Shown here piece after piece: positions 1 to 64,000 of a DNA stretch of 64,000 bases. The notes under the pieces are model-generated. The model saw only the letters and a program-made list of their open reading frames with translations, was not told where the DNA came from and ran no database searches. Position 1 is the first letter of the stretch. Each line of letters starts with the position of its first letter. Made by a program: the position numbers and the translations under genes. This DNA is from Chlorobiota bacterium (GTDB taxonomy: Bacteria; Bacteroidota; Chlorobiia; Chlorobiales; Chlorobiaceae). The stretch lies in the NCBI GenBank assembly GCA_016866305.1, contig VGMX01000004.1:1-64000 (forward strand). The letters are read 5' to 3'.

Positions 1-2
1 AT

Positions 3-80
3 CCTGAACGATGGGGATCAAGACCGGCAAGAGAATGGAGCATTAACCGGGAAGTGGTGCTGAACCCGGACAAAAAGTGA
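3..80 (+). pseudogene. C-terminal tail of an IS transposase (integrase type), cut by window start
   Basis: The plus strand is open from the window edge to a TGA at 78-80 and encodes about 25 residues ending VVLNPDKK. The pattern of a PERW-like start, a proline/arginine stretch and a final V-x-LNP resembles the extreme C-terminus of DDE integrase-type transposases of insertion sequences. Only this tail is visible, so the family is not certain and it may belong to an intact gene outside the window. It ends ten bases before the stop codon of the broken nucleotidyltransferase gene that runs towards it. Confidence 0.4.
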
Positions 81-89
81 ATAGTTTTT

Positions 90-332
90 TCAAGAAAAAG
101 CGACATCTCTATTGACATAAAGCGCAAGGTCTGCAATCAGTTCCATTGTTTCATCTGTATCGAGCGGATGATCCGCACCGACCGCCAGATCGAGATCGCT
201 TTCAGAGTGAGCGGCACCTTTGGCCAATGAGCCAAACAAAATCGCCAAACGGATGGCGTTATGCCGTTCAAGCACTTTCCGGATCTGAATGTCAATTGAC
301 TCGGTCGCCATGCGCTTATCTTCTGTTCCCAT
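90..332 (-). pseudogene. Truncated MntA-like nucleotidyltransferase (antitoxin family)
   Basis: About 80 residues carry the nucleotidyltransferase signature GSLAKGAAHSESDLDLAV, that is GS-x-A-(x)n-S-D-x-D-x-A, of MNT-fold proteins that pair with HEPN toxins as MntA antitoxins. The chosen start at 332 follows a strong GAGGAGG ribosome site nine bases upstream; a longer start at 356 lacks one. The family usually runs to about 130 residues, but here the frame ends right after YVNRDVAFS, missing the C-terminal part. A transposase tail lies immediately beyond, so truncation by IS insertion is a reasonable inference. No HEPN partner gene is seen upstream. Its activity is doubtful. Confidence 0.6.
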
Positions 333-626
333 AATTCTCCACCTCCTCGATAACAAAGTATGACTACCTTAAAATATACTCAATTCACCTCACTCAATCA
401 GTGCGTGACAAGTCTCAACACAAGAAAAACCAATCCCGCCTCATGACATAATTGTAGCATTTCCGGCGTGTCAAGCCTCGCACCTCGTGGCATATAGCTT
501 TATCATCGTTATATTTTCAACAAGTCATACACTTTTTACCTGCAAAACACAAGCTTTTAAGCTATTGCACAGCGGCTCCGACTCCCTCCCTTAACATAAA
601 CAGCTTAACCAACTCCGGTGATATCA

Positions 627-1241
627 TTATTTTTTTGTTGGAGGTGGAGTTGGTGTTTGTGGTGGCTTTGGAGGCGGCGGAGAAACCGTTTGTCCCTTCT
701 TTACTATATTTGAATTGAGGACTGGTGGAACCGGTCGAATGGTTTGCCCATCCTGAGTGATGACTTTTCTTTCTGTGTTTGCCATAGAGGGAATCTGTTT
801 TTGTGAAAGAAACGTGAACATAAAAAAAGCGACAACAATAAAACCAAATAAAAAAAATATTTTGGCCGCCAAATTTACACGCCGAGTATTCTTGTCCAAA
901 GAATTGGTAACTTTTTTATCAATATGATCATATATACACATCAAATCATTATTATTTCGAATCCCTTCATCTATCAGACTTACTGTTTTTTCATGAGCTT
1001 TTATGCTTGTTGACATAGAATAAAGTGCCATTAAAATACTTAACACCCAACACACCCAGGCAATTAACAGCAAAACTCCTTCGTCTATTGAAATATCCTT
1101 GAAAAAAGATGTTGTTATGCCAATTGCTCCACCTGATAGTGTAATTATGTACTTATCTGTATTGTCTTGGGTTTTTTGTTTTGTTGAGAGCAATTCATGA
1201 CGATAATCAGTCAATGCTTTATAATCTTCAGTTTCCATCAT
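627..1241 (-). CDS. Hypothetical membrane protein with proline-rich tail
   Basis: A 204-residue protein with a charged N-terminus, two hydrophobic segments around residues 35-75 (a Gly-rich stretch followed by LLLIAWVCWVLSILMAL), a hydrophilic middle, and a third hydrophobic segment near 128-147 (FFLFGFIVVAFFMFTFL). The last 40 residues are rich in proline and lysine (SPPPPKPPQTPTPPP). I do not recognise the family. The arrangement of a membrane hairpin plus helical region recalls SLATT-type effector-associated proteins, but no diagnostic motif supports that. The gene is AT-richer than its neighbours and lies beside transposase and antitoxin remnants, which suggests acquired DNA. An AAAGAG ribosome site precedes the double ATG. 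Confidence 0.55.
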   Translation of the reverse strand: MMETEDYKALTDYRHELLSTKQKTQDNTDKYIITLSGGAIGITTSFFKDISIDEGVLLLIAWVCWVLSILMALYSMSTSIKAHEKTVSLIDEGIRNNNDLMCIYDHIDKKVTNSLDKNTRRVNLAAKIFFLFGFIVVAFFMFTFLSQKQIPSMANTERKVITQDGQTIRPVPPVLNSNIVKKGQTVSPPPPKPPQTPTPPPTKK

Positions 1242-1336
1242 TTTAATCTCTTTATTGTAACATCACATCCTTTTACGTATCCCTGCGCAAACTCTCGGGG
1301 ACTTTCTTCAGCAACGACAACACCTAAACAACCGGC

Positions 1337-1816
1337 TTACGCCCCCGCATCCGAATTCGCCTCAACCCTCTCAGCCCATTCGATCAGCTTCTTCTCATCC
1401 ATACCCTCCCATGATTCAACCTTCCCGCCGAGTGCCTGCTCGATGAAGGCGTTCTCGATCGCTGTTATATCCGATGAAAAGACATAGTCGCCGAGAGCGG
1501 CGTCATCGTGAGGCTGGAAAGCGAAATACGGCACATCCGGCTTGCCGTCGTTGAAGAGAAACAGCTTTTCGTCGGGGTCGAGATCCTCGTTCTCTTCGAG
1601 CGATTCGCTCTCCTTGGCTATATCCTTTATTTCCGCATAATGCTGCAGCGAAAACTCGATGGGGCCGAGCAGGGGGTCGTACACCCGGCAATCCACGGTG
1701 ATCATTCCTTCGTCCGTCAGGACATGGAGCATGCGGCCGAACTGCCAGTATCCCCCGTCAACAAGAATCGGGGCCTGGATGGATTTCAGGCGATGCAATG
1801 CGGAGGATCTGTCCAT
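1337..1816 (-). CDS. Conserved hypothetical protein (acidic, soluble)
   Basis: A protein of about 159 residues if translation starts at MDRSSALHRL; in-frame starts also exist at 1831 (MYKKK) and 1879. It is acidic, with a run of Glu/Asp (SESLEENEDLDPDEKLF) near the middle, no membrane segment and no signal peptide. I recognise no domain. The codon use and GC content match the chromosomal genes, and the frame is clean, so it is likely real. It is transcribed divergently from the pentapeptide-repeat gene. Confidence 0.6.
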   Translation of the reverse strand: MDRSSALHRLKSIQAPILVDGGYWQFGRMLHVLTDEGMITVDCRVYDPLLGPIEFSLQHYAEIKDIAKESESLEENEDLDPDEKLFLFNDGKPDVPYFAFQPHDDAALGDYVFSSDITAIENAFIEQALGGKVESWEGMDEKKLIEWAERVEANSDAGA

Positions 1817-2000
1817 CTTTTTTTTATACATACAGGTTTCAGTGTTAACACTGTGTAAAATACGAATGAATTTGATCAATCAGGCAATCAGGAACAATGA
1901 GTCGTCGCTGCCACTCTGTCGGGAGTCGCGATACCGGCATCGAGCGGAACGGGCTTCGGGCGGATTTCCGGAATTGGTTTCCGGATGGTAAGTTGCAGGC

Positions 2001-2591
2001 ATGAACAAGGCGAACAAAACGAACATCGAGCTTACCGAGAACCGGGTTTTCGAGAAAACCGTTTTCGACGCCGATAACCCGCTCTGCGGCGTGTACGAGG
2101 AGTGCCGTTTTCTCGGCTGCGGCTTCACCGGCGCGGAGCTTTCGGGCGTGACCTTCAGGAACTGCACCTTCGAAGGGTGCGATTTCAGCCTGGCGAAGGT
2201 GAAAAACCTGAGCCTGCAGGAGGTGCTCTTCAGGGAGTGCAAGCTGCTCGGCGTGCAGTTCGGCGAGTGCAGGACCTTTCTGCTCGAACTGCGCTTCGAA
2301 AGCTGCATGATGAAGCTCACGACCTTTCTCAAACTCAGCCTGAAGGAGACGGTGTTCAAAAACTGCGACCTTCAGGAGGCGGACTTCACCGAAGCCGACC
2401 TCACGGGAGCATCTTTTGCCGAAAGCGACCTCCTGAAAGCCCTCTTTCACCACACAAACCTCGAAAAAGCCGATTTCCGCACGGCCTTCAACTACTCCAT
2501 CAACCCCGAAGCCAACCGCCTCCGCAAAGCGCGCTTCGCCCTGCCGGGGGTCGTCGACCTGCTGGACAGCTACGGCATCGAAATTGAATGA
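2001..2591 (+). CDS. Pentapeptide-repeat protein
   Basis: A 196-residue protein built of A(D/N)LXX-type pentapeptide repeats. Typical units include CRFLGCGFTGAELSGVTF near residue 35 and NCDLQEADFTEADLTGASF near 130-150. Such repeats fold into a right-handed quadrilateral beta-helix; some members (MfpA, Qnr) mimic DNA and protect gyrase, but most have unknown roles. The central third is rich in Cys and Phe, like Qnr-type proteins, but that is too weak to assign a function. The stop overlaps an in-frame ATG of the archease gene (ATGA), so it is probably the first gene of the archease-rtcB operon. Confidence 0.8.
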   Translation: MNKANKTNIELTENRVFEKTVFDADNPLCGVYEECRFLGCGFTGAELSGVTFRNCTFEGCDFSLAKVKNLSLQEVLFRECKLLGVQFGECRTFLLELRFESCMMKLTTFLKLSLKETVFKNCDLQEADFTEADLTGASFAESDLLKALFHHTNLEKADFRTAFNYSINPEANRLRKARFALPGVVDLLDSYGIEIE

Positions 2592-2605
2592 AGGCAGGTG
2601 CACCC

Positions 2606-3013
2606 ATGCCCTACGAAATCCTTGAACATACCGCCGACGTCAGGGTGCACGTGCATGCGGCGTCGCTCGTGGAGCTGTTTTCGGACGCGGTTCAGGCCAT
2701 GAACGAGATCCTCGATCCCACCCTGCCTGAGCAAGCGAAAGTCGTAACGGCGGAGATCTCGCTTGAAGCTCCCGACGTTACCGCGCTGCTCATCGACTTC
2801 CTGAACGACGTGCTGCTCCAGACCCAACTGCAGCGAACGACGTTCCGTGATATCGCGTTGCATACCTTTACGGACACCTCGCTCCGGGCCACGCTTTCCG
2901 GGCAGCGTTTCGCTTCGCTCGGAAGGGACATCAAGGCCGTCACCTGGCACGAAGCCGAGATACGCCGGAACAGGAACCGGGAGTGGAAAACAGTGATTGT
3001 GTTTGACATATAG
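2606..3013 (+). CDS. Archease
   Basis: About 135 residues starting MPYEILEHTADVRVHVHA, the classic archease N-terminus (the EHTAD motif), and ending in the family's beta-rich C-terminus KTVIVFDI. Archease is the protein cofactor of RtcB: it speeds guanylylation of the ligase and allows multiple turnover. The start at 2606 is preceded by AAGGCAGG at good spacing; an upstream in-frame ATG at 2588 overlaps the stop of the pentapeptide gene. rtcB follows after 12 bases, which supports the assignment. Confidence 0.9.
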   Translation: MPYEILEHTADVRVHVHAASLVELFSDAVQAMNEILDPTLPEQAKVVTAEISLEAPDVTALLIDFLNDVLLQTQLQRTTFRDIALHTFTDTSLRATLSGQRFASLGRDIKAVTWHEAEIRRNRNREWKTVIVFDI

Positions 3014-3025
3014 AAAAATACCGCC

Positions 3026-4429
3026 ATGGTCCCGAAAAGCGCACTGAGAGAGCTCTCCCCTTTCGTGCGGGAAATTCCCCGCTCGTACCGCAGCGACATG
3101 CGGGTGCCGGCAAGGGTGTACGCGACCCCGTCCATGATCGAACGCATTCTGCAGGACCGCTCTCTCGAACAGCTTGTCAACGTGGCCACCCTTCCGGGAA
3201 TCGTGAAATACGCGCTCGCCATGCCTGACGTGCACGAGGGATACGGCTTTCCGGTAGGCGGCGTCGCGGCGTTCGACGAGGAGGAGGGCATCATCTCCCC
3301 CGGCGGCATCGGCTACGATATCAACTGCGGCGTCCGGCTGCTGTGCTCGTCGATGCAGAAAGAGGCACTCTCCGGACGGCTCGGGGATATCGGCAGGGCC
3401 ATCTATGCGGAAGTACCCTCGGGAGTCGGCAAGGGAGGCATGCTGAGCCTCAAGGGGAGACAGCTCGATACCGTGCTTGAAGGAGGAGCAAAAAAAATGC
3501 TTGAGCTCGGCTACGGTCTCGAAGCGGACATCAGGCGCATCGAATCCGGCGGGTGTCTTGATGCGGCAGAGGCTTCCCTGGTATCCGATCACGCCAAAGC
3601 CCGCGGCCACGACCAGCTCGGCACCATGGGGGCGGGAAATCATTTCGTGGAGGTCGAGTACGTTTCGGCGATTTATGACGAAGCCGAAGCCGCGCGGATG
3701 GGGCTTTTCCGCCATCAGGTGTGCGTGATGATCCACACCGGCTCACGCGGCCTCGGCCACCAGGTGGCCACGGACTCCATCCGCCTGATGAACCGCTCCC
3801 TGGCGCGTTTCGGCTTCTCCCTGCCTGATCGGGAACTTGCCTGCGCACCGTTCAGGTCGCCCGAAGGGCAAGACTACTGGAAAGCCATGTCGGCTGCCGC
3901 GAATTTCGCCTGGGCCAACCGGCAGCTCATCACGTGGGAGATCCGCGAGGCGTGGAAACGGCTGTTCGGCCGGGATGAAGGCCTTGAACTGCTTTACGAC
4001 GTGGCGCACAACATCGCGAAAATCGAAACCCATACCGTCGGCGGCACTCCGAAAAAACTCGTTGTTCACCGCAAGGGGGCGACACGCGCCTTCCCCGGCC
4101 AGCCGGTGCTCATACCGGGCAGCATGGGCACGGGATCGTACGTGCTTTCAGGCCGGGAAGAGGCCTTGAAGGAAAGTTTCGGGTCAAGCTGCCACGGAGC
4201 GGGCAGAACCATGTCGCGCACGAGGGCGCGAAAAGAGACAGATGCCGGAGAGCTGCTGCGCGAGCTTCAGGAAAAAGGCATTGTCGTGCAGGCCGGTTCG
4301 AAAGAGGGACTCACCGAAGAGGCTCCTTCGGCATACAAGGACGTTGACGAGGTCGTTGGCGTCGTAAGCCAGTCCGGCATTGCAAAAAAAGTGGCACGGC
4401 TGAAACCGCTTGCCGTCATCAAGGGATAA
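3026..4429 (+). CDS. rtcB: RNA-splicing ligase RtcB
   Basis: A 467-residue RtcB. RtcB joins 2',3'-cyclic phosphate or 3'-phosphate RNA ends to 5'-OH ends with GTP and Mn2+. Visible motifs in order: MPDVHEGYGFPVGGV and DINCGVRLL (metal-binding Asp, His and Cys near residues 70-105), GTMGAGNHFVEVEYV and HTGSRGLGHQV (metal/GTP site), and SSCHGAGRTMSR with His390 as the likely guanylylated histidine. Length is near the family norm. It sits directly behind archease, the partner protein. The role may be RNA repair rather than tRNA splicing, which is an inference. Confidence 0.95.
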   Translation: MVPKSALRELSPFVREIPRSYRSDMRVPARVYATPSMIERILQDRSLEQLVNVATLPGIVKYALAMPDVHEGYGFPVGGVAAFDEEEGIISPGGIGYDINCGVRLLCSSMQKEALSGRLGDIGRAIYAEVPSGVGKGGMLSLKGRQLDTVLEGGAKKMLELGYGLEADIRRIESGGCLDAAEASLVSDHAKARGHDQLGTMGAGNHFVEVEYVSAIYDEAEAARMGLFRHQVCVMIHTGSRGLGHQVATDSIRLMNRSLARFGFSLPDRELACAPFRSPEGQDYWKAMSAAANFAWANRQLITWEIREAWKRLFGRDEGLELLYDVAHNIAKIETHTVGGTPKKLVVHRKGATRAFPGQPVLIPGSMGTGSYVLSGREEALKESFGSSCHGAGRTMSRTRARKETDAGELLRELQEKGIVVQAGSKEGLTEEAPSAYKDVDEVVGVVSQSGIAKKVARLKPLAVIKG

Positions 4430-4449
4430 CGGCAAAACCACTCGAAATC

Positions 4450-4914
4450 ATGAACGACACCTCGCTTCTCCTCTATCTGCCATTTCTGTTTCTGCTCTTT
4501 TTCGCCCTGTTGTGGACCGGAGTAAGCGCCCTGCTCTCGAAAATCGGCGGATGGTCGCTGCTTGCCGAACGGTTTCCGGGAAAGACAATCCAGCTTGGGG
4601 GCCGGCATTTCAGATTCGCTTCGGCCATTTTCAGGCGCTTCCCGCTGTTTCCGGCAAGCTACCGGGGCATCCTGTTCGTGTCCGTCGACACCGAGGGGCT
4701 GCATCTCGACATCTTTTTCATGTTCAGGGTCCTCTCCCCTCCCATTTTCATTCCGTGGCGGGCAGTCGAATCGGTCGGCGAACAGAAGCACCTGTTCGGC
4801 AGCTACGGGGTTGTACACATAAAGGATTGCCCGGTGGTGCTGCTTTTCATGGGCGAGGCCGGACGATACATAAGGGAAGCGTATGCCGGAGCGTTTCAAG
4901 TAAAACGGGGGTAG
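4450..4914 (+). CDS. Hypothetical membrane-anchored protein
   Basis: 154 residues with one strongly hydrophobic N-terminal segment (about residues 6-30, LLLYLPFLFLLFFALLWTGV) and a beta-rich soluble part containing FIPWRAVESVGEQKHLFG, which looks like a PH-like or bPH-type membrane-associated fold. No catalytic motif is visible. It begins 20 bases after rtcB on the same strand, so it may be the last gene of that operon, although a functional link to RNA repair is not shown. Confidence 0.6.
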   Translation: MNDTSLLLYLPFLFLLFFALLWTGVSALLSKIGGWSLLAERFPGKTIQLGGRHFRFASAIFRRFPLFPASYRGILFVSVDTEGLHLDIFFMFRVLSPPIFIPWRAVESVGEQKHLFGSYGVVHIKDCPVVLLFMGEAGRYIREAYAGAFQVKRG

Positions 4915-5115
4915 AGTGCCTTTCTCCCGAGTTCACTCAGCACTCGGCACTCACTGCTCAACACTGATTTTCCTGGCGAGAGTCCGGGTCTATAATTATG
5001 ACATTATAATGTTATTTAATAATCAATTATATTTACCACAATCAAGAAAATCCCCCTAATCTGCCCCCAAATAATATTTGTCAGATATTTTTTAAAAAAT
5101 TCTGGCGAGGACGGG

Positions 5116-5944
5116 TCACGCTCGTAAACCGGTAAGCAATTGCACGAGGGTACCAACAGCCGTATAAGGTTCTGGATGAGTGTAAGCTGAATTATGCTGT
5201 CCCAGTTTTTCAGCTCGCGAAAGTGCTAACCCCAAATGCTCGTGAGTCATATTGAAGGTTCCTATATATCCTTTCTCGTATTGGGAAATATGCTTTTTCA
5301 GCCGGCGAAGAACTTCATGGCGGTCGATTTGTGACTGAACGTTTTCAAAATGAAGCAGTAGCCAGAGTTCGAAGCTTGGTATCGACGGAACAGCCTGGAA
5401 TCGGATCACCTGCTTGTTGTCGTTCCTGAGTTTGCCATCGGCGCTGCGGATCAGCGGCAGACGAACACGCGAGCTTGCTCGCGGGGGCGGCTGTCCGCTG
5501 CAGCCGCTTGATGGCCTGGCGCGTCAGCGCCGGGACAGAAAGCGGATGGTCATCCGCAGCGCCGATGGCGAGGCGCGTAGCGTCCGCGCCATCAAGCGAT
5601 TCGGCTGTCTTCAACGCATTTGAATAGCTCTCGTGATCGTCACGATCAAACACGGCAAAAACTTTCTCGAAAGCGAGGCGCTGGATGTTTCGATGCCTGT
5701 CACCGTCAAGAAAAAGCTGTTTCGCATAGTGGACAACTTGAAGAGGAGCTGTTCCAAGTTCGCTGGGACGTACTACCACGTTGGCGGTGTGCAGACGAAA
5801 TGAGGAGCGGATTTCGTTAAAGTAGTTCGGCTCGGTTTTACTTCCCTCAGAAACAATCAATATCCGATCATAGCTGGCCCGTCGTCCTTGCTTTCGTTCC
5901 AGTTGCATTGCCTGCCGGATTTTAGGGGAATTATCACGCACCAT
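5116..5944 (-). pseudogene. rloB: RloB-family protein, frame broken by a 154-bp palindromic insert
   Basis: The N-terminal part, to about residue 117, reads MVRDNSPKIRQAMQLERKQ ... RILIVSEGSKTEPNYFNEI ... VFAVFDRDDHESYSNALKTAESLDG, a clear RloB start with its TOPRIM-like E-G and D-R-D motifs. The C-terminal part, KLRNDNKQVIRF ... PSFELWLLLHFE, is in another frame and runs to 5116. Between them lies an insert with GCCATC at both junctions; removing 154 bp (5440-5593) joins the halves in frame. As it stands the gene gives an altered 199-residue protein ending near 5345. The ATG at 5944 overlaps the rloA stop (TGATG), so the two were one operon. RloB partners act with ATPases in anti-phage systems; here the function is probably lost or reduced. 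Confidence 0.85.
5434..5593. repeat. Palindrome-rich insert in rloB with GCCATC at both ends
   Basis: A GC-rich block framed by GCCATC at 5434-5439 and 5588-5593, 154 bp apart. It contains a perfect 18-bp inverted repeat (5434-5451 with 5552-5569, beginning GCCATCGGCGC), a second inverted pair of 11 bp (5505-5515 with 5588-5598) and small hairpins such as CGCGAGCTTGCTCGCG. The minus strand stays open through it. Because 154 is not a multiple of three the rloB frame is shifted. The structure resembles REP or MITE-type elements or the protein-coding palindromic elements of Rickettsia; I cannot name a known family. The terminal duplication may be a target-site duplication. Confidence 0.75.
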
Positions 5945-7212
5945 CACTCAAACTCCCCTGAATGATGGGTCAGGAAGGGAATGCCCCCATAACGACCAAT
6001 CAGGTACCCTTTCCCCAAGGCCTCGTTTTTGCGGGGACTGAATTCCGCAACAGCTACCAATGCTGAGGCTTGGCTAGTATCTTTTTCAACCAGCCATATC
6101 TGATCCCGTCGGAACAGATCCGGCGCGTCGAGCAGGGATGTGTCATGTGTGGTGAAAATCAGTTGTGCACCTCTCTTGTTTATTTCAGGGCGATGGAACA
6201 GTCTTACCAGTTCTCTTACAAGAAGTGTGTGCAGACTGGTGTCCAGTTCATCGATGACCAGCGTAAGACCCTTGTCGAGAATATCGAGAATAGGTGCTGC
6301 AAGGAATACCAGGATACGTGTGCCATTGGACTCATCATCAAGATCAAAGACTGCTTGCCCCCTATCAGTGACATGGGTGAAACGCAATCTGCTTTCTTCG
6401 ATCTCTTCATTTTGCACCTCAGTTTTTCCGGATGTCAGATCAAAATGCACCTTTTTTCCGGGCACTTTATCAGTAACGATTTCGATATCAGAAATACTAA
6501 TGTCTGCTGTTTTGAGGAAGTCGCATATCCGCTTTTTACTTTCCACATCTTTTAGCAGCTGAAAAGCAAACTGTTTATTCAGTTTAGTTTGTTCATTGAA
6601 GATCACCAGATTTCGTGCAAACCAGTCGAAAACCGGACGTAAATCTTCGCTATTGAGTTGAACTGCCATCGATAAAAACAATGCGTTTGGTCGGGTAGCT
6701 TTTTCCCATATGGTTTTCTGTCCTTTGAGTCCGGATCCGAAATCGTAGACATCTTTATCCTGAGCAGGATCGTAATGACGCTCAAACCATTGCTGTGGCT
6801 TAAATGCTTTGTAAACGAGAAGATACTCGCTGACAATCCTCTTCGAGGTCATGCTAAAACCATACTGATACCGCACATGATCAAGCACAAAGGTGACTTC
6901 AAATTCAGTAGGCTCCTTTTCTGATGAGAGGTCCAGCATGAAGGGTTGCACTGCATACGTCTGGCCTGGTTGTATCATGGTGGCCGATTCGACTACAACA
7001 CCGCGCATGTACTGCAATGCTTTGATGAGATTGGATTTTCCACTGGCATTAGCACCATAGATCACGGCGCTTGGCAAAATCCGTGGGACCGCCTTGACGC
7101 CTGTGGCCAACGTGTTGGTATCGTTCAGCGAGCTGTCTTTAGTAGCAACGAGACTGAGTACCTGCTCATCACGCAGGCTTCTGAAGTTCTTGACGCAGAA
7201 TTCGATAAGCAT
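5944..7212 (-). CDS. RloA-like AAA/ABC ATPase of a putative defence pair
   Basis: A 422-residue ATPase of the OLD/RloA (AAA_15/AAA_21) group. N-terminal MLIEFCVKNFRSLRDEQ is the usual start; the Walker A is GANASGKSN near residue 52; an ABC-like signature region with DDESNGTRILVFLAA lies near 291; the Walker B is LTLVIDELDTSLH near 313; and the H-loop region QLIFTTHDTSLLD is near 350. Its stop codon overlaps the rloB start. ATPase plus RloB pairs occur beside restriction systems and resemble the AbiL-type abortive infection arrangement; that function here is an inference from family and context. The ATPase itself looks intact while its partner is broken. Confidence 0.85.
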   Translation of the reverse strand: MLIEFCVKNFRSLRDEQVLSLVATKDSSLNDTNTLATGVKAVPRILPSAVIYGANASGKSNLIKALQYMRGVVVESATMIQPGQTYAVQPFMLDLSSEKEPTEFEVTFVLDHVRYQYGFSMTSKRIVSEYLLVYKAFKPQQWFERHYDPAQDKDVYDFGSGLKGQKTIWEKATRPNALFLSMAVQLNSEDLRPVFDWFARNLVIFNEQTKLNKQFAFQLLKDVESKKRICDFLKTADISISDIEIVTDKVPGKKVHFDLTSGKTEVQNEEIEESRLRFTHVTDRGQAVFDLDDESNGTRILVFLAAPILDILDKGLTLVIDELDTSLHTLLVRELVRLFHRPEINKRGAQLIFTTHDTSLLDAPDLFRRDQIWLVEKDTSQASALVAVAEFSPRKNEALGKGYLIGRYGGIPFLTHHSGEFE

Positions 7213-7439
7213 ATTATTGCGGATAGATTGAAAATATTTTCAATTTAAAACAATAATATTCGAAAATCGATTTTATTTTTGATTAACCGGCGTTTTTATG
7301 AGCATTCGGCGAATTTAGGGCGACAAAGTTTACTCAAGTCTGTCAAACGCCATAAAGGAGGGGACGTGCCCCAATTACTACCTCCAACACCACCGGACTT
7401 CACAATACCAATTTAGACAACAGAAGACCCCAAAACAAG

Positions 7440-7465
7440 AAAAGCCCTGTAAAATCAGGGCTTTT
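7440..7465. terminator. Intrinsic terminator beyond the tRNA-Ser cluster
   Basis: A perfect 10-bp inverted repeat, AAAAGCCCTG / CAGGGCTTTT, with a 6-base loop; the T/A flanks make it usable in both directions. It lies 35 bases past the end of tRNA-Ser(GCU) on the minus strand and probably ends that transcript. The rest of the 7213-7500 gap shows no gene. Confidence 0.75.
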
Positions 7466-7500
7466 CGGACTACATAAGACAGCTGTAGACTGCTGTTTTG

Positions 7501-7590
<90 letters not shown>

Positions 7591-7605
7591 TGAATAATTT
7601 TTGTG

Positions 7606-7688
7606 CGGAGGATGAGGGACTCGAACCCCCATGGGCGTGAACCCGGCAGTTTTCAAGACTGCTGCCTTACCAATTAGGCTAATCCTCC
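7606..7688 (-). tRNA. tRNA-Ser(UGA)
   Basis: The minus strand gives acceptor GGAGGAT/ATCCTCC with G discriminator, anticodon stem GCAGT/ACTGC with loop CTTGAAA (anticodon TGA), a long variable arm (GGGTTCACGCCC) and T loop GTTCGAGTC. CCA is not encoded. It is the middle member of the serine tRNA cluster. Confidence 0.92.
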
Positions 7689-7818
7689 AGCTGCCATAAA
7701 GAACAGGCATCAAAGATAGCGAATCGGAAGAAAAATGCCACAGAAAAAAGTTCTCACCCCTCCCCTTCACCTTTCCCTGAAAGACCTTTGCTGTTCAAGT
7801 ATCCTTCTGCTTTCTTCC

Positions 7819-7930
7819 TGGCGGAGAGGGAGGGATTGATTCGGGGCGGTCTCGCCTTCGCTCACCGTCGAAACGGCTTGAAGCCGTTTTCGAACCCGGT
7901 CGAGGGTTCTCACCCTTCCCTCTTTTCCAG
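7819..7930 (-). pseudogene. Broken tRNA-Ser copy
   Basis: Plus-strand bases 7819-7837 repeat exactly the 19 bases 7987-8005, which are the CCA plus 3' acceptor and T-arm half of tRNA-Ser(GGA). The similarity then stops and resumes near 7890 (TCGAACCC, then TCGAGGGTTCTCACCCTTCCCTC against the variable-arm region). Between the two matching parts sit about 52 extra bases containing the palindrome AAACGGCTT-G-AAGCCGTTT (7871-7889). The 5' half of the tRNA is absent, so it cannot fold as a tRNA. It looks like a duplicated and then interrupted tRNA gene. Confidence 0.6.
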
Positions 7931-7986
7931 CTTTTTGCCTTTTCTTTCCACTCAGCACTTCCAACCTGAAACTTAGTACCGGTCTT

Positions 7987-8077
7987 TGGCGGAGAGGGAG
8001 GGATTCGAACCCTCGAGGGCTGTTACACCCTACCCGCTTTCCAGGCGAGCGCACTAGACCAACTATGCGACCTCTCC
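7987..8077 (-). tRNA. tRNA-Ser(GGA)
   Basis: The minus strand gives acceptor GGAGAGG/CCTCTCC with G discriminator followed by an encoded CCA (7987-7989), anticodon loop CTGGAAA (anticodon GGA), a long variable arm and T arm GGGTTCGAATCCC. It is the first gene of the serine tRNA cluster, about 210 bases upstream of guaB on the other strand. Its 3' half is copied in the broken tRNA fragment at 7819. Confidence 0.94.
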
Positions 8078-8084
8078 GTAATAA

Positions 8085-9782
<1,698 letters not shown>

Positions 9783-9805
9783 CATCTGCAGGAACAGCTC
9801 CAGAG

Positions 9806-9830
9806 AACCCCGGCAATGAACCGGGGTTTT
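9806..9830 (+). terminator. Terminator after guaB
   Basis: An inverted repeat AACCCCGG / CCGGGGTT with a 7-base loop, followed by TTTT, begins 23 bases after the guaB stop. Confidence 0.8.
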
Positions 9831-9882
9831 CAGATAGCAGATCGGCAGCGGAAGGGGGCATTATCCAAGGAAATCAAGTACC

Positions 9883-10989
9883 ATGCAGCGAACAAAACGA
9901 TTCATAGCATTTGTGTTGCTTTTCGCCCTGTTTCTCGGCGGATGTCTGGGAAAGAGGAAGCTGGGCCTGACAGAAGAGCAGATTGAAAAAATGGTCCTCC
10001 AGGCAAGGCCGAACACCCCTTCTGCGGACGTCTGGTCAAAAGCCATAAAGGAAAGCCTCGAAGAACTGGGCCAGCCCGTCGACAAGGAGCATGTCTCTGC
10101 CGTGGTGGCCGTCATATCGCAGGTCAGCGGTTTTTCGATATCGCAGAAAAACCGGCGAATGGGAGCAATCCTGCGGGAAAAGATCAAATCTGCTGAATCG
10201 AACGAGGTCATGCGTTTCATTATCGAAACCCGACTTGATCAGAAGGCCTCGAACGGCAGGACATTCCGCGAAAACATCGATGCGATTGAAAGCGAACTTG
10301 ACTTCGAGAAATGGTATGACGAGTTCACCTCCGCCAGCATAACCAAGCCGATTCTTCTCGTGCTCCGGAAGGATGCAAGCGACCTGGTCACCACGATCGG
10401 TTCCATGCAGGTTTCAGTGAAATTCGCCGAAGAGTACCCGAAAAAACCCCGGAACACCGGGTTCGGGAGCGTCAGAGACATGCTCTATACGCTGAAGGGC
10501 GGCGTCTTCTACGGAACGGCATATCTGCTCGACTACAAACGCGATTACGATGACTGGAAGTATGTGTTCGCCGATTTCAACGCAGGCCATTACACGTGCC
10601 GGAACGCCGGATTCCAGAAAATGCTCTCCAATCTGGCACAAGCAAAGATCGTCATGGACGGCGACCTGATGCGCTATGAAAACGGCGACTCCTCCCCGTC
10701 GGCCACTTATGAGGCCTTCGTCGGTTTCCTGAAGAAAAAAGGGGTTGAATTCAATGAAAATCAGGTCAGGAGCGATTTTTCGAAGGAAAAGAGCCGTGAG
10801 TTCGAAAAGACCTGGTCCTACAGGACAACAGCGGAACTGCACGAGCGGAAATACGGCCGCCTGATTCATGCCGTGCTGCCCGACATTCCCCTCGACAGCC
10901 CGAAATTCGCAAGCAGAAACCTTTCCACGAAATGGTTCGCCCAGCGAGTGAAATCCCGATATAACCACTGCATGCGCACCCGGATTTAA
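9883..10989 (+). CDS. DUF1615-like lipoprotein, copy 1 (conserved Glu lost)
   Basis: A 368-residue lipoprotein: signal peptide FIAFVLLFALFLGGC with the lipobox LGGC (Cys22), then a domain I recognise as DUF1615-like. The region AVVAVISQVSGFS corresponds to the AVIAVIAQESGF segment of copy 2, which resembles the glutamate motif of lytic transglycosylases, but here residue 81 is Val instead of Glu. Downstream both copies keep LGSMQVSVKFA, KGGVFYGTAYLLDY and FNAGHYTCRN. The exact function of the family is unknown; a cell-wall role is inferred from the lysozyme-like motif and export. It is followed 66 bases later by the paralogue. Confidence 0.75.
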   Translation: MQRTKRFIAFVLLFALFLGGCLGKRKLGLTEEQIEKMVLQARPNTPSADVWSKAIKESLEELGQPVDKEHVSAVVAVISQVSGFSISQKNRRMGAILREKIKSAESNEVMRFIIETRLDQKASNGRTFRENIDAIESELDFEKWYDEFTSASITKPILLVLRKDASDLVTTIGSMQVSVKFAEEYPKKPRNTGFGSVRDMLYTLKGGVFYGTAYLLDYKRDYDDWKYVFADFNAGHYTCRNAGFQKMLSNLAQAKIVMDGDLMRYENGDSSPSATYEAFVGFLKKKGVEFNENQVRSDFSKEKSREFEKTWSYRTTAELHERKYGRLIHAVLPDIPLDSPKFASRNLSTKWFAQRVKSRYNHCMRTRI

Positions 10990-11055
10990 GAACTCCGGAT
11001 TATTTCCTGAACGGCGGTGTCATTCAATGTTTATGCCGACAATCATGTGCCCGAT

Positions 11056-12171
11056 ATGATCAGAGAAACACGCATTGCACTCGTCACACTCTTCACGCTT
11101 TTTTTCACCCTGCTTCTCGGAGCCTGCAACCGAGAGGATGATGCCGGCCTTTCGGAACCGCAGATTGAAAAACTGATTCTCGTGGCCGCGCCGGGACTTG
11201 ATTCACCCGACATCTGGGCAAAAGTGATAAAAGAGAGCCTTCAGGAGATCGGCGTACCTGCCGGAAAGGAAAATGCGTGCGCCGTCATTGCGGTCATTGC
11301 GCAGGAAAGCGGCTTCAAAACCGTTCCGAAAACACCCGGGGTGGGCAAAATCCTGCTGAACAAGCTGAACAATGCCGAAGGAAACCCGATCATCCGGTTT
11401 ATCATTGACTCAAGACTCGATCAGGAGGCTGCAAACGGGAAAACGTTCCGTCAAAACATTGACTCCATCGAAAGCGAGCGCGATGTGGAGCTGTGGTATA
11501 ACGAGTTTATCGCCGCCGAGGTCACCAAACCGATTCTCCAGGTGATCGACAGGGACGTAGACGATCTTATCACCACACTCGGCTCGATGCAGGTATCGGT
11601 AAAATTCGCCGGGCAATACCCTGAAAAACCTGAGAACGTCGGAAAGAAACATATCCGCGAAATCCTCTACACCTGTAAAGGGGGTGTTTTCTACGGAAGC
11701 GCCTATCTGCTCGACTACAAACACCGCTATAACGACTGGAGGCATGTGTTCGCAGACTACAACGCCGGCCACTATACCTGCCGGAACGTCGGGTTCCAGA
11801 AGATGCTGGCGAATGTAACGCATCAAGCCATCGTTCTCGATGGCGACCTGCTCAGCTACAGGAATGGCCATGGCGCCTTCGGGACCACCTATGGCATATT
11901 CATCGATTATCTGAAGGATACGGGAATGGATTTCAGCGAAGAGGAGATCAAAAAGGATTTCCGGAAAGAAAAGCGATATGATTTCGAGAGCACCTTCTCG
12001 TACAAGACGATCTCGGCTTTGCACAAATCGAAATTCGGCAATACCATCTATGCCGGAATGCCGGAGATCCCCCTGAAAAGCGATAAATTTTCAGGCAGGA
12101 ATCTCTCCACAAGCTGGTTCGCCAACAGGGTGAAATCGCGTTTCGACCGCTGCATGCGCACGAAGTTGTGA
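11056..12171 (+). CDS. DUF1615-like lipoprotein, copy 2 (Glu retained)
   Basis: About 371 residues from MIRETRIALVTLF, chosen because it places a clean signal peptide directly before the lipobox LLGAC; a GTG at 11017 would add 13 residues. It is the tandem paralogue of the preceding gene, with the same blocks along the full length (LGSMQVSVKFA, GGVFYGSAYLLDY, YNAGHYTCRN, NLSTSWFANRVKSRF). It keeps AVIAQESGFK with Glu84, the residue expected for lysozyme-like chemistry. It ends ten bases from the convergent bchT stop, with no separate terminator visible. Confidence 0.78.
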   Translation: MIRETRIALVTLFTLFFTLLLGACNREDDAGLSEPQIEKLILVAAPGLDSPDIWAKVIKESLQEIGVPAGKENACAVIAVIAQESGFKTVPKTPGVGKILLNKLNNAEGNPIIRFIIDSRLDQEAANGKTFRQNIDSIESERDVELWYNEFIAAEVTKPILQVIDRDVDDLITTLGSMQVSVKFAGQYPEKPENVGKKHIREILYTCKGGVFYGSAYLLDYKHRYNDWRHVFADYNAGHYTCRNVGFQKMLANVTHQAIVLDGDLLSYRNGHGAFGTTYGIFIDYLKDTGMDFSEEEIKKDFRKEKRYDFESTFSYKTISALHKSKFGNTIYAGMPEIPLKSDKFSGRNLSTSWFANRVKSRFDRCMRTKL

Positions 12172-12181
12172 AACACCTCAA

Positions 12182-15100
12182 TCACTCGTCGTCGGTCATC
12201 CCTTCAAGCCGATCCTCCAGATCGGCGTAAATCTCCTGCAGCTCGTTGATCATGCTCTCGTCGGCCTTCCACATGCCCCTGCCGTGCGCTTCGAGCATCC
12301 TGCCAACGATGTTCCTGATGGCCTGCGGATTGAGCGTGGCGAGCCGCTCGCGCATTTCAGGATCGAGGGCGTAGGTTTCGGCGGTTTTCTTGTACACCCA
12401 GTCGTCCACGCTTTTGGTCACGGCGTCCCATCCCAGCATGTAGGTCACGCGATTGCTGATTTCGCCGGCTCCGCTGTGCCCGTGCTTGAGCATGCCCTCG
12501 AACCATTTCGGATTGAGCAGCTTCGAGCGGTACTCCACCCGCAGCGATTTTTCGGCATCGTCAAGCTTGATATCCGAGGTGAACGATTCCACGTAGTTGA
12601 GCTTGATGTCCGAAGCCTTCGTGTTTCTGCGGCGTGCGGCGAGCTGCAGCGAACCGGAAGACGAGAAGTAGTGGTCGATGTCGGAGATGCCGAACTCGGT
12701 CGAATCAACCTGGTGCACCACCCTGTCCACCGATCCGAGCAGCTTCTGCAGGATTTCGGACTGCTTCTCTCCCTTGCGGCCTCCTCCGTAGGCGCAGCTG
12801 TTGCGGCGGATGAACAGGTCGTCGAGATCGTCCTCCTTCTCCCATGCGGAATCCTCGATCATGTCGTCCACATAGGTGCCGTATGCTCCGGGAGCCTGCG
12901 TGAACTGCCTTGACGTCGCGGTTTCGAAATCGGAACCTTCGGCCATCGCTTCATCGACATGCTTTCTGATGTAGTTCATCTCGTGCGGCTCGTCGGCCCT
13001 GGCGGCATCCTTCACCAGCCTGTCGAGCTGGTCCATGAGAATGCCGAATGCATCGCGGAAGATCGGGCTGAGCTGCATGAGCACGTCGATGCGCGGACGG
13101 CCCAGCTTTTCGAGCGGGGTGAGGTTGTAATGGCTGATCTTGCCGAACGCGTCGTAAGCCGGCTCGGCGCCCATGAGCCTGATCACCACGGCCACGGCCT
13201 CGCCCTTGGTCTTGATGGTGTCGAGGCCCCAGATCACCTCGGCGATGGTTTCGGGATACCGTCCGTCGTTTTCGGCCAGGTGCTTCCTGATGAGCCCGTC
13301 GGCGATGAGCGAGCCGCGCTTGAAGGCGGTTTCGGAGGGAATCCTCCACGGGTCGATGGAGTGGATGTTCCGTCCCGAAGGCAGCACGTTCATGCCGTCC
13401 CTGACAAGGTCGCCTCCCGGTCCCGAAGGGATGTAACCGCCCTTGAGCACCTTCATGAGAGATTCCATCTCGCTCCTGTTGTCGGAAAGGGCCTGGATCA
13501 TCATACTGCCCTCCTGGACAAGGCGCTGGACGAACGGCAGATCCTCCTGGGACATTTTCGTGCCTCCGGTAAGGGACTCGAAAACCGCTGAGGGACTCTT
13601 CCGGTCGAACATGACTTGCCGGACAAACTCCTTGCAGGCATCCTCGGCCCATTCACGCAGCATGATGGCATGGTCGTCACCTTTGCGTGACATGCCGGTC
13701 AGCTCTTCATAGCTGTCGAAGTGACCGTTCTTTCCGGAACCCGACAAGAGGATGTAGGGCAGCGTGCGGCCATTTTCGCCCCGGTTCTTGAGGGTTTCGG
13801 TAATGGTGATGATCTGGGACTCGACAGGGCTCGATTCTCCGAACACGTGCAGGGAGTTGGAAATCAGCCGGTTCTCAAGTTCCAGAATATAGATGTAGAG
13901 GCGACTGACAAAGTCGCTGAACGACTCGTCGCTCCTGCGCGGGCAGTCGTCGGTCAGGTTGAGCAGCTCGGCCTTCTGCATGATGGCTTCCTGGACCGAA
14001 TCGACATCTTCGGACTCTCCTCCCCTGTTGTGCTCGCGATAATCGGCAAGAAGATCCTTGAGAGCCGGAAGCTCCTTGTAGAGACCCGCCCTTGCAAGCG
14101 GAGGAACCACATGAGAGACCATGGTGGCAAGGCCGCGCCGTTTGGCAATGGTGGATTCGCTCGGGTTGTTGAGCGGATAGATGTAGAAATGCGGCACCTC
14201 GCCAAGCAGCGCATCCGGCCAGCAGTCGCCGGTCAGGCCGGTCTGCAGGCCGGGCATCCATTCGACCGAGCCGTGCATGCCGACATGCACCAGCGCATGG
14301 GCGTCGAACTCGCGGCTGATCCAGCGGTAGAAGGCGATGTACTGATGGTGCGGCGTGTTGGCCTTGTCGAACAGGAGACGCATGGGATCTCCCTGAACAC
14401 CGATGCGCGGCTGCACACCGATAAAGATGTTCCCGAATCTGATGCCCCCGACAAACACCTCTTCCGTGCCGATCGGCACAATCTCGCCGGGGAATCCCTG
14501 CCAGCGCTCCTCGATGCGTTCGCGCTCCCGAACCGAGGTCAGTTCCCTGAACTTCTCGTAATTGACCTTCAAGGCATCAGAACGCTGCTGCATGATCTGG
14601 TAGTCCGTCGCACGGTCGAGCGCTTCGAACAGCTTTTCAGGAGTTTCAGGAAGTTCTCCGACAGTGTACCCCTCTTTCTGAAGGCGCTTCAGGATCTGCA
14701 GAAGAGAACGCGGCACGTCGAGCAGTGCCGCGGTGGCTTTTTTCCCGAGCCCCGGAGGGTAGTCGTACACCACAAACGCAACGCGCTTGTCACGGTTGCC
14801 GGTGGCACGCAGGCGCAGCCACTTCCGGGAGAGCAGCGCAAGGCGTTCAAGACGTTCCTGTACGGTTTCGATCTTGCCGTCCTTGAGCGCACCGAGGATG
14901 ACGGGTGATATGGCGCCGTCCATTTCCGGAATCGAGTAGGTGAAGGTCACCTGCATGGGAGAGACGCCAAGCTCTTGCCATGACTCGAAATCCTGTATGA
15001 GCAGCGGCTGGGAAATGATATAGGGCACATCGAGGCTTGTGAGAATTTCGTGACGCGCCTCCGCGGCCGTACCCGGCTTGGTCGAACCGGCCGGTCCCCC

Positions 15101-16003
15101 GACAAGGCCGAAGCCCATCATGTTCACCAGGAGATCGATATTCTCCCTCATCAGCCAGTCCCTGACAAGCACATGGCCTTCCACACCCATGACGAAGGCA
15201 GGAAAGACGTTGAGGCCCTGTTTTTCGAGAGTCCTGATGGTGTTGTCGATATAGGTCTTTTCCTGCAGGAGGTGCTTGCGGAAAAACAGGAGCGCCATCT
15301 TCTGCGACTTTTCAAGGTTCACGCCGCGCTTCCTGGCCCAGACCTTGAAGCTTTTCACGTCCCTGAAGTAGCCGGGAGCGTCGGGATGGTACAGGCCCAT
15401 GTTCGGCACATCCACGATCGGCTCAACCTTCACCTGCACGTTGAAATACTCGCGGAGAATGAGCCGGAACATGTTGGCGATGTTCTCGGCAGTCGGCTGC
15501 ATCCAGTAGGAGTACACCATCAGCCAGTTCTTGAAATCCCTGGCCTTGCTCGGCACAAGCGGCAGGATGGTGCGCATGATCTTCATGAGCTTCATGTAGC
15601 CGTAGAGCGCGTCCTCGTCACGCCCTTTGACCAGCATCTTTGCGACTTTCTTCACCATGTCCGGCATGCCCGCCTTTCCGTCGCCGACCGCATAGTTGCC
15701 GACTTTCGTGAGCGACATGGCTTCGGGCATCGACTCGAAAACAAAGATGGTTTTCTCGTTCGAGGAACTCTCGAGCTGCTCCTTGAACCAGTCGATCTGC
15801 TCCTTGAAGTTGATCATGCTCATGAAGACAACGTCGCTCTCCCGGATGGCCGTTGCGGCTTCGGAAGTCTGCTTTTCAAGATCGACATCACTCAGCTGGG
15901 TAAGTTCGGCTTCATTCTGGAGAAGCCCCTTGATTTTTTTCCAGAGGCCGGCATTGTACTGCTCAAGCCCTACAATAGCGGCGATTTTGCGGCGAGTAGA
16001 CAT
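12182..16003 (-). CDS. bchT: Magnesium chelatase large subunit (BchH family, probably BchT)
   Basis: A 1273-residue CobN/BchH-family protein, the porphyrin-binding subunit that, with BchD and BchI, inserts Mg2+ into protoporphyrin IX. N-terminal ARRK-type start MSTRRKIAAIVGLEQYN; the family blocks VEGHVLVRDWL, GFGLVGGPAGSTKPGTA, HVGMHGSVEWMPG, GDCWPDALLGEVPHFYIYPL and YGTYVDDMIEDSAW are all present, and the length matches the family. Green sulfur bacteria have three paralogues, BchH, BchS and BchT; the one beside bchI and bchD in Chlorobaculum tepidum is BchT, so I choose that name from gene order, not sequence differences. It follows bchD after 136 bases containing a strong hairpin. Confidence 0.9.
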   Translation of the reverse strand: MSTRRKIAAIVGLEQYNAGLWKKIKGLLQNEAELTQLSDVDLEKQTSEAATAIRESDVVFMSMINFKEQIDWFKEQLESSSNEKTIFVFESMPEAMSLTKVGNYAVGDGKAGMPDMVKKVAKMLVKGRDEDALYGYMKLMKIMRTILPLVPSKARDFKNWLMVYSYWMQPTAENIANMFRLILREYFNVQVKVEPIVDVPNMGLYHPDAPGYFRDVKSFKVWARKRGVNLEKSQKMALLFFRKHLLQEKTYIDNTIRTLEKQGLNVFPAFVMGVEGHVLVRDWLMRENIDLLVNMMGFGLVGGPAGSTKPGTAAEARHEILTSLDVPYIISQPLLIQDFESWQELGVSPMQVTFTYSIPEMDGAISPVILGALKDGKIETVQERLERLALLSRKWLRLRATGNRDKRVAFVVYDYPPGLGKKATAALLDVPRSLLQILKRLQKEGYTVGELPETPEKLFEALDRATDYQIMQQRSDALKVNYEKFRELTSVRERERIEERWQGFPGEIVPIGTEEVFVGGIRFGNIFIGVQPRIGVQGDPMRLLFDKANTPHHQYIAFYRWISREFDAHALVHVGMHGSVEWMPGLQTGLTGDCWPDALLGEVPHFYIYPLNNPSESTIAKRRGLATMVSHVVPPLARAGLYKELPALKDLLADYREHNRGGESEDVDSVQEAIMQKAELLNLTDDCPRRSDESFSDFVSRLYIYILELENRLISNSLHVFGESSPVESQIITITETLKNRGENGRTLPYILLSGSGKNGHFDSYEELTGMSRKGDDHAIMLREWAEDACKEFVRQVMFDRKSPSAVFESLTGGTKMSQEDLPFVQRLVQEGSMMIQALSDNRSEMESLMKVLKGGYIPSGPGGDLVRDGMNVLPSGRNIHSIDPWRIPSETAFKRGSLIADGLIRKHLAENDGRYPETIAEVIWGLDTIKTKGEAVAVVIRLMGAEPAYDAFGKISHYNLTPLEKLGRPRIDVLMQLSPIFRDAFGILMDQLDRLVKDAARADEPHEMNYIRKHVDEAMAEGSDFETATSRQFTQAPGAYGTYVDDMIEDSAWEKEDDLDDLFIRRNSCAYGGGRKGEKQSEILQKLLGSVDRVVHQVDSTEFGISDIDHYFSSSGSLQLAARRRNTKASDIKLNYVESFTSDIKLDDAEKSLRVEYRSKLLNPKWFEGMLKHGHSGAGEISNRVTYMLGWDAVTKSVDDWVYKKTAETYALDPEMRERLATLNPQAIRNIVGRMLEAHGRGMWKADESMINELQEIYADLEDRLEGMTDDE

Positions 16004-16083
16004 GATGTGACTGATAGGTGAGCATTAGACGAAAGACCTGTTGCGTTAAAGCGTGTACATCTAATATCATAAAGAGGCAAATA

Positions 16084-16136
16084 ATTCCTCGGAACATCCT
16101 GTGTCTGTTCGGAGAATACACAGGATGCTCGGGAAT
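16084..16136 (-). promoter_or_regulatory. Hairpin between bchD and bchT
   Basis: The 136-base gap between bchD and bchT holds a perfect 10-bp stem, CATCCTGTGT / ACACAGGATG (16095-16104 with 16118-16127), with a 13-base loop. Beyond a small internal bulge the pairing continues as ATTCC/GGAAT. No T-run follows on the minus strand, so it does not look like a normal terminator. It could be a partial terminator, a processing site or an mRNA-stabilising element that sets BchT levels relative to BchI/BchD; that is inference. Confidence 0.5.
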
Positions 16137-16139
16137 CTC

Positions 16140-18002
16140 CTAAAAACTGAGAGCGGCGTCGACAATCTGTTCCGCCTTGGCGTTGGGGAGGTAAAAATAA
16201 CGTCCGCCGAGTTTCTGGGCAAGTTTGGGAGCTTCGCCCCTCGACAGGTAGTTCATCTGGGTATCGACCACGATGGCGGCAATGCCGTCGGCGCAAATGG
16301 AGCCGGAAAGTGCCTCGACCTCTTTTTCAAGATCCTCTTTTGACGGTTTTGCCGCATCAGGATCGAACGACGACTGCAGGCCGATGTTTCCCCTCCCGTC
16401 GGTTATGAGCACGAACATGATCTGCGAAATGCCTTTGGTGCGCGCCTGCTTGGCGGTTTCCCAGCCGAGATAGAGCGCTGAAGCAAGCGGAGTTCCGCCT
16501 CCGGTAGGGAGCACGTCGAGCTCTCGCTTGGCGCGGTCGACACTCTGTGAAGGGGGCAGAAGCACCTGGGCCTGCTTGCCGCGGAACGAGATCAGAGCTA
16601 CCTGGTCGCGATGCACGTAGGCATTCTGCAACAGACTTGCCACGGCACCCTTGGCCTGGCGCATGCGGTTCAGCGCCATGGACCCGGATGCGTCCACCAT
16701 GAAGATGAACAGCGTGCCGGACTTGTCACGGAAACGCTTGATCTTCACGTCATCCTTGCTGATGATAAGGGCGGTTTTCGGCCTTCCGGCCATCTTCTTG
16801 TCCCTGCGCCGGGTCTCCTGCCAGGGTGCTGCGGAAATCAGCGTCGGAATGAGCGCGACCTTGCCGCTCTTCATCTCGCCGGGCTGCGCACGCACGAAAC
16901 GGCCGCGCCGGTTGTTGAGCGCTTCGCCGCGGCTGCCGGACTTGGCCTTCTTTTTCGAGGCAAGCGATATATTGAGAATGTTGTCGGGAAGCTCGGTTTC
17001 GATAGCGTCCATCATCAGCTCCTCGATCATGTCGGGCGTATCCTTCTGCTCCTCATCGGCTTCGGAGTCAGCATCGGAAGTGTCCGGCGGAGCGTCTTCC
17101 TCCTCGGTTTCCGGCTCCTCCTGCGGTGGCGGCTCCTCCTGCGGCGGCATCTCGTCGGACTCGGCCTCGCGCTCCGGCATGCGGGTAGCGCGGGGAATCA
17201 GCACCAGCTTGATGGCGAGCTTCATGTCCTCCTCCTCGACATCGCTGCGCTGGGCAAGCGCAGCGCTGGCAAGAGCAGCACGAACGGTGAACACATCGAC
17301 GCGGTTCCCTTCGACGCCGAGGCTCAGCGCGGTCTGGATAAGCGCCTTGACCTGATCACCGGTGATGGAGACGTGCGGAAGCTGTTCCCTTGCGGCCTGA
17401 ATAAGGCCCCTGAGCATGCGCAGCTCGTCCTCGGTATCTTCAAGGTCACGTGTACCGAGCACGGTGCTGACAATCTTCTTGCGGGCACGGAAATCGTTCT
17501 GGGCGGTAAAAGGCACGATGATGCCGATCCTGTCGAGCAGCCCCATGCGAACTTCACCGTCGCTGGGATCGTAAGTGCCCACAAGCATGAATTTCGCCGG
17601 GTGCACCTCACTGAGCCCTTCGCGTTCGACGAGCACCTCTCCGCGCGACATGGCGTCCATGATGTGTGACACGGCGGAACTGTCGAGCAGACTGAGCGAA
17701 TCCACATAGAGCACGCCCCCGTGCGCTTTGGTCAGCACACCGTGCTGCACCACGCGTACACCGCTGGCAAGCGTTGCTTCGAGATCGACACCGCCGATCA
17801 GGCGGTCTTCGGTCACGTTCAGCGGCAGTTCGACAAACGGGGTGCCTTCAGGCAGAATGTCCGCGAATGCCCTTGCAAGAGTTGACTTGCCGGAACCAAC
17901 TGCCGAGGGAATAACCACCCCGCCAAGAGAGGGATCGACGGCCAGCAGCATGAGCGCCTGCTTGGCCAGATCCATTCCAACGATATCGGTAAAAGCTATC
18001 AT
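16140..18002 (-). CDS. bchD: Magnesium chelatase subunit BchD
   Basis: 620 residues: an AAA+ domain at 1-270 with a degenerate Walker A (SAVGSGKST, lacking the first Gly, near residue 34), an acidic and proline-rich linker about residues 278-330 (PPPQEEPETEEEDAPP), and a C-terminal von Willebrand A domain with the MIDAS motif DASGS near residue 433. BchD forms the double-ring platform with BchI and couples its ATPase to BchH/T. Its ATG overlaps the bchI stop by one base (TAATG), so the two are translationally linked. Confidence 0.96.
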   Translation of the reverse strand: MIAFTDIVGMDLAKQALMLLAVDPSLGGVVIPSAVGSGKSTLARAFADILPEGTPFVELPLNVTEDRLIGGVDLEATLASGVRVVQHGVLTKAHGGVLYVDSLSLLDSSAVSHIMDAMSRGEVLVEREGLSEVHPAKFMLVGTYDPSDGEVRMGLLDRIGIIVPFTAQNDFRARKKIVSTVLGTRDLEDTEDELRMLRGLIQAAREQLPHVSITGDQVKALIQTALSLGVEGNRVDVFTVRAALASAALAQRSDVEEEDMKLAIKLVLIPRATRMPEREAESDEMPPQEEPPPQEEPETEEEDAPPDTSDADSEADEEQKDTPDMIEELMMDAIETELPDNILNISLASKKKAKSGSRGEALNNRRGRFVRAQPGEMKSGKVALIPTLISAAPWQETRRRDKKMAGRPKTALIISKDDVKIKRFRDKSGTLFIFMVDASGSMALNRMRQAKGAVASLLQNAYVHRDQVALISFRGKQAQVLLPPSQSVDRAKRELDVLPTGGGTPLASALYLGWETAKQARTKGISQIMFVLITDGRGNIGLQSSFDPDAAKPSKEDLEKEVEALSGSICADGIAAIVVDTQMNYLSRGEAPKLAQKLGGRYFYLPNAKAEQIVDAALSF

Positions 18003-19162
18003 TATACTGCTTCCGCTTCTCCAAGGACTTTTGCGAGTTCACGTTCGATTTTTTCACCAGCATCGAGAGTTTCGAGCGGATCCTTGCGCAGACGGTGGCG
18101 CAGGCAGAGCCCGGCGATCTCCCTGACATGGTCCATGGTAACCTCTTTGGCGCCCTGGAACGCCGCATAGGCGTGCGCGGTACGGGTGATGGTCAGTTCG
18201 CCGCGGTGGCCGTCGATGCCGAGGTTCATGCAGAGCCTGGCGATATCGGTGAGCACGCTGTCGTTCATGGTGACCTGCGGCAGCAGCTCCTTGGCCTGCT
18301 GGATCTTCTTCTGGAGCTTGAGCTGTTCACGATTGTATTTCTTCATGAAACCGTCCGGATCGTCGTCGAACTCGCGGCGACGCTTGACGATATCGACACG
18401 TTTGGCGACATCGAAGATGGTAATGATACGGGCATGAAGACCGAAACGGTCGAGCAGCTGGGGCCGGAGTTCACCCTCTTCAGGGTTGCCGGAGCCGACA
18501 AGCACGAAACGTGCCGGATGGCGGATGCTGATGCCTTCGCGCTCGACCACGTTCTTGCCGCTGGCGGCAACATCGAGGAGCACATCGACAAGATGGTCGT
18601 CAAGCAGGTTCACCTCGTCGATATACAGGAATCCGCGATTGGCCTGGGCGAGCAGTCCGGGTTCGAAGGCCTTGATGCCGCTCGTGAGCGCCTGTTCGAT
18701 ATCGATGGTGCCGCAAACACGATCTTCAGTGGCGCCAAGAGGAAGGTCGACGACGGGAACGGGAATTTTTTCGGTCTTGAGGGTTGCCGGATCGATGGCC
18801 TTGCTCCCCTTCTTGACCCCGTCACCCTCGGCATACTGCTCGGGAGTACGGTTGTAGATATCGTCCCTGACCCGGTAGATCAGGGGAAGCACTTCGGCAA
18901 GAGCTCTCACGGTGGTGCTCTTTCCGGTGCCCCGGTGACCCATGACCAGCACACCCCCGATCCTCGGATCGATGATATTGAGGATCAGACTGAGCTTCAT
19001 CTCCTCCTGACCGACAATGGCCGTGAAAGGAAATGCAAGGCCTGACTTCTTTTTGGCGGCAGGCTTTGCCGCTTTTTTCGGTTCCTGGGTTGCCGGCGCA
19101 TCCGAACCTGCTTTTGCCTTGGCTGCGGCGTTCTTTTTTGCAGCTGTTTCAGTCTGAGTCAT
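18002..19162 (-). CDS. bchI: Magnesium chelatase ATPase subunit BchI
   Basis: 386 residues: an unusual Lys/Ala-rich N-terminal extension (about residues 1-40), then the AAA+ domain with Walker A GHRGTGKS at 75-82, Walker B GFLYIDEVNLLDDH, the sensor-1 region FVLVGSGNPEEGELRPQLLDRFG and the C-terminal helical lid. BchI hydrolyses ATP in the Mg-chelatase motor. It is the first gene of the bchI-bchD-bchT run; the upstream gap 19163-19324 should hold the promoter but I see no convincing consensus. Confidence 0.96.
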   Translation of the reverse strand: MTQTETAAKKNAAAKAKAGSDAPATQEPKKAAKPAAKKKSGLAFPFTAIVGQEEMKLSLILNIIDPRIGGVLVMGHRGTGKSTTVRALAEVLPLIYRVRDDIYNRTPEQYAEGDGVKKGSKAIDPATLKTEKIPVPVVDLPLGATEDRVCGTIDIEQALTSGIKAFEPGLLAQANRGFLYIDEVNLLDDHLVDVLLDVAASGKNVVEREGISIRHPARFVLVGSGNPEEGELRPQLLDRFGLHARIITIFDVAKRVDIVKRRREFDDDPDGFMKKYNREQLKLQKKIQQAKELLPQVTMNDSVLTDIARLCMNLGIDGHRGELTITRTAHAYAAFQGAKEVTMDHVREIAGLCLRHRLRKDPLETLDAGEKIERELAKVLGEAEAV

Positions 19163-19324
19163 AATTGATCTTTTGGTTATTACTCCGCCTGCTGAAGCGT
19201 GAACTTATTCACAGGCAAAGGCTTACTGTTTTTTTTAAAACTCAAATAATAAACTCTGAATTTATGCTTTTAAGGAGACAATAGAAAATAGTTCTCGCAC
19301 TTCCGGAAGGTTTTTGACTTTACG

Positions 19325-20716
19325 CTATCCAAGCGCGTTTTCGGCCGCCTCCCTGACGGTTTCCGAAAGCGTGGGATGGGCGTGCACGGCATGGGCAATA
19401 TCTTCGGCTCTCGCTTCAAGATGGCGGGCAAGGCCAATCTCCCCGACAAGCTCCACGGCTCCGTGACCGAGAATGTGCGCTCCGAGAAGACGGTGATCGA
19501 GAGCGTTGAAAACCAGTTTCACCAGACCGTCAAGATGGCCGTAAGCGTTGGCCTTTCCCGACGCGGCGAACATCGACCGCCCGGTCATGACCCGGTAGCC
19601 CGAGGCTTTCGCCTGCTCCTCGGTCAGTCCCACGCTGGCAACCGCCGGTTCGGCGTAGACGCATCTCGGGATTTTTGTCTCGTCAACCGGCGGAACCGGT
19701 TTGTCCGTAATCGCACCGACAGCCACGGCGGCTTCCGCGGATGCCTTGTGCGCGAGCAGCATGCCACCCCGCACATCGCCGATAGCGAAGATATGTCCTG
19801 CAGCCGTACGGCACTGCTCATCGGTCACGACAAAACCCCTCGAAAGCTCCACTCCGGCCTCTTCGAGCCCCAGCCCTTCGGTATTGCCGGTCACGCCAAC
19901 CGCAACCAGCAGGCATTCGGCCGATACCGGAACCGGCTCGGCACCTTCACGGACTATGACCGCACCGACCCCGTCTTCGCTGGATGCAACCTGTTCGAGC
20001 TTCGATGAGGTATGGATAACGATGCCCTCCTTTTCGAACGAACGGCGCAGGGCTTCCGAAATCTCGCTCTCTTCGAGAGGAAGGAGTTGCGGCATCATTT
20101 CGACGATGGTGACCTTTGTACCGGCCCTGGAGTAAAACCAGGCAATCTCCACACCGATGGCGCCGCCGCCGAGCACCAGCATGGATGCCGGCACCGCTTT
20201 CAGGGCAAGCGCTTCGCGGCTGGTGATGATACGCCGTCCGTCGGGCTCGAGACCGGGCAGTTTCCTGAACCTCCCGCCTGTGGCAACGATGATGGAGGCT
20301 GCCGTAATCCTGCCGGTTTCGGCACCCTCCCGGAACACGGCAATCTCGTGCCGACCGCTGATGCGGGCTTCGCCCTGCAGGTACTCCACCCCTGCCTTTT
20401 TCAGCATGAACGTTATGCCTTTGGAAAGTTTCTGTGCAACGTTGCGGCTTCGCCTGACAGCCTGTGCAAGATCGAAAGAGGGACTTTGAGCGACCACACC
20501 GTATAAAGAACCCTTCGAAAGATCGTCGAACACGGCTGCGCTGCGCAGGAGCGCCTTGGTGGGAATGCATCCCCAGTTCACACAGACCCCGCCGGGGGCG
20601 CCTTTCTCGACAAGTGCAACCTTCATGCCGCTGCGGGCGGCTTTCAGGGCCGCTTCATACCCGCCCGGACCCGACCCGATGACCGCAATATCGACATCGT
20701 AGGCACCCTGTTCCAT
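19325..20716 (-). CDS. lpd: Dihydrolipoamide dehydrogenase
   Basis: 463 residues from MEQGAYDVDIAVIGSGPGGYE; this start is chosen because AGGAG lies just upstream, while in-frame starts at 20728 and 20800 lack a ribosome site. It is a flavoprotein disulfide reductase: FAD site GSGPGG, redox Cys pair in GGVCVNWGCIPTKAL, NAD site LGGGAIGVEIAWF, second FAD motif AIGDVRGGMLLAHKA, and the C-terminal HAHPTLSE with the catalytic His-Glu. It is the E3 part of 2-oxoacid dehydrogenase or glycine cleavage complexes. No other complex genes are near. It is divergent from the pseudouridine synthase. Confidence 0.93.
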   Translation of the reverse strand: MEQGAYDVDIAVIGSGPGGYEAALKAARSGMKVALVEKGAPGGVCVNWGCIPTKALLRSAAVFDDLSKGSLYGVVAQSPSFDLAQAVRRSRNVAQKLSKGITFMLKKAGVEYLQGEARISGRHEIAVFREGAETGRITAASIIVATGGRFRKLPGLEPDGRRIITSREALALKAVPASMLVLGGGAIGVEIAWFYSRAGTKVTIVEMMPQLLPLEESEISEALRRSFEKEGIVIHTSSKLEQVASSEDGVGAVIVREGAEPVPVSAECLLVAVGVTGNTEGLGLEEAGVELSRGFVVTDEQCRTAAGHIFAIGDVRGGMLLAHKASAEAAVAVGAITDKPVPPVDETKIPRCVYAEPAVASVGLTEEQAKASGYRVMTGRSMFAASGKANAYGHLDGLVKLVFNALDHRLLGAHILGHGAVELVGEIGLARHLEARAEDIAHAVHAHPTLSETVREAAENALG

Positions 20717-20801
20717 TTGCTCCTGCATACGTAAGAAATCCCATGGTTTTAGTATACTGCATCCGGAGAACTCCTGCCGGATTGCCATCAAGTTCCACAA
20801 A

Positions 20802-21854
20802 ATGCAAAATCACTCTTTAAAAAACGAATCGCAGCAACCGGAAGCAGCAACGCCTGAACCGAAAAAAATCACCCTGCAGGTAAGTCGGGTGCAGACCCCG
20901 ATGCGGATCGACAGATACCTGACCCAGCAGATCGAGAACGCCACGCGCAACAAGGTACAGGAAGCGATCGGAGAGGAACGGGTGCTGGTGAACGGCAAGC
21001 CGGTGAAATCGAACTACCGCATCAAGTCATACGACACCATCCGGATCACCTTCCTTCGTCCGCCCGCTCCCGACCTTGCTCCTGAAGACATACCGATCGA
21101 AATCGTTTACGAGGACGACGACCTGATGGTGATCAATAAGGAACCGGGCATGGTGGTGCATCCCGCATTCGGAAATTGGACCGGCACGCTCGCCAACGCG
21201 ATTCTGCACCATATCGGAAGGAATGCCGGAACCCTTGACGACACGGAACTCCGTCCAGGCATCGTTCACCGGCTCGACAAGGACACTTCGGGACTCATCA
21301 TCATCGCAAAAAATCCCGTGGCGCTTCACCGCCTCGCCCGGCAGTTTGCACAGCGCCAGGTTGAAAAAGTGTACAAGGCCATTGTATGGGGTGTCCCCGA
21401 TCCCTCCGCAGGCACCATCCGGACCAACATCGGAAGGTCGAAAAAGAACCGCAAGGTGATGGCGAACTACCCTTTTGAAGGCCCCGATGGCAAGCATGCC
21501 GTAACCGACTATACAGTCGAGGAAAACCTTTGCTGGTTCTCGGTCGTTTCGCTCACCCTGCATACCGGGCGTACCCACCAGATCAGGGCGCACATGCAGC
21601 ATGTCGGACACCCGATCCTCGGTGACGAAACGTATGGCGGAACCGCACCGAGACCGCTCTCCTTCAGCAGAAGCGAAAGCTTCGTAAAAAATCTGCTCAC
21701 CGGGATGCCCCGTCAGGCCCTGCACGCTGAAATCCTCGGCTTCAGCCAGCCGTCCACACACGAAAAGCTGCGCTTCAGCGCCCCGCTTCCCGAAGACATG
21801 CTCCGCACGCTCGACAGGATCAGAACCGTGCTTGCAAACCGGATCCGCAGCTGA
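20802..21854 (+). CDS. RluA/RluD-family pseudouridine synthase
   Basis: 350 residues: an N-terminal S4 RNA-binding domain (MRIDRYLTQQIENATRNKVQEAI) and an RluA-type catalytic domain with the signature GIVHRLDKDTSGLIIIAKN, containing the catalytic Asp, then LHTGRTHQIRAHMQHVGHPILGDETYGG. It converts specific uridines in large rRNA to pseudouridine; RluD-like specificity (helix 69) is likely because the S4 domain and length match, but this is not proven. Confidence 0.9.
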   Translation: MQNHSLKNESQQPEAATPEPKKITLQVSRVQTPMRIDRYLTQQIENATRNKVQEAIGEERVLVNGKPVKSNYRIKSYDTIRITFLRPPAPDLAPEDIPIEIVYEDDDLMVINKEPGMVVHPAFGNWTGTLANAILHHIGRNAGTLDDTELRPGIVHRLDKDTSGLIIIAKNPVALHRLARQFAQRQVEKVYKAIVWGVPDPSAGTIRTNIGRSKKNRKVMANYPFEGPDGKHAVTDYTVEENLCWFSVVSLTLHTGRTHQIRAHMQHVGHPILGDETYGGTAPRPLSFSRSESFVKNLLTGMPRQALHAEILGFSQPSTHEKLRFSAPLPEDMLRTLDRIRTVLANRIRS

Positions 21855-22092
21855 AAACCGGTCGCAAACTGCCGATACTGCTTTTCCTTCCTTTGTCTGT
21901 GAAAGGGCGAAAAGGTGCGCAGGAAGCACAATCGCCAGCGCCGGCGGCTTATGTCCCGATCTCTGCTCGCGGAATATCGCAGGCCGGCAGCACATTTTAT
22001 TTTTTCCGCAGGAATCCGGATGGATTGAACGTCTGAACAGGTAGAAACGATGCAACCATCAGTTCGGATAAAACATAAACAGCAAAACAACC

Positions 22093-23097
22093 ATGAAAAG
22101 ACAGTTGCTGACCGCGGCAGGAATAGCAGGCATGCTTCTCGGCAACATGCCCCAGGATGCGAACGCAGACCTCAACGTGAATATCGGCGTCTATGACCGC
22201 CCTCCCATATCCGTCGATGTCTGGCCGGACTTCGTTTATGTGCCGGATCTCGGATTTTCCGTGGCGAGGAGCAGCCAATGGGACATGCTCCGCTACGACG
22301 ACCATTACTACGTCTACCGCGACAACTACTGGTACCGTGCGTCACACAAACGCGGCCCATGGGTCATCGTCAACTACGACAGGGTGCCGCGGCAGATCAG
22401 AAGGCACAACTGGGGGGAGATCAGAAGGCTCCGCGACTTCGAGTACAGAAGGCTGCACGACAACCGCTGGATGGAAAGCGCTGAACGGTATGATTTCATC
22501 TATATCCCGGCGCTGGGATTTTCGGTCGTGATAGACAGCCCGTGGGATATCGTGATGTATGACAACTACTACTACGTCTACCGCGACAACTACTGGTACC
22601 GTGCGTCACACAAACGCGGCCCATGGGTCATCGTCAACTACGACAGGGTGCCGCGGCAGATCAGAAGGTACAACTGGGGGGAGATCAGAAGGCTCCGCGA
22701 CTTCGAGTACCGAAAGCAGATCAGCTGCCGCAAGCTCAACCAGGGGCCGCGTATCGGGGAAAGGCGCATGAACGAAGCGGATCCGAAACGGTTTGAAAGC
22801 AAACGGGCAGGGGACAATGACCGGCGTTTCGATGAAATCCGCAGGATCGAGCGGAATGCACCCGACAACAGCTTCCGTTTCGGGAAAGGCGCGACGGATG
22901 ACAACGGCACAAAACTCCACTCCAACCGCAAGGACGTGCAGGAGATGAACACCATGAAGCGGAAGGGCGGTGAAAAGGAAAAAGGGCGATGGAACGGCCC
23001 GGACGACAGAAAGGACAACCGGAACGATGACAATCGTGCCAACGACCGGGAGAACAGGGAAAACGACGGCAGATGGTCATATGAAAGCAGAAGATGA
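22093..23097 (+). CDS. Secreted Tyr/Arg-rich protein with internally duplicated module
   Basis: 334 residues: a signal peptide (MKRQLLTAAGIAGMLLGNMPQDANAD) and two copies of an about 88-residue module rich in Tyr, Trp and Arg, starting VDVWPDFVYVPDLGFSV and FIYIPALGFSVVIDSPW, each ending YNWGEIRRLRDFEYR, followed by a highly charged tail of about 120 residues rich in Arg, Asp, Asn and Lys. Bases 22306-22446 and 22570-22710 are identical except one base, so the second module is a recent duplication. The module resembles short exported proteins with WxxA-x-yxGPWvvV repeats seen in sulfur and sulfate-reducing bacteria; function unknown. The downstream gene is a single-module paralogue. Confidence 0.7.
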   Translation: MKRQLLTAAGIAGMLLGNMPQDANADLNVNIGVYDRPPISVDVWPDFVYVPDLGFSVARSSQWDMLRYDDHYYVYRDNYWYRASHKRGPWVIVNYDRVPRQIRRHNWGEIRRLRDFEYRRLHDNRWMESAERYDFIYIPALGFSVVIDSPWDIVMYDNYYYVYRDNYWYRASHKRGPWVIVNYDRVPRQIRRYNWGEIRRLRDFEYRKQISCRKLNQGPRIGERRMNEADPKRFESKRAGDNDRRFDEIRRIERNAPDNSFRFGKGATDDNGTKLHSNRKDVQEMNTMKRKGGEKEKGRWNGPDDRKDNRNDDNRANDRENRENDGRWSYESRR

Positions 23098-23156
23098 CCC
23101 TTCGTGAAACAGCCGATACCGTCAGCTTCATCAATTCGTACACAGGAAACGGCGCG

Positions 23157-23630
23157 ATGAAAAAAAAGAGATGGATAACTGCGGGAATAGCAGCAATGCT
23201 GCTTGCAGGAATGCCAGGAACAGATGCGGATGCGGATATCATTGTTCATGTAAGAACCGCCGGAAGGCCGGAATTCGTCATCAACTCCTGGCCGGGGTTC
23301 ATCTTCGTACCGAAACTTGGCTATTCGGTCTCGAAGGATAATGCTTACGACATCATCCGTTACAACAAGTACTACTACATCTACAAAAACGGCTACTGGT
23401 ACCGTTCACCCTCGTACCGCAGTCAGTGGGTAATTGTCAAGGAGCACCGGCTTCCTTACAAAATCAGAAAATACCGCCGGGCTGAGATCAGAAAGCATCG
23501 CGATATCGAGTTCCGGGAAAAATACGGGAACAGGTGGGAAAAAGAGAACCGGCACCAGTTTGAGGACAAGCGGGGGAACGGCCGCTACGATGACGGCAAC
23601 ACGTGGCAAAAAAACGGCAAAGGCAGATAA
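23157..23630 (+). CDS. Secreted paralogue with a single Tyr/Arg-rich module
   Basis: About 157 residues from MKKKRWITAGIAAMLLAGMPG (signal peptide), chosen over the upstream start at 23094 because it gives a proper signal peptide. It carries one module, FVINSWPGFIFVPKLGYSV ... YIYKNGYWYRSPSYRSQWVIVKEHRLPYKIRKYRRAEIRKHRDIEF, clearly related to the two modules of the gene before it, then a charged Asn/Arg/Lys-rich end. The predicted mature protein is strongly basic. Function unknown. Confidence 0.7.
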   Translation: MKKKRWITAGIAAMLLAGMPGTDADADIIVHVRTAGRPEFVINSWPGFIFVPKLGYSVSKDNAYDIIRYNKYYYIYKNGYWYRSPSYRSQWVIVKEHRLPYKIRKYRRAEIRKHRDIEFREKYGNRWEKENRHQFEDKRGNGRYDDGNTWQKNGKGR

Positions 23631-23654
23631 CTCGCAAAACAAAGCCTGAAGCAG

Positions 23655-23686
23655 CCGGTCGTGATCCAGAGAATCGCGACCGGTTT
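23655..23686 (+). terminator. Putative terminator after the secreted protein pair
   Basis: An 11-bp inverted repeat CCGGTCGTGAT / ATCGCGACCGG with one mismatch and a short loop, followed by TTT, 25 bases after the stop of the single-module gene. Confidence 0.5.
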
Positions 23687-23870
23687 CTGCCGTTGCGCCC
23701 GCAGGGAGAAACCCGGGGCACCTGGCCGGGAGAAAAACTTGTCGGCATCATATTTTCGCTGGATTGATATATTCTTCTTTCCTGATAAAAGATCCTCAGG
23801 TTCCGGAATACGGAAAAGCTGTACCCGATGCAATGCCTCCGTACAGATGAACAACCATTGACCGTTTGTT

Positions 23871-26063
23871 ATGACCCTTCGAAACAGCCTGCTCACGATC
23901 TCTCTCATGCTTGTCGTTCCGGCAGTGACAACAGCCGGTGACCTGACAAAACTCCTTTCAGAGCCGCCAGGGCCTGCGCCGGTCAAGCCGGTTCAGGAAA
24001 CACTCTGCGACACCACCGTAGCAGATCCCTACCGCTATATGGAAAAGCTGAGAGATCCGGAAGTGCTCAAGTGGATGAAAGCGCAGTCGGCATTCGCACG
24101 AAAAGTCCTGTCCGGCATTCCGGGCAGAAAAGAGCTGCTGAAGAAGATGCGGGAGTTCGACAGACGAAAATCCGCAAAAATCTACAATCTCGCCATTACC
24201 GATAACGACCGGTACTTCTACCTGAAGCAGACTCCCGGAGATGAAACCGGAAAACTCTACAGCAGGGACGGTTTCAACGGAAAGGAAACCCTGCTGTTCG
24301 ATCCGGCGACATATTCCGGGCATGGTAAAGGCAGCTATGTCATCGGAACCGTCTCGCCATCCGACGACGGATCGAAAGTGGCCTTCACCGTTTACCCCAA
24401 CGGCTCGGAAAACGCCACGCTTCTGATCATGGAAACCGGAACCGTTCAGCTCTACCCTGAAACCATCAGCCGCTGCCGTTTCGCTTCCCCCTCGTGGACG
24501 GCCGACGGAAGCTCGTTTCTGTACAATCGGCTGGAAGCACCCTCAAAAGCTGAAAACAACCCACAGTACGCCAGCAAAACCTGGCTGCACAAGGCAGGAA
24601 CCGATCCGTCGGCTGACAGGGAAATCTTTTCAAGCACCCTGAACGCCGAACTCAACATCAATCCCGACGATATTCCCGAAGTATCCTACGACAAAGAGAG
24701 CCGCTCTCTTTTCGCCTTCGTTTCCAATGTCGACCGGCGTCTCACGGTTTATTACGCTCCCGTCACCGAACTTGAAAAGGAAAAAATCACATGGAAAAGG
24801 CTTTTCAGGCCGGAAGACGAAATCCACGATTTCGCCGTAACGGAAAAGGATCTTTACCTCTACACGCCGAAAAACGCTCCTGGATTCAGGCTGTTGAAAA
24901 CATCCCTGCAGAAACCCGATCTGAAAGAAGCCGAAGTGGTCGTACCGGAGTTCCGCGGAGCCAAACTGAGCGGGTTCGCCCTCTCCAGAAGCGGTATTTT
25001 CTACACCCTTTCGCTGAACGGAGTGCAGGAGGAGCTCTACCATCAGGATTACGGAAGCATTCTCTCCAGAAAGCTCACTCTCCCCTTCCAGGCAGGCACC
25101 ATAACGCTTTCGTCAAAAGGGTTCAGGTATCCTGAGGTCTGGACGGTGCTTGCCGGATGGAACCGTGACTACCGCCGGTTCCGTTTCGACGCCGAAAGCG
25201 GTGCATTCGTCAACGAAACCCTCTCCTCGCCGGCTCTCTATCCGGAATATGAGGATCTTGCCGTAGAAGAGCTGATGGTTCCTTCGCACGACGGCGTCGA
25301 GGTGCCGCTTTCGCTTATCTACCGCAAGGGCCTCCGGAAGAACGGCTCCAATCCTGTCCTGCTTTACGGCTACGGGGCTTACGGCAACTCCATGACCCCG
25401 TTTTTCAGCCCTTCGATGCTGCTCTGGACATGGAAAGGAGGCATACTGGCGGTGCCGCACGTCCGTGGCGGAGGGGAACTCGGGTACCGGTGGCATACGG
25501 CAGGCATGAAAACCACCAAGGCCAATACCTGGAAAGACGCTGTCAGCATGGCGGAGTATCTGGTTAAAAACGCCTACTCCTCTCCCGGCAATATCGCCAT
25601 CAACGGAGCAAGCGCTGGCGGCATCATGGTAGGCCGGGCAATGACCGAACGACCCGATCTCTTCGCCGCTGCCATTCCCCAGGTCGGAGCGATGAATCCT
25701 CTGCGCGGCGAGACTACGGCAAACGGACCGGTAAACGTCCCGGAATTCGGCACCATGAAAATTCCCGCCGAGTGCAGGGCGCTGATGGCCATGGACCCCT
25801 ATCTCAACCTGCGTGACGGCGTGAACTACCCTGCTGCGCTGGTTACGGCAGGAATAAACGATCCGAGGGTAATCGCCTGGCAGCCGGCCAAATTCGCCGC
25901 GCGCCTGCTGCATGCAACCGCTTCGGGCAAACCGGTGCTCCTGTTCACCGATTTCGAGGCCGGGCACGGTATGGGAAACTCGAAAACCAAAAACTTCGAA
26001 TCGCTGGCCGACATCCTGAGTTTCGGCCTGTGGCAGACCGGACATCCGGAATTTCAGGAGTAG
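23871..26063 (+). CDS. Prolyl oligopeptidase family protein (S9A), exported
   Basis: 730 residues: an N-terminal signal peptide (LLTISLMLVVPAVTTAGD), a long beta-propeller domain starting DPYRYMEKLRDPEVLKWM, and a C-terminal alpha/beta hydrolase domain. The catalytic triad positions fit Ser581 in NGASAGGI, Asp664 in GINDPRV and His699 in EAGHGMG. Family members cleave after proline in short peptides; the signal peptide points to the periplasm or envelope. The gene is free-standing; a terminator lies upstream and no operon partner follows. Confidence 0.92.
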   Translation: MTLRNSLLTISLMLVVPAVTTAGDLTKLLSEPPGPAPVKPVQETLCDTTVADPYRYMEKLRDPEVLKWMKAQSAFARKVLSGIPGRKELLKKMREFDRRKSAKIYNLAITDNDRYFYLKQTPGDETGKLYSRDGFNGKETLLFDPATYSGHGKGSYVIGTVSPSDDGSKVAFTVYPNGSENATLLIMETGTVQLYPETISRCRFASPSWTADGSSFLYNRLEAPSKAENNPQYASKTWLHKAGTDPSADREIFSSTLNAELNINPDDIPEVSYDKESRSLFAFVSNVDRRLTVYYAPVTELEKEKITWKRLFRPEDEIHDFAVTEKDLYLYTPKNAPGFRLLKTSLQKPDLKEAEVVVPEFRGAKLSGFALSRSGIFYTLSLNGVQEELYHQDYGSILSRKLTLPFQAGTITLSSKGFRYPEVWTVLAGWNRDYRRFRFDAESGAFVNETLSSPALYPEYEDLAVEELMVPSHDGVEVPLSLIYRKGLRKNGSNPVLLYGYGAYGNSMTPFFSPSMLLWTWKGGILAVPHVRGGGELGYRWHTAGMKTTKANTWKDAVSMAEYLVKNAYSSPGNIAINGASAGGIMVGRAMTERPDLFAAAIPQVGAMNPLRGETTANGPVNVPEFGTMKIPAECRALMAMDPYLNLRDGVNYPAALVTAGINDPRVIAWQPAKFAARLLHATASGKPVLLFTDFEAGHGMGNSKTKNFESLADILSFGLWQTGHPEFQE

Positions 26064-26108
26064 GAAAAATGTGAGCCGCGGACAAAGCGTTGTGAGTGGC
26101 CGGCTTGA

Positions 26109-26816
26109 TCAGATCCGCCTTTTGAGCCAGGCCTGTCGGCGTGGCTCCGGCAGCTTTTCGATGGCATAACGAAGCATCGTTCTCGGCAGCCTGCGGCAAT
26201 ATTGCGAAAGAAACCCTTCCAGCACTTCTTCATCCCGTTTGCCGACTTCACGGAGCATCCAGCCTGTTGCCTTGTGTATCAGATCCTCCTTGTCGCCCAT
26301 CAGCCTTTCGGCTATGGCAAGCGTATCGTCGAATTCGCCGCACCTGATGAAATGAAAGGTCGAGACAATAGCGATGCGGCGCTCCCACAGGCTCTCCGAC
26401 AGGGCGAAACGGTACAGCGGCAGGCGGTCGCGCTCCTGCAGGTGGCAACCGACGATCCGCGGACAGGAAAGATCCACGAGGTCCCAGTTGTTGATCCTGT
26501 CGGTACGGGAACAGTACTGCGTGTAAATCAGGGTTCCATTCGCTTCATCCGGCTTTTTGCAGCGCTCGACGAGCATCAGGAGACCCAGCAGCCGGTCTTC
26601 ATGCCACCCGGATGCCAGAAGCCCGACGGCATCATCGACACTCGCATGGGAAAATTCGCGGCACAGCTTGCGAAGCACGGGCACACGGATTCCGCGAAAC
26701 ATGTCCCCCTCTCCATACTCTCCGGGGCCGGTCTTGAAAAACCTCCGGAGAATACCCGCGGTCTTTTCATCCGAAAGGGCCTGAAGTCTTGAAAACAAGG
26801 TGTCGATCATCGTCAT
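26109..26816 (-). CDS. AlkD-like DNA alkylation repair protein
   Basis: About 235 residues from MTMIDTLFSRLQALSDE; a longer start at 26846 would overlap the uup stop codon. It is all helical, with HEAT-like repeats typical of the AlkD family, and contains INNWDLVDLSCPRIVG around the Trp/Asp pair used by AlkD to excise 3-methyl- and 7-methylpurines. Family assignment is good; whether it is an active glycosylase is inferred. It lies directly after uup on the same strand, so co-transcription is likely. Confidence 0.85.
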   Translation of the reverse strand: MTMIDTLFSRLQALSDEKTAGILRRFFKTGPGEYGEGDMFRGIRVPVLRKLCREFSHASVDDAVGLLASGWHEDRLLGLLMLVERCKKPDEANGTLIYTQYCSRTDRINNWDLVDLSCPRIVGCHLQERDRLPLYRFALSESLWERRIAIVSTFHFIRCGEFDDTLAIAERLMGDKEDLIHKATGWMLREVGKRDEEVLEGFLSQYCRRLPRTMLRYAIEKLPEPRRQAWLKRRI

Positions 26817-26838
26817 GCTGTACCGGCAACGATTTGGT

Positions 26839-28734
<1,896 letters not shown>

Positions 28735-28945
28735 AAATGCCGCCGTTGTTGATCAATCAATCGAAAAATGCCGCACTCCCTGATGCGGGGAAACCCGCCC
28801 ATAAGGACAATCACACAAGGATTTTTCCCGCTCTTTACGGATTTCCCTGCGTACGGTTCGTTCTTCCCGATTTTTTTGATAAACTGCATTCTTGCCGAAA
28901 CACAGGATCAGCCCGAAACCGTCAACGTCGCAACGAAACCGCCCT

Positions 28946-29500
28946 ATGAGTGAACTGCAGGAAGCGCTGGCATGGACCGATATTCCCGTACCCGAAGAAC
29001 TCAAAGACCTGCATCCGCTCCAGCAGGAAATCGTGGCATCGTATGTAAAGTCAGTCGTTACCCGTAAAACCGACGGGTTCGAGGAACTCTACCACGCCAT
29101 CGGAATGATCGTCAAATACATTCCGCATTTCGTGGTGATTCCACTCATGGTCGAGCACATCAGGCCGCCCATCGCGGCGGGTGTCTGCCGCAAAATGGGT
29201 GTCGATCAGGCCACCGGCTACGCCAATGACCTCCCTCTCGACTATTTCAGCGAGGTTTCAAAACACCTCGATGCCACCATGCTTGCCGAACTGCTGGGCA
29301 AGATGAAAAAGCATCATGCCGAAAAGTTCATCCATTATGAACTCCAGCACCACCTTACCCACATGCTCGACATCTCCGAGCATCTTGAACAGCGCATGCT
29401 CGAAGTGGTTGCCCGGCACGTCACCCTGCCCGAACACGCTGACGACCTCCTGAAGCACCCGCACCGGGATATCATCGGAAAAATCCGCTCGCTGCAGTAA
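28946..29500 (+). CDS. Conserved hypothetical protein (helical)
   Basis: 184 residues from [18 protein letters not shown]; an in-frame ATG at 28892 would add 18 residues with no better ribosome site. Sequence is helical, soluble, rich in His in the C-terminal half ([22 protein letters not shown]) and shows no catalytic motif I know. Codon use fits the organism. It is divergent from uup. Possibly a lineage-specific protein. Confidence 0.6.
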
Positions 29501-29517
29501 AAAAAGCCTGACCGGCA

Positions 29518-29699
29518 ATGCACAGGAAACTCCCGATACGCGCCATGAAGGCCGATATCACCAAGCTTGCGGTCGCGACGCAATCGTCAACGCCGCCAAT
29601 GCAGCGCTGCCTGGAGGCGGGGGCGTCGACGGCGCAGTCCACCGGGCTGCCGGCCCGGAACTGCTCGAAGCCTGCCGTGTGCTGAACACTCTTCCCTGA
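29518..29699 (+). pseudogene. Macro-domain (ADP-ribose binding) gene fragment, frameshifted
   Basis: The first frame reads [19 protein letters not shown]; after two extra bases (29575-29576) another frame continues [34 protein letters not shown], then stops at 29697. Together they give the N-terminal part of a macro domain (GDITKL[28 protein letters not shown]), which normally runs about 170 residues and removes or binds ADP-ribose and O-acetyl-ADP-ribose. The rest of the domain is missing, and a PAS fragment on the other strand starts about 60 bases later. It is a decayed gene. Confidence 0.75.
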
Positions 29700-29761
29700 T
29701 CCGCATCCGGAGCTTTCCGCTCCAGTCCCGCAGTGGCACCGGACCGGCTTGCCCCGGTATT

Positions 29762-30118
29762 TCAGTGACGATCCCGGGAAGCAAAGATGATGCGTCCGTC
29801 CTTGCACCGGAAACGGGTTTCGACAGTCCCCGAACCCGGCCCGGCTATCTGGCGGTACTTTTCTTTGCCGACATAATTGTAGTCCTCATCGGAGAGATAG
29901 AGCATACAGGAATTCTGCCCGACAAGCTCCTCGCGTCTGTAACCGAGAATATCGCAAACACGCGGATTTACCTCCATGATGACGCGGTTTACCACCATGC
30001 CGATGCCCGCCGGAACGGCCAGCAGAATGCTCTCCGCAGGCAGGCTTCCGGTTGCCTGCAGAAATGATCTTCTGCGGCTGACTCGCAACGGGAGGGTGAG
30101 ACATCCTTTTATTTTCAA
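29762..30118 (-). pseudogene. PAS-domain fragment of a sensor protein
   Basis: Residues from about 30 onward read ILLAVPAGIGMVVNRVIME, VNPRVCDILGYRREELVGQ and RFRCKDGRIIFASRD, the core of a PAS sensory domain of the kind found in histidine kinases or GGDEF/EAL proteins. The first 25 or so residues do not look like a normal N-terminus, and translation stops soon after the domain, before any output domain. There is no output domain in the 130 bases beyond. I read it as a remnant of a larger signalling gene, beside the macro-domain remnant. Confidence 0.65.
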
Positions 30119-30263
30119 GCCCTTGCGGCCAAGTGGCCCGCAATGAAAAAACCGGTCCGGGAAGCTTCCATGAACCAGTCCAGAGCACCAGAGACTCTCA
30201 CCCTCACTAAAAATTCAACAATTATTTCTATGTTTGCAAATACTTTCCGGTTAATTCCACAAG

Positions 30264-30974
30264 ATGAACACCATGAGGGAAAACAAGGTCTTTCTTATTA
30301 CCGGCGCCTCCTCCGGCATCGGGGCTGCAACCGCGAAACTCGCTGCGGCATCCGGTTACCGTGTCGTGCTTGCCGCCAGGTCGATGGAAAAACTCGATAC
30401 ACTGGTCAGCGAACTGGGCAATGAACGCGCAATGGCTATTGCATGCGATGTTTCGGAATGGAAAGCACAGCAGGTGATGATGGAAAGAACCCTCGAACGG
30501 TTTGGACGCATCGATGCCGTGCTGGCGAATGCGGGTTTTTCCAAAGGTTCTTCCTTCTTCGGCGGAGAGGATCGTCCGGAAGAGTGGCGGGAAATGGTGC
30601 TGGTAAACGTCTTCGGAGCTGCAGCCACAGCAAGGCTGACACTGCCCGAACTGGCAAGAACACAGGGCCATTTTCTTTTGACGGGATCTGTAGTGGGCCG
30701 TATCACCTCGATAAGAAACCTCTATTCCGCCACAAAATGGGCCGTAACCGGCATGGCGCAGGCCATCCGCAATGAAATGGCCGGAACGGGAGTGCGCGTC
30801 ACCCTCATCGAGCCCGGGGTGGTCGATACACCCTTCTGGGAGCATCTTCCGAAACCCGGAACACCTGAGCTGCAGGCTGATGATGTTGCTCGTGCGGTTC
30901 TCTACGCGCTCTCACAGCCTGCCCGTGTTGATGTCAGCGAAATCATCATCCGTCCGTCGGGCCAGCCGCATTGA
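30264..30974 (+). CDS. Short-chain dehydrogenase/reductase
   Basis: 236 residues of the classical SDR family: cofactor motif TGASSGIG at the N-terminus, the NAG motif (VLANAGFSKG), and the active-site Tyr154-x3-Lys158 in NLYSATKWAVTG. The RS after LAA in VVLAARSMEK suggests NADP preference. Substrate unknown. It is the first gene of a plus-strand series that goes on to an alpha/beta hydrolase and tmk. Confidence 0.9.
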   Translation: MNTMRENKVFLITGASSGIGAATAKLAAASGYRVVLAARSMEKLDTLVSELGNERAMAIACDVSEWKAQQVMMERTLERFGRIDAVLANAGFSKGSSFFGGEDRPEEWREMVLVNVFGAAATARLTLPELARTQGHFLLTGSVVGRITSIRNLYSATKWAVTGMAQAIRNEMAGTGVRVTLIEPGVVDTPFWEHLPKPGTPELQADDVARAVLYALSQPARVDVSEIIIRPSGQPH

Positions 30975-31087
30975 TCAGCTCGCAGAGGGGATGGCAGCGG
31001 CATGGAAAATTCACCCCTCCGGCAGCAATTTTGCATCGTGATGTGTATTTTAACGGTTTACTGAAACAGAATCCGTACCCTTCAGCC

Positions 31088-31951
31088 ATGGCACCACGGA
31101 ACCGGTATATCACTCTCGGAGGCCACCGGCACCGGTATATCGAAACCGGAGGTTCGGAACACACCATGCTGCTCCTGCACGGCATCTCCTCCTCGCTTGA
31201 TTTTTACGAACAGGTGATTCCGCGCCTCGCCGCCTCTTTCCGGGTGCTTGCCCTTGACTTGCTCGGCTTCGGGCTTTCCGACAAGCCCCGGAACAAGGAT
31301 TACACGCTGGAGCTTTACGCTGCGCTGATCAGGGAATTCCTTGAAAAAACCGGAAGCACCGGTGAACCCGTTCATGCGACAGGACACTCCATGGGGGGAA
31401 AGTACCTGCTCGCCTCTGCACTCCTCTATCCCGGCACCTACCGGAAACTGGTGCTGAGCAACACTGACGGGTTCATTCATATTCCTGCATGGGCCCGCAC
31501 CATCAGCCTGCCCGGTGTGCGCCAGGTGCTGAAGAAGGTCATGACAGGGGAAAAAATGTCCGAAAAGATGTTTGCCGCCGCTTTTCACCGGAGCAGTGCG
31601 GTCGACCCCTCTTCGTACCGGAAGAACCTCGAAACGGTTCGCGACGCAGAGGCTTTCGATACGGTCATGTCCCTGAACCGGAATCTCATGAAACTTGACC
31701 TGCACCGTTCCGGCCTGCGCGCCCGACTCGGAGAACTGGATATTCCCGTGCTGATTATCTGGGGCGACCGGGACCAGTATATTTCCCCGAAAATTGCCGG
31801 ATCGGTGCAATCGGAACTCCCCTGTTCGAAGCTCGTCATGTTTGACGACTGCGGGCATGCACCGATGCTTGAATACCCGGATAAGTTTTCAGACACCGTC
31901 AAGGAATTCATTTTCTCAGAACACCATTCACCCTGCAAGCCATGCTCATAA
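31088..31951 (+). CDS. Alpha/beta hydrolase
   Basis: 287 residues from [21 protein letters not shown]; an open frame extends upstream to 30971 but that overlaps the SDR stop and looks non-coding. Nucleophile Ser101 in GHSMGG, oxyanion region LLLHGISSS, Asp in WGDRDQ, His in [12 protein letters not shown]. Similar to proteins annotated as magnesium-chelatase-accessory BchO-like or general esterases, but the substrate cannot be told. The 3' end overlaps the tmk start by 10 bases. Confidence 0.85.
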
Positions 31952-32601
31952 CCTTCGAAGGCATCGACGGCGCAGGCAAATCAACGCAGATCGGAAAACT
32001 GCAGAAACTGCTCGCCGAACAGGAATACGAGGTACTGGTGCTGCGGGAGCCCGGCGGAACGGAAACTGCGGAAAAAATCCGGCAAATCCTGCTGGAAAGC
32101 CGCTGCGACATCAGCCCTATCGGTGAATTGCTGCTTTTTTCAGCCAGCCGTGCCGAGCTTGTGCAACAGGTCATCCTTCCGGCGCTCGAGGAGGGAAAAA
32201 CTGTTCTTCTCGACCGCTTTTTCGATTCGACAACCGCTTACCAGGGCTATGGAAGAGGCATTGACCACTTGATGCTGCAAACCGTCATCGCACTCTCAAC
32301 ATTCAACCTGCGACCCGACATCACCTTTTACCTTGACATCTCTCCTGAAAACGCCCTGATGAGGAAGTTTTCCGAAAAATCGCTTCCCCTGGCCTTCGAG
32401 GAGAACGAACTTGACCGGATGGAACGCTCCGGACTGGAATTCTACCGGAAAGTGTGCCGGGGTTACCGGGAGATCATCGACGCTGACAGCAACCGTTTTG
32501 TGGTACTCGATGCGCTTGAAAATCCGCAGTCACTGCACAAACGCATTGCCGGAACGCTCCGTGAACGGTTCGGTGTTCCTGCAGGAATGCCCCTCCGCTG
32601 A
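31942..32601 (+). CDS. tmk: Thymidylate kinase
   Basis: 219 residues: P-loop [11 protein letters not shown] at the N-terminus, [16 protein letters not shown] with the DR(Y/F) motif for dTMP binding, and the lid region that follows the P-domain ([12 protein letters not shown]). It phosphorylates dTMP to dTDP for DNA synthesis. It overlaps the hydrolase stop by 10 bases. Confidence 0.95.
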
Positions 32602-32738
32602 AAAAGTGGAAACAGCTGTGCGGGAAACTTCCGGATACTGTATTTTCCGTTAACAAAAAAGTTTTTTAAATCTTTTGTTCCGTTTTTGCGTAGATTGGTA
32701 TTCGTTCTACGCCATCTCCACTTCCTTACCGGTTACGC

Positions 32739-34001
32739 ATGCACGAAACGATTCTGAAAGAGCACCAGCTCAGCACATGCAACACGCCTATAACGCTTCA
32801 GGACATCAGGACTCTCAAGGAACTCTACCGACTGAAAGCAGAAACACGTGAACTGCGGGAACCGATCGTCAGGAACATCATCAAGCAGAGAGTTGTCGGA
32901 CGCTCATGCCTGGAGTCTCTCAAGAACGCGATGTACTCCCTCGAAACCATCTACATCGATGACGATACAGGCCAGAGGCTGCTCAAGATAGACGGCATGA
33001 AACAGATCGAGGTCGATCTTACCTATGAAATCCGCGAGCTGCAGAAGGACATCTACTATCTTGAATATGGCGAGGACAAGTTCATCGACTATCTCGCCAA
33101 GTTCATCCCCGGATTCCGCACCTACGTAAACCACGGCATCGACATGCTGCGAGGAAAGCGGTTCAACGCATTCGTAACCGACCGCGACGGCACGACAAAC
33201 AACTACTGCGGGCGGTATCGCTCCTCCATCCAGCCGATTTACAACTCCGTCTTCATCAGCCGGTTCGCAAGGAACTGCTGCCGGTACCCGATCTTCATCA
33301 CATCGGCTCCGCTGAAGGATTTCGGCATTCTCAACGTCTCGATCAATCCGAGCAACACCTTTGTCTATGCCGGCTCCAAAGGGCGGGAGTTCATTGATCT
33401 CGACGAACATTTCAACAGTTATCCCATCGAGGAGAACAAGCAGAAGTTGATCCGCCTTCTCAACGACCGGCTTCATGTGATGCTGCAGGATCCCGATTTT
33501 GAAAAGTTCAATTTCATCGGCTCTGCCATGCAGATCAAGTTCGGACAGACAACCGTTGCCCGGCAGGATATCAGCCGTTCCATCAAGGACGAGGAGTCAT
33601 CGGCATTTCTGGAAAAGGTCAAGGGAATCGTCAGGGAAATAGACCCTGAAAGCAGGAACTTCCGGATAGAGGATACCGGCCTTGACATCGAGATCATTCT
33701 CACCATCGATGTCGACGCCGAAAGCGCATCGATCAAGGATTTCGACAAGGGAGACGGACTTGCCTTTATTACCAGCAAGCTCGGCATTGAGACGGCAAAA
33801 GGCCCGAATCTTGTCTGCGGGGACACCTCATCGGATATTCCCATGCTGAAAAAGGCTGTCGAGATGTTCGACGATGTCTGGTCGATTTTTGTCACAAGAG
33901 ACGAAAAGCTCAAGAAGCAGGTCGAGAAGATCTGTCCGAACTGCTATACCGTTCCGACACCCGACATCCTGCTCACCATTCTGGGTCTTCTGTCACTGTA
34001 A
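32739..34001 (+). CDS. HAD-superfamily protein, trehalose-phosphate phosphatase-like
   Basis: 420 residues. The first 140 are helical and basic, with no domain I recognise; the rest is a HAD phosphatase: motif [12 protein letters not shown] (Asp148 and Asp150), motif II region IFITSAP, motif III lysine region and motif [16 protein letters not shown]. Spacing and cap resemble trehalose-6-phosphate phosphatases and related sugar-phosphate phosphatases. Its neighbour is a beta-phosphoglucomutase/GH65 fusion, which makes a role in disaccharide (trehalose-like) metabolism likely. Only 38 bases separate the two genes. Confidence 0.65.
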
Positions 34002-34039
34002 AAAATTCCGTAATACTTTATAAACTATAATACGTGGTA

Positions 34040-37000
34040 ATGAGTACCGTATTTAAAGGCGCGATATTCGATCTTGACGGGGTAATCACAGGTACGGCCA
34101 AAGTGCACAGCCTTGCCTGGGAGTCGATGTTCAACTCCTTCCTGAAAAGTTATGCGGAAGTGAACAATGAACCGTTCGTTCCGTTCGATCCGGTTAACGA
34201 CTATCACCGGTATGTTGACGGAAAACCCAGGATGGAGGGCGTGAAAAGCTTTCTTGCCTCCCGGGATATCGAACTCCCGTTTGGCGAGCTTGACGACATT
34301 CCTGAAAAAGAGACCGTCTGCGGACTCGGCAACCGCAAGAACACGCTGTTTACCGAAATCCTCATCAAAGAGGGCCCCGAGGTCTACTGGTCTTCGGTCA
34401 GGCTCATCGAAAGCCTCATCGAAAAAGGCATTCGCATCGGTATCGCCTCATCGAGCCGTAACTGTAAAATGATCCTGCAGCTTGCCAAACTCGAGCATCT
34501 CTTTGAAACACGGGTTGACGGTGAAGTCTCCATCGAAATGAACCTGAAAGGCAAGCCCAACCCCGATATCTTCATCACGGCCGCAAGAAATCTGGGCCTC
34601 GAACCGCACGAATGCGTGGTGGTCGAAGACGCCATATCGGGTGTTCAGGCCGGATCGCGCGGCAATTTCGGACTCGTGCTCGGCATCGCTCGTGAAATCG
34701 AAGGATCGAAACTGAAAGAAGAGGGTGCCGATATCGTCGTGCGCGATCTCGGAGAGATCGTCCTCGGGGATATCGAAGAGTGGTTCCGTGAAGGACTTGT
34801 CCGGGATTGCTGGAACCTGACCTACAACAGCTTTCTGCCGAAGGACGAAAAACTCCGTGAAGCTCTCACCTCAATCGGTAACGGCTATCTCGGCATCAGG
34901 GGGGCCTATGAAGGCTCGAAAGCCTCGATGCACCACTATCCCGGAACCTATATCGCAGGAATCTACAACCGGGTGCCGTCAGATGTGCACGGCCAGACCG
35001 TATTCAACAACGATTTCGTGAATTGCCCGAACTGGCTGCCCCTGGAGTTCAGAATCGGAGGAGGCGATTTCATCGATCCCTTTGCACAGAAAATCCTCAG
35101 CTACCGGCAGCTCCTCGATATCAGGAACGCCGTCATGGAACGGGAAATCGTGATCCAGGACAACCTCGGCAGAATCAGCAGAATCAGCAGCCGGCGTTTC
35201 GCCAGCATGGCAAATCCGCACCTTTGCGCCATGCGTTTCACCCTTCGTCCGGTGAACTACACCGGAACGGTCGAATTCCGCTCGGCCATCGACGGCACGA
35301 TCAGTAACAAGGGTGTAGTGCGCTACAGCGAACTGGAATCAGACCACCTCGAACATATCGAGGCATCCGGCATGGACGACACGATCTTCCTGCACGTGCA
35401 GACCAGTCACTCGCATTACAGCATTGCAACAGGGCTCCGGACGAGAGTGATCTGCCACGGTCAGGACGTTGCCGCCGAACGCACTACCGACTCCGGCGAG
35501 CGGCTCATCAGCCAGTCGTTCCGGCTTCAGCTCGATCCCGACAAGAGCTGCACCATCGAGAAGCTTGCCTCCATACACACCTCGCTGGACCAGGGCGGAT
35601 CGGGAAGCGCCCTCAAGGATGCGAAAAAATCCCTTCAGCAGCAGGACTCGTTCCAGAGACTCCTCGATGCCCACAGCGCGGAATGGGATAAAATCTGGAA
35701 CCGAACCGGACTGTCCATCGAGGGCGACCGCTTCAGTCTGAAGGTGCTGCGCCTGCACACCTACCATCTGCTTTGCGCGGCTTCTCCACACAACAGCACG
35801 ATCGATGCAGGAATGACCGCCCGGGGACTGAACGGAGAGGCGTATCGCGGGCATGTTTTCTGGGACGAGATCTTCATTCTGCCGTTCTTCAACAGGACTT
35901 TCCCCGAGATATCGAGAGCGCTGCTGATGTACCGCTACAGGCGTCTTGACGCCGCACGCGAATATGCACGCGAAAACGGCTACAAGGGAGCCATGTATCC
36001 GTGGCAGACGGCGGACGACGGCGAGGAAGATACCCAGATCATCCATTTCAACCCGAAAAGCGGCACCTGGGGGCCCGATCTGAGCCGAAAGCAGCGCCAC
36101 GTCTCGATTGCGGTGTTCTACAACACCTGGCGATACGTTTACGATACCGGTGACACGGCATTCCTCGATGAATACGGTGCCGAGATGATGTTCGAGATTG
36201 CTCGTTTCTGGGCAAGCATCGCGAATTTCTCGCCTGAAACCGGCAAATACCATATCGAGGGCGTCATGGGACCCGACGAGTTCCATGAAGCGCTTCCGGA
36301 AAGCGGCGAGGAAGGCGTGAAAGACAATGCCTACACCAATATCATGGCTGTCTGGCTCTTCGAGAAAGCCGTTGAAATCAGCGAAACCATCGACGAAGCT
36401 GTTCTGAGAGCGCTGCTTGAAAAAATTCATCTCGGTTTTGATGAACTGCAGAAATGGCGTGACATCAGCAGCTCCATGAACATCCTGATCGACCAGAAAG
36501 GCATCCTCGAACAGTTCGACGGTTATATGGGTCTGAAAGAGCTTGATTGGGCGCATTACCGCTCGAAGTACGGCAACATCCACCGCATGGACAGGATACT
36601 GAAAGCCGAGGGAGACTCGCCGGACAACTACAAGGTGGCAAAACAGGCCGATGTGCTCATGACCTTCTTTACGCTTTCTCCGGGGGAGGTCGCTCGCCTG
36701 CTGCAGAAAAACGGTTATGCAGCGCCTGACGCGATGCGCCTGGTCAGGGAGAATTACGCCTACTACGAGCCGAGAACCAGTCACGGTTCCACTCTGAGCA
36801 AGGTCGTCCACTCGATCATTTCAAGCTACCTGGACAACGGACACGAAACCGCCTGGAAATGGTTCTCCGAAGCGCTGAAGAGCGATATCAGCGATACCCA
36901 GGGGGGAACGACCCAGGAAGGCATCCACTGCGGGGTCATGGCCGGCACGCTCGACACGGTGCTGCGCTACTTCGCGGGAATTTCGTTCTATGACGGCAAG

Positions 37001-37201
37001 CTGAACGTACATCCGAACCTGCCCGCCCAGTGGAAAAAACTGCAACTGAACATCTGTTTCAGGAAAAACAGTTACTCCATTTCCATCGAAAAGAACCGGA
37101 TCGGGGTGCTGCTGACGGCTTCCGAAACCGGTGAGGCAGGAGCCTGCCTTGCGGGCCGGCATCTCACCCTTGAGGAGGGAACGCCTGTCGAGGTGGCATG
37201 A
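34040..37201 (+). CDS. Beta-phosphoglucomutase-like HAD fused to GH65 glycoside hydrolase/phosphorylase
   Basis: A 1053-residue fusion from [18 protein letters not shown]; the GTG six bases earlier is less likely. Residues 1-250: HAD domain with Asp nucleophile and general acid/base in FDLDGVI, SSSRN and the motif [12 protein letters not shown] of beta-phosphoglucomutases. Residues about 265-1050: GH65 family, with N-terminal beta-sandwich and alpha/alpha barrel; the catalytic Glu is probably residue 747 in GPDEFHE. GH65 enzymes are mainly maltose, trehalose, kojibiose or nigerose phosphorylases that release beta-glucose 1-phosphate, which the fused mutase would turn into glucose 6-phosphate. 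In the HAD motif GTAKVH replaces the usual DTAxxH. Substrate unknown. Confidence 0.85.
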
Positions 37202-37303
37202 TCATCCTGAACAACGCCGGCACCCGTTGTATTGCTCTTTTACATTGAAAAGCGTATTATTTTTATTTTTCACTTTTACTGACGATCTATCGCATCACTG
37301 CCT

Positions 37304-38344
37304 ATGCGCCTCTCCAATTTCAGATACAACCTGCCCAAAACAAAAATCGCCGATCACCCGACGTCACCACGCGACAAATGCAAGCTCATGGTGCTGAACC
37401 GGCGAAAGAAAGAGATAGAGCACAGGGTTTTCGACGAAATCGTCTCGTATTTCAAGAAAGGCGACCTGCTTGTTGTCAACAACAGCAGGGTGTTCCCCGC
37501 AAAGATTTTCGGACAGAAGGAAAAAACCGATGCGAAAATCGAGGTTTTCCTGCTTCGCGTGCTCAACAAGGAGGCCGGTCTCTGGGATGTGCTGGTCGAT
37601 CCTGCAAGAAAAGTCCGGGTAGGCAACAAAATCTACTTTGACGAGGATGTTGTTGCCGAAGTCGTGGACAACACCACTTCGAGGGGAAGAACAATCCGGT
37701 TTCTGAACCCTGAAATCGACGTGTTCGATCTTGTCGAACGCATCGGCCATGTGCCGCTTCCCCCCTACTTCTCGAGAAAGCCGAAAGATGCGGACAAGGA
37801 GGACTACCAGACGGTCTATGCATCGCAGACCGGAGCCGTCGTTGCCCCGATGGCAGGCCTGCATTTCACGCTGCCTCTCCTGCAGAAAATCCAGAAAATG
37901 GGCGTAAAGATCCTGCCGGTCACCCTGCACCCGAGTCTGAGCACCTTCAGTGCAATCGAGGTCGAGGATGTCTCGAAGCACAAGATGGACTCGGAATATT
38001 TCAATATTCCCTACCAGACCGCCATGGAGATCAACGAAACCAAGATCAACAAAAGCGGAAGGGTCATCGCTGTAGGCACGACCACCTGCAGGGTGCTTGA
38101 AGCCAACGCCACCGTGGACGGAAAAATCAAGTTCGGACGGGGCTGGACCGACAAGTTCATCTACCCTCCTTACCAGTTCAAGGTAACCGATGCGCTCCTC
38201 ACCAATTTTCAGCAGCCGGAAACCACGCTCCTGATGGTGGTCAGTGCATTTGCAGAACACCGCCTGCTCATGGAAGCCTACAAGACTGCCCTGAAAAGCG
38301 ACTACCAGTTTCTTGCCTACGGAGACGCCATGTTCATCCATTAA
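37304..38344 (+). CDS. queA: S-adenosylmethionine:tRNA ribosyltransferase-isomerase
   Basis: 346 residues of QueA, which moves the ribosyl part of S-adenosylmethionine onto 7-aminomethyl-7-deazaguanine in tRNA to give epoxyqueuosine. Key blocks: VNNSRVFPAKIFG, GHVPLPPYFSR, YQTVYASQTGAVVAPMAGLHF and RVIAVGTTTCRVLE, plus the C-terminal FQQPETTLLMVVSAFAEH. Length is typical. The ispD start is 26 bases after the stop. Confidence 0.95.
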   Translation: MRLSNFRYNLPKTKIADHPTSPRDKCKLMVLNRRKKEIEHRVFDEIVSYFKKGDLLVVNNSRVFPAKIFGQKEKTDAKIEVFLLRVLNKEAGLWDVLVDPARKVRVGNKIYFDEDVVAEVVDNTTSRGRTIRFLNPEIDVFDLVERIGHVPLPPYFSRKPKDADKEDYQTVYASQTGAVVAPMAGLHFTLPLLQKIQKMGVKILPVTLHPSLSTFSAIEVEDVSKHKMDSEYFNIPYQTAMEINETKINKSGRVIAVGTTTCRVLEANATVDGKIKFGRGWTDKFIYPPYQFKVTDALLTNFQQPETTLLMVVSAFAEHRLLMEAYKTALKSDYQFLAYGDAMFIH

Positions 38345-38369
38345 TCCATTCCAATACCTCCTGCGCATC

Positions 38370-39125
38370 ATGACCATCACCGCATATGCCATCATTGCCG
38401 CCAGCGGTATCGGCAAACGCATGCAACTGCAGAACGGACAGAGCAAGCAGTTGCTTGAAATCGGAGGATTTCCGGTCATCTACCATACGCTGAACGCATT
38501 CGAGCAGGCCTCCACCATCGCTTCCGTGCATATCGCCACGAGAACCGAAAATATCGAAACCCTGCAGGAGATGGCCATGTCCTTCGGCTTCCGTAAAATC
38601 AGGGCCATCATCGAGGGCGGCAAGGAGAGGCAGGACTCGATCCGGAACTGCATCCGCTTCATTGAGCGGGAAATGGCGAACTCGCGCACCTCACCGGACA
38701 TCATCATGGTGCATGACGGGGCAAGGCCGTTCATCAGACCTTCGGAGATCGACGATATCTCGCGTCTGAGCATGCAGTACGGAGCCTGCGTACCCGCGAC
38801 AAAACCCAAGGATACCATCAAGTTCATCGCCAGCGATCCCGGCTTTTTCGGAGAGACTCCCGACCGGAACCGTCTCCTGCAGGTACAGACCCCCCAGAGC
38901 TTCCGGAGCGGACTGCTCATCCAGGCGCACGAGCAGGCAGAGCTTGAAGGGTGGTACGGCACGGACGACGCCTCGCTTGTCGAGCGTTTTTTTCCGGAAC
39001 AGGAGATCAGGGTGTATGAAACCGGCTACCACAACCTGAAGATCACCACGCCGGAAGATGTGGAAGCGGCCGAGGCGATCTACCGCAGACTGCGCGCCGG
39101 TGATGAGACCGTTAAACAAAAATAG
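38370..39125 (+). CDS. ispD: 2-C-methyl-D-erythritol 4-phosphate cytidylyltransferase
   Basis: 251 residues from MTITAYAIIAASGIGKRM; an earlier in-frame start overlaps queA. It makes CDP-methylerythritol from MEP and CTP in the non-mevalonate isoprenoid pathway. CTP-binding region AIIAASGIGKRM (with the Gly-rich loop), VHDGARPFI and TDDASLVE are visible. The pathway feeds the carotenoids, quinones and bacteriochlorophyll tails of this organism. Confidence 0.93.
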   Translation: MTITAYAIIAASGIGKRMQLQNGQSKQLLEIGGFPVIYHTLNAFEQASTIASVHIATRTENIETLQEMAMSFGFRKIRAIIEGGKERQDSIRNCIRFIEREMANSRTSPDIIMVHDGARPFIRPSEIDDISRLSMQYGACVPATKPKDTIKFIASDPGFFGETPDRNRLLQVQTPQSFRSGLLIQAHEQAELEGWYGTDDASLVERFFPEQEIRVYETGYHNLKITTPEDVEAAEAIYRRLRAGDETVKQK

Positions 39126-39138
39126 ATTACGGGGTTGA

Positions 39139-39166
39139 TTGTTTTTTCCGGATTGTTTTCTATATT
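39139..39166 (+). promoter_or_regulatory. Putative sigma70-type promoter of tRNA-Met
   Basis: A TATATT (39161-39166) ends 11 bases before the mature tRNA 5' end, with TTGTTT (39139-39144) about 16 bases upstream as a weak -35. It follows the ispD stop by 13 bases. Recognised by eye only. Confidence 0.35.
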
Positions 39167-39177
39167 AACAGCCCATC

Positions 39178-39251
39178 GGTGAGATAGCTCAGTTGGTTAG
39201 AGCACAGGATTCATAACCCTGAGGTCGAGGGTTCAACTCCCTCTCTCACCA
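39178..39251 (+). tRNA. tRNA-Met(CAU), elongator-like
   Basis: Acceptor GGTGAGA/TCTCACC with A discriminator, D arm GCTCAGTTGGTTAGAGC, anticodon loop TTCATAA with anticodon CAT, T arm GAGGGTTCAACTCCCTC. A G-C first pair excludes the initiator form. Elongator Met is favoured, but Ile2 (with lysidine) has the same anticodon and cannot be fully excluded. Confidence 0.9.
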
Positions 39252-39441
39252 CACCGAAATGCTCCGCAGTGTCTCCTCGCAAGCGGATTACCGCTCTCTG
39301 CAGCTACCCGGGAAAAGTGTCTTGTGCGGGAGAGCGCAAAAAACAGCAATGCGCATCGGGTACATGAGGATTTCGATCCCGATTCATCGCGACCGACGCT
39401 GCAATCGACTCGCGGAACAGCTTTTTCAGGTCGGATAACAA

Positions 39442-39514
39442 GCGGGTGTAACTCAGCTGGTAGAGTGTTTGCTTCCCAAGCAAAATGTCGCGAGTTCGAA
39501 TCTCGTCACCCGCT
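39442..39514 (+). tRNA. tRNA-Gly(CCC)
   Basis: Acceptor GCGGGTG/CACCCGC with T discriminator (typical of glycine), D arm ACTCAGCTGGTAGAGT, anticodon stem TTTGC/GCAAA with loop TTCCCAA (anticodon CCC), T arm CGAGTTCGAATCTCG. CCA is not encoded. Confidence 0.92.
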
Positions 39515-39560
39515 CCCGTCTCTCCTTTCCCGATTATTTACCGACAACACCCGTAAGGCC

Positions 39561-40007
39561 ATGGCACCAGCACCGGTTTTCACCGTTCCCGTCACTCCTG
39601 AAGAGATCAACGAGACCCAGATCATCGACGGTCAGATGGCCCGTCATCTCGGTATCGAAATGACCGAAGTCGGTCCTGATTACATGGTTGCCAGAATGCC
39701 GGTGGACCACCGCACCATCCAGCGGCTCGGCATCCTGCACGGAGGCGCTTCGCTTGCCCTGGCAGAGACAATCGGAAGCATTGCAGCATCCTACTGCATC
39801 GACCGCGAACGATCCTATATCGTCGGCCAGGAGATCAATGCCAACCACATCCGTGCCGTACGTAACGGCGAAGGACCTGTATACGCCACAGCTACCCCAC
39901 TGCATCTCGGAAAAAGCTCGCAGGTGTGGGACATCCGTATCCGCAACGAAGAGAAGAAGCTTGTCTGCGTGAGCCGCTTTACCGTAGCGGTGCTCCAGAA
40001 ACCGTAA
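39561..40007 (+). CDS. Hotdog-fold thioesterase (PaaI/MenI type)
   Basis: 148 residues from MAPAPVFTVPVTPEEI, preceded by TAAGG; the frame is open further upstream but crosses the tRNA-Gly gene. The hotdog core RLGILHGGASLALAETIGSIAA, with the likely catalytic Glu in ALAETIGS, fits acyl-CoA thioesterases of the PaaI group, including the 1,4-dihydroxy-2-naphthoyl-CoA hydrolase that makes menaquinone. A menaquinone role is plausible because green sulfur bacteria use menaquinone/chlorobiumquinone, but the substrate is not shown. Confidence 0.85.
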   Translation: MAPAPVFTVPVTPEEINETQIIDGQMARHLGIEMTEVGPDYMVARMPVDHRTIQRLGILHGGASLALAETIGSIAASYCIDRERSYIVGQEINANHIRAVRNGEGPVYATATPLHLGKSSQVWDIRIRNEEKKLVCVSRFTVAVLQKP

Positions 40008-40139
40008 GGAAAAAGAGGTATCCGTTTTTTCCGCTCTGCCGGCCGGTTTTTTGCAAAACTTTTCATACCTTGTTATTCGCAGTTCAAGGGAACCTTTCAC
40101 CGGCACTCCCTCAAGTTTCCAACACCATTGCCTCAGGGT

Positions 40140-41549
40140 ATGCAGACCGAACAAGCCGAGATTGTAGTCGCCCCGTCCTCTTCCTCTGCAGGGTATCCCG
40201 ATGACCTCCTGCAAGAGCTTGCATCCCGAGAGAAATCCAGAAAGAAATGGCTGCTCGTCCAGCCGAAAAGCCAGACCAGCATGATGGTCGATTCAGGTAC
40301 GGTAAGCATGCCCCTGAACCTGATCATGGTTGCAACCCTCGCCAGCAGATTCTTCGACGTCACCTTCCTCGACGAAAGAACCGGCGATACGATTCCCGAA
40401 GATTTTTCAGACTACGACGTCGTAGCAATTACGTCAAGAACGCTCAATGCCAGGAACGCCTACTGCATCGGTGATCGTGCGAAAGCACAGGGCAAGATCG
40501 TGCTGCTCGGCGGTGTACACCCTACCATGCTGCACGACGAGGCAGCCTCGCACTGCACCAGTGTGATTTACGGCGAGATCGAGTCGGTCTGGGAAGAGCT
40601 TGCCGCAGATATTTTCCGCGGCAAAATGAAAAACATCTACAAGGCCAGCGAACTGCGCCCCATGACCTCTATGCAGCGGCCCGATTTCAGCTTCGCGCTG
40701 AACTCCCCTCACGCCAGGAAATACAGCCAGCTCATTCCGATCCTTGCCACCAAAGGGTGCCCGGTCGGATGCAGCTTCTGCACGACGCCTACCGTTTACG
40801 GCAAGAGCTATCGCTACCGCGAGATGGATCTCGTGCTCGATGAAATGCGTTCCCATCAGGAACGGCTCGGCAAGAAGCTCGTGCGCTTCTCCTTCATGGA
40901 TGACAACATCAGCTTCAGGCCCCAATACTTCACCGAACTGCTTGAAGGCATGGCAAAGCTCGATGTGCGCTGGAACGCCAACATCTCCATGAACTTCCTG
41001 CACAAACCGGAGGTTGCCGAAATCGCAGGACGATCGGGCTGCGACCTCATGAGCATCGGTTTCGAGTCACTGAATCCCGACATCCTCAAAAGCATGAACA
41101 AGGGCTCCAACCGTCTGCAGAATTATGCGACGGCGGTGAACAACCTGCACAGGAACAAGATCGCCATCCAGGGTTACTTCATGTTCGGCTTCGACGACGA
41201 CAACGAAAAAAGCTTCCAGGCCACCTACGACTTCATCATGGAGAACCGCATCGAGTTCCCGGTCTTCTCTCTGGTGACTCCATTCCCCGGCACACCCTAT
41301 TTCGAGGAGATGAAATCCCGCGTGCGCCACTTCGACTGGGACAAGTACGACACCTATCACTACATGTTCGAACCGAAGAAGCTTTCGGGCGAGAAGCTGC
41401 TTGAAAACTTCATCAAGCTGCAGCGCGAAGTCTACAAGGGCAGCGCCATCATGAAGCGCATGCAGGGCAAGCCGCTCAACTGGGTCTGGTTCGTGAACTT
41501 CCTCATGAACCGTTTCACCCGCAAGCTCACACCCGAAATTTACCTCTGA
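40140..41549 (+). CDS. bchR: B12-binding radical SAM methyltransferase, probably BchR
   Basis: 469 residues from MQTEQAEIVVAP. An N-terminal cobalamin-binding-like domain (residues about 40-180, with VVAITSRTLNARNAY and ILLGGVHPTMLHDE-like blocks) is followed by a radical SAM domain with the 4Fe-4S motif CPVGCSFC at Cys207, Cys211 and Cys214. BchE, BchQ and BchR share this layout; the length is shorter than BchE and matches the bacteriochlorophyll c methyltransferases BchQ (C-8) and BchR (C-12). BchR is chosen because in Chlorobaculum tepidum bchR (CT1320) lies in the same neighbourhood as bchT-bchD-bchI (CT1295-1297), which are also in this window. The substrate is an inference. Confidence 0.75.
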   Translation: MQTEQAEIVVAPSSSSAGYPDDLLQELASREKSRKKWLLVQPKSQTSMMVDSGTVSMPLNLIMVATLASRFFDVTFLDERTGDTIPEDFSDYDVVAITSRTLNARNAYCIGDRAKAQGKIVLLGGVHPTMLHDEAASHCTSVIYGEIESVWEELAADIFRGKMKNIYKASELRPMTSMQRPDFSFALNSPHARKYSQLIPILATKGCPVGCSFCTTPTVYGKSYRYREMDLVLDEMRSHQERLGKKLVRFSFMDDNISFRPQYFTELLEGMAKLDVRWNANISMNFLHKPEVAEIAGRSGCDLMSIGFESLNPDILKSMNKGSNRLQNYATAVNNLHRNKIAIQGYFMFGFDDDNEKSFQATYDFIMENRIEFPVFSLVTPFPGTPYFEEMKSRVRHFDWDKYDTYHYMFEPKKLSGEKLLENFIKLQREVYKGSAIMKRMQGKPLNWVWFVNFLMNRFTRKLTPEIYL

Positions 41550-41637
41550 GGTTTTCCCGGTCACTGTTCACGGTACCGTTCCGAACTCCCCCGGGGAACA
41601 TCATGGAGGCTGCTCCATGCTTCCGGCTGCCATGACG

Positions 41638-41739
41638 TCACGAATCGTACCGATCCTTGAAAAGCAGTCGCCAAAACACCCTCAGCCAGATCAGGACGAA
41701 AAGGATGACTCCCCCGATAACAAACTGCTGATAATGCAT
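41638..41739 (-). CDS. Possible small membrane protein (33 residues)
   Basis: The minus strand between aspS and bchR encodes MHYQQFVIGGVILFVLIWL followed by RVFWRLLFKDRYDS and a TGA. One membrane span (FVIGGVILFVLIWLRVFW) with a basic tail is a typical small-membrane-protein layout. A weak GGATG lies upstream. It is the only sensible gene-like signal in the 41550-41920 gap. Such short frames arise by chance, so confidence is limited. Confidence 0.35.
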   Translation of the reverse strand: MHYQQFVIGGVILFVLIWLRVFWRLLFKDRYDS

Positions 41740-41920
41740 GACAATTCATCCGTTATTGCCCGATTAAAAAATGCAAGCAAAAAATTAATAAAAATAGCGT
41801 ATTTTTTCAACAGCAAGAGGTTCTGAAGCCCCTTTTTTCTTTTGATCTCCAGCCGTCAGTATTCTTCGTCTTCCGACTCACCGGTCACCGTTAACGGCCA
41901 ACGATCATCCGGCCTTCTGT

Positions 41921-43732
41921 TTACTGTTTGGCAGGCGGCAGTTCGATCTTCAGGCAGAGCTCCTTCAACTGCTGCCCCATGACTTCCGAGGGTGCCGACA
42001 TCATGAGATCCTGGGCCTGCTGGTTCATGGGGAAAGCGATTACCTCGCGGATATTCTGCTCGTCTCGAAGGATCATGACAAGACGGTCGAGGCCGGGAGC
42101 GATTCCTCCGTGCGGTGGAGCGCCAAGCTTGAATGCGTCGATCATGTGGCCGAAACGCTGGTCAACCTCCTCCTTCGTGTACCCGGCAATTTCGAAGGCG
42201 CGGTACATGATGTCGGGCCGGTGGTTGCGGATCGCACCGCTGGAAAGCTCGATGCCGTTGCAGACGATATCATACTGGTAGGCCAGAATGTCAAGAGGCT
42301 GCATGGTGTCGAGCGCCTCCATCTCGCCTTGCGGCATGGAGAACGGATTGTGCGAGAAGTCGATCTTTTTTGCCTCCTCGTTGTACTCGTACATGGGAAA
42401 GTCAACAATCCAGCAGAAGGAAAGCTCGTCACGGTCGAGTTCGAAAAGATCACCGAACCAGGTGCGCATGCCACCCATGATCTTGCAGGTTGCTTCCCAT
42501 TTTCCCGCACCGAAGAACACCACATCGCCGGTCTCTATGCCGAGTCCGGATTTCAGTCTTTCCATTTCAGCTTCGCCGAGAAACTTCACGACCGGACCTT
42601 TCGGACCCTCCTCTCGGAACTGGATGTAGGCAAGACCCGCCGAACCGAGCTCGCGGGCGCGTTTCTCTGCCTTGTCGTAGAAAAGCCGTGATTCGTTACC
42701 GCGCCCTTTGAGCACAAGCGCCTTGACGCAAGACCCCTCTTTGGTGTTCGAGGCGAACACCTTGAATGATGAATCCACGAAAAGTGACGTAACGTCCCGG
42801 ATTTCAAGAGGAATGCGAAGGTCGGGCTTGTCGCTGCCGAAACGGTTCATGACATCCTTGTAACTGATGCGCGGGAACGGATACTGTGTGATCCTTTTTT
42901 TCGACATGGATTCGGTGAGGTGACGGAACATGCCTTCGAGAATCACGAACAGATCGTCCTGCTCGATGAAGGCCATCTCCATATCGATCTGGTAGAACTC
43001 GCCGGGACTGCGGTCGGCTCTGGCATCCTCGTCCCTGAAGCAGGGTGCTATCTGGAAATAGCGGGGAAAACCCGCAACCATGAGCAACTGCTTGAACTGC
43101 TGGGGTGCCTGGGGCAGGGCGTAGAACTTGCCGGGATGCAGTCGGCTCGGCACCAGGAAGTCGCGCGCGCCCTCGGGAGAACTCGAGGTAAGAATGGGCG
43201 TCTGGATCTCGATGAAACCCCGCTCGACGAGATAGCTGCGCACTTCGGCGGTGAGCCTGCTGCGGAAAATGATGTTCTCGTGAAGTTTTTCGCGGCGCAG
43301 ATCGATGAAGCGATACTTCAGACGAAGCTCCTCGGATGTCTGCACCTCGTCGGCTACCGGAAAGGGCAGCGGATGGGCAGCGCTTTCCACATTGACCGAA
43401 CGCACCACCACTTCGATTTCTCCTGAAGAAAGGCGGGGATTGACGGTTTCGGGGCTGCGTTTGACCACCACGCCTTCAACCGTGATCACCGACTCGGAAT
43501 GGAGGTGCTCGACGGCCCTGAAAAGTTCGTGCTGTTCGGGCTGTATGACGAGTTGGCAGATGCCGGTATGGTCCCTGAGATCGATGAAGATAAGTCCGCC
43601 GTGGTCACGCTTGCGATGAACCCAGCCCCCGAGCCGGACGGAATGGCTTTCAGCGTCCGGACCAAGCAGCCCGCAATAATCCGTTCGAAACCTGTTCTGA
43701 AGAGTGACCGCACCTGCTGCAGCTCTATGCAT
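41921..43732 (-). CDS. aspS: Aspartyl-tRNA synthetase
   Basis: 603 residues of the bacterial-type class II synthetase, with the anticodon-binding OB domain ([25 protein letters not shown]), the motif 2 region [23 protein letters not shown] and motif 3 [13 protein letters not shown], plus the GAD insertion. It attaches Asp to tRNA-Asp; a bacterium with an AspRS of this type and no AsnRS may also charge tRNA-Asn, which is not decidable here. It starts 98 bases after dnaX on the same strand, with GGAAAAAG as ribosome site. Confidence 0.96.
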
Positions 43733-43830
43733 ATCTTTTTCCGTTCTTGTATTATGGTGATAGTGTTGTAACCCGAAAAAGTCTGAATATCGGGAATTTT
43801 TGCTGATTTATAAAACCCTTCAGGCCCGCG

Positions 43831-45602
43831 TCAGTACACCAGTTCCCCTCCGAACTCCCTGATGATGAACTGCACCACGCTGTTGCTCCGGGAAAGTTCG
43901 TCGAAGAGCGTAAAGACGGTTTTCTCTTTCGTGCAGGTGTCCTTTTCCGCGTCGTAGACAAGACGAAGCGCAAGCGGAAGCCGGTAAAAGGCGGCAAGTT
44001 CTTTCTGCAGTGACGGCAGCTCCTGCAACAGCTCCTCGTAGGAGAACTTCCTGCAGCACGAAACCGTGAAAACACCTTTCTCGTTGCAGGATACCGGTTC
44101 ACAGGCGCTCAGATGGGCAGAGAGCACACTGTGATCGGCCCTGGCTATCGCCTCGAGAAACTGGTGCCATTCGACTTTCAGGGACTCGATGTCCGGCAGT
44201 GAATCCGTCAGCTCCGGAGCATCTTCGGCAATTTCACCCGGCACCGGGCTTTTCTGACGGGAAACCGGAGAGAACCCCGAGGCGAACCCGGAAAGCTTTT
44301 TCTGCCAGGAACCGAGATCGATGTCCTGACCGAGCTGTTTGGAAGAGGAAGGAGCCGGAACCGGGGCTTCCGGCTTGGCGGAACCCGCAGATCCGTCCCC
44401 TGGCTTCAGTGGTTCAGTACGGGCTTTTTTTTTTGCTGTACGCCTGAAGCCTGATCGGCGTGCGGCGCTGTTCCTCCGGATGCGATGTCGATAAGCTTCA
44501 GAAGCGCCAGTTCGAAGCGGAAACGGTACTCGAACTGGAATTTCAGCTCCCTGGAGGTCAACAGCAACAAATCGATCATCTGCATGAGCGCAAGGGGAGA
44601 AAATTTCAGCGCATCGCGCTGATAACGTTCCCGGACCGCTTCAGGCCGCTCGACAAGCCTCGGCGAACGCAGGTTCTGCACCATGAGGATATTGCGCATA
44701 TGCTCGACGAGCTTTTCAAGAAAGTCCTGCTCGTCATAGCCGTTCTGGATGACGAACTGGGCGATGTCGATCATGGCGGCGGGGTTCCGATCCAGAACGG
44801 CATCGGTTACCGCAAAAAAATGATCGTCGTCAAGATAGTTGAGCAATTCGGCAACCTTTGCGTAACTGATGACTCCGCCGTTTTCATGATCAGCCGAAAA
44901 GGCGATCACCTGGTCGAGAATGCTCTGCGCATCACGCATCGACCCGTATGCCTTGCGGCCGACCAGCTGCAGCGCATCGGATTCGACGTCGATACCTTCC
45001 GCATCGCAGATCATCTGCAGTTGACGCTGTATCTCCCCGAGAGGGATGCGCTTGAAATTGAAGCGCTGGCAGCGGGATGCGATGGTCGCCGGAATCTTGT
45101 GGAGTTCAGTAGTGGCGAAAATGAAAATCGCGTGTGGCGGCGGCTCTTCGAGCGTTTTCAGAAAGGCGTTGAAAGCAGCAATGGAAAGCATGTGCACCTC
45201 ATCGATGATGTACACCCGGTAACGTCCCTTCTGCGGACCGTAGCGGACATTGTCGCGGAGCATGCGAATGTCCTCGACGCTGTTGTTCGAGGCCGCATCG
45301 AACTCGGCGATGTTCAGGCTGGTCCCCGCGTCGAAATCCCGGCAACTCTCGCACTCACCGCACGGTTCGGTAACGGTTTTCAGATATTCCGCATCCTCGA
45401 TGATTTTCTGGCAGTTCACCGCCTTGGCAAACACCCTGGCCGCCGTGGTCTTGCCGACTCCCCGCAAACCTGAAAATATGTAGCCGTGGCCGAGCCGCTG
45501 CATGCGCAGCGAATTCTGGATCGTCCGGGTAATATGCTCCTGTGCGGTAATATCGGCAAAGGTTTTCGGACGGTATTTCCTTGCTATGACCTGATAACTC
45601 AT
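43831..45602 (-). CDS. dnaX: DNA polymerase III subunits gamma/tau (programmed frameshift)
   Basis: The zero frame from MSYQVIARKYRPKTF (45602) carries the clamp-loader ATPase: Walker A GLRGVGKTT, zinc-binding cysteines CGECESC, Walker B YIIDEVHMLS and SRCQRFNF sensor region, and stops at 44406 after QQKKKPVLNH (398 residues, gamma-like). On the coding strand a run of ten A (44425-44434) precedes this stop. A -1 slip gives QQKKKARTEPLKPGDG and continues to 43831 (about 590 residues, tau-like) with the C-terminal tau region ending FIIREFGGELVY. The start ATG overlaps the stop of the upstream yihY gene (ATGA). Confidence 0.92.
44425..44434 (-). promoter_or_regulatory. A10 slippery site in dnaX
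   Basis: Ten A residues on the coding strand, CAG-CAA-AAA-AAA-AAG, fit both ribosomal -1 frameshifting (A-AAA-AAG, as in Escherichia coli dnaX) and transcriptional slippage (as in Thermus dnaX). The downstream frame is open for about 190 codons and reads as tau protein. No pseudoknot was identified by eye. Confidence 0.75.
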
Positions 45603-46846
45603 GCTCTCCCTGTAAATGAATCCTGTAAGAGTGCGGCAACCGGCAAGCCCATCCTTTCCTTCATGCACGCCGTAACCGAATCCTCGATTGCGGCAAGCGG
45701 CCCGATTTCGTTTTCGCCGTTGCCCGGATGCGCTTCATGCTCAGCCATATCCCCCGGCATCCTGCTGTACAGATCGAAAAGGGTTGTTCCGTAGAGATCG
45801 ATACTGACGGCAAGCTCACCGGCAGCAGTCTCGTGCACCACGCCCTTTTCAAGCAGCAACGCGATCATCCGGGCATCTCTTCCGTGCTCTCCCCGAACCC
45901 TTAGCGGTGAACCGCCGAGCTGCGCCTGCCATATCCTTCCCAGCACCGAAAGGAGGGGTTCAAGCCCCTGAAGCGTTTTTTTCGGCGACTGCTCAACCGG
46001 GCCGGAGCCCACTGCGCCGAGACTGAAGACCAGCTCCGCACCGGTCAGTACGACAAGCCATCCGAGATAAATCCAGAAAAACAGCATCGGAACGGCCGAA
46101 AGCGCACCATAGATATGCTCAAATGTAGCAAAGCGGCTGACATAAAACACAAACCATTTTTTGGAAAGTTCAAAAAGTGCTGCCGCCACGAATGCGCCGC
46201 TCAAGGCATGCAAAAACCTCACCCTCCGGTTAGGCACCAGTACATAGAGCAGAAAAAAGGCGGCGAGCGAATTCAGAAACGGGAGAAAGGAGATCAGCCG
46301 CATCTTCATCTCCAGCAGGGGGCCTTCCGTGAAAACGGTATACCATACGTACGAGCTTGCCGCGAGACTGCCCCCGATAAGCACGGGACCAAGCGTCAGC
46401 ACTGTCCAGTAAAGTGTGAAGGCCTGCATGGGCTTTCTCGGTGTGCGAACCTTCCAGATTGCGTTGAAAACGCTGTCGATGGTAGAGATAAGGGAAAGTG
46501 CGATAATAAAGAGCAGTACACCGCCGACAAAAGGCACCGTGGAGGTTTTTCCGATAAACTCCCCGATATAGCTCCTGAACAGCTCAACCGACGAAGGCAT
46601 GAAATTCTGCAGGATAAACTCTTCGACATAACGATTGAGTCTTGCGAAAAACGGAAACACTCCGAGCACGGAAAGGGTGACCGCAAGAAACGGCACGAGT
46701 GAGAGCAGCGTCTGAAAGGCAAGCGATCCCGCACTGAGAAAAACCCGGTCGTGAAGCAGGTTTTTCCAGAAAAACGGCAGTACACGCAGAAAATAAACCG
46801 GAATGCCCTCGGGTCTCCATTGCAAGGAAGCTGGACGTTGTATCAT
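45599..46846 (-). CDS. YihY/BrkB-type inner membrane protein
   Basis: About 415 residues from MIQRPASLQWRPEG, chosen for the AAAAGGAAAAA ribosome site just upstream; the longer start at 46903 has none. Six or so membrane segments and the family blocks SLAFQTLLSLVPFLAVTLSV, FIGKTSTVPFVGG and SAVPMLFFWIYLGWLVVLTGAE are present. Long annotated as ribonuclease BN, the family is now considered a membrane protein of unclear function. The C-terminal 130 residues are cytosolic and acidic. The stop overlaps the dnaX ATG. Confidence 0.88.
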   Translation of the reverse strand: MIQRPASLQWRPEGIPVYFLRVLPFFWKNLLHDRVFLSAGSLAFQTLLSLVPFLAVTLSVLGVFPFFARLNRYVEEFILQNFMPSSVELFRSYIGEFIGKTSTVPFVGGVLLFIIALSLISTIDSVFNAIWKVRTPRKPMQAFTLYWTVLTLGPVLIGGSLAASSYVWYTVFTEGPLLEMKMRLISFLPFLNSLAAFFLLYVLVPNRRVRFLHALSGAFVAAALFELSKKWFVFYVSRFATFEHIYGALSAVPMLFFWIYLGWLVVLTGAELVFSLGAVGSGPVEQSPKKTLQGLEPLLSVLGRIWQAQLGGSPLRVRGEHGRDARMIALLLEKGVVHETAAGELAVSIDLYGTTLFDLYSRMPGDMAEHEAHPGNGENEIGPLAAIEDSVTACMKERMGLPVAALLQDSFTGRA

Positions 46847-46899
46847 GGTTTTTCCTTTTGATATCACAGCCGGGCGCCAGAGGATACGCCGGGCTGTTT

Positions 46900-48306
46900 T
46901 CATTCACTGCAGAGCGCTTCAGGCAGGTGTTGCGAACGAACCCGAAGCATCAGCACAAGGCCGATTCCAAAAAAAGCAAGCAGCGAGGAAAGCGCAACTT
47001 TCTGGCTGGCAGACTGTACTGATATCATGCCGAACACCAGGGGGCCGACTATTGCCGAAGCTTTTCCGAAGGTCCCGTCATAAAAACCGAAAAACTCCGC
47101 AACATGTTCACGAGGAGTGAGTTTGGCCATCATGGAGCGCGAAGCCGCCTGCGAGGAACCCATAGCCATGCCGGCAAGCATTCCGGCAGGGAAAAACAGT
47201 TCCTTGCTGTCGGCAAAAACCGCAGCCAGCACCACCACGAACCAGATCATGAGCGTAAAGACGATGGTGCGTTTCGGCCCTATGCGGTCGGTGATGAAGC
47301 CGAAAAGAACCGAACCGGCAATCGCGGTGGTCTGCACCAGCATGAAAAACACGATAAGCTCCCCGGTCGTAAAACCGAAGGTATTCTGGGCGTAGATCGA
47401 AGAGAATGCGATGACCGTAAGTATGGCGTCATTGTAAAAGAAATAGGCGAGCAGAAATCGTGCGAGATCGGGATAACTCATGATGTGACGGACGGTATGC
47501 GTCACCTCCCTGATGGAGCGCACCACGAGCGGCAGTGAAATCGCCCTGCCGTCCCGTTTCCTGTCGTCCCTGAGAACAAGGAAAAGCGGAAGCGAGAAAA
47601 CAGCAAAAAAAAGTGCGGTCACAAAAAAACCCGTCTGCACATTGAGGGCGTTTTCAGGAACGATGCCGCCACCGAGCAGCGGCCTCATGAGCAGCAGGAT
47701 AGAAAGCGAACCGAGATACCCCATGGCGAAGCCGTAGCCGGAAACCCTGCCGATGCTCTTTTCCGACGTTATCTCCTTCAGGTACGAGTCATAAAAAACC
47801 AGGCCGCCCTCGAAGCCCATGTTGGCGAGCACAAAAAGGATAATCGCTGATACAGCCATGCCAGGGCCCGAAAAACCCAGCAGAACGGTGGCAAGCACCG
47901 AGAGCATGGTAAAAAAAAACAGATACCGCTTCCGCATTCCGGTGTAATCGGATGCGGCGCCGAGCACCGGAGAGACAACGGCAACGAGCAGCATGGAAAG
48001 ACTCACACCGGCCCCCCACAGTACATCGCCTGAGGGATCGCCGCCGCAGATCACGTTCTTGAAATAGAGGGGAAATGCGAACGTCACCATCATGACGCTG
48101 AACGAGGTGTTGGCAAAATCGAAAAAGAGCCATGAAATCACCTTGCCGACCCCCCTGTTACCGCCCGGCTCCTGCGGATTGGCGCAGATGGAGGAATCCC
48201 GGCACTGCAGTGTTGCATCCGCGACCTTACTTCCGGGCGGTTCCTCCCGTCCGGAATCGAACCGCTCACGTCGCCGGGAAGCGGAGTCGGCATGTTTGCG
48301 GATCAT
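46900..48306 (-). CDS. UMF1-type MFS transporter
   Basis: 468 residues with about 12 hydrophobic segments. After an unusual 55-residue charged N-terminal region comes VISWLFFDFANTSFSVMMVTF, the conserved UMF1/Atg22-like start, then VVSPVLGAASDYTGMRKRYLFFF, the MFS loop between helices 2 and 3, and FDGGLVFYDSYLKEI-like block FEGGLVFYDSYLKEI. Substrate unknown. The real start may be further in. It lies 20 bases after purQ. Confidence 0.85.
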   Translation of the reverse strand: MIRKHADSASRRRERFDSGREEPPGSKVADATLQCRDSSICANPQEPGGNRGVGKVISWLFFDFANTSFSVMMVTFAFPLYFKNVICGGDPSGDVLWGAGVSLSMLLVAVVSPVLGAASDYTGMRKRYLFFFTMLSVLATVLLGFSGPGMAVSAIILFVLANMGFEGGLVFYDSYLKEITSEKSIGRVSGYGFAMGYLGSLSILLLMRPLLGGGIVPENALNVQTGFFVTALFFAVFSLPLFLVLRDDRKRDGRAISLPLVVRSIREVTHTVRHIMSYPDLARFLLAYFFYNDAILTVIAFSSIYAQNTFGFTTGELIVFFMLVQTTAIAGSVLFGFITDRIGPKRTIVFTLMIWFVVVLAAVFADSKELFFPAGMLAGMAMGSSQAASRSMMAKLTPREHVAEFFGFYDGTFGKASAIVGPLVFGMISVQSASQKVALSSLLAFFGIGLVLMLRVRSQHLPEALCSE

Positions 48307-48326
48307 GGAAACACGGGATTACACCG

Positions 48327-49034
48327 TTACGCTCTTCCGACGATGTATTCGAACACCGACTCGAACAGCCTCCGCCCGTCATCCGATCCGAGCAGCAACT
48401 CACTGGCCCTTTCGGGATGCGGCATGAGACCGAGAACGTTGCCTTCCCGGTTGACGATGCCTGCAATGTTGCCGACCGATCCGTTGGGGTTCGATTCAGG
48501 TGTCACCATCCCTTGCGGATCACAGTAGCGGAAGACAATCCGGTTCTGTTCCTCGAGCCGTCCGATCACCTCAGGAGGTGCGAAATAGTTGCCCTCACCG
48601 TGAGCGATGGGAATGGAGAGCACCTCGTGCCGCGCATAGCGGGAAGTGAAGATGGTGGAGGCGTTCTCCACCCTGATGGAGGTGCCGGAACAGATGAATT
48701 TCTTGTCACGGTTGCGGGAAAGGGCTCCTTCAAGCAGACCGCTTTCAAGCAGCACCTGGAAACCGTTGCAGATTCCAAGCACCGGATATCCCTTGCGTGC
48801 AAACTCGATCACCTCCTTCATGATCGGGGAAAAACGTGCGATCGCTCCCGCCCGCAGATAATCTCCATAGGAAAATCCACCGGGAAGAATAATCAGATCG
48901 GCGTCCTGCAGGTCATGGTCATTGTGCCAGAGCATCACCGGCCTGAGACCGGGAAACGATGCCAAGGCATTTTCGGTATCGTGATCACAGTTGGAACCGG
49001 GAAAAACAACCACTCCGGCTGTAATATCGGCCAT
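48327..49034 (-). CDS. purQ: Phosphoribosylformylglycinamidine synthase, glutaminase subunit
   Basis: 235 residues of PurQ: a class I glutamine amidotransferase with the nucleophile Cys in GICNGFQVL, the N-terminal [14 protein letters not shown] and HPE-containing MPHPERASE near the C-terminus. It feeds ammonia to PurL for the fourth step of purine synthesis. It follows purS after 12 bases; purL is not in the window. Confidence 0.94.
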
Positions 49035-49046
49035 AATCGGATTCGT

Positions 49047-49301
49047 TTAATTGACTTGTTCCAGCTCGAAGGTATAATTCTCCATGACGGGATTCGAGAG
49101 AAGTTTCTGGCAGATTTCATTGCATATCCGTTCGGCTTCACCAAGGCTTGTCTCATTGATGCCCACTTCGATGTATTTACCGATTCTTGCGGAGTCAACG
49201 GTGGTGTATCCCAGATTTTTCAGGGCATGCTCTACAGCTTTTCCCTGCACGTCGAGAATGGACTGGCGAAGGGTAACCTTTATTTTAGCGTTGTATGGCA
49301 T
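49047..49301 (-). CDS. purS: Phosphoribosylformylglycinamidine synthase subunit PurS
   Basis: 84 residues of PurS, the small bridging subunit of the PurLQS complex: YNAKIKVTLRQSILDVQGKAVEHALKNLGY is the typical start, with RIGKYIEV in the middle. It is followed by purQ, its usual partner. Confidence 0.9.
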   Translation of the reverse strand: MPYNAKIKVTLRQSILDVQGKAVEHALKNLGYTTVDSARIGKYIEVGINETSLGEAERICNEICQKLLSNPVMENYTFELEQVN

Positions 49302-49328
49302 TGTGCTTGCAGGATAGAGTGAAAGAAA

Positions 49329-50129
49329 TCAAATCTGCCACTGCCGGATCCACAGACCGAGCGAGCGGATAACCCCGAGCAGAATATACAATAACATGGC
49401 AAGAAAAAAAGCCTTCGCGTGGAACAGCAGCACAGAGAACATCGCCACTACATAAAGGGTGACCTGGACCGGCTGCCGCCTGAACGAGTCATGCGTCGGC
49501 TTCGGCAGGGCATCGTAGTTCACCTTGCTGACCATCAGCAGGGAAAGGCCTCCCGAAAGCCACCCGAGCACCTGCTGCAGCGACTGCGCCGAAAGAAACG
49601 GCTCGGCAAGCATCCAGAGCACGAATCCCGCGATGGTAAGCGCCTGGGCAGGAGAAGGGAGTCCTGAAAACGAATCCTTGTTGTACCCGATCAGGGAGAT
49701 ATTGAACCGGGCAAGCCTCAGGCCGCTGCCGACCATGACGAGGGAGCTCAGAAAAATACCGGTATTGAGCGGCAAGGCCTCCAGAGCGAACCGGTAAACG
49801 AGATATGCCGGAGCCGCTCCGAAAGAGACCAGATCGGAAAGGGAGTCGAGTTCAATGCCGAAATCCGAGATTCCGTTGGTGACCCTGGCAATAAAACCGT
49901 CGATAGTGTCGAAAAAAGCCGCGAAGATGATGAACCAGCAAGCGGCGGCAAAGGATCCCTGCCCCGCCATGACGATGGAGATGTAGCCGCAAACCATGTT
50001 CATGACGGTGAAAACCGAAGGCACAAAAGAGCGGGAAACAAAAGGGAGCAGCCTCAGGCGCCCGTCCGGATCGGTCCGGAATACGGGCGGATACCGTTTG
50101 CGGGAACTCTGTTTTTCAACGTCTGCCAT
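49329..50129 (-). CDS. pssA: CDP-diacylglycerol-serine O-phosphatidyltransferase
   Basis: 266 residues of a CDP-alcohol phosphatidyltransferase with several membrane segments. The catalytic signature D-(x)2-DG-(x)2-AR-(x)8-G-(x)3-D-(x)3-D is present as DTIDGFIARVTNGISDFGIELDSLSD. It makes phosphatidylserine on the way to phosphatidylethanolamine. It starts the purS-purQ run, with a 27-base gap. A decarboxylase (psd) is not visible in the window. Confidence 0.9.
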   Translation of the reverse strand: MADVEKQSSRKRYPPVFRTDPDGRLRLLPFVSRSFVPSVFTVMNMVCGYISIVMAGQGSFAAACWFIIFAAFFDTIDGFIARVTNGISDFGIELDSLSDLVSFGAAPAYLVYRFALEALPLNTGIFLSSLVMVGSGLRLARFNISLIGYNKDSFSGLPSPAQALTIAGFVLWMLAEPFLSAQSLQQVLGWLSGGLSLLMVSKVNYDALPKPTHDSFRRQPVQVTLYVVAMFSVLLFHAKAFFLAMLLYILLGVIRSLGLWIRQWQI

Positions 50130-50298
50130 AAAGTATTGGAGTGGTAGCCAACAGCTTTGCTGCGGGGATAACCGGCCTTTTCCTCGAGTAAGGCCTGTTG
50201 ATAAAATTCGATTTTAAAGGTACGATCTTTCGGTCAGCTTTGAAAGTCTTATGCACAGCCGGAAGGGCACTCAACAACTCCCTCAGAAAGTGCTCCCT

Positions 50299-51132
50299 TC
50301 AATAACTTTCGTCAACCGAGGGAAAGCTCTTCGATTTGACGTCATCGACATACTGCCGGACAGCGTTCTCGATAAGCGCGCCGAGATCGGCGTAACGCCG
50401 CACGAAACGGGGATGAAACTCCCTGTTGAGACCAAGAATGTCGTTGATAACGAGAACCTGTCCGTCACAGGAGAGGCCTGCGCCGATTCCGATGGTGGGA
50501 ATGCTCAGCTGGCTGGTAACGGTTTGGGCAAGTTGCGAGGGGATTTTCTCAAGCACGATGGCGAAAGCCCCCGCCTCCTCGATCAGACGGGCGTCCTCGA
50601 TCAGCTGTTCGGCTTCATGCTCTTCCTCGGCGCGCACCTTGTAGCTGCCGTACTTGTAGATCGATTGCGGCATGAGACCGAGATGACCCATGACCGGAAT
50701 ACCGACGTCGGTGATGCGCTTGACGGTTTCGGCTATGACCTTGCCCCCTTCGAGCTTGACGGCGTCGCATTCGTGCTCCTTCATGATCTTTCCGGCATTG
50801 CGAAGCGCTTCCTCGCCCGAAAGCTGATAACTCATGAAAGGCATGTCGATAACCACCATGGCGCGGCTTGTTTCAGCCTGAACCCCCCTGACCACCGCTT
50901 TGGCATGGTAGATCATCTCGTCGATGGTGATCGGAAGTGTGGTATTGTGGCCGGAAAACACGTTGCTCGCCGAATCGCCGACAAGAATGACATCCACTCC
51001 CGCTCTGTCGAGGATGCGCGCCATGGTGAAATCGTAGGCCGTCAGCACGGAAATCTTCTCACCCTTCTCTTTCATGTCCAGAAGCCTTCGGGTGGTTACA
51101 TGCGCCGGTTTCTGCTGGTTGCCTCGGTTCAT
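50299..51132 (-). CDS. panB: 3-methyl-2-oxobutanoate hydroxymethyltransferase
   Basis: 277 residues of PanB, which adds the hydroxymethyl group from 5,10-methylene-THF to alpha-ketoisovalerate in pantothenate (CoA) synthesis. Blocks: [28 protein letters not shown], the Mg/substrate region, [11 protein letters not shown] and [10 protein letters not shown] with the catalytic Glu. It lies 15 bases after the lipoyl gene. Confidence 0.95.
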
Positions 51133-51147
51133 TGCATTTCCTTCTGT

Positions 51148-51963
51148 TTAGCTGGTTGATGGCGCCGCCGCTGTTTGCAACAGCGCTTCGAGATCCCCGT
51201 AATCGAGCATGGTCATCCCGATTCCCGACTGCAGGAACGAGGCTTGTCGCATCAGTTCCGCCAGCATGCCGTAGGGGGGAATATAACCCAGAAGTTCCTG
51301 GAGAGAAACTGTTTTTCTTTCCATCTCCACCCGGATTGCCCGATCTTCACTTTCATCCGGGGAAGCGACAAGCCTTGCGATATCCTTGTGCTTGCCGGTA
51401 AGGGGGAGGGAGCCATGCTGCAACAGGATGTTCCGGCTCCGCCGCTGGGCGGACCCGACAAGCTTGCGACCGTTCACCTGCAACTCATAGCGCGCCGAAG
51501 CGGTAAAACAGGTGACCGGCGACCCTTTGCTTCGTGACTCGCCAGGCGTGGAACGACAGAACTCGGAGCGGATGCCAAGCTCCTGCAGCGCGAGCATGAT
51601 CATCTCGTGTACCATGCGGTAGATGAGTGCGTTCCGTTCTTCCGTTTCTGCAAGAAAACTGTAGGTAAACTCATCAGCATGGAACACCGCCCTGCCTCCG
51701 GTAGGCCTCCGGACAACATCGATCCCCTCCTGCCGGCAGCGTTGGCCATCGATAGTGGAAATGTCCTGGTTATAGCCGATCGTTACGGCAAAAGGCTCCC
51801 ACCCGTAAAACCGCCACAAGCAGCTTCCCGCACCGAACCTTCGCTGAAAACGGCCGTCAAGGAACGACTGCATGAGCGCGCGATCGAACGCCATGTTCCA
51901 CTCGCCCGTCCTCAGGCCCGTATCGACTCCGTATACTGTTGAAAACAACCTCTTCACCGGCAA
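51148..51963 (-). CDS. Lipoate/octanoate transferase (LipM-like)
   Basis: 271 residues of the biotin/lipoate A/B ligase fold: AVTIGYNQDISTID, RRPTGGRAVFH and VNGRKLVGSAQRRSRNILLQHG. The conserved LplA lysine is absent (GSAQRR), while a Cys precedes the last block in PVTCFTASARYEL, as in LipM-type octanoyltransferases that move octanoyl from acyl carrier protein. I favour LipM over lipoate ligase on that basis, but it is not proven. It would supply lipoyl groups for the lpd-containing complexes. Confidence 0.7.
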   Translation of the reverse strand: MPVKRLFSTVYGVDTGLRTGEWNMAFDRALMQSFLDGRFQRRFGAGSCLWRFYGWEPFAVTIGYNQDISTIDGQRCRQEGIDVVRRPTGGRAVFHADEFTYSFLAETEERNALIYRMVHEMIMLALQELGIRSEFCRSTPGESRSKGSPVTCFTASARYELQVNGRKLVGSAQRRSRNILLQHGSLPLTGKHKDIARLVASPDESEDRAIRVEMERKTVSLQELLGYIPPYGMLAELMRQASFLQSGIGMTMLDYGDLEALLQTAAAPSTS

Positions 51964-52015
51964 AACCCTTTAAAGCAGGAAGAACATCCCCGCGGCAAAC
52001 GACGGGAGCAGAGCC

Positions 52016-52615
52016 TTACCGTTGCCCCGCCTTGAACAGGGGAAAATCGGAAAAGATTTTCGATACCGCAAGATCGATATCCTTCTGCATGGCATCTCCG
52101 GTACGGTACTGTTTCAGCGTCCCTTTTGCAGAACCTTTCCAGACGGTTTCTCTCGAGCGTTCATCGAGCATATCGATCACGATCACCGCTTCGTCATAAG
52201 TATAATATTCGGGATATACCAGAAAAGGATCCGGCCGGAAAATGTTCCGGAAATACAGGCCCCGCCGGAATGCACCCGGCCAGAAGGGATCGGGAGTGTA
52301 CCTGAGGGACTTTTTTGGACTGACAAAGGCACGGGCGGCAAGTGCCAGGGTCGCACGGCCGGGAACCGCAACCAGCACAAATCCCCTGGACGCAAGCTCC
52401 CTGTTGACCGCCGACTGCACCCGTTTGCGCAAGAGCGGATTTGCGGCAAGCGCGTCACTGCTGTCCTCTTGCGTCACTGCAATCCACCGGTAGGTTCTGT
52501 TGCCGCTGAAATCATACCCCTTGTCGTAATCGCTCATGACGGAAATCCCCGAGCAGGAGGCGGATAAAACCATGAACAAAAACACGGCAACACGTATGAA
52601 CAACATTTTTTTCAT
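52016..52615 (-). CDS. DUF4136-like lipoprotein
   Basis: 199 residues: signal peptide MLFIRVAVFLFMVLSASC with a lipobox at Cys21, followed by YDKGYDFSGNRTYRWIAV, the DUF4136 start, and a C-terminal AVIVIDMLDERSRETVWKGSAKG block. Members are exported lipoproteins of unknown role. It precedes the lipM-panB-pssA run by 52 bases. Confidence 0.8.
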   Translation of the reverse strand: MKKMLFIRVAVFLFMVLSASCSGISVMSDYDKGYDFSGNRTYRWIAVTQEDSSDALAANPLLRKRVQSAVNRELASRGFVLVAVPGRATLALAARAFVSPKKSLRYTPDPFWPGAFRRGLYFRNIFRPDPFLVYPEYYTYDEAVIVIDMLDERSRETVWKGSAKGTLKQYRTGDAMQKDIDLAVSKIFSDFPLFKAGQR

Positions 52616-52946
52616 ATCGGTACGGAGATCTGATTGACCGAAAACGCCGCCTGGCGCAATGACACCGACTACTCTTCAACAACATCTGCCTCAGGGAAGT
52701 TTCTCGGCTACTGCCAGGCCCCATGATGCTCCCGTAAAAGAAAAATGATTTTTTCCATCCCGGCGGGTTGCTTGTATCGGCAAGGACGGGTATTTTCAGG
52801 AATTGTGCCGACCGGTTACCCTCCCATTCCGCATAATCAGCGTTTCCTGGTGTGCTGCATGCATTCATCCGGTTACTGCTCCGCAGAATGACCGTGGCAG
52901 GCATGACGATCATCATCAATAAACAACTATCGCCTTCGCCTGACCG
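52616..52946. other. Intergenic region between DUF4136 and ddl
   Basis: 331 bases between divergent genes. I see no convincing open frame, RNA or hairpin; it should contain promoters for both sides. Confidence 0.5.
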
Positions 52947-54044
52947 ATGCCACAGCAAACCGTAGCACTACTTTTCGGGGGAAAATCAACCGAACACGAA
53001 ATATCCATCATTTCGGCCCGTTCGATCGCGCTCATGATCGACCCTGAAAAGTACCTGCTGAAACCCTTCTATATTACCCGTCGCGGCGAGTGGTTTTCAG
53101 GCCGGCTTGCCGGGAAAATTCTGGATCTCGACCTCTCTTCGCTCATGCGCTCAACTTCCAGGGAAGCAACCGCAGACCTCCTTGACCGGACGGTTTCGGC
53201 ATCAGGGGAGAGGCCATTCGATTTCAACTTTACGGAAATGGCCATTGACGTGGCCTTCATTGTGCTTCACGGAAGCTATGGAGAGGACGGCAGGATACAG
53301 GGGTTTCTCGATACCGTGGGCATTCCCTATACCGGATGTGGCGTGACGGCATCGGCTGTCGCCATGGACAAGGCGCTGACGAAGCTCTGTGCAGCCGACG
53401 CCGGAATCGTCACTGCGCCATCGATGACGCTGTATGCATCAGAGTACACGGCTGCGCCGGAACCGTTCCACGAATTGATCGAACGTCGCTTCGACTATCC
53501 GGTCTTCGTGAAACCCGCAGGTCTGGGATCGTCGGTCGGTATTTCGAAGGTTCATCATGCCGGAGAGTTGCCCGAGGCCCTGAGACTTGCCTTCCGTCAT
53601 GACCGGAAATTGCTGGTCGAGGCAGCCATAACCGGCAGGGAGATCGAGGTTGCCGTGCTCGGCAACGAGGAGCCCCATGCATCGGTTGCCGGAGAGATTC
53701 TTCCTGGCAGCGATTTTTACGATTTCGAAGACAAGTACATCCACAACGCCGCACAACTCTTCATTCCCGCACGTCTGCCGAAACCGCTTCTTGATGAGGT
53801 CCGCCAGGCAGCCATTACCGTTTACAAAGCCCTGGGCTGCAGAGGCATGTCGCGGGTTGACTTTTTCGTGAACGAAGAAACCGGGGCGATTGTCCTGAAC
53901 GAAATCAACACCATACCGGGATTCACCGATATCAGTATGTATCCGCAGCTTTTCGAAGCAACGGGCATACCCTTTGCCTCGCTGATCGACAGACTGCTGC
54001 AATACGCTCTTGAGGAAGCCGGAAAAACCGGCATAACAGCATGA
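52947..54044 (+). CDS. ddl: D-alanine-D-alanine ligase
   Basis: 365 residues of the ATP-grasp Ddl family. N-terminal [48 protein letters not shown] and [20 protein letters not shown] (metal-binding Glu and Asn). The block around the YDFEDKY segment fits D-Ala-D-Ala rather than D-Ala-D-Lac specificity. It makes the peptidoglycan dipeptide. Confidence 0.94.
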
Positions 54045-54071
54045 AGCTCTTGATATTTTCGCAGTTACACG

Positions 54072-54647
54072 ATGCTGACTGAACCGCACCTTTTTTTTGC
54101 AGAGGTATCACTCGATCTTTCTCGGGGAGAATACCGGTCAGGACTGAATAAACTGCAGCCCCTCGTCGAACGTTATCCTGACTCATATCTGATCAACCTG
54201 CTTTTTGCAAGAGCCCTCAAGGGAATGCGGAACCACCGGGATGCGCTGGGGTATTTTGAAAAATGCTGCCATCTTGCCCCGGCAAACCAGGTCGCATGGA
54301 AAGAGGTGATCGCATTGCAGTCGCTCGCGCTACAGGATAAAGAGTTTCCCTTGAAACCGCTTTCTGACCCGGTAACCGACGAACTCGAACAGATTTCGGC
54401 AGCACTTCAGGAATTCCAGCCCATACAGGCGTCGGAAAATTTCGATCCGACCCCGATTTTCGAACAGAAACAACCGTTTCCCGACGATGCCCCGATTTCC
54501 GTCCCGACAGAAACCCTGGCAAACCTGTTTACCCAGCAGGGCGCATACAAAAAAGCCATCAGGGTCTATACCTCGCTCATCCAGCTCAAACCGGAACAGG
54601 CCGACCATTACCGAAACAGAATCGATTTCCTGCTCGAAAAGCTGTAG
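54072..54647 (+). CDS. TPR-domain protein
   Basis: 191 residues. The N-terminal half reads like tetratricopeptide repeats (LDLSRGEYRSGLNKLQPLVERYPDSYLINLLFARALKGMRNHRDALGYFEKCCHLAP), and the last 50 residues carry another (TLANLFTQQGAYKKAIRVY). No signal peptide or enzyme motif. Such proteins are scaffolds. It begins 27 bases after ddl. Confidence 0.75.
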   Translation: MLTEPHLFFAEVSLDLSRGEYRSGLNKLQPLVERYPDSYLINLLFARALKGMRNHRDALGYFEKCCHLAPANQVAWKEVIALQSLALQDKEFPLKPLSDPVTDELEQISAALQEFQPIQASENFDPTPIFEQKQPFPDDAPISVPTETLANLFTQQGAYKKAIRVYTSLIQLKPEQADHYRNRIDFLLEKL

Positions 54648-54780
54648 GAAAAGTTGCCGGGGGCATGCCGGAAGAGGAACTATTTCTGGCCCATAATGCT
54701 TTAATGACTGCTGATGACTGATATATTGTGGCAGATGCCGCAATACAGGCAGATCAAGCAACTGTTCACCCGTATCCATT

Positions 54781-56172
54781 TTGAACCTCGCACCTCTCCG
54801 GAACATCCTCACGGCAGCGATCCTGCTGCTTCCCCTGCAACCCCTTTCTGCCGAAACCATGGAGAAACGCCTCTCGCTCCGTGAGTGTATCCGTATCGCG
54901 CTCGAAAATGCCTCGGCCCTGAAAAAAGCCCGATATGCCGTAACACTTGAAGGGGCGGACGTCCTGAGGAGTTATGGAAGTTTTCTGCCCCGTCTCTCCC
55001 TGTCGGCCAGTTATGTTCCCTATTCGGTAAACCGCAGCTACACCCAGCTTTCCACGGCGGGCGACGAAACCCTCAAGCTCGAAAGCAAGCGGGAAACCCT
55101 CGATCTAACCCTGATGACCAGCCTTAACCTGTTCAACGGGTTCAGGGACTATTCCGCCCTGCAGGCAGCGCTGAAAAAAGAGCGAGGAGCCGCATTCAGC
55201 CTCGATCGGGCGCGCCAGACTGTCGCATTCGACGTCACCCAGGGCTACTACCAGGTGTTGCTGAACCAGGAAATTCTTGCAATCGCACGTGAAAATCTGC
55301 TGACGGCAAGAGATCAGCTCACGCTGAGCCAGCGGCAGTTCCAGATCGGGCTGAAATCACTCCCCGATCTCTATCAGCAGCAGTCGGAAACCGCAAGAAG
55401 CGAACTGGCCGTCAATCAGGCCGAAATGCAGCTCGAACGAAGCAGGCTCGAACTGTTGCGCAGATTGCGTATCGATCCCCGTATCCGGCTCTCGCTCGAG
55501 CCCCTTCCGAAAGAAACGCTATCGGCCAAACCGCTGAACCCCGATATCGACAGCCTGATTGCCGTCGCCCGCAATAAACGCAGGGATCTGCAGGGCAGCA
55601 GACTGAATGCTGACGCTGCAAAATGGCAGATCCGGCAGGCAGCTTCCTCCTGGTATCCGAAAATTGATCTGAACTTCAACATCAGCAGCAGCGGAGTGGA
55701 ATCGCTGCGTCAGACCTACGGAGGAACCACCTTCAATTACGCTTACCCTCCCCTTGCCGACCAGCTGGAAGAGACCATCGGCTATTCGGTGGTGCTGAAC
55801 CTGAGCTGGGCTGTCTTTGACGGATTCCAGACCAGATACAATGTCGAGCAGGCAAAAATCAATCACATCAGCAGGCGACTTGACTATGAGGATCTGCAAT
55901 CCGATATCGCTCTCGACCTGCAACAGGCCATAGCCGAATACCGGTCGGCAAGGGCAGGCATCGAATCAGCCGCAATCGGGCTGAAAGCCGCAAAATCCGC
56001 CTACGAAGGGATCAAACGAAAATACGATCTCGGCGCATCGGGATTTGTCGAACTGAGTACGGCCCGGGCCGCGCTCTTCAGCGCCATGTCGAACCTGAGC
56101 CAGGCAACCTACAATCTCGCCCTGCAGAAAGAGGTGCTCGACTATACTGCAGGAACCTCGTTAACCGAATGA
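54781..56172 (+). CDS. TolC-family outer membrane efflux protein
   Basis: 463 residues, start TTG chosen because it gives a complete signal peptide (RNILTAAILLLPLQPLSAE); there is no in-frame ATG before residue 27 and no clear ribosome site, so the start is uncertain. Two repeats of the outer membrane factor fold follow: RLSLRECIRIALENASALKKARYA and, in the second half, YDLGASGFVELSTARAAL with coiled-coil helices. It forms the outer membrane channel for the adjacent MacA/MacB-like export system. Confidence 0.85.
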   Translation: MNLAPLRNILTAAILLLPLQPLSAETMEKRLSLRECIRIALENASALKKARYAVTLEGADVLRSYGSFLPRLSLSASYVPYSVNRSYTQLSTAGDETLKLESKRETLDLTLMTSLNLFNGFRDYSALQAALKKERGAAFSLDRARQTVAFDVTQGYYQVLLNQEILAIARENLLTARDQLTLSQRQFQIGLKSLPDLYQQQSETARSELAVNQAEMQLERSRLELLRRLRIDPRIRLSLEPLPKETLSAKPLNPDIDSLIAVARNKRRDLQGSRLNADAAKWQIRQAASSWYPKIDLNFNISSSGVESLRQTYGGTTFNYAYPPLADQLEETIGYSVVLNLSWAVFDGFQTRYNVEQAKINHISRRLDYEDLQSDIALDLQQAIAEYRSARAGIESAAIGLKAAKSAYEGIKRKYDLGASGFVELSTARAALFSAMSNLSQATYNLALQKEVLDYTAGTSLTE

Positions 56173-56191
56173 CACCCGTGCCCTTTCAGCC

Positions 56192-57436
56192 ATGAGCAAA
56201 CAGCAAACCCTGCGAAACAGGAAAACGCTCCTTGCCACAATCGTGGCGCTCCTTGCCGCCATCGCACTGCTTGCACTTTTCCTCTCTTCGCGTGAAAAAC
56301 CCGTCGAAGTAACCACAGAGCGCTCATTCCGCAAAGAGGTGGTGCATGTCGTCACGGCAACCGGCAAGGTCGAGCCCGAAACCGAGGTCGCCATGTCACC
56401 GGATGTTTCGGGAGAGATCATCGAACTTCCGGTCAAGGATGGCCAGCAGGTGAGAAAAGGGGATCTGCTTTTCAGAATCCAGCCGGACGTCTATGTCAAC
56501 CAGGTCGAACAGAGCCTGGCGCAGCTCAACCTTGCCAGGTCGCAAAGTCTTGAAGCGAAGTCGCGAAAGGTCAAGGCGGAGGATGATTTCAGAAAAGCAT
56601 CCCTGCTGTTCAGGGAAAAGCTGATCTCCCAGAGCGACTACCTTGCCGCAAAAACCAATGCTGAAGCTGCAAAAGCCTCTTATGAAGCCTCGCTCTTCGC
56701 TATCGAGCAGAACCGGAGCATGCTCGACCAGAATCAGGAAAGGATGAAAAAAACCGTGGTGCGGGCACCGATTGACGGCACCATCATCAAACTCAACAGC
56801 AAAACCGGCGAACGCGTCGTGGGTACCGGCCAGTTCCCGGGAACCGAAGTGCTCCGGATTGCCGATCTTGACAGCATGCAGGTCGAGGTTGAAGTCAACG
56901 AAAACGACATCGTCAATATAAAAAACGGCAATCCGGTTTCCGTCACCGTGGATGCTTATGGTGAACGCATCTTCAGGGGAGTTGTACGGGAAATCTCGAA
57001 TTCAGCTATCTCCCAGGCTGCCGGAACACAGGAGGAGGTAACGAATTTTTCCGTCAGGATACGCATTCTCAATCATCGGCGCCTGCTCAAACCGGGCATG
57101 AGCGCCACGGCTGACATCGAATCGAAACGGGTCAGGAATGCCCTGGTCGTGCCGATCCAGAGCGTGACGGTACGAGCGTCTGCAGGGAAAACTCCCGAGA
57201 GAAAACCGATGGAAAAGCGGGAGCCGCAATTACCGGAAACAGAGGGTGAACAGGGTGTCTTTATCGTGAAAAACCGCAAGGCGGCGTTCCGCCCCGTCAC
57301 GACAGGCACGACCGACAACACGCATATCGTCGTCACTTCAGGACTGAAAGAAAACGAAGAAGTGGTTTCAGGCAGCTACAGCGCCATATCCTCGGAACTT
57401 TACGACGGCTGCAGCGTCAGGACTCCAAAGCGGTAA
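56192..57436 (+). CDS. Periplasmic adaptor (HlyD/MacA family)
   Basis: 414 residues: one N-terminal membrane segment (LLATIVALLAAIALLALFLSS), lipoyl-like half VVHVVTATGKVEPETEVAMSPDVSGEI, a coiled-coil hairpin at about residues 105-190, then the second lipoyl half GTIIKLNSKTGERVVG and beta-barrel domain. It links the inner membrane permeases to the TolC-like channel. It starts 19 bases after the TolC-like gene and precedes the ATPase by 9 bases. Confidence 0.9.
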   Translation: MSKQQTLRNRKTLLATIVALLAAIALLALFLSSREKPVEVTTERSFRKEVVHVVTATGKVEPETEVAMSPDVSGEIIELPVKDGQQVRKGDLLFRIQPDVYVNQVEQSLAQLNLARSQSLEAKSRKVKAEDDFRKASLLFREKLISQSDYLAAKTNAEAAKASYEASLFAIEQNRSMLDQNQERMKKTVVRAPIDGTIIKLNSKTGERVVGTGQFPGTEVLRIADLDSMQVEVEVNENDIVNIKNGNPVSVTVDAYGERIFRGVVREISNSAISQAAGTQEEVTNFSVRIRILNHRRLLKPGMSATADIESKRVRNALVVPIQSVTVRASAGKTPERKPMEKREPQLPETEGEQGVFIVKNRKAAFRPVTTGTTDNTHIVVTSGLKENEEVVSGSYSAISSELYDGCSVRTPKR

Positions 57437-57445
57437 CCCTCTGTC

Positions 57446-58132
57446 ATGAACCCTGTCATCATCAGCATGGTATCGCTCTGCCGGCATTACGAAATGGGCG
57501 AGCAGACAGTCAAGGCGCTTGAGGGTGTCAATATCGAGTTCAGGCGCAACGACTACGCCGCCATCATGGGTCCATCAGGCAGCGGGAAATCCACGCTCAT
57601 GAATATCATCGGATGCCTCGACACACCGACATCCGGCGTCTATGAACTGAACGGCCGCAATGTGGCCGAAATGGACGACGACGAGCTTGCCGGCGTAAGA
57701 AACCGGAAGATCGGCTTTGTTTTTCAGACCTTCAACCTGCTGCCCCGCATGAACTGCCTGAAAAACGTCGAACTCCCGCTGATCTATGCGGGAGTACCTC
57801 CCGAAGAGCGCCAGGAGCGCGCTGAAAAGGCGCTGATGAGCGTCGGACTCGGCGACAGGATAATGCACAAGCCCTCCGAACTTTCCGGAGGCCAGATCCA
57901 GCGGGTGGCCATTGCAAGGGCTCTGGTAAACAATCCGTCGATCATTCTTGCCGACGAGCCTACCGGCAACCTCGATACCGCGACAAGCCACGAGATCATG
58001 GAGATGTTCGGAAAACTCTCCGAAGCCGGCAACACCATCATCCTGATCACGCACGAAGAGGATATCGCCCGGTTCACCCGAAGGATCGTAAGGCTGCGGG
58101 ACGGCAGAATCGAAAGCGACAGAAAGCAATGA
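57446..58132 (+). CDS. MacB/LolD-type ABC ATPase
   Basis: 228 residues: Walker [11 protein letters not shown]-loop [13 protein letters not shown], signature LSGGQIQR and Walker [13 protein letters not shown], typical of MacB/LolD-like transporters. It is a stand-alone ATPase; MacB proper has ATPase and permease fused. It overlaps the first permease by four bases (ATGA). Confidence 0.93.
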
Positions 58133-59394
58133 GCGGAAACCGGCAGCGCTTCCGTTATGAAACGGAGGAGAACCTGAAAATCGCGCTGTTCCAGATAGGC
58201 TCCAACAAGATCCGTTCATTCCTGACCGCGCTGGGAGTGATTATCGGTATTGTTTCGATCACCATGATGGGCACTGCCATAAACGGCATCGATCTCGGCT
58301 TCGAAAAAAGCCTCTCGATGCTCGGTTACGACGTGATCTATGTGCAGAAAACCTCCTGGGCAACCATGGGAGAGTGGTGGCGTTACCGGAACCGGCCCGA
58401 TCTGAAACCGGAATATGCCGGACAGATAAACCGCATCATTGCCGACAATCCACGTTCCGAACTGGAAATCGCCGTACCCCAGATTTCAACCTACCAGGCA
58501 ATGGCCAGCTACCGCGACCGGGTGCTTGAACAGGTGTTTTCGCTCGGCACCAACGAGGACTACCTGAAAACCGCTTCGGGCGATCTGGCCGCCGGTCGGT
58601 TCTTCACTCCCGGTGAAGCTGCAGGCAGTGAAATGGTTTGCGTTGTGGGGGACGATATTGCCTCCGGGCTTTTTCCCGGTGAAGAACCGCTCGGCAGGAA
58701 AATCACCCTGAAAAACCGCAAGTTCAGGATTGTCGGGGTGTTCCGCAAACAGGGCAAGTTTCTCGGCCTGTTCAGTTTCGACAACCAGATCATCATGCCT
58801 CTCGGAGCGTTCGAAAAAGTTTACGGCAGCAATATGTTCGTCACAATCAGGGTCAAGATCAGAGATGAAAAACACATCAGCGAAGCCAAGGAGGAACTGC
58901 GTGGCCTGATGCGACGCATACGAAGGCTCCCCCCAGGCAGGGAGGAGAACTTTTCGATCAACGAACAGCGGGCGTTCAAGAGCCAGCTCGATCCGATCAA
59001 GAACGGCATAGCCGCCGCAGGAATCTTCATTACCGGCATGTCCCTCTTCGTCGGGGCAATCGGCATCATGAACATCACTTTCGTGAGCGTACGCGAGCGG
59101 ACAAGGGAAATCGGTCTGCGCAAGGCACTCGGAGCGAAACGGCGCACCATCCTCCTGCAGTTTCTCATCGAATCCGTCATGATCTGTCTTATCGGGGGAA
59201 TGGTCGGCCTGGCAACCGCGATCTCTATTACCTTCATCATCGAGAAAGTCATGCCCGAATTTCCCGTGCAGTTTTCTTTCGGGCTCGTGTTCGCAAGCCT
59301 CTTCGTATCCGTGCTGACCGGCATCGTCTCCGGACTGGCGCCTGCCGTGAACGCATCGAAACTCGATCCAGCCGATTCGCTTCGTTATGAGTAA
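58129..59394 (+). CDS. MacB-type ABC permease 1
   Basis: 421 residues: an N-terminal membrane helix ([17 protein letters not shown]), a large periplasmic MacB-like domain, and three C-terminal helices with the FtsX/MacB block [37 protein letters not shown]. It overlaps the ATPase and, by eight bases, the second permease. It is likely half of a heterodimeric export permease. Confidence 0.9.
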
Positions 59395-60640
59395 CCCGAA
59401 AACCATTCAACTCCGGGACATTTTCCTGCAGGCGATCTCTTCCCTCGGCGTCAACCGGCTCCGCTCCTGGCTGACAACGCTCGGCGTGGCTGTCGGGGTA
59501 TTCTCCATCATCGCCGTCATGACCGCGCTCGACGCCATCGACAAAAGTGTGGAATCAGGCCTCACCAGCCTTGGTGCGAACACCTTCCAGATCCAGAAAT
59601 ACCCGGCATCGGTATTCGGCGGCGGTCACAGCAGAAACCGCTATATCAACAGGATGGATATCTCCTACAAACAGGCGCTGTTTTTCCGGAAGCTCATGCA
59701 GGGCAAAGCCAGAAACATCGGTTTCATCCTTTCATCCCCTGCCAGCCAGGCGAAGTACGCCAACCGGAGCACCAACCCCGACGTCAACCTGACAGGGGGG
59801 GACGAACATTTCGCGGCTTCCGGAGGCTACGGCATACTGACCGGCAGAAATCTCGGCAGCGGCGACATCCAGTACGCCCGCAACTTTGCTGTGCTTGGCG
59901 GCGAAGTTGCCGAAAGACTTTTCCCGGCAGGCGAAAACCCCCTGCATAAAGAGATCAGGATCAACGGCCAGGTTTACAAGGTTGCGGGTGTTTTCGAAAA
60001 GAAAGGCGCGGCATTCGGCCAGAGTCAGGACAACCTTGTGCTCATCCCCATCACGCGCTACCTCGACCATATCGACGAAAAAAGCAGTCTGAGCATAACG
60101 GTTGAAGCGTTCTCCCAGAAAATGTACCGCAAAACCCTCGACCAGGCTGTCGGAGCCATGCGTCTGGCACGGGGGCTTGCGCTGCAGTCGCCCAATGACT
60201 TTGAAATCAGAACGAACGATTCGCTGATCGATTCATTCCGGGATGTCCAGCGCATCATCAGCAGCGGAGCGTTCATCATCAGCTTCATGGCACTCCTGAG
60301 CGCAGGTGTGGGAATCATGAATATCATGCTGGTCAGTGTAACCGAAAGGACCAGGGAGATCGGTATCCGCAAGTCGATCGGAGCGCCACGCAAAAGCATC
60401 CGCAACCAGTTCCTGCTCGAAGCGCTCCTGCTTTCGCTTACCGGAGGTCTCATCGGCGTCGGCACAGGAGTTGGGGCGGGGAATCTCGTGGCGCTGAACT
60501 TCAACCTGCCGATGATCTTTCCCTGGCTCTGGATCGTGGTCTCGCTGTTCGTGTGCTCGGCAATCGGCATGGCTTTCGGCATCTTTCCGGCGTGGAAAGC
60601 CGCCGGTCTCGATCCTGTCGAAGCGCTGCGTCCGAAATGA
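59387..60640 (+). CDS. MacB-type ABC permease 2
   Basis: 417 residues with the same plan as permease 1: first helix LTTLGVAVGVFSIIAVM, periplasmic domain, then GVGIMNIMLVSVTERTREIGIRKSIGAPRKSIRNQFLLE. Sequence is clearly a diverged paralogue. The two permeases probably form a heterodimer with one ATPase dimer. The operon ends at 60640, 15 bases before a convergent gene. Confidence 0.9.
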   Translation: MSNPKTIQLRDIFLQAISSLGVNRLRSWLTTLGVAVGVFSIIAVMTALDAIDKSVESGLTSLGANTFQIQKYPASVFGGGHSRNRYINRMDISYKQALFFRKLMQGKARNIGFILSSPASQAKYANRSTNPDVNLTGGDEHFAASGGYGILTGRNLGSGDIQYARNFAVLGGEVAERLFPAGENPLHKEIRINGQVYKVAGVFEKKGAAFGQSQDNLVLIPITRYLDHIDEKSSLSITVEAFSQKMYRKTLDQAVGAMRLARGLALQSPNDFEIRTNDSLIDSFRDVQRIISSGAFIISFMALLSAGVGIMNIMLVSVTERTREIGIRKSIGAPRKSIRNQFLLEALLLSLTGGLIGVGTGVGAGNLVALNFNLPMIFPWLWIVVSLFVCSAIGMAFGIFPAWKAAGLDPVEALRPK

Positions 60641-60655
60641 GAAAACAGGCCCCGG

Positions 60656-61600
60656 TCATCGGCCGGGTCCGGCTCCGGGGTGGAACGCTGAAAGCGCCAT
60701 TGCTGCCGAACGCACCGGATCGCTTTTCCGCAAAGCCATGGAAAGCATCTGCCGGTGCAGTGCCGACCCCTCGGAGAACGAGCTGTCTGCGGCTTCCCAG
60801 GCAGGCAGTACCTCGCTTTCGATCCATGTCCACCGGTCCGGTGCGGAGGTAATGCTCCTCTTGCCGCCCAGCGTTTCGAAATATCCGGAAAACCCCGCGA
60901 ACGATGCCTTGCGCCCCGCTTCATTCCACTCTCCGCAGGAAAAATCCAGCTCGCTGCCGAACGACACGGCAACCCTGCCGGCAGAAGATACGGTATCGAA
61001 CAGCGGCTGAAGGGTATGATACTGTTCATGACGCAGGAGCAAAATGTTCCCTTCTCGGATGAGACTGCCGGCCTCGCCGCTGCCGGCTTCGGACTCCAGT
61101 AATCTGCGCCCTTCGTCGATCATTCGGAAACCGGCAAGCATAAACTCCCGGTCCGCCTCCGCGCAGCCCGATTCGAGTGCAGGAATGCCGCCGTAAAGAT
61201 ACGCTGCATGAGCCCAGGCTATATCGCGATAGATGCTGTTGTTCCCCTTGCGTATGACGTCGAGATCCGCCAGAAGCAGCCGCTCGGCCGCCGCGGCATG
61301 AAGAGAGGAGGCAACCGTTGCCGGAACCTGAAGCATGGCATCGAAAAAACCGGAAATACCGCTTTCGCCGTGTCCGGCTTCAGGTTTCAGCGAAGGGGTG
61401 TGAAGCAGTTCGAAAAGCACCAGGGCCAGACCTACCTGTCTTGAGGCAAAAGCAGCCATTCCCGCCCATTTGAACAGTTCCGGTTTTTCGAGATACCAGG
61501 ATGCATAACGGGAGGTTACCGCCAGGTTTCGGGCAACGGCATGATACTCTCCCGGCAACTCTTCTTCAAGTATGGCGTTCCAGCCCTGTCGATCCATCAT
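60656..61600 (-). CDS. Conserved hypothetical protein (helical)
   Basis: 314 residues, soluble, mostly helical. Recognisable only as a conserved hypothetical: stretch NNSIYRDIAWAHAAYLYGGIPALE and LREGNILLLRHEQYH-like SLIREGNILLLRHEQYHTLQP. There is no signal peptide or known catalytic motif. I cannot assign function. It is convergent with the permease operon. Confidence 0.6.
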   Translation of the reverse strand: MMDRQGWNAILEEELPGEYHAVARNLAVTSRYASWYLEKPELFKWAGMAAFASRQVGLALVLFELLHTPSLKPEAGHGESGISGFFDAMLQVPATVASSLHAAAAERLLLADLDVIRKGNNSIYRDIAWAHAAYLYGGIPALESGCAEADREFMLAGFRMIDEGRRLLESEAGSGEAGSLIREGNILLLRHEQYHTLQPLFDTVSSAGRVAVSFGSELDFSCGEWNEAGRKASFAGFSGYFETLGGKRSITSAPDRWTWIESEVLPAWEAADSSFSEGSALHRQMLSMALRKSDPVRSAAMALSAFHPGAGPGR

Positions 61601-61903
61601 AACTCCTCTTCATGGTGACAATCACGATCTTCCCGAAAAAACGAAAATGCCCGACAAAAAATTTACCCGCAACTTCCCGACGTTGCCGGAATTCGGACGC
61701 CAGGTTTCCTGCAAAATCATTTTCTTGGCAAAACGGGAACTTAAGAACAGATGCAGCTATTTTATAAAATCATAACTGGTAATATATTAGCTTTTAAAAG
61801 CTCATGTTCTTCCGGTTTTCGCCTGTCGCCGGATTGTCAATACCCCCTTGATGGTAAACGTTTTTTTGACCTGTCACTATCTAACCGTTAAATCATTGAA
61901 ACC
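61601..61903. other. Intergenic region between hypothetical and OmpA-like genes
   Basis: 303 bases, AT-richer near 61740-61860. No gene or RNA is recognised; it must hold the promoter of the OmpA-like gene. Confidence 0.5.
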
Positions 61904-62593
61904 ATGACACACCTGCAAAAACTCACCAAACCCGTTGCCCTGCTTCTGATTATCGCCATGACCTCACTCACCTGGGGATGCCAGACCACAACCAATGCAG
62001 GCAGAGGTGCTGGTTACGGTGCTGCGACCGGCGGCCTGCTCGGCGGAATCATCGGCAGCAGATCGGGAAGCTGGGCAAAAGGCGCGCTCCTTGGCGCGGT
62101 AATCGGCGGTGCAGCCGGTGCGCTTATCGGCAACTATATGGATAAACAGGCTGCCGAAATCGACAGAAGTGTAGATGGTGCTACCGTCGAGCGTGTCGGC
62201 GAAGGTATCCGGGTTGTGTTCGATTCGGGCATTCTTTTCTCGACAGGCTCATCGACCATCACCTCGACAAGCCGCTACAATCTTGAAAAACTCGCCGGCA
62301 TTCTCAAACGGTATGACGACACCAACGTAGTGATCGAGGGCCATACCGACAGCGTTGGCAGTGATTACACCAACCAGACGCTTTCCGAGCGCCGCGCCCA
62401 GTCTGTCTCGAACCTGCTTCGTGCCTATGGCGTCGAAGGCAACAGGCTTTCCGCTGTCGGTTATGGCGAAACCAGACCCGTGGCAACGAACGAGACCGAA
62501 TCCGGACGTCGCCTGAACCGTCGCGTCGAAGTGCTGATCTACGCGAACAACGAACTGAAGCGTCAGGCCCAGAGCGGCGAACTGAGGATGTAA
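61904..62593 (+). CDS. OmpA-family lipoprotein with glycine zipper
   Basis: 229 residues: signal peptide LLIIAMTSLTWGC with a lipobox, a glycine-zipper region (GYGAATGGLLGGIIGSRSGSW and LGAVIGGAAGALIGNYMD), then a peptidoglycan-binding OmpA C-terminal domain with VVIEGHTDSVGSDYTNQTLSERRAQSV and NRRVEVLI. Similar to YiaD. It probably anchors the outer membrane to peptidoglycan. A strong terminator follows. Confidence 0.9.
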   Translation: MTHLQKLTKPVALLLIIAMTSLTWGCQTTTNAGRGAGYGAATGGLLGGIIGSRSGSWAKGALLGAVIGGAAGALIGNYMDKQAAEIDRSVDGATVERVGEGIRVVFDSGILFSTGSSTITSTSRYNLEKLAGILKRYDDTNVVIEGHTDSVGSDYTNQTLSERRAQSVSNLLRAYGVEGNRLSAVGYGETRPVATNETESGRRLNRRVEVLIYANNELKRQAQSGELRM

Positions 62594-62625
62594 TCCTCTC
62601 TGCGTTCGCATGTTGAAAAACCAAT

Positions 62626-62661
62626 AAAAAATCCTGGATGCCTCGGCATCCAGGATTTTTT
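62626..62661 (+). terminator. Terminator after OmpA-like gene
   Basis: A near-perfect stem of AAAAAATCCTGGATGCC / GGCATCCAGGATTTTTT with a tight loop, followed by a T-run, begins 33 bases after the stop. Confidence 0.92.
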
Positions 62662-62767
62662 ATTGCCTTGATGAAAAACAGGGAATATATTTGTACATTT
62701 TCGACTCACCGGATGTACCGGCTCACCCGGTCATCTCAACAGGCTGCTGAAACAACGTTTTTTCATC

Positions 62768-63160
62768 ATGCTTTTCAACAATCCAGAAGAAGTACTGTCC
62801 CAGTGGGTTTCACGGGTGTGCTGCGGAAACCCTGATGACATTGCAGCGCTCTACCATGAACAAGCCGTGCTGATTCCTACCTTTTCTCCCCATACGGTAA
62901 CCACCATGGAAGGCATAAAAGGTTATTTCGAGCAGCTTGCCACAAGAGACGGCCTTGGCGTAAGGCTGCATAACAAGGCCCTGAGAAAACAGCCCCTGAG
63001 CGAAAACCTTCATACCCTGAGCGGCATTTACTCCTTTGAATTCGAGGTCGATCAGGTGCTGCTGAGTTTTCCCTCCAGATTCAGCTTCGTAATCGATATC
63101 GCCAGCGAACGCCCCATCGTGCACCACCACTCCTCGCAGGTACCCAGAAACCTGTCATGA
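62768..63160 (+). CDS. NTF2-like/SnoaL-type protein
   Basis: 130 residues: PEEVLSQWVSRVCCGNPDDIAALYHEQAVLIPTFS, the start of the NTF2-like fold (CaMKII-association or DUF4440 group), and the C-terminal block IVHHHSSQVP. The fold forms a cone-shaped pocket; the substrate is unknown. It stands alone between two terminators. Confidence 0.8.
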   Translation: MLFNNPEEVLSQWVSRVCCGNPDDIAALYHEQAVLIPTFSPHTVTTMEGIKGYFEQLATRDGLGVRLHNKALRKQPLSENLHTLSGIYSFEFEVDQVLLSFPSRFSFVIDIASERPIVHHHSSQVPRNLS

Positions 63161-63169
63161 ACGGGAAAA

Positions 63170-63206
63170 CTTCCTGAGCGGAAAAACAAACCAACCGCTC
63201 AGGAAG
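63170..63206. terminator. Terminator hairpin between NTF2-like and lpxD genes
   Basis: Perfect 12-bp inverted repeat CTTCCTGAGCGG / CCGCTCAGGAAG with a 13-base loop, placed between two convergent genes; it lacks a long T-run, so it may act in both directions with modest strength. Confidence 0.6.
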
Positions 63207-63242
63207 CAAACAGGATCAATGCAGCCGGAATGCGCGCCGTGT

Positions 63243-64000
63243 TCAGCCCTGCCTTATGCGACGAAGCTCGGCTTCAAGCATCTCAAGACGCTCTTTCATC
63301 GAACCGAGACCTCTCACCAGCGCCTCTTGCTTCAACTGATCGCGCATGGGTTGAGCCGGAGTGCCCCGCAATGTAATGCCTGCATCGGAAAATGACTTGG
63401 AAAGACCTGATTTTGCGGCCACCTGGATACGATCGGCAAGTTCGAGATGACCGGCAAACCCTGCTTGTCCGCCGATCATACAGTACCTACCCACCGTCAC
63501 ACTGCCGGAAATCCCGGCCTGGGCTGCAATGACGGTATGATCACCGATCCGGCAGTTGTGGGCGATCTGGACAAGATTGTCGATCTTCACCCCCTTGCCT
63601 ATCACGGTTCTGCCCATGGTGGCACGATCAATGGTGGTGTTGGCGCCGATTTCGCAATCGTCACCGATTTCAACGACACCGAGCTGCGGGATTTTCAGGT
63701 ACGAACCATCCTCCTGCGGAGCGAAACCGAAACCGTCCGAACCAAGAACGCTGCCGGAATGAATGGTGACCCTGCTGCCGATGATTGTCCCTTCGTAACA
63801 GGTCACGCGAGGAAAGACCGTCGTATCGGAACCCACACAAACATCGCGCAGCAGCACCGAATGGGAACCGATCACCGAATGGTCGCCGACAGAACATCCG
63901 TCACCGATAACCGCGTATTCACCGATCGAGACCCCCCTGCCGATCCTCACTCCCTTGCCGATTACGGCTGTCGGAGCGATGCCCGGTTCGGCAATCACTC
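63243..64000 (-). CDS. lpxD: UDP-3-O-acylglucosamine N-acyltransferase LpxD (C-terminal part)
   Basis: The C-terminal 252 residues of LpxD; the N-terminus lies beyond the window edge. Left-handed beta-helix hexapeptide repeats ([19 protein letters not shown]) run through it, with the catalytic His in [18 protein letters not shown] and the family end [20 protein letters not shown]. It transfers a 3-hydroxyacyl chain to UDP-acylglucosamine in lipid A synthesis. The first visible residues ([14 protein letters not shown]) are internal, not a start. Confidence 0.92.

Follow-up and report, generated by a model that had tools for sequence, protein, structure and literature searches.

A gene-less micro-cassette, very probably mobilised by an integron integrase, interrupts rloB in a Chlorobiaceae genome

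What is the palindrome-rich block that splits the phage-defence gene rloB in this Chlorobiaceae genome, and how did it come to lie there? The gene is on the minus strand of the window, by which we mean the whole 64,000-nucleotide stretch analysed (contig VGMX01000004.1, positions 1 to 64,000), and an intact rloA-like AAA ATPase (Pfam AAA_21; 5944..7212, minus strand) lies upstream of it. The 5' part of rloB runs through the insert into out-of-frame codons as a 200-aa ORF (5345..5947, minus strand), in which the RloB family (Pfam PF13707) is matched at profile positions 1-98 of 195 only. The 3' part (5116..5438, minus strand), now out of frame, matches residues 114-225 of the joined protein. 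An earlier note on this DNA had described GCCATC at both boundaries, 154 bp apart (5434-5439 and 5588-5593), a perfect 18-bp inverted repeat (5434-5451 and 5552-5569), a minus strand open across the insert and an RloB frame restored by taking out 154 bp, all of which we found. With the 154 bp removed, SLDG meets KLRN, and five orthologues are gap-free across this junction. A length of 154 bp is not divisible by 3, so the insertion causes a frameshift. Homologues of rloB carry stops or exist as fragments in several relatives (G017, G025, G010, and G032), and loss of rloB is therefore recurrent. Three tRNA-Ser genes (gct, tga, and gga) adjoin rloAB at window positions 7500-8077, a possible island site.

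The block is one member of a repeat family. Within the same genome (2.24 Mb, 47 contigs), nine places match it with 91-100% identity and a further match is a 36-bp fragment; a covariance-model search of the genome found no further copies. Eight of the nine are complete, and the ninth lacks its first ~30 bp. The fragment (C31:18028-18063; L017) is the first 36 bp alone, preceded by an attC-like palindrome and followed by unrelated sequence. Every complete copy starts with ATGGCG and ends with GCGCCG in the minus-strand orientation and is 154 bp long (155 bp in one), which, together with the empty rloB sites of the five orthologues, sets the limits of the mobile unit in rloB at 5439..5592 (minus strand). 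All eight are flanked by a G on the left and by TT (five copies) or AT (three copies) on the right, with no duplication; beyond G^(A/T)T, the flanks are mostly unrelated. Two pairs are identical over the whole unit, namely a copy in phnA with a copy at an attI site on contig C18, and one copy on C28 with one on C25. The remaining copies differ among themselves at 2-19 positions, and the rloB copy differs from every other at 2-14. The identical copies suggest, as far as sequence can tell, that movement was recent. The earlier suggestion of a small repeated mobile element inside a defence gene is thus borne out by the other copies and the empty sites.

The same suggestion had included a 6-bp target duplication, and this part we rejected. 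ATGGC is the unit's own start (minus strand), and the rloB target (CTTG^ATGGC; empty and gap-free in the five orthologues L058-L062, whose proteins are 70-88% identical) also reads ATGGC after its G. GCCATC is doubled in rloB because the target letters happen to match the end of the unit. The copy in phnA makes this clear: it has the same unit ends at a different target (GGAG^TTCGTC, five codons ahead of the stop; empty and gap-free in 10 orthologues) and shows no duplication, so the duplication in rloB is only apparent, and all complete copies conform to G^unit^(A/T)T. The resemblance in rloB is either a coincidence or a preference for targets like the unit's R' box, two readings that the two sites outside arrays cannot separate. 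In phnA (contig C29; L014 4438-4827), the reading frame ends inside the unit and exchanges the last 5 residues for 22 new ones; the PhnA protein may still work with this altered C-terminus.

We then read the unit on the minus strand as a cassette. It begins with ATGGCG (5587..5592), the invariant start of complete copies, which would form the R' half on an excised circle and is complementary to an R'' box. A 16-bp cargo without a gene, CGGACGCTACGCGCCT, follows (5571..5586) and leads to the R'' box of an attC-like site, CGCCATC (5564..5570), which pairs with GATGGCG in the predicted fold. The 5' arm of the outer attC stem (5552..5570) has its partner at 5434-5451, of which 5439-5451 belong to the unit, as indicated by the 18-bp inverted repeat and the fold. 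Between them lie the two inner hairpin arms of a Y-shaped attC (5452..5548, limits approximate), an arrangement that also appears in the folds of a 146-bp relative. The predicted structure is thus a 19-bp paired outer stem leading to two hairpin arms; where they meet, the R''-L'' side leaves 3 bases unpaired. Compared with shuffled sequences, the block folds strongly (RNA z -8.1 and -8.2 for the two strands, DNA z -9.4). On a circle, the last G of the unit would join ATGGCG to give GATGGCG, which would pair perfectly with CGCCATC 16 bp on. In situ, comparison with the other copies places the R' position at 5433..5439, where G^ATGGCA combines the unit's last G with rloB target letters, and the crossover between 5439 and 5438; other copies have a GTTRRRY-like sequence or GAT here. 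On this predicted anatomy, the 154-bp unit is an attC-like site plus 16 bp of cargo, with no gene.

The positions of the copies fit this anatomy. Two complete copies are at attI, four at the attC crossover of another cassette, and two, those in rloB and phnA, outside arrays. Both attI copies directly follow GCAGATCAGTCTAAACATTG, and ahead of these two attI sites stand short remnants of the 3' end of intI. In the loci of 14 relatives, the same sequence or one closely similar to it is found 3' of intI (which is intact in most and fragmentary in some), and we assign it as the attI of this integron group because of that position and because, in the relatives, it is always followed by TT and the first cassette. 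The four attC copies come directly after the crossover G of another cassette's attC. Removing the unit from one copy on C18 and one on C28 rebuilds an R' box (GTTGGAC and GTTGGGC) that is complementary to the host cassette's own R'' box; the right flank of the other two attC-sited copies reads GAT. Arrays of uniformly oriented single-gene cassettes hold six of the complete copies as well as the truncated copy, but not those in rloB and phnA. The genes between clustered copies run in one direction and encode a peptidyl-arginine deiminase-family protein, a zinc dehydrogenase, an HNH protein, a BrnT-type toxin and its partner, and a dienelactone hydrolase. In rloB and phnA, the unit occupies GNT targets outside the integron, with no target duplication and with an empty allele in relatives.

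Intact intI is present in 14 relatives; in this genome, we found none, only fragments beside attI sites. The enzyme is therefore gone, unassembled, or was supplied from outside, and the unit may at present be stranded. Three intI remains were seen (C18:44356-44424, C28:20160-20252, and C25:26856-26936), two of them 3' ends adjoining attI. The C25 remnant is an internal 24-residue piece that directly abuts the copy lacking its first ~30 bp (C25:26933); there, intI itself may have been the target of the unit. We rejected a tyrosine recombinase fragment at C25:19346-19570 as intI, since it does not have the C-terminal motif of IntI and resembles a recombinase of another kind. There are four attI-like sites in the genome, at 862-1032 and 3313-3483 on C28 (reverse orientation), 44424-44590 on C18, and 24463-24576 on C25, which suggests several duplicated or broken integron platforms.

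The attC of the unit departs from the canonical form. The predicted minimum-energy folds of the 154-bp and 146-bp units have a fully paired outer stem with no unpaired central spacer; ordinary cassettes in the same arrays have attC sites with unpaired spacers in their folds. The core of the unit is GAT rather than the canonical GTT: most of its own copies have ATC/GAT, and one (C28_3479) has AAC. In recombination by IntI1 on a Vibrio site, pairing of the spacer together with absence of the extra-helical bases strongly reduced the reaction, and the extra-helical bases of the VCR site are G16, T20, and T24 (PMC2727003). The 3 unpaired bases predicted at the three-way junction of our unit are positions 20-22 of the R''-L'' arm and may serve as its extra-helical bases. 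By behaviour and anatomy, we class the unit as an integron cassette with a non-canonical attC.

Does the same architecture occur elsewhere? A covariance model found a diverged 146-bp unit in a genome of the same genus (G047), where it lies at attI beside an intact intI. This unit (TTCACCC...GGCCACG, between ATTG and TTA) is likewise gene-less, has the boxes GGGTGAAC / GTTCACCC with an AAC/GTT core, and is predicted to adopt the same Y-shaped fold with different stem letters. Its position beside an intact intI and its fold tie the architecture to an integron independently of the 154-bp copies. Close 146-bp copies occur in G008, G036, G048, and at a second place in G047, where they either follow the crossover G in another cassette's attC or lie at a remnant of attI. 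Units of this related type thus occupy attC or attI-like sites in a few genomes, these four, from two genera. The 3' half of the 146-bp unit is shared with attC-like sites at other loci in the family, one of them on C25 of the present genome. A pattern scan of 84,980 genomes gave matches only in two Chlorobiaceae/Chlorobiota metagenome bins, and the plasmids and viral contigs searched held no copy. The earlier note had suggested that the element, if a family, could be common in green sulfur bacteria; close 154-bp copies are restricted to this genome, and what stands of that suggestion is partial relatives in three or four others.

Taken together, we consider it very likely that the block is a gene-less integron cassette (an attC plus 16 bp), mobilised by IntI into attI, attC, and the occasional genomic GWT. 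We infer IntI from the insertion junctions. The enzyme, probably from a Chlorobiaceae integron, would recognise the folded attC of the unit and excise it as a small circle, which would then be inserted at attI, into another cassette's attC or, now and then, at a GWT triplet within a gene, i.e., an attG-type secondary site. One such insertion at CTTG^ATGGC would have produced the rloB frameshift. On this reading, the unit would have no "function" beyond moving itself. IntI1 requires only GNT at secondary sites and can cut between the G and the A of GAT (PMC10127599). The integron reaction acts on the bottom strand in its folded form, and replication completes it (PMC4792948); in our interpretation, this could allow copies to build up.

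Several other explanations have to be weighed against these data. A small transposon-derived, MITE-like element, mobilised by a transposase and duplicating 6 bp of its target, would account for a small, palindromic, repeated block with GCCATC on either side in rloB. However, neither phnA nor any att site carries a duplication, copies sit at attI/attC crossover points, and apart from the R''/R' boxes the unit lacks terminal repeats; we therefore regard this origin as very improbable. The open minus strand through the rloB insert had also raised the idea of a protein-coding palindrome that enters genes in frame, as in Rickettsia. That idea has next to no chance of being right: a 154-bp unit is not divisible by 3 and puts rloB out of frame, the phnA frame terminates within the unit, attI/attC positions between genes account for most copies, and we saw no in-frame copy. 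Another concern is that the copies outside arrays arose by homologous recombination or by assembly joins of a repeat, given that the assembly is a draft of 47 contigs, that the unit is repeated in it and that several array contigs end near copies. We consider this quite improbable, since the rloB and phnA junctions are precise to the single base at G^(A/T)T and both copies are well inside their contigs; the rloB copy, which matches none of the others exactly, is not a collapsed neighbour.

It is also conceivable, although unlikely, that the gene-less cassette is kept for a job, serving neighbouring cassettes as a promoter, terminator, or small RNA. Such roles have been shown for other gene-less cassettes, and the unit has an Rfam match to Clostridiales-1 RNA (window 5445-5558, plus strand; 34.9 bits, E 4e-6), which lies below the gathering threshold of 48. 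Against it, the unit is 72% G+C, leaves only 16 bp outside attC, disrupts rloB, and contains no promoter-like site when scored against the sigma-70 consensus only. We rejected a promoter or terminator role on the absence of such a site and on a single terminator-like hairpin, which is no more than expected by chance, and a structured-RNA family on Rfam matches that were all sub-threshold. The Clostridiales-1 RNA family itself might conceivably have an attC-like origin.

Parts of this picture are already documented: gene-less cassettes, reverse integrons in Chlorobium, attC sites without an integrase, and attG insertion into genomes. The gene-less (ORF-less) cassettes of Vibrionaceae and Treponema (PMC11014356, PMC6557892) likewise consist of an attC without a gene, in chromosomal arrays and at first position, whereas here only 16 bp lie outside attC and one sequence is present in about nine copies, two of them in genes. 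Insertion at attG or secondary sites (Loot et al. 2024, as cited in PMC12901181 and PMC12444791) and off-target activity of IntI1 (PMC10127599) similarly take place at GNT triplets that are not part of the integron, and the crossover again follows the G. Compared with attG insertion as those citing papers present it, ours is a natural case with empty sites, a named broken gene, and a cargo that is attC alone. CALINs and single attC sites (IntegronFinder 2.0, PMC9024848) also have no intact integrase nearby, but here an isolated attC with defined cassette ends sits inside coding sequence. In the reverse integrons of Chlorobium phaeobacteroides and Treponema (PMC6557892, PMC3607928), intI points toward attI and the cassettes, as in the relatives studied here, whereas this genome retains intI only as fragments. 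In the literature searched, which covered few subscription journals, we did not find an attC-only cassette multiplied into genes within one genome. Three features make this unit unusual: it is hardly longer than its attC, it has multiplied and entered genes, and its predicted stem is fully paired.

We propose, tentatively and with rather less than even confidence, that Chlorobiaceae harbour a family of 146-154 bp selfish micro-cassettes, each no more than a Y-shaped, fully paired attC that has lost its customary spacer. Such units would multiply by way of attI, attC, and genomic GWT sites, disrupt genes, and create landing sites from which new arrays can grow. If so, micro-cassettes would be the integron counterpart of MITEs. 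Natural insertions at all three types of site (attI, attC, and genomic) are present in one genome, some of them recent as judged by identity, and the unusual attC fold offers material for asking which structural marks an integrase needs. The unit could also be a seed for integrase-less arrays. Cassettes are usually viewed as carriers of useful genes, yet this unit, which carries no gene, has reached about nine places, and in this it resembles a miniature parasite of the integron system. It broke the defence gene rloB and the end of phnA, which suggests that cassettes may persist by mobility alone.
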